A stretch of 32,005 nucleotides of DNA from Candidatus Hydrothermarchaeota archaeon (GTDB lineage: Archaea > Hydrothermarchaeota > Hydrothermarchaeia > Hydrothermarchaeales > BMS3B). Below are positions 1 to 32,005 of the stretch, piece after piece. Made by a program: the position numbers and the translations under genes. The stretch lies in contig WANW01000034.1 in assembly GCA_015521615.1 (NCBI GenBank), forward strand, positions 1-32,005, in the 5' to 3' direction. The notes under the pieces are model-generated. The model did not search any database. It saw nothing but the letters and a program-made list of their open reading frames with translations, and had not been told where the DNA came from. Numbering within the stretch: position 1 is the stretch's first letter; the number at the start of each line of letters is the position of its first letter.

Positions 1-86
1 GGTCTGAACCTGTGAAACTTCTTTAAGAACCTGCTGAGGTTGACCTTTTTGCCCTTTTCCCTGGGAAACTTTACTGCTATTAACAT
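1..86 (-). CDS. 5' end of an unidentified gene running off the left edge
   Basis: An ATG at 86 on the minus strand opens 28 codons (MLIAVKFPREKG, then a Lys/Arg-rich stretch) with no stop before the window edge. A minus-strand TATA-like element (CCTTTATAAA, about 121-130) lies 35-45 bases upstream. The N-terminus is basic (many K/R) and matches no family I can name from so little sequence. It diverges from the small ORF at 179, and the shared intergenic stretch carries TACTAAC repeats. Only the coding frame and promoter are visible. Confidence 0.45.
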   Translation of the reverse strand, partial: MLIAVKFPREKGKKVNLSRFLKKFHRFR

Positions 87-97
87 CTCGTATCACT

Positions 98-179
98 GAT
101 ACTAACAACAGTAGCTAACATTTATAAAGGTTACTAATACCAGAAATTTTATATGGAAGTGTTACTAACGATGTTAGTA
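98..179. promoter_or_regulatory. Divergent control region with repeated TACTAAC elements
   Basis: TACTAAC occurs at 100-106, TAGCTAAC at 111-118 and TACTAAT at 132-138. A perfect inverted repeat TACTAAC-GAT-GTTAGTA spans 163-179. A plus-strand TATA box (AAATTTTATAT, 145-155) places transcription start near 176, inside the palindrome and at the ATG of the ORF at 179. A minus TATA-like element is at 121-130. The arrangement fits an operator controlling both directions; the regulator is unknown. Confidence 0.5.
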
Positions 180-286
180 TGGGGATAGTGTTCGAAGAGC
201 GCCTCGGGAGCAAAATTTACATAATAAAGGTCAGACCCGTTGCTTATCCCTTCCTTTTTGACAGGCTCAGCATTATGTTGAAATAA
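179..286 (+). CDS. Small 35-residue protein of unknown function, probably leaderless
   Basis: ATG at 179 opens 35 codons ending with TAA at 284-286 (MGIVFEERLGSKIYIIKV..., ending SIMLK). The TATA box at 145-155 puts transcription start within a few bases of the ATG, so translation would be leaderless. The start overlaps the right arm of the 163-179 palindrome, as expected for a repressed gene. The peptide has a mixed beta-like pattern and no recognised motif. It may be a real small gene or a decayed remnant. It is followed after 11 bases by another short ORF on the same strand. Confidence 0.35.
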   Translation: MGIVFEERLGSKIYIIKVRPVAYPFLFDRLSIMLK

Positions 287-297
287 GGGATAAAAAC

Positions 298-381
298 ATG
301 GAGATTATTGAGGTTTGGCATTATCATGTGAGGCACAGCGACGGGAAGATCATCCACAGAGATAGAAAATATCCCAGATGA
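298..381 (+). CDS. Small 27-residue ORF of unknown function
   Basis: ATG at 298 to TGA at 379-381 encodes MEIIEVWHYHVRHSDGKIIH followed by a basic tail. It has four His and several charged residues but no family I recognise. A weak purine-rich stretch (AAGGGATAAAAAC) precedes it. It sits 11 bases after the 35-residue ORF and could be cotranscribed with it. With no length or family support, this is a tentative call; it could be a fragment of a degraded gene. The 36 bases to the convergent toxin gene are T-rich. Confidence 0.25.
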   Translation: MEIIEVWHYHVRHSDGKIIHRDRKYPR

Positions 382-417
382 AGCCGCCCTTTTTATAACT
401 TGACCTCTTGTAAATTT

Positions 418-834
418 TTAAAGCTCTACAGGGTCTATCACTTCCACTCCTACACCCAAGAAACCTTTGTCGGGGGTCATGAGCTTGCTGACACCATGCT
501 TCTTCATAGTGGCGAGTATTGCCGCGTCGCGCCCACCTATTCTGTGTCTGTACTTTTCTTCAAGTACGTCAATGCCCAAGTTCAGAGTATCAATATCAAA
601 ATCGGCGATTTTCATCGTAGAGAGTCTCAGCAGCTTTTTTATCCTCTGGGCAAGCTCTGACCTTGGCATTGAAGATACCTTGAATAAGTAGTGTGCAACT
701 TCCATCCAGATTACCGTAGAAGTGAGTATTTCCTCCGAGCTAATCACTTTCTCCAGTATCGGTTTAACCTTCTCATGTTCCGGAAGTGTTGGGTCAAGGT
801 AGTAAATCCAGATGTTACTGTCCACCGCTATCAT
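418..834 (-). CDS. vapC: PIN-domain ribonuclease toxin, VapC family
   Basis: This 138-residue protein has the PIN-domain layout: D5 in an N-terminal AVDSN strand, E45 in the WMEV helix, D103 in GGRDA and D122 in TPDKGF. These are the acidic residues that hold Mg2+/Mn2+ in VapC endoribonucleases, and length and order are canonical. In this family the toxin cleaves RNA, often tRNA or rRNA, when freed from its antitoxin; the target here is unknown. Its ATG overlaps the stop of the upstream AbrB-type gene as ATGA (831-834), so translation is coupled to the antitoxin. All four acidic positions are present, so it should be active. Confidence 0.9.
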   Translation of the reverse strand: MIAVDSNIWIYYLDPTLPEHEKVKPILEKVISSEEILTSTVIWMEVAHYLFKVSSMPRSELAQRIKKLLRLSTMKIADFDIDTLNLGIDVLEEKYRHRIGGRDAAILATMKKHGVSKLMTPDKGFLGVGVEVIDPVEL

Positions 835-1082
835 GGTTCGCCCTTCCAGATTTCCTTCACCCTAAGCGCTTCTTCTTTTGCCACTTTTGTAGCCTTAATC
901 TTCTCTTGAATGTCACGTGCCTCTTTCAGGAACTCCTCTGGAGTTATTTTCTTGTATATTAGCAGTCCTTCTTCCCTTTCCTCTGCTGTAATCTCATCAC
1001 CCTTTTTTATCCTCAAAGCTTTCCTCACTTCAGCAGGCAACGTAACTCTGCCCCTTTCGTCAATCTTCAGTTTAATACCCAT
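831..1082 (-). CDS. vapB: AbrB/SpoVT-type antitoxin, VapB family
   Basis: From ATG at 1082 the protein has 83 residues. It starts MGIKLKIDERGRVTLPAEVR, the swapped-hairpin AbrB/SpoVT DNA-binding fold with its usual GRVTLP core, then a GDEI strand. A charged helical C-terminus (about residues 45-83) would bind and neutralise VapC. The ORF extends upstream to 1175, but that extension runs through the palindromic promoter and looks untranslated, so I start at MGIK. It is coupled to vapC by a 4-base overlap. The inverted repeat at 1118-1137 is the likely autoregulatory operator. Confidence 0.87.
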   Translation of the reverse strand: MGIKLKIDERGRVTLPAEVRKALRIKKGDEITAEEREEGLLIYKKITPEEFLKEARDIQEKIKATKVAKEEALRVKEIWKGEP

Positions 1083-1117
1083 TTTCCCACTAACCCACAA
1101 TGGGATAATAACGAGAA

Positions 1118-1137
1118 GGATGATTTTTAAATCATCC
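1118..1137. promoter_or_regulatory. Palindromic operator/promoter upstream of vapBC
   Basis: GGATGATTTTTAAATCATCC is a perfect inverted repeat (9-base arms, 2-base spacer) containing a TTTAAAAA TATA-like core. It lies 36 bases upstream of the vapB start, the right place for the vapB promoter. VapB-VapC complexes commonly bind such palindromes to repress their own operon. The symmetry means a TATA box is readable in both directions. Confidence 0.6.
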
Positions 1138-1157
1138 AAAAACAAAAAGGAGGTGAA

Positions 1158-1176
1158 CATGCGGCAAAGCCGCATG
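1158..1176 (-). terminator. Hairpin and T-rich tract after the first nosL-like gene
   Basis: Immediately past the stop of the minus-strand lipoprotein gene lies a perfect 8-base-pair stem (CATGCGGC / GCCGCATG) with a 3-base loop. On the minus strand it is followed by TTCACCTCCTTTTTGTTTTT. The hairpin plus T tract resembles an intrinsic terminator before the vapBC promoter. A related hairpin with the same GTTCACCTC flank is at 2763-2788. Confidence 0.5.
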
Positions 1177-1180
1177 CTCC

Positions 1181-1741
1181 TTACATCTTCATCTCACCCT
1201 CGCCCATTTTCATACCCTTCATGCCGCCCATCTTCATCTTCAGGCTTTTAATGAGCTCCGGGGTTACCTCTTCGTAGGTTATTACTTCCCCACCATGCTG
1301 TGAGGCGAAGGCATGTGCATCCTCGCTCTTGGCAAAGGGTACGAGGTCATCGCCCATAGGCCCCTGAACGTCGCTGCCCTTTACATAGTATGCCTTTCTG
1401 GCGTCCGTATACTGCTTGCTGGCGTAGTCGGTTACGAAGATTGCGGCTACCTCGCTTCTATCAACCCACTGCTTGGGCTCGTTCTTGTTCGTCAGACCGA
1501 GTATGAACTTAAACATGTCCCTGGGTGAATCGAAGTGATAACGCTCACCGCTCTTGAGCACAACCTGCGCGCGCCACTCTGGATATTTGGCTGGCATCAT
1601 ACCACAAATGGGGCATTTGTCATCCATTGTTGGCTCTACAGGAGTAATCGCAGGAGTCTTCTCAGCGGGCTTCTCTGCAGGTGCCTGGGTACATCCGGCA
1701 AATATAATAAATGCCAGTATCCACAAAGCCAGTTTTTTCAA
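1181..1741 (-). CDS. NosL-like copper-binding lipoprotein with a Met-rich tail
   Basis: This 186-residue protein has a lipoprotein signal (MKKLALWILAFIIFAGC, lipid Cys17) and a Pro/Glu linker. A NosL core follows, with CPICGMMP (C43, C46, M48, M49), and downstream YHFDSPRDMFKF and the AYYV...GPMG pattern. NosL is an extracytoplasmic Cu(I) chaperone, best known for N2O reductase maturation but also found beside other copper enzymes. The last 17 residues form a Met-rich tail (MKMGGMKGMKMGEGEMKM), a plausible extra Cu(I) site absent from the second copy at 9636-10100. A strong GGAGGTGA site precedes the ATG. No nosZ is visible; the nearest possible copper client is the oxidase at the right edge. 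Confidence 0.82.
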   Translation of the reverse strand: MKKLALWILAFIIFAGCTQAPAEKPAEKTPAITPVEPTMDDKCPICGMMPAKYPEWRAQVVLKSGERYHFDSPRDMFKFILGLTNKNEPKQWVDRSEVAAIFVTDYASKQYTDARKAYYVKGSDVQGPMGDDLVPFAKSEDAHAFASQHGGEVITYEEVTPELIKSLKMKMGGMKGMKMGEGEMKM

Positions 1742-1795
1742 AGCTCTTTCACCTCCTTCTGTGTTTCTTTTCCTGTAAAATAGAACAAAATATAT

Positions 1796-1805
1796 TATTT
1801 ATATC
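1796..1805 (-). promoter_or_regulatory. TATA box of the first nosL-like gene
   Basis: On the minus strand AGATATAAAT is an archaeal TATA box, with start expected near 1773 and a short leader holding GGAGGTGA (1750-1757). The phased repeat at 1869-1898 lies 65-100 bases upstream of it. Confidence 0.55.
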
Positions 1806-1868
1806 TAATCGTTGAAAGTGTTCTGATAACAAAATAAACACAGAGGTATCCCATCTTATAACCAATAT

Positions 1869-1898
1869 TTTGCGAAAAAATGCGTCAAAATGTGTCAG
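1869..1898. promoter_or_regulatory. 10-bp-phased repeat upstream of the first nosL-like gene
   Basis: Three consecutive 10-base units share a purine-pyrimidine-G core at the same position: TTTGCGAAAA, AATGCGTCAA, AATGTGTCAG. One-turn spacing puts the cores on the same DNA face. Related arrays lie at 2888-2937 and 10167-10216. A cooperative regulator site is inferred. Confidence 0.45.
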
Positions 1899-1938
1899 TA
1901 AAAATTATAAAAAAAGAAAATTGCAAATAAAAATAAAA

Positions 1939-2733
1939 CTATGGATTACCCTTTGTTGGAACTTTTGGAACGCTGTCGCTGTGACAATCCCTGCAGTTTT
2001 CCTGACATGTTGTTTCATATATCATATAGGGTGGCATCATTATGTAGTTCCAGTTTCCATCTCTCCATGTGTTCAGTACCTCAACTGTTTTTGCTGCAAC
2101 ATCCGCTGCCAAGCGTGCACATCTCTCAACCCTGTAGTCTGAGAAGAAACCCACGTCTCCCTCTGCCTTCATCCACCTGTTCACTGAAATATGACACAGC
2201 GGGGTACCTGCCACAGTACTTGCCTTTATCTCAGTCCTTAAAGGTTTTTCCGGCTTGAACTGTGGCAGCTTTGTATTCGCATACCAGCGCATAATATCAC
2301 TGGTCATAAGCTCAGGGGTTTCAAAGTACACATCAGCCTCTGGCTCCCAGGTAACCAGGCCTATGGGAATGCTTGCCCCTATCAAGGTTCCACATACAGT
2401 TCCCCAACCGGCGACACCACCATGGAACTGGGCAAAGGCCTTCATGGGAAAAGAAACCCAGGGTTCACCGACTCTGTCCCTCAGCTGCTCAACAATCCCT
2501 TTTAAAACCGAATAGGTGCAGTAGTTGTCAAAGTAGGCCTCATATGCCAGGCGTGCCGCCTTGTTCGGGCTCAGTTTCTGGTATTCCCAGGGTTCTCTGG
2601 CAAGTGCTGACTGTTTCTTTTGCTCTGGTTTCATACATCCTGCCAGGAGCCCCATGCTTCCAACCGCCATACCAAGGGCGAAGCCCGTGCTCCCTGCAAG
2701 AAAAGCCCTTCTCGAAATTCTTCTCCCATCCAT
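1939..2733 (-). CDS. Tat-exported split-Soret-like redox protein with one c-type haem motif
   Basis: From ATG at 2733 (GAAGGAGG seven bases upstream) the protein has 264 residues. The N-terminus carries a twin-arginine signal (RRISRRAFLAGS) and a hydrophobic stretch ending LLAGC, so it may be lipid-anchored. The mature part has the pattern of split-Soret cytochrome / C_GCAxxG_C_C proteins: an AAYEAY-type helix, FHGGVAGWGTVCGTLIGAS, then Cys residues at CHIS and CARLAADV. The C-terminus has CQENCRDCHS, a single CxxCH haem site. Known split-Soret cytochromes are small dimeric electron-transfer proteins of sulfate reducers. An upstream ATG at 2823 would pass through a hairpin and the TATA box and is unlikely. 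Confidence 0.65.
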   Translation of the reverse strand: MDGRRISRRAFLAGSTGFALGMAVGSMGLLAGCMKPEQKKQSALAREPWEYQKLSPNKAARLAYEAYFDNYCTYSVLKGIVEQLRDRVGEPWVSFPMKAFAQFHGGVAGWGTVCGTLIGASIPIGLVTWEPEADVYFETPELMTSDIMRWYANTKLPQFKPEKPLRTEIKASTVAGTPLCHISVNRWMKAEGDVGFFSDYRVERCARLAADVAAKTVEVLNTWRDGNWNYIMMPPYMIYETTCQENCRDCHSDSVPKVPTKGNP

Positions 2734-2762
2734 TATGCGACCTCCTTCTGCAAAATAGAGGT

Positions 2763-2788
2763 GAACATGTGGCAAAAGCCACACGTTC
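2763..2788 (-). promoter_or_regulatory. Hairpin in the 5' leader of the split-Soret-like gene
   Basis: GAAC-A-TGTGGC pairs with GCCACA-C-GTTC around an AAAA loop, with one internal mismatch. It lies between the TATA box (2822-2836) and the start at 2733, hence inside the expected transcript. Its loop-distal flank GTTCACCTC on the minus strand is shared with the hairpin at 1158-1176. It could be an attenuator, an RNA-stability element or a dispersed small repeat. Confidence 0.4.
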
Positions 2789-2821
2789 TGGCAAGCAATG
2801 CCGCTATTAATAGAGAAACAC

Positions 2822-2836
2822 ATATATTTATATTTT
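2822..2836 (-). promoter_or_regulatory. TATA box of the split-Soret-like gene
   Basis: AAATATAAATATATG on the minus strand predicts transcription start near 2803 and a leader of about 70 bases containing the 2763-2788 hairpin. The phased repeat at 2888-2937 begins about 55 bases upstream. Confidence 0.55.
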
Positions 2837-2887
2837 GCTGCTGAAATCTGACAATTTATACAATTTTACTGCAATAATATGCCATAT

Positions 2888-2937
2888 AACATGTTATTGC
2901 ATGAAAAAACATGTCAAAACATGTTTTCATCTGTTAT
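2888..2937. promoter_or_regulatory. 10-bp-phased CATG repeat upstream of the split-Soret-like gene
   Basis: Consecutive 10-base units read AACATGTTAT, TGCATGAAAA, AACATGTCAA, AACATGTTTT and a weaker CATCTGTTAT. The ATG core recurs at exactly 10-base spacing four times. The array overlaps the 3' end of the neighbouring gene (stop at 2914-2916). It is the strongest of the phased arrays in this window and probably binds a cooperative regulator of the gene at 1939-2733. Confidence 0.5.
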
Positions 2938-3807
2938 GTATACTTTATATGTCCTTTTAAATGGTTCTCTCCGTATTATACCTCTGTTTTCCAGTTTGGC
3001 AAGTATCTGACTTACCTTTGGGCGTGAAAATTTAATTCGCTCAGCTTTCCATATATCTTCCTGTAGAGCCACACCACCTCTTGCCTTAATAAGGGATAGA
3101 ATAAGTTCCTCATCGTCAGTTAGCTCCTTTTTGTCTTTCCTCTTCATTTTCATGAATGCGGGTATCATATCTCCTATTTTCTTATTCTTTTTCTTTATCA
3201 TAAAATAATAGATTGGCGATAGCAGGATGATGGGGATTAACATAAGAATAACAATCATAGAATATGTGGATTTATTTGCAACAGGATAAAATATACCCAC
3301 ATAAAACGTCTCGTTCTTTCTCAAAGCCCTTTTCCAGATCAGGACTACATGATTATCTTCAATATTTACGTAATCTGGCATAACTGTTAAATCATCTGAA
3401 TTTTCTAATGGCAGATTGGCGGAGGTGACATCTGGAAAGGAATTTTCCGGTAATTTAATTATAAGCAGAAGGTGCTCAACCGGGAAAGGGAAACCTACAT
3501 CCTTATAATAAAAGTGCTCTTTTCCTGCCAGCCTGCTCTCTGCTCTGCCAAGGACCTTTATCTCGTGTCTCCCCGGAAGGACGACAATACCTCCCTCTTT
3601 TATAATGACACTCTCCACATTTTCCATCAGTTGTATATCCTTACCGCGGATCGGGATGAATGCCTCCTTATCAGACTCCACTGAAATGAATATCCTCTCC
3701 TCCCCCTTATCCAGGTCCACATGAATCTCTACATTTTTAAGTACAGTATCTCCATGTGCTACGGGCATGACAAAAGCTAACAGCACAATAAACCAGGGGA
3801 ATCTCAT
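2914..3807 (-). CDS. Membrane-anchored winged-helix protein, first of a tandem pair
   Basis: The 297-residue protein has an N-terminal signal (residues 1-19) and an exported beta-rich domain of about 160 residues. One membrane helix (about 183-204, YSMIVILMLIPIILLSP) is followed by a Lys-rich stop-transfer segment. A cytoplasmic winged-helix domain (about 229-292) ends ALQEDIWKAERIKFSRPKVS and ENRGIIRREP, a MarR-like recognition helix and wing. The topology suggests an outside sensor directly coupled to a DNA-binding domain. It is paralogous to 3923-4849, with matching architecture and a near-identical RPKVS...LE.RG.I.REP core. The ATG lies about 28 bases from its TATA box, so the mRNA may be leaderless. 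The signal sensed is unknown. Confidence 0.6.
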   Translation of the reverse strand: MRFPWFIVLLAFVMPVAHGDTVLKNVEIHVDLDKGEERIFISVESDKEAFIPIRGKDIQLMENVESVIIKEGGIVVLPGRHEIKVLGRAESRLAGKEHFYYKDVGFPFPVEHLLLIIKLPENSFPDVTSANLPLENSDDLTVMPDYVNIEDNHVVLIWKRALRKNETFYVGIFYPVANKSTYSMIVILMLIPIILLSPIYYFMIKKKNKKIGDMIPAFMKMKRKDKKELTDDEELILSLIKARGGVALQEDIWKAERIKFSRPKVSQILAKLENRGIIRREPFKRTYKVYITDENMF

Positions 3808-3828
3808 ATCTAAAAGAGCATCCTATGA

Positions 3829-3840
3829 GATATTTATATC
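3829..3840 (-). promoter_or_regulatory. TATA box of the membrane winged-helix gene
   Basis: GATATAAATATC on the minus strand is centred about 28 bases upstream of the ATG at 3807, predicting a very short or absent leader. A TGTTCGAACA palindrome lies just upstream at 3859-3868. Confidence 0.5.
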
Positions 3841-3922
3841 TATCAATTGAAAATGTAATGTTCGAACATAAAAAGCAGTCAATTTCACTACAAAATCGGA
3901 TATATACTGGATAAATACGTTA

Positions 3923-4849
3923 TTAAATGTTAAGCTTTACTTTAAAAGTTTTTTTATAAGGTTCACGCACTATCAATCCGCGAGATTCGAGTTCAGAGAT
4001 TATTCTGCTCACTTTTGGTCGTGAGAATGGGAGCACCTCGCTCTTCCAGATGGTCTCCTGGAGCACTTCACCGCCCTGGCTGCGGATAAATTCAACGATT
4101 GCGCGTTCTTCATCATTCAGAAAGACATTGGCAACCTCTACCTTGCGTTTGCGCTTTGCGTAATGAAATCCAACCAGAAATGTAAGGGAGGCTATGAGAA
4201 GTGTTGAGATTAAAAAGTAATTAGGCCCCTCTTTTTCCGGGAGATGTATGCCCACTTCAAAACTCTCCCCGGCTTTAAGTGAGCGCTCCCACATCAGCGT
4301 TACTCTGTTGTTTCTAATTGCGACGCCGTCTGGGGGGATGCTCGTACTCCTCTGAAAAGTATCTGCTGAGCAGCAGTTGGGCAGACTGCGGTTAAATGTT
4401 CTGACTTCCGGGAAAACCCCCTCGGGAAATATCACCAGAAGACGGAACGTGTCAATGTCATAGGGTGTGGCGAAACCCTTGTAGAAGTATGTGCCCTCAT
4501 TGATATCAACTTTACCTACTGAGCTCATGGTGAAGGAGGTGCTTTCTCCCGTTCTTAGAGGATGTGTAAAGTATACCCTCTTTTTAACTCCAAGTTCTTC
4601 AATTTTCATTGGCTCACCATCTGAAGATGCGGCACTTAGTGGCATGGGGAATGCAAAATCAAAAAATCTCAAACCATCTGTCCTCGATGTTATATCCACA
4701 TAGAACTTCTCCTCTCCTGTTTGCAGATCCAGTGTTACAGTCACCTGGTTGATATGGTAGTCGCTGCTTTCACTGGCGATAGTAATTGGGAGCATAAACA
4801 GGAATACACCTAGCCATGCTACAAGGCCGAGGAGTAGTGAAATTTTCAT
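3923..4849 (-). CDS. Membrane-anchored winged-helix protein, second of a tandem pair
   Basis: From the ATG at 4849, preceded by GGTGGTG, it has 308 residues; an ATG at 4858 would add three. A signal/anchor segment (LLLGLVAWLGVFLFMLPITIA) precedes an exported beta-rich domain with two adjacent Cys (NCCS). One membrane helix (FLISTLLIASLTFLVGF) and a basic stretch follow. The C-terminal winged helix contains LQETIWKSEVLPFSRPKVSR and ELESRGLIVREP. It is a diverged tandem duplicate of 2914-3807 and probably transduces an extracellular cue to transcription. The pair lies between the cytochrome and the PQQ propeller genes, so control of respiratory or copper functions is possible but unproven. Confidence 0.6.
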   Translation of the reverse strand: MKISLLLGLVAWLGVFLFMLPITIASESSDYHINQVTVTLDLQTGEEKFYVDITSRTDGLRFFDFAFPMPLSAASSDGEPMKIEELGVKKRVYFTHPLRTGESTSFTMSSVGKVDINEGTYFYKGFATPYDIDTFRLLVIFPEGVFPEVRTFNRSLPNCCSADTFQRSTSIPPDGVAIRNNRVTLMWERSLKAGESFEVGIHLPEKEGPNYFLISTLLIASLTFLVGFHYAKRKRKVEVANVFLNDEERAIVEFIRSQGGEVLQETIWKSEVLPFSRPKVSRIISELESRGLIVREPYKKTFKVKLNI

Positions 4850-4869
4850 CACCACCATTTCATTTGCCT

Positions 4870-4930
4870 AACATGTGAACATCTTTTGTAAGGTTTTTAA
4901 TCTGAAAAATCGTCGAAAATTTTAATACAC
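4870..4930. promoter_or_regulatory. Divergent promoters between membrane regulator and propeller genes
   Basis: A minus-strand TATA-like ATTAAAAACC (about 4893-4902) serves the gene starting at 4849. A plus-strand AAATTTTAATAC (about 4917-4928) is 25-30 bases upstream of the ATG at 4951, implying a leaderless mRNA. AACATGTGAA at 4870-4879 matches one unit of the phased AAYRYG repeat seen elsewhere, as a single copy. Confidence 0.45.
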
Positions 4931-4950
4931 ACAAAAAGCATGTTTTCCAC

Positions 4951-6063
4951 ATGCGCTATGTTACTGTCCTGCTTCTACTCGCTGCATTCGCAGGATGCAC
5001 ATCGAGCGGGCAGCTTAGTGATATAAGCAGCGACGGCACGATGTTCCAGTACGACCTCGCCCACAGCGGCGTGGCGCGGGAGGGTGTTTCTCCCCCCCTT
5101 AAGCTGGTGTGGCAGGCTGGCACAGGAGGCATGATAGGCTACTCCTCACCCGTGGTTGTGGGCAACCTTGTGCTCGTGGGGAACACCGACTGGAACCTGT
5201 ATGCCTTCGACGCTGCAACAGGTAAGCTGGTGTGGAAGTTTCCGACGGGCGGAGAGGTTCACTCCACGCCAGCGGTGGCTGGAGGCAAGGTGTTCTTCGG
5301 CAGCTACGACGGCACCCTCTACGCCCTCGACCTCAAAACAGGAAAGAAGCTGTGGAGCTATAAAACGAAGGGCGAAATTCTGACCTCTCCTGCGGTGGCA
5401 CACGGCGTGGTTTACTTCGGCTCCTTCGACGGCAGGATATTAGCACTAAACGCCGAAAACGGGAAGAAACTCTGGGAGAAGAAGACGAAGGGGCAGGTGC
5501 ACTCATCGCCAGCTGTGGTTGACGGCGTGGTTTTCACAAGCTCCTACCATGAGTACAGGGTGTATGCGCTGGACGCGAGCACAGGTAAAACGCTGTGGAC
5601 CTTCGAGACGAGGGGCTTTATCCATGCCTCACCTGCGGTGGCGGAGGGCAGGGTTTACATACCCTCAAAGGACTCTTTCCTCTACTGCCTAGATGCGAAG
5701 ACCGGCAAGCTGCTGTGGAGGTTTGAGACGGGCGCTCCCATAGACTCCACGCCAGCGGTGGCTGGAGGCAAGGTGTTCTTCGGCAGCTACGACGGTAATG
5801 TATATGCGGTGGATGCAGTCACCGGGAAGGAGCTGTGGAGCACAGAGATAGGGGCACAGTTTATAGGCTCGCCCGTGGTTTCTGGTGAGGTGGTTTACAT
5901 AGGCGCACTTGACGGCGTGCTCTATGCGCTCAGCGCAGAGAGCGGCGAGGTGCTGTGGAACTACAACACGGGCAACATGATATACTCCTCGCCCGCGGTG
6001 GCTGGAGGAAAGGTTTTCATCTCAAATCTGGACGGTCTGCTCTACGCTTTCGCTCCGGAGTGA
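4951..6063 (+). CDS. PQQ-type beta-propeller lipoprotein
   Basis: The 370-residue protein has a lipoprotein signal (MRYVTVLLLLAAFAGC). About eight repeats of roughly 40 residues follow, each with a variant of VYAxDAxTGKxLWxFxTG and SSPAVAGGKVFFGSYDG. These are PQQ-like propeller blades, as in BamB and quinoprotein dehydrogenases, though the calcium/PQQ residues of true dehydrogenases are not obvious. It is probably a surface scaffold or binding protein. Two blades share 52 identical bases (5261-5312 and 5744-5795), a sign of recent gene conversion. The gene is GC-rich compared with the upstream regulator pair and lies three bases before the JAMM gene. Confidence 0.8.
   Translation: MRYVTVLLLLAAFAGCTSSGQLSDISSDGTMFQYDLAHSGVAREGVSPPLKLVWQAGTGGMIGYSSPVVVGNLVLVGNTDWNLYAFDAATGKLVWKFPTGGEVHSTPAVAGGKVFFGSYDGTLYALDLKTGKKLWSYKTKGEILTSPAVAHGVVYFGSFDGRILALNAENGKKLWEKKTKGQVHSSPAVVDGVVFTSSYHEYRVYALDASTGKTLWTFETRGFIHASPAVAEGRVYIPSKDSFLYCLDAKTGKLLWRFETGAPIDSTPAVAGGKVFFGSYDGNVYAVDAVTGKELWSTEIGAQFIGSPVVSGEVVYIGALDGVLYALSAESGEVLWNYNTGNMIYSSPAVAGGKVFISNLDGLLYAFAPE
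5261..5312 (+). repeat. 52-base exact repeat inside the propeller gene, copy 1
   Basis: The stretch beginning ACTCCACGCCAGCGGTGGCT is identical base for base to 5744-5795. It encodes the STPAVAGGKVFFGSYDG part of one blade. Synonymous identity over 17 codons points to recent conversion or duplication. Confidence 0.85.
5744..5795 (+). repeat. 52-base exact repeat inside the propeller gene, copy 2
   Basis: Second identical copy of the 5261-5312 segment, 483 bases downstream. The distance equals 161 codons, about four blades, so the copies are in the same frame. Confidence 0.85.
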
Positions 6064-6066
6064 GAC

Positions 6067-6486
6067 ATGAGCACGCTGGTTCTGCCGAGGAGGCTGCTGG
6101 AGGAGATTCTTAGCCACGCCCGGAGAAGCGCGCCACATGAGGCGTGTGGTGTTATAGCAGGCGAGGCTAAGGGCGGGCGAAAGCTCGCCAGGGCAGTTTA
6201 TCCGTGCAGAAATGTCGCCAGAAACCCGTATGCAGAGTATACAATTGCCCCCGAGGACCTGGTGAAGGCGCTGAGCGACATAGAGAGGAAAAAGCTTGAG
6301 GTGCTGGGCTTCTATCACTCTCATCCAGGTGGAGGTGTCTCACCCTCGGGCATAGACCAGGCGAGGGCGAGCTGGGACGGCGCGAGTTATGTTATCGTGA
6401 ATCTCCGCGGCGAGATAGCCTCCTGGGTGTGGGATGAGGAAGCCAGGAGTTTCAGAAGGGAGGAGGTGAAGGTCGAGAGTCAGTGA
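6067..6486 (+). CDS. JAMM/MPN+ metalloprotease
   Basis: The 139-residue single-domain protein has the full JAMM zinc motif: an upstream Glu in HEACGVIAG, and HSHPGGGVSPSGID, matching HxHx7Sx2D. Archaeal enzymes of this kind remove ubiquitin-like SAMP proteins from targets or release sulfur-carrier proteins; bacterial relatives act on thiocarboxylate carriers. Given the sulfur-relay genes in this window, either role is conceivable. It follows the propeller gene by three bases and is probably cotranscribed. Its last seven bases overlap the convergent membrane-protein gene (6480-6486). All metal ligands are present, so it should be catalytic. Confidence 0.82.
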   Translation: MSTLVLPRRLLEEILSHARRSAPHEACGVIAGEAKGGRKLARAVYPCRNVARNPYAEYTIAPEDLVKALSDIERKKLEVLGFYHSHPGGGVSPSGIDQARASWDGASYVIVNLRGEIASWVWDEEARSFRREEVKVESQ

Positions 6487-7505
6487 TAGAATATGGTGCC
6501 TACCATTGTGTAGAATATGAGCATGAAGACGAGAGAGACCGCGAGGAAGCCTCCAAAGCCAATAAGAGCGAGCTTTGCGAGCTGCCGCTGGAGGGCTGAG
6601 ACGTTATCGCGCAGGGAGGGCTTTGCCCTCAGAGGCTCGACCACCGCCACGAGCACACCTGCAATTCCACCTGCGAAGAGCAGCGCGTAGAGCGGGTAGC
6701 CCACCGCAGGCTCTCGCAGAACCTCAAAGGGACAGCGGTGCTGGGTGGGCAGACCGAAGAGAACCACGTTGAAGTAGGGGCTCAGGAAGGTGAACATTGC
6801 GAGTATTGAAACCGCAAACGCGGCTAAACTCATGACGCCGCAGGCAAGGGCAAGGCTTCGCCGCTCTCTATGCAGCTTCGCATAGAGCAGCAACAGAGCA
6901 AGCGCGTAGGAGGCAAAGAAGATGAGCATCGCAAGTCTGGCGGGGAAGCGCAGCGCCACAAAGCCGTAGGGGTTCTCAACGCTGCGCAGCGCGGAGCCAC
7001 AGCATGAGGTTATAACATTCGGAGATATCGCGGCGAAGTAGCGCACCTCCAGGTAGGCGTCCACGATCAGGATGGGCAGAAGGAGCAGCAGAAGCGCATA
7101 CTTCTGCCTCACCAGTGGATAATCCTCCGCCTTGGAATCCAGGTAGTTGACCGCGAGCCACGAGGCATAGAAGAATATCGTCAGAATCTTGACCCACAGG
7201 GTGGTGAAGCCGTAGCTGTTCGCATTCAGCGAGCCAAAGGCGCACATGGCGCCGCGGATGAAGCTTGCCAGGTAATCTGCGGTTGCCACGAAGAGTAGCA
7301 GGGAGAGCATCTGAAAGGCGAGCGCATACTGCATCAGCGTGCTCACGAGATAGGTGCGCTTCTCAAGCTCCAGCTGCTCCTCGCTCGCACTCCCATAGCG
7401 CCAGCGCAAAAGGATGCGCACGCCCTGCACCGCGGCGTAGATGCTGAGCAGGAGCACAATCGCTACGCCGATAATCTGGGAGATTATCCAGAAGTTGAGT
7501 ATCAT
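6480..7505 (-). CDS. Polytopic membrane protein with conserved-looking Cys motifs, last gene of the NosL/ABC operon
   Basis: I do not recognise a named family. The 341-residue protein has about eight hydrophobic helices. Cys motifs lie near predicted membrane boundaries: RGAMCAFGSLNANSYG after the second or third helix, ITSCCGSAL, and QHRCPFEVL. Such Cys positions would suit metal or thiol handling at the outer face. Its ATG overlaps the stop of the ABC ATPase as ATGA (7502-7505), so it is translationally coupled to the transporter and probably works with it. It overlaps the 3' end of the convergent JAMM gene. Function in copper or redox maturation is inferred from context only. Confidence 0.6.
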   Translation of the reverse strand: MILNFWIISQIIGVAIVLLLSIYAAVQGVRILLRWRYGSASEEQLELEKRTYLVSTLMQYALAFQMLSLLLFVATADYLASFIRGAMCAFGSLNANSYGFTTLWVKILTIFFYASWLAVNYLDSKAEDYPLVRQKYALLLLLLPILIVDAYLEVRYFAAISPNVITSCCGSALRSVENPYGFVALRFPARLAMLIFFASYALALLLLYAKLHRERRSLALACGVMSLAAFAVSILAMFTFLSPYFNVVLFGLPTQHRCPFEVLREPAVGYPLYALLFAGGIAGVLVAVVEPLRAKPSLRDNVSALQRQLAKLALIGFGGFLAVSLVFMLIFYTMVGTIFYH

Positions 7506-8185
7506 CTCCTCTCTACCCCTACAAGCATGCCGTCGCGCATGTCGAAGATGACGTCAACTATCTCATGTTCGTAAACTAAGGGGTCGTGGGTGGCTATTAC
7601 TATCGTCCTGCCCTCCTGCTTGAGGGAGCGCATTATGTCCAGAAACTCCTCCGCAAGCTTCGTGTCGAGGTGGGCGGTGGGCTCGTCGGCCACAATTATC
7701 CTTGGGTTGGCTATCATTGCCCTCGCTATGGCTACGCGCTGCTGCTCACCACCGCTGAGCTCGCGCACCTTGAAGCTACTGCGCTTCTCCATGCCTAGCC
7801 TCCTGAGCAGCTCAAGGGCGCGCTTCCTGCTCTCCCGCGGAGGTATGGGTGTGGGAACAAGCGGCAACGTTACATTGTCGAGTACGCTCAGCTCCGGTAT
7901 GAGGTTGAACTGCTGGAATATTATGCCTACGTGCTCCCTGCGGAAGCTCGTGAGGAAGTTCTCGGGCAGCTTTGAAACCTCCTTGCCAGAGACGAAAACC
8001 CTGCCCGACGTGGGTCTTGCCACACAGGCAATCAGCGAGAGCAGCGTTGTCTTGCCGCTGCCACTGGGTCCCCGGAGCACTGCCACCTTCCCCTCGGCTA
8101 TCTCGAGGCTTACATCCCTCACCGCAACTACCTCATTTGCCCTGCCCTTGTTGAACACCTTGGTTACGTGCTCGCAGCGTATCAC
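7502..8185 (-). CDS. ABC transporter ATPase, MacB/LolD type
   Basis: The 227-residue ATPase has Walker A GPSGSGKTT (about 39-47), a Q-loop in FQQFNLIPE, signature LSGGEQQRV (about 143-151), Walker B IIVADEPTAHLD and the H-loop IATHD. The FNLIPELSVLDNVTLP stretch is typical of the LolD/MacB/FtsE group, which drives mechanotransmission or extrusion rather than classical import. A GTG start at 8185 abuts the permease stop with no gap. The cognate membrane subunit is the FtsX-like protein at 8186-9346. A paralogous ATPase lies at 11480-12157. Confidence 0.92.
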   Translation of the reverse strand: MIRCEHVTKVFNKGRANEVVAVRDVSLEIAEGKVAVLRGPSGSGKTTLLSLIACVARPTSGRVFVSGKEVSKLPENFLTSFRREHVGIIFQQFNLIPELSVLDNVTLPLVPTPIPPRESRKRALELLRRLGMEKRSSFKVRELSGGEQQRVAIARAMIANPRIIVADEPTAHLDTKLAEEFLDIMRSLKQEGRTIVIATHDPLVYEHEIVDVIFDMRDGMLVGVERR

Positions 8186-9346
8186 CTATATCCCCCGCAT
8201 GGCTTCGTCCGGGTCTATGGTGCTCGCCCGCCAGGATGGCACCACGATGGCTGCAAGGAAAGGCACCACGCTTATCACAAATATTAAAATCAGGTCCTCA
8301 AAGGTAACCGCCGGCATCAGCTCAAACTCGGGGTAGAGTGTTGACCAGCCGAGGAGCACGGGCTTTAGCAGGGGTGCGCCCAGGTAGAAGACGTGAAGGT
8401 AGGCAAGGAGCACTCCCGCCAGGTAGGAGTTCAGCGCAAGCACCACGCCCTCAAAGGTGCGCATCTCAAGCACATCGCCGGTGCTCCATCCGAGAGCTTT
8501 GAGTATTCCTATTTCCTTCTTCTCTTCTGCCGTCAAACCAGAGGCGCGGTCCCACACAAGAATCGCGAAGGCAAGTATGGCGCCGAGAATGGCGGCGAGG
8601 AACACACCAGAGCGCCAGCCAAAGATAGCATCGTAGGTCTCACGTATCTGCTGCTTTGTGAGCACCCTTGCGTCGGGAAGCTTCTGCGAAATCTTTATGG
8701 CTATGTTCGAAAGTTCCGCCGGGTTTGCCACGTAGACCGCGAGGTCATTGGAGTACTCTTTGGGTATGCCGAAGAACTTCCTCGCCTCGCTGCGAGGCAT
8801 GACTATGATGTCGGCGCTCTGAAGTGCGGAGCGGGAGGAGAAGATGCCGACAACCCGGAACTTAACATATTCACCCCGGTGATCGCGCAGAATAAGCCTG
8901 TCGCCTATGCGGAGGCGCTTCTCTCTAGCGATCGCCTCGCCGACGATCACAGCACTTTCGCTCAGGTTACCCCTCACCTCGAAGGGGAGCCCTGTCAAGC
9001 TTTCAACGCCGATTATAGTGTAGGTCGCATCCTCCTCAGCGTCGTAGTAGTAGCCCCATATTCTGGGCTCTACCCTGCTCACCCCGCGGATCTCTTCAAT
9101 AGCTGTGGCGTACTCCAGAGGCACGAGCCCCTGCCTTCCGGCAATAATCTTCTGCACCGTTATGTCCGGCGCAAGGGATAAAGTCTCCCTCGCCTCCTGC
9201 TTGAGGGAGCCCATCATCATAACAACACTCGCGAGGGTGAAGACCACCAGCGTAAAGACGAGCACTGTCGCAAAGTTCTTTCCCTTCCTGCGGAGCAGGA
9301 AGCTTACCGCGTAGTCCAGAAGGTTTCGGTGCTTTTCTAGGCTCAT
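8186..9346 (-). CDS. FtsX/MacB-type ABC permease
   Basis: I start at MSLEKHRNLLDYAVSFLL (ATG at 9346, overlapping the upstream stop by four bases), giving 386 residues. An N-terminal helix (about 22-45) is followed by a large extracytoplasmic MacB-PCD-like domain of roughly 200 residues. Three C-terminal helices enclose the EKKEIGILKALGWSTGDVL coupling motif of FtsX permeases. The topology matches MacB/LolCE exporters, which move substrates at the membrane surface using the adjacent ATPase. Co-occurrence with a NosL-like lipoprotein suggests copper or cofactor delivery, somewhat as NosFY acts in N2O reductase assembly, although this permease is of a different fold. Confidence 0.82.
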   Translation of the reverse strand: MSLEKHRNLLDYAVSFLLRRKGKNFATVLVFTLVVFTLASVVMMMGSLKQEARETLSLAPDITVQKIIAGRQGLVPLEYATAIEEIRGVSRVEPRIWGYYYDAEEDATYTIIGVESLTGLPFEVRGNLSESAVIVGEAIAREKRLRIGDRLILRDHRGEYVKFRVVGIFSSRSALQSADIIVMPRSEARKFFGIPKEYSNDLAVYVANPAELSNIAIKISQKLPDARVLTKQQIRETYDAIFGWRSGVFLAAILGAILAFAILVWDRASGLTAEEKKEIGILKALGWSTGDVLEMRTFEGVVLALNSYLAGVLLAYLHVFYLGAPLLKPVLLGWSTLYPEFELMPAVTFEDLILIFVISVVPFLAAIVVPSWRASTIDPDEAMRGI

Positions 9347-9639
9347 CTCTCCACCTCTATACGGGTGTTGAAGCCTGCGAAGTGCGGCCTTCCAAAGCCC
9401 GTACACGAGGCATGGTAGCAGAGCTGCGCCGGCATGTCGCGGAAACAGCCCGAGAAGTCAACTATGCTCGGGTTGCGCGTGGAGTAGCAGTCCGTGGCTA
9501 TAGCTAGGTCGCTCAGCTCAAGTGCCCTTGCGATGGCCCGCTTTTCCTCCAGCGGGGTTTTATCCGAATGCATGGCGAGCAGAGCAATGCCCATGAGCTG
9601 AAGTGCGAGCAGCAGCATCATCTGCGTTGAGCGTCTCAT
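9343..9639 (-). CDS. Small membrane-anchored four-Cys protein between NosL and the permease
   Basis: From ATG at 9639 (4-base overlap with the nosL-like stop) it has 98 residues. It begins MRRSTQMMLLLALQLMGIAL, a single N-terminal anchor or signal. A short helix follows, then a Cys-rich outer segment with C51, C65, C74 and C79 in the contexts TDCYSTR, SGCFRD and LCYHASCTG. The spacing could make a metal site or two disulfides. I recognise no family. Four-base overlaps on both sides (9636-9639 and 9343-9346) show it is an integral part of the operon. The longer ORF reaching 9813 overlaps the nosL frame and is unlikely. Confidence 0.6.
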   Translation of the reverse strand: MRRSTQMMLLLALQLMGIALLAMHSDKTPLEEKRAIARALELSDLAIATDCYSTRNPSIVDFSGCFRDMPAQLCYHASCTGFGRPHFAGFNTRIEVER

Positions 9640-10100
9640 TTCAGCGTAACACCCCGCTCTACCACCTCTGAGAAGGTGAGCACATCGCCTGAGGGATAGT
9701 CCCTGCGGAAGCTCTCCGCATCCTCCCTGCTCGCGAACACCACAATTCCAAAGCCCATGGGAGTGGGTATGGCAGCGTTGGTTACATAGTAGGCGCGCTC
9801 TGCATCCACCCATCGTTGGGTGTAGTAGTCTCTGCAGTATATCTTTGCCATGCTTCCGCGGTGCTTGGAGTAGTAGATGAACATGTCCCCTGGATCGTCG
9901 AAGAACTTCACCTCCCTGCTGTCAAGTATCGCCTCGCACGCCCAGTTCTCGTAGTCCTTTACAAACATGCCGCACTCCGGACAGCGTGCACCCTCCGGCA
10001 CGGGCACTGGTTTGAGGTCTGGGGAAACCACCTTCCCGCCCTTCTGCGCGCAGCCTGAGAGCAGCAGCACCGCGAGCAGAAGCAATCCAATGCCTCGCAT
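9636..10100 (-). CDS. NosL-like copper-binding lipoprotein, first gene of the ABC operon
   Basis: From ATG at 10100 with a GGGAGGGAG site upstream, the protein has 154 residues. It has a lipoprotein signal (MRGIGLLLLAVLLLSGC, lipid Cys17), then CPECGM (C40, C43, M45) and a NosL core with FFDDPGDMFIYY and AYYV..AAIPTPMG. It is a paralogue of 1181-1741 but lacks the Met-rich tail. In the NosL family the Cys/Met motif region carries Cu(I) to a periplasmic or surface copper enzyme. It heads a five-gene operon in which neighbouring genes overlap by four bases or abut directly. TATA at about 10120-10131 and the phased repeat at 10167-10216 lie upstream. Confidence 0.82.
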   Translation of the reverse strand: MRGIGLLLLAVLLLSGCAQKGGKVVSPDLKPVPVPEGARCPECGMFVKDYENWACEAILDSREVKFFDDPGDMFIYYSKHRGSMAKIYCRDYYTQRWVDAERAYYVTNAAIPTPMGFGIVVFASREDAESFRRDYPSGDVLTFSEVVERGVTLK

Positions 10101-10119
10101 AGGGTAATCTCCCTCCCTG

Positions 10120-10131
10120 TAAATATAAAAA
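10120..10131 (-). promoter_or_regulatory. TATA box of the NosL/ABC operon
   Basis: TTTTTATATTTA on the minus strand, about 25 bases upstream of the ATG at 10100, predicts a very short leader. The phased repeat begins 36 bases further upstream. Confidence 0.5.
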
Positions 10132-10166
10132 CTTAATCCCTGAAAATGTAGTAAAATAGAAGCTAT

Positions 10167-10216
10167 TATATGCGTTCTCACGAAAATCTACAAAATAACG
10201 CGTCAGAACGTGAAAA
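10167..10216. promoter_or_regulatory. 10-bp-phased repeat between divergent ABC operons
   Basis: Ten-base units TATATGCGTT, CTCACGAAAA, TCTACAAAAT, AACGCGTCAG and AACGTGAAAA keep a purine-pyrimidine-G core in register in four of five units. The last two are the closest match to the arrays at 1869-1898 and 2888-2937. The site lies between the minus TATA (10120-10131) and the plus TATA (10237-10250), so it could control both ABC operons. Confidence 0.45.
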
Positions 10217-10236
10217 GAGTCATCACCTGACTGGAC

Positions 10237-10250
10237 AAAATATTTATTTA
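10237..10250 (+). promoter_or_regulatory. TATA box of the plus-strand ABC pair
   Basis: AAAATATTTATTTA lies 26-40 bases upstream of the ATG at 10277, so the leader should be short. No strong ribosome binding site precedes the ATG. Confidence 0.5.
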
Positions 10251-10276
10251 CTTCAGCGCCTTAAAACACGATACCT

Positions 10277-11479
10277 ATGAAGATGGATTTACTGTACCTT
10301 GCACTGCAGAATATAAAAAAGAGGAAGTTTCGCACCATCGGAGTGGTAATAGCTATAGCCATAGCCTCCGCCACACTATTCTCCTCAATTATATTGATGA
10401 AGAGTATGTCCTCTTCTCTGGAGCTGGGTATAGCCCAGCTTGGCGCGGACATAATGGTTGTACCACGCAGCACGGAGGAGCCGCTCAGCGCCATTCTCCT
10501 TGGCAGCGCCCCCTCAAAGGTCTACATCAGCGGTAAGTATGTGGGGCGCATTGCTGGTATAGAGGGTGTGGAGAAGGTGGCACCTCTGGTATTCCTGGAA
10601 ACCTCTGAGCAAAAGTGCTGCTTTAAGCCAGGTATCTTTATCATAGGTTTTGATCCCCAGAGTGATTTCATAGTAAAGCCCTGGGTGGAGAAGCAACTGG
10701 GCAGTCTGAATGCGTTTGAAACAATCGCGGGCTCAGGCTACGACTGGGTCCCTGGTTTTAAGGTTTACCTGTATGGATTCCCCTTTACCATCGCCGCCAA
10801 GATGCCCAGCACCGGCGTGGCCTACTTCGATAAGGGGATTTTTATGCCCCTCGACCGCCTTTACTGGCTGGCTAAACGCTCCCGGGAGTATGATGATATA
10901 GCAGACATACCACTTCGCCCTGGACAGGTGTCTGCAATTATGATACAGGTTGCCCCTGGCGCAGAGGCGGAGCGTATCGCAAAGGCAATTGAGTTTTACT
11001 TCCCGGAGCTAAAGGCAGTTGTTGCACAGAAGGCACTGGGCAATGTAAAGAGGCAGATGCAGATGCTGCTTCGCAGCCTTTTCGCCCTGAGCGCCTTCAC
11101 CTGGCTGACGGCTGTGATCCTGGTTTCTGTAATCCTTTCAATGAGCGTCAATGAGCGCCGTCGTGAGTTTGGGATCCTGCGTGCTCTAGGCGCAACAAAG
11201 CGCTTCATATTCGGTGAGGTTATTGCAGAGGCTTATATCCTGGCGACACTCGGAAGTGTGCTCGGTATGCTTGCGGGCTACGCCTTTCTCACAATCTTCC
11301 AGGACTTTGTTATAGGCTACCTGAACATGCCCTACCTCATACCAAACAAGTTCTATGTGGCGCTGATAAGCATTGTTATAATCGACGTGTCGCTGTTTCT
11401 GAGCACTCTGGCAAGCTTTTACCCTGCTTATAGAAGCGCTGAGCTCGAGCCCTATGAGGCGATAAGGTCGGGTGAGTAG
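10277..11479 (+). CDS. FtsX/MacB-type ABC permease, second copy
   Basis: The 400-residue protein starts MKMDLLYLALQNIKKRKFRT, then a first helix, a large outer domain with adjacent Cys (SEQKCCFKPG), and three C-terminal helices flanking the RRREFGILRALGATKRFIFGE coupling motif. This is the canonical MacB-like layout. The stop abuts the ATG of the cognate ATPase. It is paralogous to the divergent permease at 8186-9346 but clearly diverged and less GC-rich, so it is not a recent duplicate. Substrate is unknown; the neighbouring NosL operon suggests extracytoplasmic metal or lipoprotein traffic. Confidence 0.85.
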   Translation: MKMDLLYLALQNIKKRKFRTIGVVIAIAIASATLFSSIILMKSMSSSLELGIAQLGADIMVVPRSTEEPLSAILLGSAPSKVYISGKYVGRIAGIEGVEKVAPLVFLETSEQKCCFKPGIFIIGFDPQSDFIVKPWVEKQLGSLNAFETIAGSGYDWVPGFKVYLYGFPFTIAAKMPSTGVAYFDKGIFMPLDRLYWLAKRSREYDDIADIPLRPGQVSAIMIQVAPGAEAERIAKAIEFYFPELKAVVAQKALGNVKRQMQMLLRSLFALSAFTWLTAVILVSVILSMSVNERRREFGILRALGATKRFIFGEVIAEAYILATLGSVLGMLAGYAFLTIFQDFVIGYLNMPYLIPNKFYVALISIVIIDVSLFLSTLASFYPAYRSAELEPYEAIRSGE

Positions 11480-12157
11480 ATGATAATTGAGACCCGAAAG
11501 TTGACAAAGATATACAATCTGGGCGAGCAGGAGGTTGTTGCGGTGAGTAATGTGAACCTCACTGTTGAAGAGGGAGAATTTATCTCCATAGTGGGCCACT
11601 CCGGCAGCGGCAAGACTACGCTGCTCTCGCTGATAGGAGGACTAACACGACCAACTTACGGTGAGGTAATGATTGATGGTGTGAATATATGGGACCTGAA
11701 TGATGAAGAACTCTCACGTCTCAGGAACAGGAAAATAGGCTTTATGTTTCAGTTCTCCAGTTTGATACCCACACTCACAGTAAAGGACAACATGCTTCTT
11801 CCAGCGGCTCTCTCGGGTAGAGTGGGAAATGAGGAGATGCGCAGGGCGAGGGAGCTTCTGGAGCTTGTTGGTCTGGCTGATAAGATAAATGCCTATCCAA
11901 CACAGCTCTCAGGCGGACAACAGCGCCGCGTGGCCATAGCCAGAGCATTTATGAATCATCCGAAGATTATCCTCGCCGACGAGCCCACTGGTGACCTCGA
12001 CGAGGAGTCTGAGATACAGGTAATGGAGTTGCTCAAAGCCATGAACGAAAAAGAGGGCACAACAATTCTGCTGGTTACCCACAACCGTGAGCTTGCGACA
12101 CAGACACAGCGAACACTTGTGATGAAGAACGGACAGCTTATTGAAAAGCAACGATAA
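11480..12157 (+). CDS. ABC transporter ATPase, MacB/LolD type, second copy
   Basis: The 225-residue ATPase has Walker A GHSGSGKTT (about 39-47), a Q-loop in FMFQFSSLIPTL, signature LSGGQQRRVAIARA, Walker B IILADEPTGDLDEES and the H-loop VTHN. It belongs to the same group as the ATPase at 7502-8185. It starts directly after the permease stop with no gap and relies on translational coupling. It is the last gene of this unit; an A/T-rich stretch of about 125 bases separates it from the LysR gene and carries that gene's promoter. Confidence 0.93.
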   Translation: MIIETRKLTKIYNLGEQEVVAVSNVNLTVEEGEFISIVGHSGSGKTTLLSLIGGLTRPTYGEVMIDGVNIWDLNDEELSRLRNRKIGFMFQFSSLIPTLTVKDNMLLPAALSGRVGNEEMRRARELLELVGLADKINAYPTQLSGGQQRRVAIARAFMNHPKIILADEPTGDLDEESEIQVMELLKAMNEKEGTTILLVTHNRELATQTQRTLVMKNGQLIEKQR

Positions 12158-12282
12158 AAAGAAAATCTCCTATAATATAAAAAAGATTTCAGTACACCTG
12201 AGATTATTTATAGCATTCCTCTTATTATAATTTCGAAAACTCTTAAAGTGGTTATCGGAATAATAAAAATAGGTGCTGTGAT

Positions 12283-13209
12283 GTGAAACTCAGGTTAGAT
12301 TATCTTCAGACTTTTAAAGAGGTTGTCGAAGAAGGAAGTTTTCTCGGCGCCTCAAAGGCGCTGGGCATGAGTGTAAGCACAATAAGTTTGCATATTGATG
12401 CGGTTGAGAAGTTTTTTGAGGCGAGGCTGCTTGAACGCAATGTCAGCGGTGTGAAGCTCACCAGGGAGGGAGAAATCGCTTATAACAGCATAAGGGAGCT
12501 TTTTACTCTTCTCGAGAAGACAAAGAAGGGAATTAAGAATCTGAGCACAAAGATTATAAATATAGGCATAGGCTGCGTGGGCGTGCCAATAATAGCCGAG
12601 ATTCAGATGGGCTATAAGGATGTTCGCCCCGATGTGGACGTGAGGGTGAAGCTTACCGGGGAGTACACCTGTCTGGACCTTCTGGAGCACGGCGAGGTAA
12701 GTGTTGTGCTCGCAGGCTATCCAACGCCTCTGAAGCTTGATGATGGTTACCGCGTAGAGGAGATAGGCTATGATCGCTTTGTTTTAATAGTGCCTCCCAA
12801 CCATGAGCTGGCGAAGAAGCGCGAGGTTACAGTGGAGGACGTGCTCTCATATCCCATGGTTACCCTCAACAAGGGTTATAGCAGCACGGCAATTGAGGAT
12901 ACTCTGAGAGAGCTTAGAAATATAGAGAAGGAGCAGAAGATTGAGTGCAGTGTTAATGATATATTCTCCCAGATTTATGGCGTTTCCTCAGGGCTGGGCA
13001 CGGCGATTGCCAGCTATGTGCTCTCGAAGCGGTATGAGGAGGGCGGACTTGTGGTGATAAAGGAGATAAAGGATTTCACCGACGAGAGGCCCATATATGC
13101 GATAACCACCGAAAAGGCACTTGAAAATCCAGTTATTGCTGACTTCTACACGTATCTTGTTGAAAGAGGAACTCAGCTTCTTGAGAAATACAGGTTGAGA
13201 GGCGATTAG
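12283..13209 (+). CDS. LysR-family transcriptional regulator heading a sulfur operon
   Basis: The GTG start at 12283 gives 308 residues (MKLRLDYLQTFKEVVEEGSF). The N-terminal winged helix (about 3-62) has the LysR pattern LGMSVSTISLHIDAVEKFF and LERN..GVKLTREG. A two-lobed substrate-binding domain follows (from about residue 90, starting INIGIGCVGVP). LysR proteins usually respond to a small ligand and control adjacent genes. Here the four following genes are packed with gaps of zero or one base, so the ligand may be a sulfur compound or redox signal. LysR proteins are uncommon but present in archaea, and this one may have come from bacteria. Confidence 0.9.
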   Translation: MKLRLDYLQTFKEVVEEGSFLGASKALGMSVSTISLHIDAVEKFFEARLLERNVSGVKLTREGEIAYNSIRELFTLLEKTKKGIKNLSTKIINIGIGCVGVPIIAEIQMGYKDVRPDVDVRVKLTGEYTCLDLLEHGEVSVVLAGYPTPLKLDDGYRVEEIGYDRFVLIVPPNHELAKKREVTVEDVLSYPMVTLNKGYSSTAIEDTLRELRNIEKEQKIECSVNDIFSQIYGVSSGLGTAIASYVLSKRYEEGGLVVIKEIKDFTDERPIYAITTEKALENPVIADFYTYLVERGTQLLEKYRLRGD

Positions 13210-13737
13210 ATGAAGGAGAATGCAAAAAAGTACATCCCCTACATCTGGCTGGACGATGAGACAGGTCACCCGCTGATGATGAATGAGAGGTGCACAATAA
13301 TCTTCAGCGAGACCCTGAGTACGCTCAGACTAAGCCTGTATAAAATAATCGGCGAGGGTTCAGAGATGCTTCTCCGCCTGATAGGCAGGGATATGGGAAA
13401 GAAGTATGCACAGCTTGTTCTGAAGCAGTACCCGGAGCTTAATGAGGTGAGCAAACACACACAGATTTATGAGCTGTGCTCAATAATACTCAGAAATACA
13501 GGTTTCGGAAAGATAAAAATTCTTGAACTTGACGTGGAAAAACCAGAGATGCGGGCAATAATCGAGGATGCGCCTTCTGGACTGGGAATCAAGTCTCTAC
13601 CACCCATATACAACCTGGAGGCAGGGATGCTGTGCGGCATTCTTGAGCAGATCTTCAAGAGGGAGATGGTGGTCTCTGGTTACAGATTCAACGAAAACGA
13701 GGATAATTATGAGTTAACAATAACGAAGGTGGAGTGA
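13210..13737 (+). CDS. V4R-like small-molecule-binding protein
   Basis: The 175-residue protein starts at the ATG directly after the LysR stop. The C-terminal half resembles the V4R (4-vinyl reductase) fold, with IIEDAPSGLG, then NLEAGMLCGILEQIFKREM and a final GYRF...DNYELTIT strand. V4R domains bind small molecules and are found in regulators and bacteriochlorophyll enzymes. Cys residues occur in ERCTIIF, YELCSII and MLCGIL. No DNA-binding domain is seen, so it may be a sensor or accessory subunit for the adjacent regulator or for the sulfur carrier that follows. Family assignment is by pattern only. Confidence 0.55.
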   Translation: MKENAKKYIPYIWLDDETGHPLMMNERCTIIFSETLSTLRLSLYKIIGEGSEMLLRLIGRDMGKKYAQLVLKQYPELNEVSKHTQIYELCSIILRNTGFGKIKILELDVEKPEMRAIIEDAPSGLGIKSLPPIYNLEAGMLCGILEQIFKREMVVSGYRFNENEDNYELTITKVE

Positions 13738-13959
13738 ATGCGGGTGCTGGACGTTAGAGGAGAAATATGCCCCGTCCCCCTCGTGCGCTGTGTAAATGAG
13801 ATAAAGAAGATGAAGCCCGGAGAGGTACTGAAGGTTATCTCGGACCACCCGCCCGCGAAGAAGAGCATACCCATGGAGATGGAGGCGCAGGGACACGAGT
13901 ATACCATCGAAGAAGACGGTGCCGAGTTTACAATAACAATAGTTGTCAAGGGTAAGTAG
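13738..13959 (+). CDS. tusA: TusA-family sulfur carrier
   Basis: The 73-residue protein has the TusA signature ICPVPLVR, with the persulfide Cys at position 11, followed by a GEVLKVISDHPPAKKSIPM stretch typical of the fold. TusA carries sulfane sulfur between rhodanese-type donors and acceptors in tRNA thiolation, cofactor synthesis or sulfur oxidation. It abuts the V4R-like gene and precedes YeeE-type transporter genes by one base. TusA/YeeE neighbours are a recurrent pairing in sulfur-compound uptake. A second TusA is encoded at 23239-23472. Confidence 0.9.
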   Translation: MRVLDVRGEICPVPLVRCVNEIKKMKPGEVLKVISDHPPAKKSIPMEMEAQGHEYTIEEDGAEFTITIVVKGK

Positions 13960-13960
13960 T

Positions 13961-14431
13961 ATGCGCTACCTCTCCCCTACGAGAGCAGCTTTACTTCTTG
14001 CTTTGTTGAACTTATTACTGTACATTACCCTCGACCGTCCCTGGAGTATAACCTCAGGCGAGAGCCATTTTGTCGCATACGTGGAGAACCTCTTTTTTCC
14101 GGAGCATGTTGCAAAGAGTGCATATTTCCAGCGCTATGTGCCTGAGCTGAACTGGCGTGTGTGGCTTAATTTCGGTATAATTTTTGGCGCTTTTATTGGA
14201 GCATATCTGGGCAATGATTTTAAGGTGCGCATACCCAGAGTAAAGGCTCGTTTCCTTCAGGTTTTCATTGGAGGGTTTCTGATGGGGTATGGTGCCCGTC
14301 TTGCAATAGGGTGCAATATAGGGCACATAATGTCAGGCGTACCTCAACTGGCGGTTTCAAGCATAATTGCCTTCATATCAATAGCTGCCGGTGCCTATGT
14401 CGGCGGCAAGATTCTAATGCGGGTGATATGA
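13961..14431 (+). CDS. YeeE/YedE (TsuA-like) transporter, N-terminal half
   Basis: The ATG at 13961 gives 156 residues (MRYLSPTRAALLLALLNLLL); the ORF can be extended to 13943 but that would overlap tusA. Four or so hydrophobic helices are visible, with GYGARLAIGCNIGHIMSG carrying C118. This GxCxxGH loop is the first of the Cys-containing loops that pass thiosulfate through YeeE/TsuA. In many bacteria one longer polypeptide holds both halves. Here the second half is the next ORF, so the transporter is split and should assemble as a heterodimer. Confidence 0.8.
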   Translation: MRYLSPTRAALLLALLNLLLYITLDRPWSITSGESHFVAYVENLFFPEHVAKSAYFQRYVPELNWRVWLNFGIIFGAFIGAYLGNDFKVRIPRVKARFLQVFIGGFLMGYGARLAIGCNIGHIMSGVPQLAVSSIIAFISIAAGAYVGGKILMRVI

Positions 14432-14962
14432 GTGGAGGCTTTGATTGGCTTTGCATTTGGTGTTGCCATAGGTTTTGTGCTTGAGCGGGGACAGTTCTGC
14501 ATGGCCTCCGCATTTAGAGATTTCTTCCTCTTCCGTCATACGCATATTCTGCGTGCTGTAATGCTATACCTGGCCCTGCTTACTCCGGCATTCTTTCTGT
14601 TTCACCGGGCAGGACTGATTGAAACCTACCCGTACGTAAAGGAGGCAGGACTCTTTACAGTACTGGGTGGTATGATATTCGGAATAGGCATGGTGCTTGC
14701 AGGTGGTTGTGCCTCCGGTACGCTGTATAAGATAGGTGAGGGTTATGTTACATCACTTGTGGCGCTTATTGGCATGCTTCTGGGTATAGCTGCCTTTGGT
14801 GAGAGTTACACCTGGATCAGGGAAGTTTTGATAAATCCGACAAATATAGGCAGATTTACAGTTGCACAGGCTGCAGGTATCTCTCAGAACGTGGCCGTGC
14901 TTCTCGGCACGGTGGTTTTTGCCGGTATATATTTTCTCATGAAAAGAAGCTTTGTGAAGTGA
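14432..14962 (+). CDS. YeeE/YedE (TsuA-like) transporter, C-terminal half
   Basis: A GTG at 14432, directly after the previous stop, opens 176 residues. The motifs ERGQFCMASAFRD (C23) and LAGGCASGTLYKIGEG (C93) are the second and third Cys loops of the YeeE/TsuA family. Together with C118 of the preceding half they supply the three Cys reported as important in TsuA thiosulfate uptake. About five helices are predicted. Gene packing implies equal expression of the two halves. The substrate could be thiosulfate or a related sulfur species. Confidence 0.82.
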   Translation: MEALIGFAFGVAIGFVLERGQFCMASAFRDFFLFRHTHILRAVMLYLALLTPAFFLFHRAGLIETYPYVKEAGLFTVLGGMIFGIGMVLAGGCASGTLYKIGEGYVTSLVALIGMLLGIAAFGESYTWIREVLINPTNIGRFTVAQAAGISQNVAVLLGTVVFAGIYFLMKRSFVK

Positions 14963-14987
14963 ATACTCATGATTTAAATTTGGAAAA

Positions 14988-15001
14988 ACTTTTAAATATA
15001 A
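14988..15001 (+). promoter_or_regulatory. TATA box of the thioredoxin-like lipoprotein gene
   Basis: ACTTTTAAATATAA lies about 26 bases upstream of the ATG at 15021, consistent with a leaderless transcript and with choosing that ATG over those at 15006 and 15015. Confidence 0.5.
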
Positions 15002-15020
15002 GTGAATGCCACATATGATT

Positions 15021-15794
15021 ATGAAATATTTAATTACATTTTTGATTTTAATAATGGGGTTTTTTGCAGGCTGTACGGGGGAACCCAGGCAAGAGTTGCC
15101 TTTCAACTACGATGATAGGAACTTCACACTGGCTTTGAGGAGTGGCACTCCAGTGGTTCTGGAAATAGGAGCGAGCTGGTGCAAGCAGTGCATTGAGCAG
15201 CAACCTATAATGGAGGAGCTTGAGAGGGAGTACAGGGAGGTTAAGTTCTTTCTGGCAAACTTCGACACAGAGAAGGAGCTTGTAAAAAAGTATGGCGTTA
15301 GAGGTATACCTTATTTTGTTTTCTTTGATGCTGGCGGGGAGAAAGCTTTTGAAATAACCGGTTTTCAGGAGAAAAGAGTTATGGAGATGTTTATAAAGAG
15401 GATCCTCTACGGCAGTTTTGCTCAGAATGGCACATACACCACACATAATACTCTAAAGGAGCCGACAATCGAGCTGGAAGATGGTAAGGTGATAATAGAA
15501 ACTCAGGTTACTGAAAACATAACTGTCTGGGGAGAAAGCGTAGAAATTCTCCTGAACAATATGACTCTTGATGTATTGAATGTCACCCCACCAATAAACA
15601 GCATCCGTGACTTTGAGCTGATGAATGTAACAGAGGGCACTATAATAAGAGCGGAAGCTAATATTCCCCTTAATATAACAGCCTATGATACTCTGAATAT
15701 TGAGCTCAAGCTGGGAATTTTTGATATTGACTGCTGCGGAAACTACCGTGAAGTACTTGTGGGTGGAAGTTTCACAGAGTTTGACAAAACTTAA
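15021..15794 (+). CDS. Thioredoxin-fold lipoprotein with a WCKQC motif
   Basis: From ATG at 15021 the protein has 257 residues. A lipoprotein signal (MKYLITFLILIMGFFAGC, lipid Cys18) precedes a thioredoxin domain with WCKQC (Cys54 and Cys57) and the cis-Pro loop RGIPYFVFF. The C-terminal about 120 residues are beta-rich with several potential N-glycosylation sites (NIT, NMT, NVT) and a late CC pair. Surface thioredoxins of this type reduce disulfides or maintain copper-site or haem-site Cys. The gene follows the sulfur-transport operon but has its own promoter. No DsbD-like electron donor is visible in the window. Confidence 0.8.
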   Translation: MKYLITFLILIMGFFAGCTGEPRQELPFNYDDRNFTLALRSGTPVVLEIGASWCKQCIEQQPIMEELEREYREVKFFLANFDTEKELVKKYGVRGIPYFVFFDAGGEKAFEITGFQEKRVMEMFIKRILYGSFAQNGTYTTHNTLKEPTIELEDGKVIIETQVTENITVWGESVEILLNNMTLDVLNVTPPINSIRDFELMNVTEGTIIRAEANIPLNITAYDTLNIELKLGIFDIDCCGNYREVLVGGSFTEFDKT

Positions 15795-15914
15795 CCTTCT
15801 TTTTCCTGCCCATTTTCGGATTTTGCGTAAGACCATTATTTCAGTTTTCTATATATATGAACAGGCTTTCGAAAAATTTAAATACATGTTCTTATACCTA
15901 ATAAACTGACACAA

Positions 15915-15958
15915 ATAACGTAAAAACGCGAACGCATAAAGGGTATTAAAAAATAATT
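15915..15958 (+). promoter_or_regulatory. Promoter and AACGYR repeats upstream of the secreted rhodanese gene
   Basis: AACGTA (15917), AACGCG (15925) and AACGCA (15931) lie directly upstream of a TATA-like TATTAAAAAATAATTT (about 15943-15958). The ACG and GCG cores at 15918-15920 and 15928-15930 are 10 bases apart, resembling the phased motif of the nosL and cytochrome genes. Other AT-rich boxes occur at about 15847-15858 and 15873-15888. Confidence 0.4.
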
Positions 15959-15979
15959 TAACAAAAAGAGGAGGTGAAA

Positions 15980-16027
15980 GTGTTGGAAACCCGCCAACCC
16001 GCTAAAATAAGGAGGTGGAGGGCATGA
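15980..16027 (+). CDS. Possible 15-codon leader ORF overlapping the rhodanese start
   Basis: A strong GAGGAGGTG (15968-15976) precedes GTG at 15980 or TTG at 15983. The frame encodes about 15 residues (LETRQPAKIRRWRA) and ends with TGA at 16025-16027, overlapping the rhodanese ATG as ATGA. The rhodanese has its own GGAGGTGG site at 16011-16018, so the first site otherwise has no purpose. A GTTGG/CCAAC stem sits at the ORF start. It could be a translated leader or simply a duplicated binding site. Confidence 0.3.
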   Translation: MLETRQPAKIRRWRA

Positions 16028-17187
16028 AGAAAGGTTTAATGGCGCTGCTTGTGGGCGTGCTGTTTTTGGCCAGTGCCTCGCTGGTGAGTGCAGCGGAGTA
16101 CCCAGGTCCCCTTGTTGATATGGACTGGGTACAGGCGCATCTGGACACCATTAAAGACCCCACTCAGACCGAGATTCGCCTCGTTGAGGTAAGCAAAAAA
16201 GGATATGACAAGGAACATATTCCTGGCGCAGTCTGGGTAAAGTGGGGAAGCGAAGTATTTGAGCCGGGCACAGACCATATGATTCTGGATTACGGCTCCA
16301 TAAGTGCAGTGATGAAGAAGCTGGGTGTTACACCAGACACTCACATAGTAATATATAGTGACAGCCTTACACAGGCGGCTCGATTCTATTGGACTCTTAA
16401 GTACTGGAACGTGGAGAAAATCAGCCTGATGGGAGCCACAAAGAAAGCTTGGAAGGCAGAAGGCAGGCCACTAACCACAGAAGTCCCCGCAGTACAGCCT
16501 CGTGATTACGAGATCAAGTTCCCACCGAACACTAAGATATACGCTCTGCTTCACCCAGATGTCATGAATGGGCTTGCTACCGGAAAAGTGCTCTTCGTGG
16601 ACAACCGCCCAGCAAAATATGTCGAAGGTAAGAAGTACTCCCTCAGCAAGTGGGTCAGGGCAGGAACCATTCCTGGTGCCATAGGCTGGGCTGCACCGGA
16701 AGAGGTAACCAAGGATGGCAAGCTTCTGCCGGTTGAAGAGCTGAAGAAACAGGCAGAGAGCAAGGGTATAACTCCTGACAAGAACATCATAGTCTTCTGC
16801 AATACCGGTGTGAGGTCTTCGCTGGGATGGTTCATCCTGCATGAGCTCCTCGGCTATCCGAATGTCAAGAACTATGACGGCTCTATGAGAGAGTACGCCA
16901 ACAGCTTCTATCTGCCAATGGACCCAGATTCCTTCCTGATATACAAGGACTTCCCGAAGGCGCCAATACTCGAGGTGAAGGAGACCGCCGAGTCCGCCAA
17001 GAGCGCAGCTGACGAGAATGCCAAGAAGATCGCTGAGCTGGAGAAACAGCTTGAGGAGACAAGAAAGATCGCTGAGGCTGCTAAGGCAGAGGGCAAGGGT
17101 CTGTGCGGACCCACAAGCGTTGCACTGCTCGCTGCGCTTCCGCTCGCAGGGTATGCGCTGCGCAGGAGGTATCTGAAGAAGAACTAA
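16024..17187 (+). CDS. Secreted two-domain rhodanese with a CGP-CTERM-like anchor
   Basis: The ATG at 16024, after GGAGGTGG, gives 387 residues. A signal peptide (MKKGLMALLVGVLFLASASL) is followed by two rhodanese domains. The first has the inactive YSDSLTQAAR loop and the second the active FCNTGVRSS loop with Cys259. This is the usual thiosulfate or 3-mercaptopyruvate sulfurtransferase layout. A Glu/Lys/Ala-rich coiled-coil linker (about 320-358) leads to CGPTSVALLAALPLAG and a basic tail, resembling the CGP-CTERM sorting signal known from Thermococci, with Cys361 as likely anchor. The enzyme should work at the outer cell surface on thiosulfate or polysulfide, feeding the transport and carrier proteins encoded upstream. 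Confidence 0.88.
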   Translation: MKKGLMALLVGVLFLASASLVSAAEYPGPLVDMDWVQAHLDTIKDPTQTEIRLVEVSKKGYDKEHIPGAVWVKWGSEVFEPGTDHMILDYGSISAVMKKLGVTPDTHIVIYSDSLTQAARFYWTLKYWNVEKISLMGATKKAWKAEGRPLTTEVPAVQPRDYEIKFPPNTKIYALLHPDVMNGLATGKVLFVDNRPAKYVEGKKYSLSKWVRAGTIPGAIGWAAPEEVTKDGKLLPVEELKKQAESKGITPDKNIIVFCNTGVRSSLGWFILHELLGYPNVKNYDGSMREYANSFYLPMDPDSFLIYKDFPKAPILEVKETAESAKSAADENAKKIAELEKQLEETRKIAEAAKAEGKGLCGPTSVALLAALPLAGYALRRRYLKKN

Positions 17188-17195
17188 AACCTCCT

Positions 17196-17217
17196 CTCTC
17201 TTTCTTTTTTTATTGTT
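17196..17217 (+). terminator. T-rich terminator after the secreted rhodanese gene
   Basis: A pyrimidine run ending in CTTTCTTTTTTTATTG directly follows the stop, with no strong hairpin. Poly-T tracts alone commonly end archaeal transcripts. The rest of the stretch to 17382 holds only a repeated TGGAGATGTG (17252 and 17272 areas) and no supported gene. Confidence 0.45.
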
Positions 17218-17382
17218 AGACTGCTGCCTTCTTATTAAAGAACAAGGAATGGAGATGTGTGATTTCTCTGGAGATGTGGAATAGGCTTCCTACACCGTCC
17301 TGGTTGGCCCTGCTGAAAAGGTGCAGGAGGCGGTCAGGCTCTTTGGTTAGAGTTAATAAAGATGCTGGAGGTAGCCTGAAAG

Positions 17383-18783
17383 TTGAGCGGGAAATTTAGT
17401 GTGGCCGTGCTGGGTGCTGGCCTGGCTGGTTTATCGGCAGCATACACATTGACAAAGGCGAAAAAGCGTGTTGTAGTTATTGAGAAGGCCTCACAGGTAG
17501 GCGGGCTTTCGCGTACAGTTGTGCACAATGGTTTTCGTTTCGATCTTGGAGGGCATCGCTTTTTCACAAAAAACCCGGAAATTGAGGAAATAGTAAAAAA
17601 TTTGCTCAGCAATGAACTTGTTTTATCCAAGAGAAGCAGCAAGATATTTATGCGTGGAAAGTACTTTGATTACCCCCTCAAACCTGTTAATGCCCTTTTG
17701 GGTCTCGGGATGAGAGAGAGTGCAAAGATAGTTATGGACTATTCGCGTGAGAGGTTGCGTTCAAAAAGGCGCATCGTATCTCTTGAGGACTGGGTTGTGG
17801 CAAACTTCGGGAGAGAGCTCTTCAATATATTCTTTAAGGAGTACAGCGAAAAGGTCTGGGGAATAAGCTGTGATAGGATAAGTGCTGAGTGGGTTGCTCA
17901 GCGCATCCGCGGCCTCTCTCTGAGCGTAGCAATTAAAGATGCGCTGCTCAGAATCAATCATCGCAGGCCTGCGACGCTTATAAGAGAATTCCTCTATCCG
18001 GAGAAAGGTATAGGGAGGCTGGCAGAGAGGCTAATGGAGGAAGTGGCTCCCAATCCAGTGCTTCTGGGCTGCAGGGTTAAGAGACTCACTCATGCCAATG
18101 GAAGGATTCTGAGTGTTACAGCGCAGAACTGCGATAGTGAGATTACAGTGGAAGCAGACAGCTACATCTCCAGTATCCCATTTACGAGTCTGGTTAAAAT
18201 GCTCTCACCCGAGCCACCTGAAGACGTGCTCCGTGCCGCCTCTCGCCTGAGGTTCAGGGATACGATAATTGTGGCTATTATGGTAAATAAGCCACGTGTC
18301 ACCTCCCTGAGCTGGATATATATTCCTGAGAAAAAGATACCCTTTGGCAGAATACACGAGCCCAACAACTGGAGCGAGGCGATGTCACCCAGAGGTAAGA
18401 CATCGCTTGTGGCCGAGTATTTCTGCTTCTCGGGCGAGAAGCTGTGGAATATGAGTGATGCCGAGCTTGCCCAGATAACTGCTGAGCATCTGGAGGAGCT
18501 GGGTTTTGTTAAAGAAAAAGAGGTTATTGATGCCTGTGTTGTGCGCGTACCCAATGCATACCCCCTGCTCGAGGTGGGCTATCGCAGGCATTATGAGGTT
18601 ATCCTAGATTACCTCTCCCGCTTTGAGAACCTTCAGCTGGTGGGGCGAACCGGAATGTTTCGCTACCACAACATGGACCATGCCATGGAAACAGGTATAA
18701 AAGCAGCAAGAAATATTCTAGGCGAGAGGCATGATCTGCTCACGGTTAACTGTACCGCCGAGTACATAGAGGAGGTTCGTTAG
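17383..18783 (+). CDS. FAD-dependent amine-oxidase-like enzyme (HemY/UDP-galactopyranose-mutase-like)
   Basis: A TTG at 17383, ten bases after GGAGGT, opens 466 residues (MSGKFSVAVLGAGLAGLSAA). The N-terminal Rossmann motif GAGLAG (11-16), VVVIEKASQVGGLSRT and FRFDLGGHRFFTK place it among flavoproteins that include protoporphyrinogen oxidase, phytoene desaturases and UDP-galactopyranose mutase. The C-terminal GRTGMFRYHNMDHAMETGIKA closes the FAD site. Substrate is not determinable. The following radical SAM gene starts with no gap, so the two probably modify the same lipid, sugar or tetrapyrrole. An internal GTG at 17401 is an alternative start but would cut the Rossmann strand. Confidence 0.8.
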   Translation: MSGKFSVAVLGAGLAGLSAAYTLTKAKKRVVVIEKASQVGGLSRTVVHNGFRFDLGGHRFFTKNPEIEEIVKNLLSNELVLSKRSSKIFMRGKYFDYPLKPVNALLGLGMRESAKIVMDYSRERLRSKRRIVSLEDWVVANFGRELFNIFFKEYSEKVWGISCDRISAEWVAQRIRGLSLSVAIKDALLRINHRRPATLIREFLYPEKGIGRLAERLMEEVAPNPVLLGCRVKRLTHANGRILSVTAQNCDSEITVEADSYISSIPFTSLVKMLSPEPPEDVLRAASRLRFRDTIIVAIMVNKPRVTSLSWIYIPEKKIPFGRIHEPNNWSEAMSPRGKTSLVAEYFCFSGEKLWNMSDAELAQITAEHLEELGFVKEKEVIDACVVRVPNAYPLLEVGYRRHYEVILDYLSRFENLQLVGRTGMFRYHNMDHAMETGIKAARNILGERHDLLTVNCTAEYIEEVR

Positions 18784-20232
18784 GTGAGGGCGGCCCTTGT
18801 GATGCCCGCATGGTTGCCCGAAGATATATTCCCCACAAAGACCGCCAAAGCCCAGGTAAACTACTGGCAGCCTCTCGGTGTGCTTTACCTCGCAGCCTCA
18901 CTGCGCGAAGCCGGGCATGAGGTTAAGTTTTTTGATGGGTCATTTCTTAATCACGACGATATTATACGGCGCATCAAGAGGTTTGACCCAGATTTTGTGG
19001 GAATATATGCAAACACCCCCCTCTGGAAGAAGGCGGTGAAAACTGCAGAGGATGTTAAGAAGGTTAGTAGCGCTGAAGTTTTTGCCGGTGGACCCTATCC
19101 CACGGCTATGGGGGAGAAGGCACTTGCGGAAGCGCCTGCTCTCGACGCAGTTGTTATTGGTGAAGGCGAACTCACCCTTTGCGAGGCTCTGGAGAGACTG
19201 GAGAAGGGGAAGAGTTTAGATGGAGTTAGAGGGGTGATCTACAGGGATAAGGGGAAAATAGTTAAAAATCCTCCACGTCCACCAATAGAAAATCTGGATG
19301 CGCTACCATTCCCTGCGAGAGACCTGCTGGAAGACAAAAATCTGTACGTACCTCCGGCAGGCACCTACCGGCGAAAGCCAGTTGCCATACTCATGACCTC
19401 CCGCGGATGCAATGCGCGCTGCATATACTGCTATCAGCTTACTGGCGAGCGCAGGATACGTTACAGGAGCGTTGAGAATGTGCTCGAGGAGATTGAGCTC
19501 TGCCTGGAGCAGGGCTACAAGGAGATTCGCTTCCTGGACGACACCTTCGCTGGCGATTACTCCCGTGCAATGCGGATAGCCAAGGAGATTAAGCGTCGCG
19601 GTTTAGATGTCACCTGGTTCGTCTCAGCGCGGGTAAATCAGGTGGACGAGCCCCTGCTTAAAGCTTTTCGCCGCGCTGGTTGCTGGGCGATATTCTTCGG
19701 TGCAGAGAGCGGAGTGCAGAAGAATTTGAATGCCCTGCGTAAGGGTATAACCCTCGAGCAAACGAGGCGAGCTGTTAGGGCAGCAAAGAGGGCAGGGCTT
19801 AAGGTTGTTACAGCTTTTATCTTTGGCATTCCGGGAGAAACATATGAGGAGGCGCTGCGCACAATAGACTTTGCAATTGAGCTTGACCCAGACTTTGTGA
19901 ATTTCCATACCATGACACCTTTCCCAGGTACTGAGCTTTATGACCGCGTGGCTGAGCTGGGGCAGATGTCTTCTCGCTTGGAGGACTTTACCTTTGAGGG
20001 TGCCGCCTTTATCCCCCATACAATGACCAAGGAGCAGATAGAAGAGCTGCGCAGGATAGCCTTCAAGCGCTTTTACTCCAGACCGCGCTACATTCTGAGA
20101 AGACTTCTTGGAATACGCACTCTTGACGATTTTAAGCTTATAACCAGAGGTTTAAAGAGCCTGTTCTGGATATGGGTAAGGGAGGACGTGTTCAGAATAG
20201 CACCACAGGGTAACAAAAATGCCAACAAGTAG
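18784..20232 (+). CDS. B12-binding-domain radical SAM enzyme
   Basis: A GTG at 18784, directly after the flavoenzyme stop, opens 482 residues. Residues about 1-165 form a cobalamin-binding-like domain (LGVLYLAASLREAGHEVKFF, AGGPYPTAMGE, VVIGEGE). The radical SAM cluster motif is CNARCIYC (C209, C213, C216), followed by FLDDTF and AIFFGAESG strands. The C-terminal segment is about 90 residues. This subfamily performs methylations, C-C bond formation and ring formation, including archaeal lipid modification and tetrapyrrole chemistry. Coupling to an FAD oxidoreductase suggests a two-step modification of one substrate, which I cannot identify. Confidence 0.88.
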   Translation: MRAALVMPAWLPEDIFPTKTAKAQVNYWQPLGVLYLAASLREAGHEVKFFDGSFLNHDDIIRRIKRFDPDFVGIYANTPLWKKAVKTAEDVKKVSSAEVFAGGPYPTAMGEKALAEAPALDAVVIGEGELTLCEALERLEKGKSLDGVRGVIYRDKGKIVKNPPRPPIENLDALPFPARDLLEDKNLYVPPAGTYRRKPVAILMTSRGCNARCIYCYQLTGERRIRYRSVENVLEEIELCLEQGYKEIRFLDDTFAGDYSRAMRIAKEIKRRGLDVTWFVSARVNQVDEPLLKAFRRAGCWAIFFGAESGVQKNLNALRKGITLEQTRRAVRAAKRAGLKVVTAFIFGIPGETYEEALRTIDFAIELDPDFVNFHTMTPFPGTELYDRVAELGQMSSRLEDFTFEGAAFIPHTMTKEQIEELRRIAFKRFYSRPRYILRRLLGIRTLDDFKLITRGLKSLFWIWVREDVFRIAPQGNKNANK

Positions 20233-20306
20233 CGCGGAAGCGCACAGGTACTTGCCACAGCGGTAAATGTCACCATTTCCAGACGCAACACAGCCCTGCA
20301 AAAAGA

Positions 20307-20320
20307 AAATTTTATATATC
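20307..20320 (+). promoter_or_regulatory. TATA box of the 42-residue gene
   Basis: AAAATTTTATATAT predicts transcription start near 20340, leaving a leader of about 30 bases that contains the GGAGGAGG site of the small gene. Confidence 0.55.
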
Positions 20321-20371
20321 TCTATGTCAATTAGGACTTGGCTATTGATATAGCAGGAGGAGGAAGTAGGG

Positions 20372-20500
20372 GTGAAGATAGACATAGACAGTGAAGAATT
20401 TGAGAAACTCCCTCCGTTGAAGAAATTACTGGTGATAGAAGAAAGAAAAAAGGAAATATACAGAGAGATTGAGAATATTTTTCAGAACAATCGTTTTTGA
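20372..20500 (+). CDS. Small 42-residue charged helical protein
   Basis: GTG at 20372, preceded by GGAGGAGGAAG (20355-20365), encodes 42 residues ending at TGA 20498-20500. It starts MKIDIDSEEFEKLPPLKKLL and continues with a Glu/Lys/Ile-rich helix (VIEERKKEIYREIENIF). It has its own TATA box and a downstream hairpin at 20507-20525, giving a complete transcription unit in miniature. Heptad-like hydrophobic spacing suggests a coiled coil or a partner-binding helix. No family is recognised. The presence of promoter, binding site, ORF and terminator in order makes it more credible than a random ORF. Confidence 0.6.
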   Translation: MKIDIDSEEFEKLPPLKKLLVIEERKKEIYREIENIFQNNRF

Positions 20501-20506
20501 GTTTTA

Positions 20507-20525
20507 TCCGTAGCCTTGCTACGGA
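20507..20525. terminator. Bidirectional hairpin between convergent genes
   Basis: TCCGTAGC-CTT-GCTACGGA is a perfect 8-base-pair stem with a 3-base loop. It sits 6 bases past the stop of the 42-residue gene and overlaps the last codon and stop (TAG at 20519-20521) of the convergent radical SAM gene. Suitable as a shared terminator. Confidence 0.55.
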
Positions 20526-21526
20526 CTCCACACCCCATGAATTTTCACCCCACATCTGGGACACTTACCCTCTTCTATACTGTATTTGAGAATATCAAAA
20601 CCATGTCGCTCAATCAGAAGTTCGCCACAGCTATGACAATGTGTATTCTCACCCTCGCCCAGAACGTTGCCTATGTAGATATATAAAAGTCCCTCCTCCC
20701 TTCCTATATCCCTTGCCTTTCTGAGGGTTTCTACAGGCGTTGAGGGAACACTCATAAGCTTGTACTCCGGGTGGAAACGCGTCACGTGCCAGGGAATCTC
20801 TTCACCCACACTCTTTATAAACCTGGCTATCCCTCTTAGCTGTTCCTCATCATCGTTGTAGCCCGGGATTATTAGGGTAGTCACCTCTATCCAGATGCCG
20901 AGCTTTTTATAAAGCTTTATGCTTTCCAGCACCGGCTTTAGCTTTGCTCCACAAACCTCCCGGTAGAACTCTTCTGTAAAGCCTTTAAGGTCAATATTCG
21001 CGGCGTCTATATATGGAGCGATTTCCTTGAGAGCCTCCGGGGTGATGTAGCCATTTGTTACAAAGATATTTTTAATACCCTTTTTCTGTGCAAGTTTTGC
21101 ACAGTCTATGGCATACTCTGCAAAAATCGTTGGCTCAGTGTAAGTATACGATATACTGGCGCAGTTGTACTGCTCTGCCTGCCTTACCACTTCCTCTGGC
21201 GGAAGGTCCAGACCCGCGATTTCACCCCTGTCACGGGGCATCTGAGAAATCTCCCAGTTCTGGCAGTGGAGGCAGCGGAAGTTACATCCAACTGTGGCTA
21301 TTGAGTAGCTTCTTGTACCAGGAAGGAAGTGGTACAGTGGCTTCTTCTCAATCGGATCAACATGATATGAAACAGCCCTGCCATAAACAAGTGTATACAG
21401 CTTGCCTTTTTTATTCTCCCTCACACCGCATATACCACGCCTGCCTGGAGATATAATGCAGCGATGGTTGCAGAGGTAACACCTGACCTTCCCCTCCTCC
21501 ATCGGTGTGTAGAACCTCGCCTCCAT
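20519..21526 (-). CDS. amrS: AmrS-type radical SAM protein (AmmeMemoRadiSam family)
   Basis: The 335-residue protein has an N-terminal Cys cluster (C16, C19, C23, C33 in RCYLCNHRCII and GICGVREN), the radical SAM motif CNFRCLHCQNW (C81, C85, C88) and a C-terminal zinc-ribbon-like CHSCG...CPRCG. These features and the overall order match the AmmeMemoRadiSam radical SAM enzyme, related to pyruvate-formate-lyase activators. The AMMECR1 and Memo partners are not in this window, although in many archaea they are unlinked. The biological substrate of the system is unresolved. It lies 36 bases downstream of the roadblock gene on the same strand. Confidence 0.85.
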   Translation of the reverse strand: MEARFYTPMEEGKVRCYLCNHRCIISPGRRGICGVRENKKGKLYTLVYGRAVSYHVDPIEKKPLYHFLPGTRSYSIATVGCNFRCLHCQNWEISQMPRDRGEIAGLDLPPEEVVRQAEQYNCASISYTYTEPTIFAEYAIDCAKLAQKKGIKNIFVTNGYITPEALKEIAPYIDAANIDLKGFTEEFYREVCGAKLKPVLESIKLYKKLGIWIEVTTLIIPGYNDDEEQLRGIARFIKSVGEEIPWHVTRFHPEYKLMSVPSTPVETLRKARDIGREEGLLYIYIGNVLGEGENTHCHSCGELLIERHGFDILKYSIEEGKCPRCGVKIHGVWSP

Positions 21527-21562
21527 GGGATAAGGTTTGTCACCAGTGATATTAAACTTTTC

Positions 21563-21928
21563 CTAGCCGGAAAGGGAGCTTTTAATTTTCTCAACCGTCT
21601 TTTTAGCCTGCACACGCATATAGCCCAGATTTACATTCGATTCGGTGAAGAACCAGAAGAAGACACTGTCAGCACTTATCACAAAAAACTTGCCTTTCTC
21701 TGTCTCAGAGATTATATCACAGACATCACCCAGTCCTGAGGCGTTTGAAACATCTTTTGCAGCACTTATAAGCTGGGCAATAAGTCCGCCGGCTACCTCT
21801 AGATCCTCCTGACTCATTCCTCTTGAATGAGAGGCTATAATCAATCCATCCACATCTATTATCCCCGCTGCAGTTACACCAGAGACCTTCAAAAAGTCCA
21901 CAAGTATTCTTTCCAGCATCTCCTGCAT
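21563..21928 (-). CDS. Roadblock/LC7-domain protein
   Basis: The 121-residue protein shows the roadblock fold: an N-terminal helix (MLERILVDFLKVSGVTAAG), IIDVDGLIIASHS, a long central helix and VFFWFFTESNVNLGYMRV, ending in another helix. Such proteins dimerise and bind or regulate small GTPases (MglB-like) or scaffold signalling complexes. An AGGAGGTGG site overlaps the upstream gene's stop region and is well spaced from the ATG at 21928. No MglA-type GTPase is in the window. The upstream DUF2226-like gene is the likely partner. Confidence 0.8.
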   Translation of the reverse strand: MQEMLERILVDFLKVSGVTAAGIIDVDGLIIASHSRGMSQEDLEVAGGLIAQLISAAKDVSNASGLGDVCDIISETEKGKFFVISADSVFFWFFTESNVNLGYMRVQAKKTVEKIKSSLSG

Positions 21929-21942
21929 CTCCCGTCCACCTC

Positions 21943-22734
21943 CTATTTGCCTTCTTCTACTATGTCAGCCAGTCTCCACATCATCCTCTCAGCCACCCTC
22001 TCTGCCTCCTCCTTTCCAAGCTTATTCTTCAGAGCAGTTTTCCGGAGGTAGTCTATTAGTTCAGCTACTTCTGCGCAGGAGGTCTCATCTCTATTAAATC
22101 TCATCTCAGTAAGTCTGAGCTTCAGGAGATTTTTGCCCTTCACCTCTCCGAAGATTTCACAGAGTTCCCTCTCAATAAAGCCAAGAACCCTTCTGCATTT
22201 CTCAGCAGAAAGCCTGGTTTGCCCGAGTTTTTCTATATCCAGCTTCGGTTTAAACTTTTCCAGAGCAATCTCTGCAGCCTTCTCTGCGTCTGCCATGATT
22301 TTCTGCTTGAATCTCAGAATTTCCTCCGGTATCTCCGGTTCGGCTGTGGCTGAGGAATGGGCCTCCACTTTAATTTTTATCTTGGGCAGTTTTTCGGCCA
22401 CCCTCCTCATCGCTTCTTCATCAACAAGCAATACCTCCAGTGCACCTTCTCTGAGTTCTGCCTCAGGCATGGAGAAAAAAGATGACTCTCCCGCTGAGGA
22501 TACCACCTCCTTCATTGTTAAAACTGTTGAACCATTAAGAAAAAGAAAATAGAGAGAAACAAGTTTTCCCTCATCCTTGAAGTTTAACCTGAGCGCCCCG
22601 GTGAATTTCTGTCTCTTTCGATTTTCAATCTCTGCACCCAGCTCTGCAGCATCCACCCGTTTAATCGACTCTAGTCTTGCTGAACTGCAGAGGGAGCAGA
22701 TTGTTCTGGCCACCTCTTCTGGGATTTCTCCCAT
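21943..22734 (-). CDS. DUF2226-like protein, probable partner of the roadblock protein
   Basis: The 263-residue soluble protein has an N-terminal region FTGALRLNFKDEGKLVSLYF and LFLNGSTVLTMKEV that resembles DUF2226/DUF4388-type modules, which often sit beside roadblock proteins. A low-complexity link (about residues 126-136) leads to a helical C-terminus with Cys at SAEKCRR, RELCEIF and TSCAEVAE. Its stop is 14 bases before the roadblock start. An inverted repeat (CCTCTTTA-AA-TAAAGAGG, 22742-22759) covers its ribosome binding region and the upstream DsrE2 stop. Function unknown; assignment is by pattern and context. Confidence 0.5.
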   Translation of the reverse strand: MGEIPEEVARTICSLCSSARLESIKRVDAAELGAEIENRKRQKFTGALRLNFKDEGKLVSLYFLFLNGSTVLTMKEVVSSAGESSFFSMPEAELREGALEVLLVDEEAMRRVAEKLPKIKIKVEAHSSATAEPEIPEEILRFKQKIMADAEKAAEIALEKFKPKLDIEKLGQTRLSAEKCRRVLGFIERELCEIFGEVKGKNLLKLRLTEMRFNRDETSCAEVAELIDYLRKTALKNKLGKEEAERVAERMMWRLADIVEEGK

Positions 22735-22746
22735 CCGGCTACCTCT

Positions 22747-23229
22747 TTAAATAAAGAGGGTTACATCAGCATCGCTGGCTATGTCCAGGAAGCCCGCTGC
22801 ACCCAGGCAGGCGTCCACCACCGGCAGGAGGTCACTCTCGGGGCAGCCCATCACATCCATGGTCATCTGACAGGCGTAGAACTTGACACCCATCTCCTTG
22901 CACATGTTTATGAGTTCTTCGATGCTGGGCACATTTTGCTTCTTCATCATCCTCTTCATCATCATTGTTGCCATCGCCGTCATACCCGGGAGCATACCAA
23001 TTATATTTGGCACAGGCATTGGCATCGCAGGATTTGCGATTGGTGCCACCTTCAAACTCTTGAACTTTTTCTTGTTGATTATGTCCAGTCCATAGAAGGT
23101 GAAGAACAGGTGCGCCTCCCAGTCCATGCTCGCCGCCGTACTCGCAAGTATAAGGGGCGGGTAAGCCGCGTCAAGAGTACCCTTGCTGACAATTATGCAA
23201 AGTTTCTTTTTCTTCTTCTCCTCTGCCAT
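22747..23229 (-). CDS. DsrE2-type sulfur relay protein (DsrE/DsrF/DrsH-like)
   Basis: The ATG at 23229, five bases after AGGTGG, gives 160 residues. KLCIIVSKGTLDAAYPPLILA and the glycine/methionine-rich NIIGMLPGMTAMATMMMKRM, then FYACQMTMDVMGC and VDACLGAAGFL, match the DsrE2 group. DsrE2 proteins pass sulfane sulfur along TusA/rhodanese chains. The mid-protein Met-rich stretch is typical of the membrane-associating region in this group. It is nine bases downstream of tusA on the same strand, the usual TusA-DsrE2 pairing. A GTG at 23238 is a possible earlier start. Confidence 0.85.
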   Translation of the reverse strand: MAEEKKKKKLCIIVSKGTLDAAYPPLILASTAASMDWEAHLFFTFYGLDIINKKKFKSLKVAPIANPAMPMPVPNIIGMLPGMTAMATMMMKRMMKKQNVPSIEELINMCKEMGVKFYACQMTMDVMGCPESDLLPVVDACLGAAGFLDIASDADVTLFI

Positions 23230-23238
23230 TTTAACCAC

Positions 23239-23472
23239 CTAAGCCGGTTTTCTTACATAAAATATGAATTTACCATTCTCTTCACTGCTATCAAGAAGTT
23301 CAAACCCATTCTGTTTTGCCCAAGCTGGAATATCGCTCTTTGAGCCTTTGTCTGTGGTAATTATCTTCAGCACTTTCCCTGGAGCGAGTTTCTGCATGGC
23401 CTGCCTCGCTTTGAGCACCGGCATGGGACACGATAGACCACTTGCATCCAGAACCTCATCAGCCTCAACCAC
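23239..23472 (-). CDS. tusA: TusA-family sulfur carrier, second copy
   Basis: I start at GTG 23472, six bases after GGAGGTG (23479-23485), giving 77 residues (MVEADEVLDASGLSCPMPVL). The persulfide Cys in the CPMP motif is at position 15. A TTG at 23487 would consume the ribosome binding site. TusA hands sulfur to or receives it from DsrE2, encoded next. The gene diverges from a TrmB regulator, with a palindrome (23493-23512) overlapping the expected start of transcription. It differs from the first TusA (CPVP), which travels with YeeE, so the two carriers probably serve different routes. Confidence 0.9.
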   Translation of the reverse strand: MVEADEVLDASGLSCPMPVLKARQAMQKLAPGKVLKIITTDKGSKSDIPAWAKQNGFELLDSSEENGKFIFYVRKPA

Positions 23473-23492
23473 ACTACACACCTCCAAATCTT

Positions 23493-23528
23493 TTTACTTG
23501 ATTTTAAGTAAATAATTTATATATAAAG
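23493..23528. promoter_or_regulatory. Operator and divergent promoter between tusA-dsrE2 and trmB
   Basis: TTTACTT-GATTTT-AAGTAAA (23493-23512) is a perfect 7-base inverted repeat. Next to it AATTTATATATAAAG (about 23514-23528) is a TATA box readable on both strands. On the tusA side the palindrome falls between TATA and start, the position of a repressor. TrmB encoded at 23560 is the natural candidate. Confidence 0.55.
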
Positions 23529-23559
23529 TTTTCCTATTATACTTACGGAGCGGCTGAAA

Positions 23560-24363
23560 ATGATTGATGAAAAGCTGATAGAGAATCTGAAACTGATGAA
23601 CCTAACAGAGTATGAGTCGCGCACCTACCTTGCACTTGTCGCCAAGGGTACAGCGACGGTTAAAGAGATACGGGAGCTTGCCCAGATACCATACTCGCGG
23701 GAGTATGACATTCTTGAAAACCTGGAGCGGCGTGGTTACGTGGTGGTGCAGCCTGGCAGGCCACGCAGATACCGTGCTGTTGATCCCCGCGAGATACTCT
23801 CCAAGGAGCTTGAGCTCCGCGCCAAGGCGGTGGAAGAGCTCATAAAAAAGCTCACGCCTCTATATCAGAAGCATATGGACGAGGTGTCCTTTGATGAGGT
23901 AATATGGATGCTGAAGGGCAGGGAGAATATACACGACAGGCTTATAAGTATGCTGGAGAGTGCTGAGCGTGAGGTGCTCATCGTAGGTATAAAGCCGGTT
24001 ACAACACGTGCAATAGCAAGGGCGCTGGAAAATGCGAAGAAGCGTGGTGTAAGTATTAAAGCACTGGGCGAATTCAGCAGAGGCACAATGGAGATTTTCA
24101 ATAAAATAGGTGTAGAATACAAGCATTACCCTCATGATCACTCGCGTTTTGTCGTAGTCGATGAAAAGGAGCTCATCCTGGCGAGTGATGACCCTGCAAA
24201 CTATGTTTTTGCGCTTTATAACCGTAATCCAGGGTGTATAAAGCTGTACAGAAACTACTTCCATCACGTCTGGGAGGAAACCCCTGCGCAAGATTTAAAA
24301 CCTGGCAGAGAGATTCACAAATATGGAAAGGATAAGCATCTCACTACCAGAGAGACTTCTTGA
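23560..24363 (+). CDS. TrmB-family transcriptional regulator
   Basis: The 267-residue protein has an N-terminal TrmB winged helix (about 8-75: NLTEYESRTYLALVAKGTATV, LAQIPYSREYDIL, RGYVVVQPGRPRRYRAV). A coiled helix (about 80-105) precedes a C-terminal effector domain with LIVGIKP, HDHSRFVVVDEKELILAS and YNRNPGC, like the TrmBL C-terminal or PLD-like fold. TrmB proteins sense sugars or other metabolites. Its divergence from tusA-dsrE2 suggests a sulfur or redox cue. Its last 41 bases overlap the NikR-like gene in another frame, so the two regulators are likely coexpressed. Confidence 0.88.
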   Translation: MIDEKLIENLKLMNLTEYESRTYLALVAKGTATVKEIRELAQIPYSREYDILENLERRGYVVVQPGRPRRYRAVDPREILSKELELRAKAVEELIKKLTPLYQKHMDEVSFDEVIWMLKGRENIHDRLISMLESAEREVLIVGIKPVTTRAIARALENAKKRGVSIKALGEFSRGTMEIFNKIGVEYKHYPHDHSRFVVVDEKELILASDDPANYVFALYNRNPGCIKLYRNYFHHVWEETPAQDLKPGREIHKYGKDKHLTTRETS

Positions 24364-24733
24364 GGAGTTTGACAGGATTCTAAAAGAGAAGGGATACGTA
24401 TCAAGGAGCGAGGGGATTCGTGATGCTATAAGGAGCTATATTCTTGAGCATAGCTTTGTGAGCCAGCTCTCAGGTGATATCGCTGGTACAATTTCAATAA
24501 TCTACGATCACGACGCTGCGAATGTGCTCGAGAGGCTTACAGATGCGCAGCACGACTTCGCTGAGGTTATAGATTCCTCGCTTCACATTCATCTTGATAG
24601 GCATCACTGCCTTGAGGTCATTGTTGTACGCGGGGATAGCAACAAGATAAAGCAGCTTCTGAATCGCCTGAAGTCGGTTAAGGGTGTGAAGTACGCCAAG
24701 CTTACAACAAATGTGACAGAGATACCGGAATAG
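24323..24733 (+). CDS. nikR: NikR-type nickel-responsive regulator
   Basis: The 136-residue protein has an N-terminal ribbon-helix-helix (MERISISLPERLLEEF... SRSEGIRDAIRSY) and an ACT-like metal domain. Its ligands H77, H88, H90 and C96 (QHDF, HIHLDRHHC) correspond one-for-one to the four Ni(II) ligands of E. coli NikR, offset by one. NikR represses nickel uptake genes when nickel is present. No nickel transporter or hydrogenase gene is visible here. The gene starts 41 bases inside the 3' end of trmB. All metal ligands are intact. Confidence 0.92.
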   Translation: MERISISLPERLLEEFDRILKEKGYVSRSEGIRDAIRSYILEHSFVSQLSGDIAGTISIIYDHDAANVLERLTDAQHDFAEVIDSSLHIHLDRHHCLEVIVVRGDSNKIKQLLNRLKSVKGVKYAKLTTNVTEIPE

Positions 24734-24790
24734 CCTCATTCCCAGGGAGGGAGGAAAGTAAAATAAACCAGTAGCATGCAATAACACGCG

Positions 24791-25696
24791 ATGATAACCC
24801 TTCTGTCAGGCGGCACAGGCACGCCGAAGCTGATTCAGGGCTTCATGCAGCTTCTCCCCCAGGAGGAGATTGCGGTTATAGTAAACACCGCTGAGGATAT
24901 ATGGTTGCCCCATGGCTACCTTTCGCCAGATATAGACACCGTGATTTACACTCTGGCGGGCATTGTCAACGAGGAGACCTGGTACGGGATTCGCGGGGAT
25001 AGTTTCGTAACCCATGAGCAGCTTTTAAAGCTTGGTTTTGAGGAGTTCATGAACATTGGCGATTTGGACAGGGCTACGCATATCTTCAGGGGAGAACTCC
25101 TCAGGCAGGGTCTGAGCCTGGAGGAAGCCACGCAGGAGCTGTGCACCGCCCTTGGTGTAAGGGCAAAGGTGCTGCCGATGAGCAACCAGAGGCTTAGTAC
25201 TGTGGTGGTCACTTCCCGAGGAGAGATGAACCTACACGAGTATCTGATAAAGTACAGAAGCGAGCCTGAGATAAAGCAGGTGCGTTTCGAGGGCGAGGCC
25301 GAGCCCTGCAAGACCTGTATTAACGCCATCGAGAAGGCGGAGTTTGTTGTAATAGGGCCAAGCAATCCTGTTACAAGCATCCTTCCTATTCTTTCCCTTG
25401 AAAAGCTGAAGAAGGCTCTGACAAAAAGACGGAAAAGTGTCGTAGCAGTGTCGCCAATAGTTGGGGGTAAGCCTGTAAGTGGACCCGCAGATAAATTTTT
25501 AAGAGCCACTGGAATAGAACCCACCTCTCGCGGCGTTGCAAAGTTTTACAGTAGCGTCGCTGCGCACTTCGTGGCTGATGCAGGCGAGGAAGAATTTGTG
25601 GTTGAGGGGGTAGAGATATATAGAACCAATACTATTATGAAGACCCTGGAAGACAAGCGGGAGCTTGCCAAGTTTTTAATTGAGATAATGAGGTAG
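24791..25696 (+). CDS. cofD: LPPG:FO 2-phospho-L-lactate transferase
   Basis: The 301-residue protein begins MITLLSGGTGTPKLIQGF and contains NTAEDIWLPHGYLSPDIDT, the hallmark of CofD, plus GPSNPVTSILPIL and SPIVGGKPVSGPAD. CofD transfers the phospholactate group to FO (7,8-didemethyl-8-hydroxy-5-deazariboflavin), making F420-0 in F420 synthesis. It shows that this organism makes deazaflavin cofactor, as methanogens and Archaeoglobi do. Length matches the family. An ion exchanger gene follows after four bases on the same strand, starting a GC-rich operon running to 28184. Confidence 0.95.
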   Translation: MITLLSGGTGTPKLIQGFMQLLPQEEIAVIVNTAEDIWLPHGYLSPDIDTVIYTLAGIVNEETWYGIRGDSFVTHEQLLKLGFEEFMNIGDLDRATHIFRGELLRQGLSLEEATQELCTALGVRAKVLPMSNQRLSTVVVTSRGEMNLHEYLIKYRSEPEIKQVRFEGEAEPCKTCINAIEKAEFVVIGPSNPVTSILPILSLEKLKKALTKRRKSVVAVSPIVGGKPVSGPADKFLRATGIEPTSRGVAKFYSSVAAHFVADAGEEEFVVEGVEIYRTNTIMKTLEDKRELAKFLIEIMR

Positions 25697-25700
25697 GCCG

Positions 25701-26663
25701 ATGGTGGTACTCGAGACGCTTGTGCTTTTCCTGATTATAGTGTTCGCAGCCTCGATGCTCAGCCATGGGGCTGAGATGATAGCAGAGAAGTATGGGCCCA
25801 ACTTCGCTGGAAGCATTATCCTGGCCTTTGTAACCACCCTTCCTGAGTACATGTTTGTGTTCTGGGCGAGTGTAAAGGGCGCATATGACGTTGCCCTGGG
25901 CAGTGCAGTTGGCGCTGCCACGATGCTGGTAACCCTGGGCTATGGCATGGTTATCCTCACCGCTACCACAAGAGTGAGTCGCAAACCTGTGAAGGTGATA
26001 AAGCTTTCCCGTGCCACACGCATAGATGCCATTTACCTGGCTGCCACTGCTGTTGTGGCATACATTCTTGCCTACATCGGCGGCGGCTTCAGCCTCGTGG
26101 ATGGGCTGATACTCTTCGCCATCTTCTTTGCATATGTTGGACACCTTGCCCTTGCCGCCAGGGAGTTTGGAAAAAAGCACAGGGTAAGAATACCAAGGGA
26201 GAGGTTTATTAAGGGCATCACCTACTTAATATTAGGCGGGATTATAACAATCACCGTATCAGAGCGTTTCGTTGAGGCGATGATCTCACTTGCCAGGTCC
26301 TTTGGGATTAGTCCCGTTACCATAGCCATAGTAGTTGGCCCTATTGCCAGCGAACTTCCAGAGAAGCTAACCGCCTTCCTCACAGTAATGAGGAATGCAA
26401 AGCTGGCAGAGATAAGCGTGGCAAACTTTATCGGCTCCAAGGTCAACCACAACTCCGTGCTTCTGGGTACAATGCCCATAATCGCCTACGCAACGGGTAA
26501 CGGGAGCGTCACAGGCGTTATCTCGCCCCAGTTTACGGCGATGACCCTCTTAACATTCATCGCGGGCATAAGCGTGGCCAGGCGCAGACTCGATAAATGG
26601 CAGGGGTTCTTCTTCACAGCGCTTTACGCGGTGCCACTCTACATCGCCTACTCCATAAGGTGA
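25701..26663 (+). CDS. CaCA-family cation exchanger
   Basis: The 320-residue protein has about ten membrane helices in two inverted halves. The alpha repeats are visible: SIILAFVTTLPEYMFVF followed by ALGSAVGAATMLVTLGYG, and GPIASELPEKLTAFLTV followed by ANFIGSKVNHNSVLLGTMP. The acidic residues at LPE and ELPEK bind the cation in Na+/Ca2+ and Ca2+/H+ antiporters. It lies four bases after cofD and four before the CitG-like gene, so it is part of the same transcript. The exchanged ion is not deducible. Confidence 0.9.
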   Translation: MVVLETLVLFLIIVFAASMLSHGAEMIAEKYGPNFAGSIILAFVTTLPEYMFVFWASVKGAYDVALGSAVGAATMLVTLGYGMVILTATTRVSRKPVKVIKLSRATRIDAIYLAATAVVAYILAYIGGGFSLVDGLILFAIFFAYVGHLALAAREFGKKHRVRIPRERFIKGITYLILGGIITITVSERFVEAMISLARSFGISPVTIAIVVGPIASELPEKLTAFLTVMRNAKLAEISVANFIGSKVNHNSVLLGTMPIIAYATGNGSVTGVISPQFTAMTLLTFIAGISVARRRLDKWQGFFFTALYAVPLYIAYSIR

Positions 26664-26667
26664 GGAA

Positions 26668-27582
26668 ATGCAAATAAAGGATATAGCTACGGCGGCACAA
26701 CTCGCGATTCTTCTCGAGGTCTCTGCACCCAAGCCGGGAAATGTAACCTGTGGCAAAGACTTTGAGGACACGCGCTATGAGCACTTCCTGGCAAGCGCCG
26801 CCGCCTTTGCTCCTGTTGCCAGAGAAGCAGCGCAGCGAGGCTACAGCGCAGCTAGGGGAAGGCTGCCCATTGAGAAGATAGGCATAGGGAGGCTGATTAA
26901 GAAGGCTGTTATCGAGGCGAAGCACTGGCACCATGGGGGAAACACCATTCTTGGCGAGGCGATGCTCCTCCTGCCCCTATGCGCCGGCGCAGGCCATGCG
27001 CTCGCGAGGGATGAGGAGGTAAAACTTGGCGCTCTGAGGAAGTGTGCTCTCAGTGTTGTTAAAGCGGCGACGTATAAAGATACTATAGAATTATATAAAG
27101 GGATAAAAGCGGCCTCGCCACGACTGCTGAGCGCAGAGAGCTTAGACGTTTTTGACCCGCGAAGCCTTGCAGAGATTGCAGAGCGCAGGATAACTTTCTA
27201 CCAAGTAATGGAAATGAGCGAAGGTGATTCTATCGCCAGGGAGCTTGTGCAAGGCTATCCTGTCACCTTTGAGCTGGGCTACCCTGCGCTGAGGCGGGCG
27301 TATGAGAGCTCTGGGGACCTGCGACGCGCTACTGTGGAGTGCTTCCTCTCTATACTTTCAGTGGTGCCGGATTCACTGATAATAAAGAAGGCGGGCAAGC
27401 GCGCCGCGGAGGAGGTTTCAAAGCGCGCTCGCCGCATACTTGAGGCGGGGGTTACAGAGCAAGCGCTGGAGGAGCTGGACGAATACCTGCGCAGCGAGGG
27501 AAATCTGCTAAATCCGGGCACAACCGCCGACCTGGTTGCATCCTCGCTATTTGTCGGGCTTGTCAGCGGAATTAGACCATAG
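26668..27582 (+). CDS. CitG-like triphosphoribosyl-dephospho-CoA synthase family protein
   Basis: The 304-residue protein shows the family pattern LLEVSAPKPGNVT near the N-terminus and KHWHHGGNTILGEAMLLLPL in the middle, with a helical remainder. CitG makes the prosthetic group precursor for citrate lyase in bacteria. Archaeal homologues without citrate lyase have been linked to other nucleotide-cofactor chemistry, so the exact reaction here is uncertain. It lies in the middle of the cofD-led operon and next to a DUF447 flavoprotein. Confidence 0.85.
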   Translation: MQIKDIATAAQLAILLEVSAPKPGNVTCGKDFEDTRYEHFLASAAAFAPVAREAAQRGYSAARGRLPIEKIGIGRLIKKAVIEAKHWHHGGNTILGEAMLLLPLCAGAGHALARDEEVKLGALRKCALSVVKAATYKDTIELYKGIKAASPRLLSAESLDVFDPRSLAEIAERRITFYQVMEMSEGDSIARELVQGYPVTFELGYPALRRAYESSGDLRRATVECFLSILSVVPDSLIIKKAGKRAAEEVSKRARRILEAGVTEQALEELDEYLRSEGNLLNPGTTADLVASSLFVGLVSGIRP

Positions 27583-27590
27583 GTGATGGC

Positions 27591-28184
27591 ATGCTCAGCG
27601 AGCTTGGATTTAAAAAGGGTAGTGTGGTGGAATGCATAGTTACGACATACAACAGCGACGGCTCGCCCAACGCAGCGCCCATGGGGGTTTACACGCTGGG
27701 CGATGCGGAGGTGGTTATGAAGCTGCACCGGGGTAGTGACACCTTCGCAAACATCTCCCGCGAGGGATGTGCGGTGCTGAATATTACCTACGATGCGCTG
27801 CTCTTTCTTAAGTCAGCACTTTTAAGGCACTCGCAGGAGGTTGGCCATAGCGAGGTTTCGCGTTCGAAGCTCAACGCACCCTATTTGAAAGCCGCCCACG
27901 CGTATGCAGCAATTGAGGCAAAGGTTGTGAAGAGCTATTCGCTCAGTGATTCTCTCGGTGAAAGCCGCATTAGCGTTGTGAAAGGTACAGTGAAAGAGGT
28001 AAAGGTGCTCAAGCCTCTACCGCAGGCACCCTGCCGTGGCTTCTTCGCTGCCGTGGAGCTTGCTGTAGACCTTAGCAGGGGAAGGAGGGAGAGGGAAGGA
28101 CAGCTCAGGCGAATAATGCGCCGCACCCTGCCAGCGCGAGAATATAGAGAAATAGAAGAGTTTTTGAGGAGCCTAAACCTCTAG
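27591..28184 (+). CDS. DUF447 FMN-binding split-barrel protein
   Basis: The 197-residue protein has the flavin-reductase-like barrel pattern: VECIVTTYNSDGSPNAAPMGVY at the start, then VVMKLHRGSDTFANISREGCAVLNITYD. It matches DUF447, a family common in F420-making archaea. FMN binding is likely and a flavin-dependent reductase activity is plausible. The neighbouring gene arrangement cofD / citG-like / DUF447 suggests a cofactor role. Its last 12 bases overlap the convergent gene at 28173. Confidence 0.82.
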   Translation: MLSELGFKKGSVVECIVTTYNSDGSPNAAPMGVYTLGDAEVVMKLHRGSDTFANISREGCAVLNITYDALLFLKSALLRHSQEVGHSEVSRSKLNAPYLKAAHAYAAIEAKVVKSYSLSDSLGESRISVVKGTVKEVKVLKPLPQAPCRGFFAAVELAVDLSRGRREREGQLRRIMRRTLPAREYREIEEFLRSLNL

Positions 28185-28733
28185 CTGCGCAGCCTCATGC
28201 AGGCGGTACTCCCACTGCGCCCGGGAGCCGCGCCTCTGAAGTATGCCAGACTCATAGAACCTGGCGAGGTAGGTGGAGAGGCTGCTGAGCTTTATCCTCT
28301 CACCGAAGAGTATCTCGTACTCCTCCTGTATGTCCTGGGAGCGAACCCACTCACCGGCGTGATTGTGTCTGAGCAGGAGCAGTAGCTTCTCCTTCTGTGT
28401 CATCTTTTCTATGTCGTACCTGCTTAGCCAGTTTTCAGCCGCAGGGGCAAACTCCTCGACGATTTCCAGCTCTTCTACACCATACACATAGCTGAGAAAG
28501 TCCAGCACCTTTTCCAGGGCAATACGATGGCTGAGCTTTTTAAACTCTCTCTCAACTTCTTTATCTTCACCCCTCGCCGAAATTTTTATACCCACGAACC
28601 TCTCAGTGCGGAAGATGTAATTGAGGTGCTCTTTAATCTTTTCTTTTGCCTCGCCGTATTCCAGCCCCTCCAGCTTTAGGCGTGAAGTACCACTGCTCTC
28701 CCGCGTCTCCAGAATTATTTCAAGGTACTCCAT
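28173..28733 (-). CDS. Uncharacterised protein with a C-terminal winged-helix domain
   Basis: From the ATG at 28733 it has 186 residues; a GTG at 28739 would add two. The N-terminal half alternates strands and helices (EYLEIILETRESSGTSRLKL, FRTERFVGIKISA) and has no recognised family. The C-terminal segment (about 118-180: MTQKEKLLLLLRHNHAGEWV, RSQDIQEEYEILFG, LSTYLARFYESGIL) is a clear winged-helix pattern. It is probably a transcriptional regulator with a small sensor domain. A minus-strand TATA (28786-28798) serves it. It diverges from ftsZ, which it may regulate. Confidence 0.5.
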   Translation of the reverse strand: MEYLEIILETRESSGTSRLKLEGLEYGEAKEKIKEHLNYIFRTERFVGIKISARGEDKEVEREFKKLSHRIALEKVLDFLSYVYGVEELEIVEEFAPAAENWLSRYDIEKMTQKEKLLLLLRHNHAGEWVRSQDIQEEYEILFGERIKLSSLSTYLARFYESGILQRRGSRAQWEYRLHEAAQLEV

Positions 28734-28785
28734 CTTCACCCTCTATTCACATTCACAGAAGTTAACATTATTCAGTGAATATCTG

Positions 28786-28798
28786 CATATATAAAGCT
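28786..28798 (-). promoter_or_regulatory. TATA box of the winged-helix gene
   Basis: On the minus strand GCTTTATATATGC lies about 50-60 bases upstream of the ATG at 28733, giving a leader of roughly 35 bases. Confidence 0.5.
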
Positions 28799-28907
28799 TG
28801 CGCATATCATTTAAATATGAGCAATTGCAACATATATTAGCGACATTAATAAGACATAACTTATCTACAGCTATTTTTACTGAATGATGTTTCGAGAATC
28901 AAATCGA

Positions 28908-28922
28908 AAGATTTATATATGT
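28908..28922 (+). promoter_or_regulatory. TATA box of ftsZ
   Basis: AAGATTTATATATGT predicts transcription start near 28940. That makes the GTG at 28936 unlikely and supports the ATG at 28972 after the GGGGGGT site (28955-28961). Confidence 0.6.
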
Positions 28923-28971
28923 ATACTGTGAATGAGTGAATACTAATGAATACCTGGGGGGTAAGAAAAAG

Positions 28972-30144
28972 ATGAGAAACCTCGTACAAAAAGCGAAGGA
29001 AAATACCGAAAAGATGCAGCCCATAGAAACCCTGGACAAGGAGATAGGCGAAGCCAAGATTGTCGTCGTTGGATGCGGTGGCGCTGGTAACAACACAATA
29101 AATCGCCTTGCGCACATAGGCATAAACGGCGCCCAGCTGATTGCAATAAATACCGACAAGCAGCACCTTGCCTGCATAAAGGCAGACAAGAAAGTGCTAA
29201 TAGGTTATGAGATAACCAAGGGTCTGGGTGCCGGTGGCTACCCTGAGATTGGGGAGCAGGCAGCCATCGAAGCCAAGCCCGCGCTTAAGGACCTCCTCGA
29301 CGGTGCAGACCTGGTCTTTGTTACGGGCGGCTTAGGTGGCGGCACAGGCACGGGTTCACTTCCAGTTGTGGCGGAGGTTGCCAAGGATATAGGCGCAGTT
29401 GTCGTGGGCGCTGTGACGATGCCCTTCAAGATAGAGCGCGCCCGCATAGGAAAGGCGAAGCAGGCGCTGGTGAAGCTTCGTAAGAGCAGCGACAGCGTCG
29501 TTGTTATAGACAACAACAAGCTCCTCAGCTATGTGCCAGACCTGCCAATGAACGATGCCTTCGCCGTGGCAGATGAGGTCCTTGCGAGAATGGTGAAGGG
29601 CATAACGGAGACCATCTCACTGCCCAGTCTTGTAAACCTGGACTTTGCTGACGTGCGTGCAGTGATGCGTGAGGGTTCAAAGAACGGCATAGCAATGATA
29701 GGCCTTGGGGAGAGCGATACCCGTAACCGCGCAGAAGAGGCGGTGCTACATGCGCTGGAGAACCCGCTGCTGGAGGTGGATTACCGCGGTGCCACTGGCG
29801 CACTGGTTCACATTACCGGTGGCGAGGACCTGACTCTCGCGGAGGCCACGAAGATTGGCGAGATCGCCACAAGCTATCTGCGTGAGGACTCCAATGTCAT
29901 CTGGGGTGCCCGCATTGATCAAGAGTTCAATGGCATGGTTCAGGTCATGGTTATCATGACCGGTGTCCATTCACCCGACATAATGGGGCCCGAGGGAAGC
30001 GATATTCAGGTACCCAAGAGGGTTGAGATGTCCCGCTTCACCCGTCCAAGACAGCCCAGAATACCCTCGAGACCAGAGATGCACAACTCACCCCGCGAAG
30101 TTCCGGCGATGATCGCCAATCTGGGGATAGACTACATCTTCTAA
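28972..30144 (+). CDS. ftsZ: FtsZ cell-division GTPase (FtsZ2-like)
   Basis: The ATG at 28972 gives 390 residues. The GTPase core shows VVVGCGGAGNNTINRL, GLGAGGYPEIG, the tubulin signature GGLGGGTGTGS (around residue 121) and the later NDAFAVADEVL segment with catalytic-loop acidic residues. VTMPFKIERARIGKA and DNNKLLSYVPDLP resemble archaeal FtsZ2. A linker (from about 345) ends in LGIDYIF, the type of C-terminal tip that binds the SepF membrane anchor. FtsZ polymerises at midcell to drive division. Three small genes follow on the same strand and may be cotranscribed. Confidence 0.93.
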   Translation: MRNLVQKAKENTEKMQPIETLDKEIGEAKIVVVGCGGAGNNTINRLAHIGINGAQLIAINTDKQHLACIKADKKVLIGYEITKGLGAGGYPEIGEQAAIEAKPALKDLLDGADLVFVTGGLGGGTGTGSLPVVAEVAKDIGAVVVGAVTMPFKIERARIGKAKQALVKLRKSSDSVVVIDNNKLLSYVPDLPMNDAFAVADEVLARMVKGITETISLPSLVNLDFADVRAVMREGSKNGIAMIGLGESDTRNRAEEAVLHALENPLLEVDYRGATGALVHITGGEDLTLAEATKIGEIATSYLREDSNVIWGARIDQEFNGMVQVMVIMTGVHSPDIMGPEGSDIQVPKRVEMSRFTRPRQPRIPSRPEMHNSPREVPAMIANLGIDYIF

Positions 30145-30177
30145 TCTCTCCCCCTCCCATTTTGGGGGGTGGCAAAG

Positions 30178-30363
30178 GTGTCTGAGGTGTGTGTTTCCCA
30201 CAATGTTGGTGGATTTGAACTAAACCCAAAGCAGCGCTACCCTGCGAGGACATACTCTCTACTCTGCCTTTCCGACAGTCGGGACATCTCCAATTATGTT
30301 CTCATACCCATTGAGGGCGCAGGCTTTGTGGTGATAAAGCACGAGCTGGAAGTGGAGGAGTAG
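30178..30363 (+). CDS. Small 61-residue protein downstream of ftsZ
   Basis: GTG at 30178, seven bases after GGGGGG (30164-30169), opens 61 residues (VSEVCVSHNVGGFELNPKQR...). The more upstream GTG at 30169 overlaps the binding site. The sequence alternates strands and ends with an acidic tail (HELEVEE); no family is recognised. It begins 33 bases after the ftsZ stop and is followed three bases later by another gene on the same strand, consistent with an ftsZ-associated operon. Role unknown. Confidence 0.5.
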   Translation: MSEVCVSHNVGGFELNPKQRYPARTYSLLCLSDSRDISNYVLIPIEGAGFVVIKHELEVEE

Positions 30364-30366
30364 GCT

Positions 30367-30846
30367 ATGGTTACTCAGGAGTTGCTTAGGGAAATGGCGT
30401 GCAATGTTGTAACGAAAGGCGACTTTCTCATGCTGAACGTGGAGTTCATTGATAACAGTGACCTCAATCTCCTGCCAAAGGTTGTGGATCGCCTGCTTGA
30501 AATGAAGGGTGTCTCCACAGCGCTTGTTTACGGAATAAAGGGAGGCATGGTCTACATTGTCGGAAAGAGCAGAAGGAGGGTCAACCTCGCAGCAAAGATC
30601 GAAAAGGCCTTTCCGGAGCTGGGCAGGATTAAGGAGGCCAATGGCTACACCCTGGCGATAATTCCTCTGGGGATGCTTGGATACTTCCACAGCCAGGAGA
30701 AAATCCTGCGCGTTATAGATGAGCTTATGAACGAAGCCCTTACTGGTGGTACAGCCACACGCGGTTTTGGCACTGTCTTTGACAGGGTCGCGGATATAAA
30801 GAATCTGATAAGCCTGCCCGGGCACAGGCAGGAGGTTGTATTGTAA
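30367..30846 (+). CDS. DHHA1-like domain protein lacking a DHH catalytic domain (tentative)
   Basis: The 159-residue protein contains TALVYGIKGGMVYIVGKSRR, then VNLAAKIEKAF and KEANGYTLAIIPLG. This order resembles the DHHA1 substrate-binding domain of DHH phosphoesterases, which usually reads ..S.Rs...v.v...l...F...GGH..aAga.iplG. Here the GGH segment is replaced by KEANGY and no DHH domain precedes it, so catalytic activity is unlikely. It may bind nucleotide or RNA, or be a degenerate paralogue. It lies between two small genes downstream of ftsZ. The family assignment is tentative. Confidence 0.4.
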   Translation: MVTQELLREMACNVVTKGDFLMLNVEFIDNSDLNLLPKVVDRLLEMKGVSTALVYGIKGGMVYIVGKSRRRVNLAAKIEKAFPELGRIKEANGYTLAIIPLGMLGYFHSQEKILRVIDELMNEALTGGTATRGFGTVFDRVADIKNLISLPGHRQEVVL

Positions 30847-30860
30847 TGGGGGTGATGCGT

Positions 30861-31085
30861 GTGAAGAAGTTTGGGAATGTCTCCCACAAGGTGAATGTGA
30901 TTTTGAGTGTTTTTAAAGAGGGAGAGAAGCTCAATGGAAAGCAGATCGTGGAGCGGGTGCGGCAGCAGGGATACAAGATTACAGATTCCCACCTGAAGAT
31001 GTTTATATACTACAATATGCTACACAAACATCTGAAGAAAGAGGAGATAAACGGCGTCAACTACTACTACCCGATAAACAGGTAA
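30861..31085 (+). CDS. Small winged-helix-like protein
   Basis: Starting at GTG 30861, six bases after GGGGTG, it has 74 residues (MKKFGNVSHKVNVILSVFKE). An ATG at 30846 overlapping the upstream stop (TAATG) would add five. Pattern: helix NVILSVFKEGEKLNGKQIVE, helix RVRQQGYKITDSHLKMFIYY, then NMLHKHLKKEEINGVNYYYPI, a wing-like hairpin. Basic and short, it could bind DNA near the division genes. No closer family is recognised. Confidence 0.55.
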   Translation: MKKFGNVSHKVNVILSVFKEGEKLNGKQIVERVRQQGYKITDSHLKMFIYYNMLHKHLKKEEINGVNYYYPINR

Positions 31086-31095
31086 GCCTCTCCCT

Positions 31096-31113
31096 CTTTT
31101 TTGTTTTGTAAAA
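31096..31113 (+). terminator. T-rich terminator after the ftsZ cluster
   Basis: CTTTTTTGTTTTGTAAAA follows the stop of the winged-helix-like gene. It has no strong stem but is T-rich as expected for archaeal termination. The next 80 bases to 31192 hold only AT-rich promoter-like sequence. Confidence 0.45.
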
Positions 31114-31192
31114 TTTCTTAGTGCATAATTTTTCAGATGTAATGCGATAAGCTTTTTTGTTTTTCCGCCAATAGTTTTGTGGTGGCTGTTAA

Positions 31193-31531
31193 ATGAATGG
31201 CGGAAAAATAAATGAGATAACGGTTGAGGAAGCAATAGAAATGCTCAAAGCCGGAGACGCGGTGCTTCTGGATGTACGCACGCCTGAGGAGTACTACGAA
31301 GAGCATGTAGCAGGTGCTAAATGGATACCTCTGGATGAGCTTCCGGAGAGGCTGGAGGAGCTTGACAGGGAGAGGGCAATACTTGCATGCTTCTGCAGAA
31401 GTGGTATGAGGAGTTCCATGGCATGTGAGATACTTAAGGAGCACGGCTTTAGCAGGCTCTACAATGTGCGCGGTGGCATAACCGCCTGGAAGAAAGCAGG
31501 CTTGAAAACTGTGTCTGGCAGCAAGGTTTAA
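31193..31531 (+). CDS. Single-domain rhodanese
   Basis: The 112-residue cytoplasmic rhodanese has ITVEEAIEMLKAGDAVLLDV, RTPEEYYEEHVAGAKWIPLD, and the active loop CFCRSGMRSS. The catalytic Cys is the second of CFC, with Arg residues in the loop. A C-terminal YNVRGGITAWKKAGL closes the fold. It transfers sulfane sulfur to acceptors such as TusA. It lacks a signal peptide, unlike the secreted enzyme at 16024-17187. It lies 60 bases upstream of the oxidase subunit and on the same strand. Confidence 0.93.
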   Translation: MNGGKINEITVEEAIEMLKAGDAVLLDVRTPEEYYEEHVAGAKWIPLDELPERLEELDRERAILACFCRSGMRSSMACEILKEHGFSRLYNVRGGITAWKKAGLKTVSGSKV

Positions 31532-31591
31532 GTTGCAGCCTCCTCATATTTACTATGGGAGGTGTCCCCATAACCGCCGAGAGGGAGGAGA

Positions 31592-32005
31592 TTGGGCGGA
31601 GATTCTGACACCGCCGCCAAGTGGCTCTTCATCTCAGCCGTCGCCTGGCTGGGTGCGGCTGTTACCGTAGCCCTGATTCTGGCGGTAAAGTTCGTCTTTC
31701 CCGAGTTTCTCTCGGGCCACGCACCCCTGCAGTTCGGCAGGCTCAGGCCGGTGCACATCACCTTAGCCGCCTTCGGGTGGCTCTCCATGGTTCAGGTGGG
31801 TATGGCGTACTACACCGTGCCCAGGTTAGCCAGGGTGGAGCTGCACAGCCAGCGCTTAGCGAAGCTGAGCGTGCTCCTCTGGAACCTCTTTCTCATCCTC
31901 GCAGCCCTCACTTTGCTCGCCGGCATGACCCAGGGCAGGGAGTATGCGGAGCTCATCTACCCCCTTGACCTGCTCTTCCTTGCCCTCCTCGCCCTGGTGG
32001 CGTAC
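31592..32005 (+). CDS. 5' part of a haem-copper oxidase subunit I (cbb3/NOR type)
   Basis: From a TTG at 31592, preceded by GAGGGAGGAG, 138 codons run open to the window end. The sequence has helices KWLFISAVAWLGAAVTVALI and the pattern FGRLRPVHITLAAFGWLSMV followed by GMAYYTVPRL. This RLRPxH...YYxVPRL order is typical of CcoN or NorB, with the His as a low-spin haem ligand. It would reduce O2 or NO at the membrane and need a copper centre, which the NosL proteins could supply. The start is uncertain because an in-frame stop at 31571 limits extension and no ATG is in frame nearby. Low-confidence distinction between oxidase and NO reductase. Confidence 0.72.
   Translation, partial: MGGDSDTAAKWLFISAVAWLGAAVTVALILAVKFVFPEFLSGHAPLQFGRLRPVHITLAAFGWLSMVQVGMAYYTVPRLARVELHSQRLAKLSVLLWNLFLILAALTLLAGMTQGREYAELIYPLDLLFLALLALVAY

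Follow-up and report, generated by a model that had tools for sequence, protein, structure and literature searches.

Organization of the locus

We analysed a window of 32,005 nucleotides from the genome of a Candidatus Hydrothermarchaeota archaeon (93.7% complete), on whose minus strand five genes follow one another in the order NosL, P98, permease, ATPase and P341 (Table 1). The NosL/P98, P98/permease and ATPase/P341 junctions are 4-base ATGA overlaps, and the permease and ATPase genes abut directly. A sequence-only reading had described this tight joining and taken it to mean that the genes act together; the coordinates, the strand and the three cysteine motifs of P341 are as it described them. 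Divergent from the operon lies a second permease/ATPase pair, which belongs to the neighbourhood of the operon: in some relatives the second permease is found inside the same operon, and its extracytoplasmic Cys-Cys is present in 17/17 homologues.

Table 1. Genes of the operon and its surroundings in the window, with a related permease from Nitrospirota loci in the last row.
Feature	Coordinates	Strand	Characteristics
NosL-family lipoprotein, 154 aa	10100-9636	-	Pfam NosL; lipobox Cys, CPxCGM, second conserved Met (PMG)
P98, 98 aa	9639-9343	-	N-terminal membrane helix, short extracytoplasmic tail
FtsX/MacB-type (type VII) ABC permease, 386 aa	9346-8186	-	MacB_PCD and FtsX
LolD/FtsE-type ABC ATPase, 227 aa, GTG start	8185-7502	-	ABC_tran
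P341, eight-helix membrane protein, 341 aa	7505-6480	-	Undescribed family; MCAFGS, SCCG, RCPF
Second FtsX-type permease, divergent from operon	10277-11479	+	Extracytoplasmic Cys-Cys (SEQKCCF)
Second LolD-type ATPase, abuts second permease	11480-12157	+	Neighbour of second permease
Second NosL-family lipoprotein, same region	1181-1741	-	Syntenic in 3/4 neighbouring genomes examined
Third FtsX-type permease	L075 6230-7927; L056 6164-7870; L076 1755-3455		

The surroundings contain several further genes of interest. The second NosL gene is adjoined by a gene for a C_GCAxxG_C_C redox protein with a signal-like N-terminus (1939-2823), and at 2914-4858 lie two adjacent genes for membrane-anchored proteins with a winged-helix domain (DUF7343) at the C-terminus, the second with a Cys-Cys in its extracytoplasmic part; these are possible one-component sensors, and at least one of the two is kept in 3/4 related loci examined. 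A LysR-type regulator (12283-13209) is 93-97% identical across the genus, an unusually high degree of conservation, most neighbouring genes being less conserved; the gene directly after it (13210-13737) matches XylR_N weakly. Beyond it, a sulfur-related block (13943-17187) holds two half-length YeeE-type (Sulf_transp) genes, a thioredoxin-like lipoprotein and a double-rhodanese protein.

Families of the operon proteins

The NosL protein matches the Pfam NosL family with E=2.4e-22 (80.1 bits against a 24-bit cut-off) and carries a lipobox, LLSGC, and the motif CPECGM; C41, C44, G45, M46 and M116 are invariant among 12 NosL proteins. In NosL the C-G-M motif and a second methionine are conserved and have been proposed as Cu(I)-binding residues (PMC6530538), and the protein of the operon retains the lipid-anchor cysteine, the CXM motif and the second conserved methionine. 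The permease exceeds the cut-offs for both MacB_PCD (1.6e-14, 55.2 bits) and FtsX (2.2e-10, 41.0 bits), lacks cysteine and has a VQxxxAGRQ signature. Its cognate ATPase matches ABC_tran (4.5e-35) as well as FtsE (5.6e-60) and LolD (1.5e-58), the last two under the equivalog cut-offs, so that it belongs to the LolD/FtsE class and to neither of the named equivalogs. Together, the MacB_PCD and FtsX permease and the LolD/FtsE-type ATPase make up a type VII (MacB/FtsX) ABC system. A third FtsX-type permease of 566-569 aa, with extra N-terminal helices and a Cys-Cys, adjoins P341 operons in Nitrospirota, and a homologue of the second permease, also with Cys-Cys, occurs on a Treponema saccharophilum plasmid (L090 6771-8841), where it stands between a DUF4418 gene and an ATPase, beside a cysteine synthase gene.

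The two proteins that the sequence-only reading could not name have no match in Pfam or NCBIfam, and the profile searches thus place neither in a known family with a non-metal role. For P341, 46 members were scanned against Pfam, and no family matched more than 4 of them, with best E-values of about 0.006; the profile scan gave no FtrD-like domain. Searches of the PDB gave no sequence match at E<=1 and, with a structural model in Foldseek, none at E<=0.001. P341 was considered as the membrane part of a FetA protein and rejected, since hhalign gives a probability of 0.2% against FTR1-DUF2318 proteins.

In the same 46 sequences, whose identity falls to 21%, L53, M87, C88, G91, W116, P130, C168 and C169 are invariant, and H256 and C258 are more than 90% conserved, giving the motifs M87-C88-x2-G91, C168-C169 and H256-x-C258. 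An AlphaFold2 model computed from an alignment of eight rows shows eight long helices (mean pLDDT 72.7, pTM 0.76), with pLDDT below 50 in the cysteine-bearing loops. The density of Lys and Arg is 0.153 in the loops of one side and 0.031 on the side that bears all of the cysteine motifs, an asymmetry with the same sign in 46/46 sequences; because the positive charge is on the opposite side, the motifs are predicted to be on the extracytoplasmic face.

The sequence-only reading had also drawn attention to the four cysteines of P98. A metal site formed by them must be rejected as the key feature of the system and is not supported as a general one, because these cysteines are confined to Hydrothermarchaeota and are missing from all Nitrospirota members of the alignment, whose motif is close to LTDxxxxTEARYTRHPSQADxFxxFQDxPxSxEHFPxGS. 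The weight of interpretation accordingly moves from P98 to P341 and the second permease. P98 itself is most plausibly a partner of the permease, since it accompanies every untruncated subfamily-A permease (29/29 loci) and is lacking where there is no such permease (0/5 loci: L050, L052, L053, L054 and L057). Its structure prediction was uninformative (pLDDT 51.9), and comparison with the small proteins in the corresponding position in a distant clade and in a second archaeal class gave hhalign probabilities of 4% and 20%, too low to establish homology.

Distribution and conservation of gene order

The genus has five members, and the other four genomes are collinear with ours in this neighbourhood. 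Contamination has been raised as a concern about Nos and Cox genes in related bins (PMC6759336); that the operon is a contaminant of an archaeal bin is unlikely, because its neighbourhood is kept in these four genomes. Relatives of P341 at 79% and 70% identity come from Candidatus Pyrohabitans and other Hydrothermarchaeota records, and the protein is present in 6/23 genomes of the phylum. It also occurs in 55/296 Nitrospirota genomes with the first profile and, with a wider profile, in 94/396 genomes selected for their relationship to one Nitrospirota genome.

The order NosL-P98-permease-ATPase-P341 is kept in most subfamily-A loci for which larger flanks were read, and recurs in the hydrothermarchaeal genus as well as in many Nitrospirota, which bears out the view of the genes as a conserved unit. 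Since this recurrence in Nitrospirota is seen at about 41% P341 identity, the arrangement is not due to chance. In one Nitrospirota locus (L075) a single direction of transcription is shared by the second permease, its ATPase, PCuAC, NosL, P98, permease, ATPase and P341. The five-gene set need not be complete, since P341 is solitary in L050 and L057, and L052-L054 have no adjacent permease or P98.

A diverged version of the set occurs in another archaeal class, which consists of a single family of 47 genomes and in which 19/47 have P341. Two small genes there precede the permease, one encoding a CPMCGM protein whose profile comparison with NosL gave a probability of 22%, which is not significant, and P341 lies beside the ATPase on the opposite strand in 2/4 loci read. 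The small proteins encoded upstream of the permease in this class include one with CPMCGM, one with PGGYSLY and an Ig-like one with FYACLCIAGGRW (L084 4991-6571 and L086 14486-16012). A maximum-likelihood tree divides P341 into two subfamilies, and because each of them mixes archaeal and Nitrospirota members, the tree points to transfer between archaea and bacteria. Searches of plasmids for P341 and P98 gave no matches, and neither did a search of phage families. In the open-access literature we found no paper describing the five-gene set; subscription papers were outside the scope of this search.

Candidate metal and client proteins

Copper is the best-supported cargo, judged from the sequences, because the Cu(I) residues of NosL, the nearby PCuAC and the invariant Cys-Cys of the second permease all suggest it. 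The copper-handling part of the sequence-only reading therefore holds to the extent that extracytoplasmic copper is the best fit. Genes for PCuAC copper chaperones (PF04314) belong to the operon or adjoin it in archaeal L046 and in several Nitrospirota loci (L061, L064 and L075), and only a minority of P341 loci have PCuAC nearby. A set of DUF2318, permease and ATPase genes within a Cus copper-efflux cluster on a Pelobacter plasmid also speaks for copper. NosL was found in 16/17 P341-positive and 5/25 P341-negative Nitrospirota genomes (p=3e-6), a comparison of draft genomes that ignores kinship and in which one negative, G050, yielded a fragment of P341 under the wider profile. Proteins of the NosL fold might also serve other metals.

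The proposal that the client is a haem-copper oxidase fared less well. Full-length COX1-type haem-copper oxidase genes are present in 34/41 P341-positive and 13/35 P341-negative Nitrospirota, and oxidases are thus enriched in carriers, but seven P341-positive genomes have no full-length oxidase detected, and because the comparison is phylogeny-confounded the link is suggestive only and serves as a lead. As in all of these co-occurrence counts the genomes are drafts and kinship is ignored; the negative set was defined by the first profile, and the G050 fragment found under the wider profile leaves the result unchanged. A COX1-type gene start, cut by the window edge, lies at 31592-32005, and several further COX1-family matches occur in the genome. 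The PCuAC/Sco pathway shares with our system the PCuAC in or beside some operons and the enrichment of oxidases in carriers, but here an ATP-driven motor and P341 are added and there are no oxidase genes inside the operon.

Alternative explanations

FetABCDEF of Campylobacter jejuni, which is accessory to FetMP in iron uptake, has a similar set of parts, with FtsX permeases, a LolD-type ATPase, an eight-helix membrane protein, DUF2318 and thioredoxins (PMC10783030), and a thiol/redox relay or movement of a thiol has been proposed for it. An extracytoplasmic machine of this type would use the Cys-Cys of P341 and of the second permease to relay reducing power, or to move a thiol, to TlpA-type or DUF2318 proteins, any effect on metal being indirect. 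It would account for the vicinal cysteines, found in P341 in 46/46 sequences and in all homologues of the second permease, and for the genes of TlpA-like thioredoxins and FtrD-like (DUF2318) lipoproteins in the vicinity of several Nitrospirota loci; in several loci of this phylum the DUF2318 gene comes directly after P341. DUF2318 occurs in 39/41 P341-positive as against 5/35 P341-negative Nitrospirota genomes (kinship ignored), and the window encodes a thioredoxin-like lipoprotein with CxxC at 15006-15794. However, NosL and PCuAC are copper proteins and not redox enzymes, P341 has no CxxC, and it has no profile similarity to the FTR1-DUF2318 fusion, whose locus in the host genome is separate; we therefore consider a thiol machine unlikely. 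Iron uptake of the FetMP-FetABCDEF type, which draws on the same classes of FtsX permeases, LolD ATPase, DUF2318 and thioredoxins (PMC10783030, PMC6083913), is very improbable: open reading frames and profile matches around the operon include no FTR1 or P19, their place being taken by NosL and PCuAC, and there is no homology between P341 and the FTR1 portion of FetA-like proteins, which in these genomes are FTR1-DUF2318 fusions. The host moreover has a Fet-like iron system of its own (L100 5136-7755, on contig C39), consisting of an FTR1-DUF2318 fusion and an FtsX permease beside a metal-regulator-like gene.

If copper is indeed the metal, the motor could instead serve detoxification of copper or silver, stripping Cu(I) from membrane sites and passing it outward. 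Related DUF2318-permease-ATPase genes do lie inside a Cus-type copper-efflux cluster on a Pelobacter plasmid, archaea, which lack an outer membrane, could release metal directly from a surface system, and the P341-positive Nitrospirota in which no full-length oxidase was detected would be in keeping with such a role. But in the loci read we recognised no CsoR, CopA or RND gene next to the module, PCuAC is a chaperone of assembly, and genomes with P341 are enriched in haem-copper oxidases; we consider detoxification slightly less probable than the thiol machine. Maturation of N2O reductase, with the operon substituting for NosDFY, is the hardest of these explanations to credit. Both systems combine a NosL Cu(I) lipoprotein with an ABC ATPase/permease pair and work outside the cytoplasm, and nosZ is present in one related archaeal genome (G014). 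The set nevertheless differs from NosDFY in its MacB/FtsX permease and the addition of P98 and P341, as had been noticed from the sequence, and in the absence of NosD from the operon and of NosD or nosZ from its flanks. Co-occurrence and the situation in the host largely reject this role: 9/41 P341-positive as against 5/35 P341-negative Nitrospirota have the nosZ propeller (p=0.55), which shows no association, and no nosZ (PF18764) match was found in the host genome, which is 93.7% complete.

A proposed model for copper transfer

On our best reading, the set is a module for copper transfer based on NosL and a type VII ABC pair, and differs from NosDFY. As far as sequence allows, we lean slightly towards the view that the operon encodes a machine using ATP to transfer Cu(I) at the outer surface of the cytoplasmic membrane, in which we infer copper as the metal, its transfer as the function and the roles of the partners. 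NosL, anchored by lipid, would carry Cu(I) through its conserved residues, and C88, C168, C169 and C258 of P341, with M87 and H256, would form a membrane-borne soft-metal site. ATP hydrolysis by the type VII pair would move the extracytoplasmic domain of the permease, and this movement, with P98 as partner, could pass the metal between NosL and P341 or on to a cuproprotein. The second permease, with its Cys-Cys, and its ATPase probably serve this pathway as an auxiliary motor. MacAB, LolCDE, FtsEX and YbbAP-TesA have the same permease and ATPase families and make extracytoplasmic work without classic transport possible; the present module differs from them in having NosL and a Cys-rich membrane protein as partners and no known adaptor.

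More tentatively, and with somewhat less confidence than in the machine itself, we suggest that P341 may represent a new family of membrane copper proteins, with an extracytoplasmic Cu(I) site loaded or unloaded by the type VII motor and NosL, and that this could be a distinct copper-transfer route, common to archaea and bacteria through inter-domain transfer. The module bears on two questions, how copper is supplied to extracytoplasmic enzymes of archaea and what NosL does where there is no N2O reductase. It connects NosL to a type VII motor and a Cys-bearing membrane protein in both archaea and bacteria, points to exact candidate residues, and offers a likely function for genes whose present annotation says no more than NosL, generic ABC transporter or hypothetical.

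Follow-up and report, generated by a model that had tools for sequence, protein, structure and literature searches.

The window analyzed here is a 32,005-nucleotide stretch of contig C34 (WANW01000034.1) from a Candidatus Hydrothermarchaeota genome of 1.8 Mb and 93.7% completeness, most closely related, among named organisms, to Candidatus Pyrohabitans (JdFR-16 and JdFR-17) and to other Hydrothermarchaeota records. Positions 12283-14962 of its forward strand hold five tightly packed genes encoding, in order, a LysR-type regulator, a V4R-like protein, a TusA-like sulfur carrier, and the C-terminal and N-terminal halves of a YeeE/TsuA transporter. The following features were assigned in and around these genes.

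12231-12248, forward strand: promoter-like element (BRE-like TTTCGAAAA plus TATA-like CTCTTAAAG) 5' of the LysR gene, invariant in 5/5 Pyrohabitans-group genomes.
12251-12264, forward strand: candidate operator, an imperfect dyad GTTATC-N2-AATAAT between the TATA-like box and the start codon, from the promoter alignment.
12283-13209, forward strand: LysR-type regulator, 308 aa (Pfam PF03466, 93.2 bits; PF00126, 57.2 bits), with family-specific Cys98 and Cys222.
13210-13737, forward strand: predicted protein of the V4R/XylR_N fold, 175 aa, lacking the V4R metal ligands (AF2 model, fold match, and metal-site count).
13738-13959, forward strand: TusA-like sulfur carrier, 73 aa, with a CPVP motif (Pfam PF01206, 75.6 bits).
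13961-14431, forward strand: YeeE/TsuA C-terminal half (PF04143 positions 176-310, 121.1 bits); Cys118 corresponds to TsuA Cys293.
14432-14962, forward strand: YeeE/TsuA N-terminal half (PF04143 positions 1-150, 111.0 bits); Cys23 and Cys93 correspond to TsuA Cys22 and Cys91.
15006-15794, forward strand: lipoprotein-type thioredoxin, WCKQC (Pfam Thioredoxin, 53.6 bits; lipobox read by eye).
16015-17187, forward strand: two-domain rhodanese, predicted to be exported and C-terminally anchored, with a CNTGVR active loop (Pfam Rhodanese, 77.4 bits; signal and anchor by eye).

As the first-pass annotation of this DNA had described, the five genes are separated by gaps of zero or one base (0, 0, 1, and 0), the YeeE C-half being taken to start at the ATG at 13961 where the open reading frame list gave a TTG at 13943. 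Gaps of zero bases do not prove that the operon is special, the same spacing being found at the neighboring ABC transporter pair (11479/11480) and at 18783/18784. Elsewhere in the window, about 8 kb from the operon, a gene at 22750-23238 on the reverse strand encodes a DsrE3-type protein (DrsE_2, 174.8 bits); members of the DsrE3 family are TusA partners in sulfur transfer. Two NosL-family lipoproteins are encoded at 1184-1741 and 9639-10181, both on the reverse strand, and the latter adjoins an FtsX/MacB-like permease and an ATPase.

We found the V4R-like protein in 8 of the 23 genomes of the phylum that were searched. All eight carriers, which span three genera, kept the order LysR, V4R-like protein, TusA, YeeE C-half, and YeeE N-half; in the most distant carrier, identity was 63% in the V4R-like protein and about 48% in the YeeE N-half. 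The five-gene operon of this Pyrohabitans-like Hydrothermarchaeota genome is confirmed as real, and the shared order in three genera supports the earlier proposal that a LysR regulator and a V4R-type protein are linked to a TusA/split-YeeE importer. The first-pass annotation had also named a gene order unique to this genome as grounds for giving up the proposal, and this we rejected given the order common to all carriers. Furthermore, the neighborhood search that it had suggested returned V4R, tusA, and yeeE together in 8/8 carriers and at none of the 22 other archaeal YeeE loci compared. Relatives of the V4R-like protein were absent from 72,556 plasmids, and none of 129 pattern stretches in viral contigs was a relative. 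The pattern scan of genome contigs, which detects close relatives only, yielded 51 stretches with 6 relatives, all in known Hydrothermarchaeota carriers. In the phyla of genomes G078 and G320, 4 of 29 and 3 of 227 genomes, respectively, had V4R matches, all of them weak, and the four loci fetched from there (L148-L151) contained none of the other four operon proteins.

YeeE itself is more widespread. A YeeE-family match was present in 15 of the 23 phylum genomes, seven of which have no V4R-like protein, and the carriers also possess other YeeE loci that lack the V4R-like gene; therefore, import can do without the V4R-like protein. At the 22 non-carrier archaeal loci, some of which are cut by contig ends, TusA lay within about 1.5 kb of YeeE in 13, while neither a V4R-like protein nor a match to the operon LysR profile was found at any. 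Such commonness of TusA and YeeE without a V4R-like gene would suit plain assimilatory thiosulfate uptake under a CysB-like LysR, with the V4R-like gene as a passenger of lineage history. We consider this explanation improbable, since loss or decay would be expected of a passenger, whereas the V4R-like gene stays between lysR and tusA in 8/8 carriers while the outer flanks vary: an ABC transporter pair lies upstream in Pyrohabitans and a flavin disulfide reductase (Pfam) in G005, with a similar protein, by eye, in G007. In one carrier (G015), a 15.7-kb stretch of contig C166 (L081/L019) holds three YeeE loci together with two TusA genes.

The transport part of the operon agrees well with the first-pass annotation, which had described a two-subunit YeeE/TsuA with all three pathway cysteines. 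Both YeeE genes matched Sulf_transp (PF04143; 121.1 and 111.0 bits) over the cut-off of 27, the upstream gene as the C-terminal half and the downstream gene as the N-terminal half. In alignments with TsuA of S. thermophila, Cys23 and Cys93 of the N-half, invariant in 7/7 sequences, fell on Cys22 and Cys91, and Cys118 of the C-half, invariant in 6/6, fell on Cys293, so that the entire cysteine set is kept. Cys91 and Cys293 are indispensable in S. thermophila (PMC11582611; this and the other papers cited by PMC number were available to us in part). The CPVP motif of TusA was invariant in all seven aligned proteins, and TusA scored 23.1 bits against the TsuB/YeeD family (NF041048), short of the cut-off of 147.5. 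TusA beside YeeE is the pairing of the TsuA-TsuB (YeeE-YeeD) thiosulfate uptake system (PMC11073785), a split YeeE/YedE in archaea has been reported (PMC5322559), and half-size YeeE proteins are known as PmpA and PmpB (PMC11582611). The TusA-YeeE adjacency is thus ordinary and the split YeeE already known; what is new is the addition of LysR and the V4R-like protein.

Downstream of the operon, a two-domain rhodanese, in which we recognized by eye a signal peptide as well as an anchor at the C terminus, was present in 8/8 carriers. Its CNTGVR loop was kept in seven, and the loop pattern C.[ST]G.R was not found in G015. A lipoprotein-type thioredoxin lies between the operon and the rhodanese in four of the eight carriers. 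In G005, the predicted exported rhodanese occurs in two tandem copies downstream of the operon (L079 3234-5793, reverse strand), and a 169-aa protein at L079 2687-3193, on the same strand, looks by eye like the C-terminal region of the lipoprotein thioredoxin, with neither a thioredoxin domain nor any Pfam match.

The first operon protein passed the cut-offs of both HTH_1 and LysR_substrate (57.2 and 93.2 bits). Compared with 30 LysR proteins, which were the best LysR_Se-profile loci and not a random LysR set, Cys98 was present in 7/7 operon LysR proteins versus 0/30 comparators, and Cys222 in 7/7 versus 0/29 comparators having a residue at that position. Cys130, which is cysteine in 21/30 comparators, was rejected as family specific. 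In the MAFFT alignment, Thr stands opposite Cys98 in 27/30 comparators; in an alignment with BenM, Cys98 lies three residues ahead of Ser99, which is presumably an effector contact. The two alignments disagree on the position, and we do not claim Cys98 as the exact effector-contact residue. An AF2 model of LysR (pLDDT 33.7) was discarded. On contig C166 of G015, the LysR gene carries a frameshift near residue 47, which reflects either an assembly error or decay.

The profile matches of the operon also bear on selenium. LysR and TusA find their best NCBIfam matches in LysR_Sec_metab and YedF, the YeeE pair matches YedE/FdhT in gene order, second to TsuA, and archaeal YedE is split (PMC5322559), all of which would fit a selenium uptake operon composed of LysR_Se/HrsM, a YedF-like TusA, and a split archaeal YedE. 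Nonetheless, every selenium-family match fell below its curated cut-off. The operon LysR scored about 113 bits (113.6 and 113.2) against LysR_Se/HrsM (NF040786), whose cut-off of 250 bits is passed in 25 of 394 archaeal genomes searched, and SelD was over its cut-off in none of the eight carriers, six of which are at least 90% complete. The SelD result together with the low LysR_Se score disfavors a selenium role, which we regard as very improbable indeed.

In the five genomes of the window's genus, 49/55 columns upstream of lysR were invariant. The same comparison gave 50/55 for the rhodanese leader and 31/55 and 17/55 for two other upstream regions; thus, promoter conservation is not unique to the operon. 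The rhodanese leader (15858-16014), which may possibly have a leader function, has its own BRE/TATA-like element upstream. Ahead of lysR, we read the element at 12231-12248 as BRE/TATA, and the dyad at 12251-12264 takes the exact form GTTATC-N2-GATAAC in JdFR-17. A 25-mer around this dyad occurred at one site per genome in 5/5 genomes with at most 3 mismatches, and its reversed control at none. We therefore treat the dyad as a candidate operator, a function proposed from its sequence. No second copy of the 25-mer was found in any of the five genomes, and therefore no wider regulon is visible. Inspection by eye did not reveal the promoter block of the operon in G005, G007, or G015.

The V4R identity given to the second protein by the first-pass annotation stood as remote homology, by fold and by reverse profile search, but the protein passed no Pfam cut-off. 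It had no match to V4R (PF02830) up to an E value of 10, and one of the eight family members matched that profile at E 0.099, without reaching the cut-off. Against XylR_N (PF06505), the window protein scored 19.1 bits (curated cut-off, 23), and all eight members matched at E values up to 1, the best being 0.0007. In the reverse direction, the profile of the family matched MJ1460, a V4R protein, in the PDB (E 0.0025) and, among 394 archaeal genomes, proteins in 16 other genomes. Of 28 distant profile matches, 22 had loci and were used for the neighborhood and metal-site counts, and 6 had none; a Pfam scan of 8 of the 22 fetched loci found V4R over the cut-off in seven and just below it in one. 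The AF2 model (mean pLDDT, 74.7; residues 1 to 28 low) has the V4R/XylR_N/Bet3 fold. Its best structural match was MopR (5kbi_A; Z 13.9 over 138 residues, rmsd 2.6), the top matches being the sensor domains of the phenol sensors MopR, PoxR, and DmpR, and other matches included MJ1460 (Z 9.6) and Bet3-family and Asgard TRAPPC3 chains (about 8 to 12). Because the match to MJ1460, the reverse matches to true archaeal V4R proteins, and the fold agree, we assign the second operon protein, as modeled, to the V4R/XylR_N fold as a remote member with a length near that of the sensor part alone.

The metal-ligand pattern [C/H/D], E-x-x-C, C, which we take as the residues that bind zinc in MopR and DmpR, was present in 22/22 more distant archaeal V4R proteins versus 0/8 operon proteins. 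By its residues, the operon protein is a derived V4R in which the metal-ligand set has been lost, and this loss may be the reason that the V4R profile misses the family. Cys28, within the low-confidence part of the AF2 model, and Cys90 are invariant in 8/8. The V4R-like protein might instead be a sulfur-handling partner, acting as chaperone or acceptor for persulfidated TusA or for the cytoplasmic YeeE face, with LysR alone sensing; its gene position between LysR and tusA, the two invariant cysteines, the loss of a metal site that its relatives keep, and the family-specific cysteines of LysR all speak for such a role. We nevertheless judge it unlikely, as the nearest folds among solved structures are domains by which regulators sense ligands, Cys28 falls where the model is poor, and two invariant cysteines are weak evidence at identities of at least 63%. 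The putative role offered by the first-pass annotation, that the V4R-like protein senses a sulfur metabolite or feeds LysR, is plausible. Its most specific form is more doubtful: a metal-free V4R could serve as a switch between importer and LysR that reads the TusA persulfide or imported sulfane sulfur and signals to LysR. We know of no two-protein sensor of this kind for either V4R or LysR proteins.

Altogether, we lean toward the view that the operon and the surface rhodanese constitute a module of Hydrothermarchaeota that imports sulfane sulfur or thiosulfate and regulates itself. The analysis shows which genes are present and how they are conserved, together with the cysteines, the fold, and the conserved promoter. 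We infer the substrate, the direction in which sulfur moves, and, for the V4R-like protein, its role as sensor and its partner, as follows. The surface rhodanese, joined by the lipoprotein thioredoxin in some species, would handle thiosulfate or sulfane sulfur outside the cell. The two YeeE halves would form one TsuA-like channel in which sulfur is passed along the three cysteines, and TusA would accept it as a persulfide on the CPxP cysteine for use by the cell. Part of the signal may reach LysR, either directly via Cys98/Cys222 or via the V4R-like protein, in whose pocket, the one used by the phenol sensors, either a small effector or TusA may bind; LysR would then control the shared promoter. 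In favor of the module are the 8/8 gene order, the YeeE and LysR cysteines, the rhodanese, the promoter, the sensor-like fold, and the precedents of TsuA-TsuB, soxSRT-tusA, and MsvR. On the other hand, the missing second 25-mer, the V4R-free YeeE loci, the frameshifted LysR and undetected rhodanese loop of G015, and the selenium-linked best match of LysR, though far under its cut-off, count against it, as does the available text of PMC6775978, which reports no thiosulfate reductase in the genomes studied there.

How regulators sense external sulfur has been described as poorly understood (PMC11582611). The operon unites an importer, a carrier, a regulator, and a candidate sensor, and it is kept in three genera belonging to an archaeal phylum of the deep sea. 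The question can thus be put to the test on a set of five small proteins, and a V4R protein may here play a part beyond aromatic or redox sensing. The Hydrothermarchaeota papers PMC6946796, PMC6759336, and PMC6775978 discuss Dsr, Apr, and Sat, and the term YeeE does not occur in the available portions of the first two. Our literature search found no paper joining V4R with YeeE or V4R with TusA.

Among known systems, MopR, PoxR, DmpR, and MJ1460 share the V4R/XylR_N fold of the operon protein, whereas the latter is free-standing, has no activator fusion, and has lost the metal ligands in 8/8 carriers. MsvR of methanogens, a redox-responsive V4R-domain regulator (PMC3729527), likewise links an archaeal V4R to a helix-turn-helix regulator; however, MsvR is one fused protein that uses conserved V4R cysteines, while the operon has separate genes and its V4R metal-site cysteines are gone. 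As in TsuA-TsuB (PMC11073785), a three-cysteine YeeE adjoins a TusA-family protein, but here the subunits are half-size, follow the C-half, N-half order, and come with their own LysR and V4R-like protein. PmpA/PmpB and the split archaeal YedE (PMC11582611, PMC5322559) have comparable half-size C-half and N-half subunits, although the PmpB N-half keeps one cysteine where the operon N-half has two (PMC11582611). The soxSRT-tusA locus of alphaproteobacteria, in which SoxT1B signals to SoxR, similarly unites a YeeE-family membrane protein, TusA, an extracytoplasmic thioredoxin (4/8 carriers here), and a transcription factor (PMC11582611). No sox genes were found among the operon neighbors scanned. 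The regulator there is an ArsR-type SoxR, in contrast to LysR plus a V4R-like protein, and the archaeal operon further differs by its YeeE split in two genes, its rhodanese, and its archaeal host. The operon most likely works like soxSRT-tusA with a different regulator, without being a member of that system.
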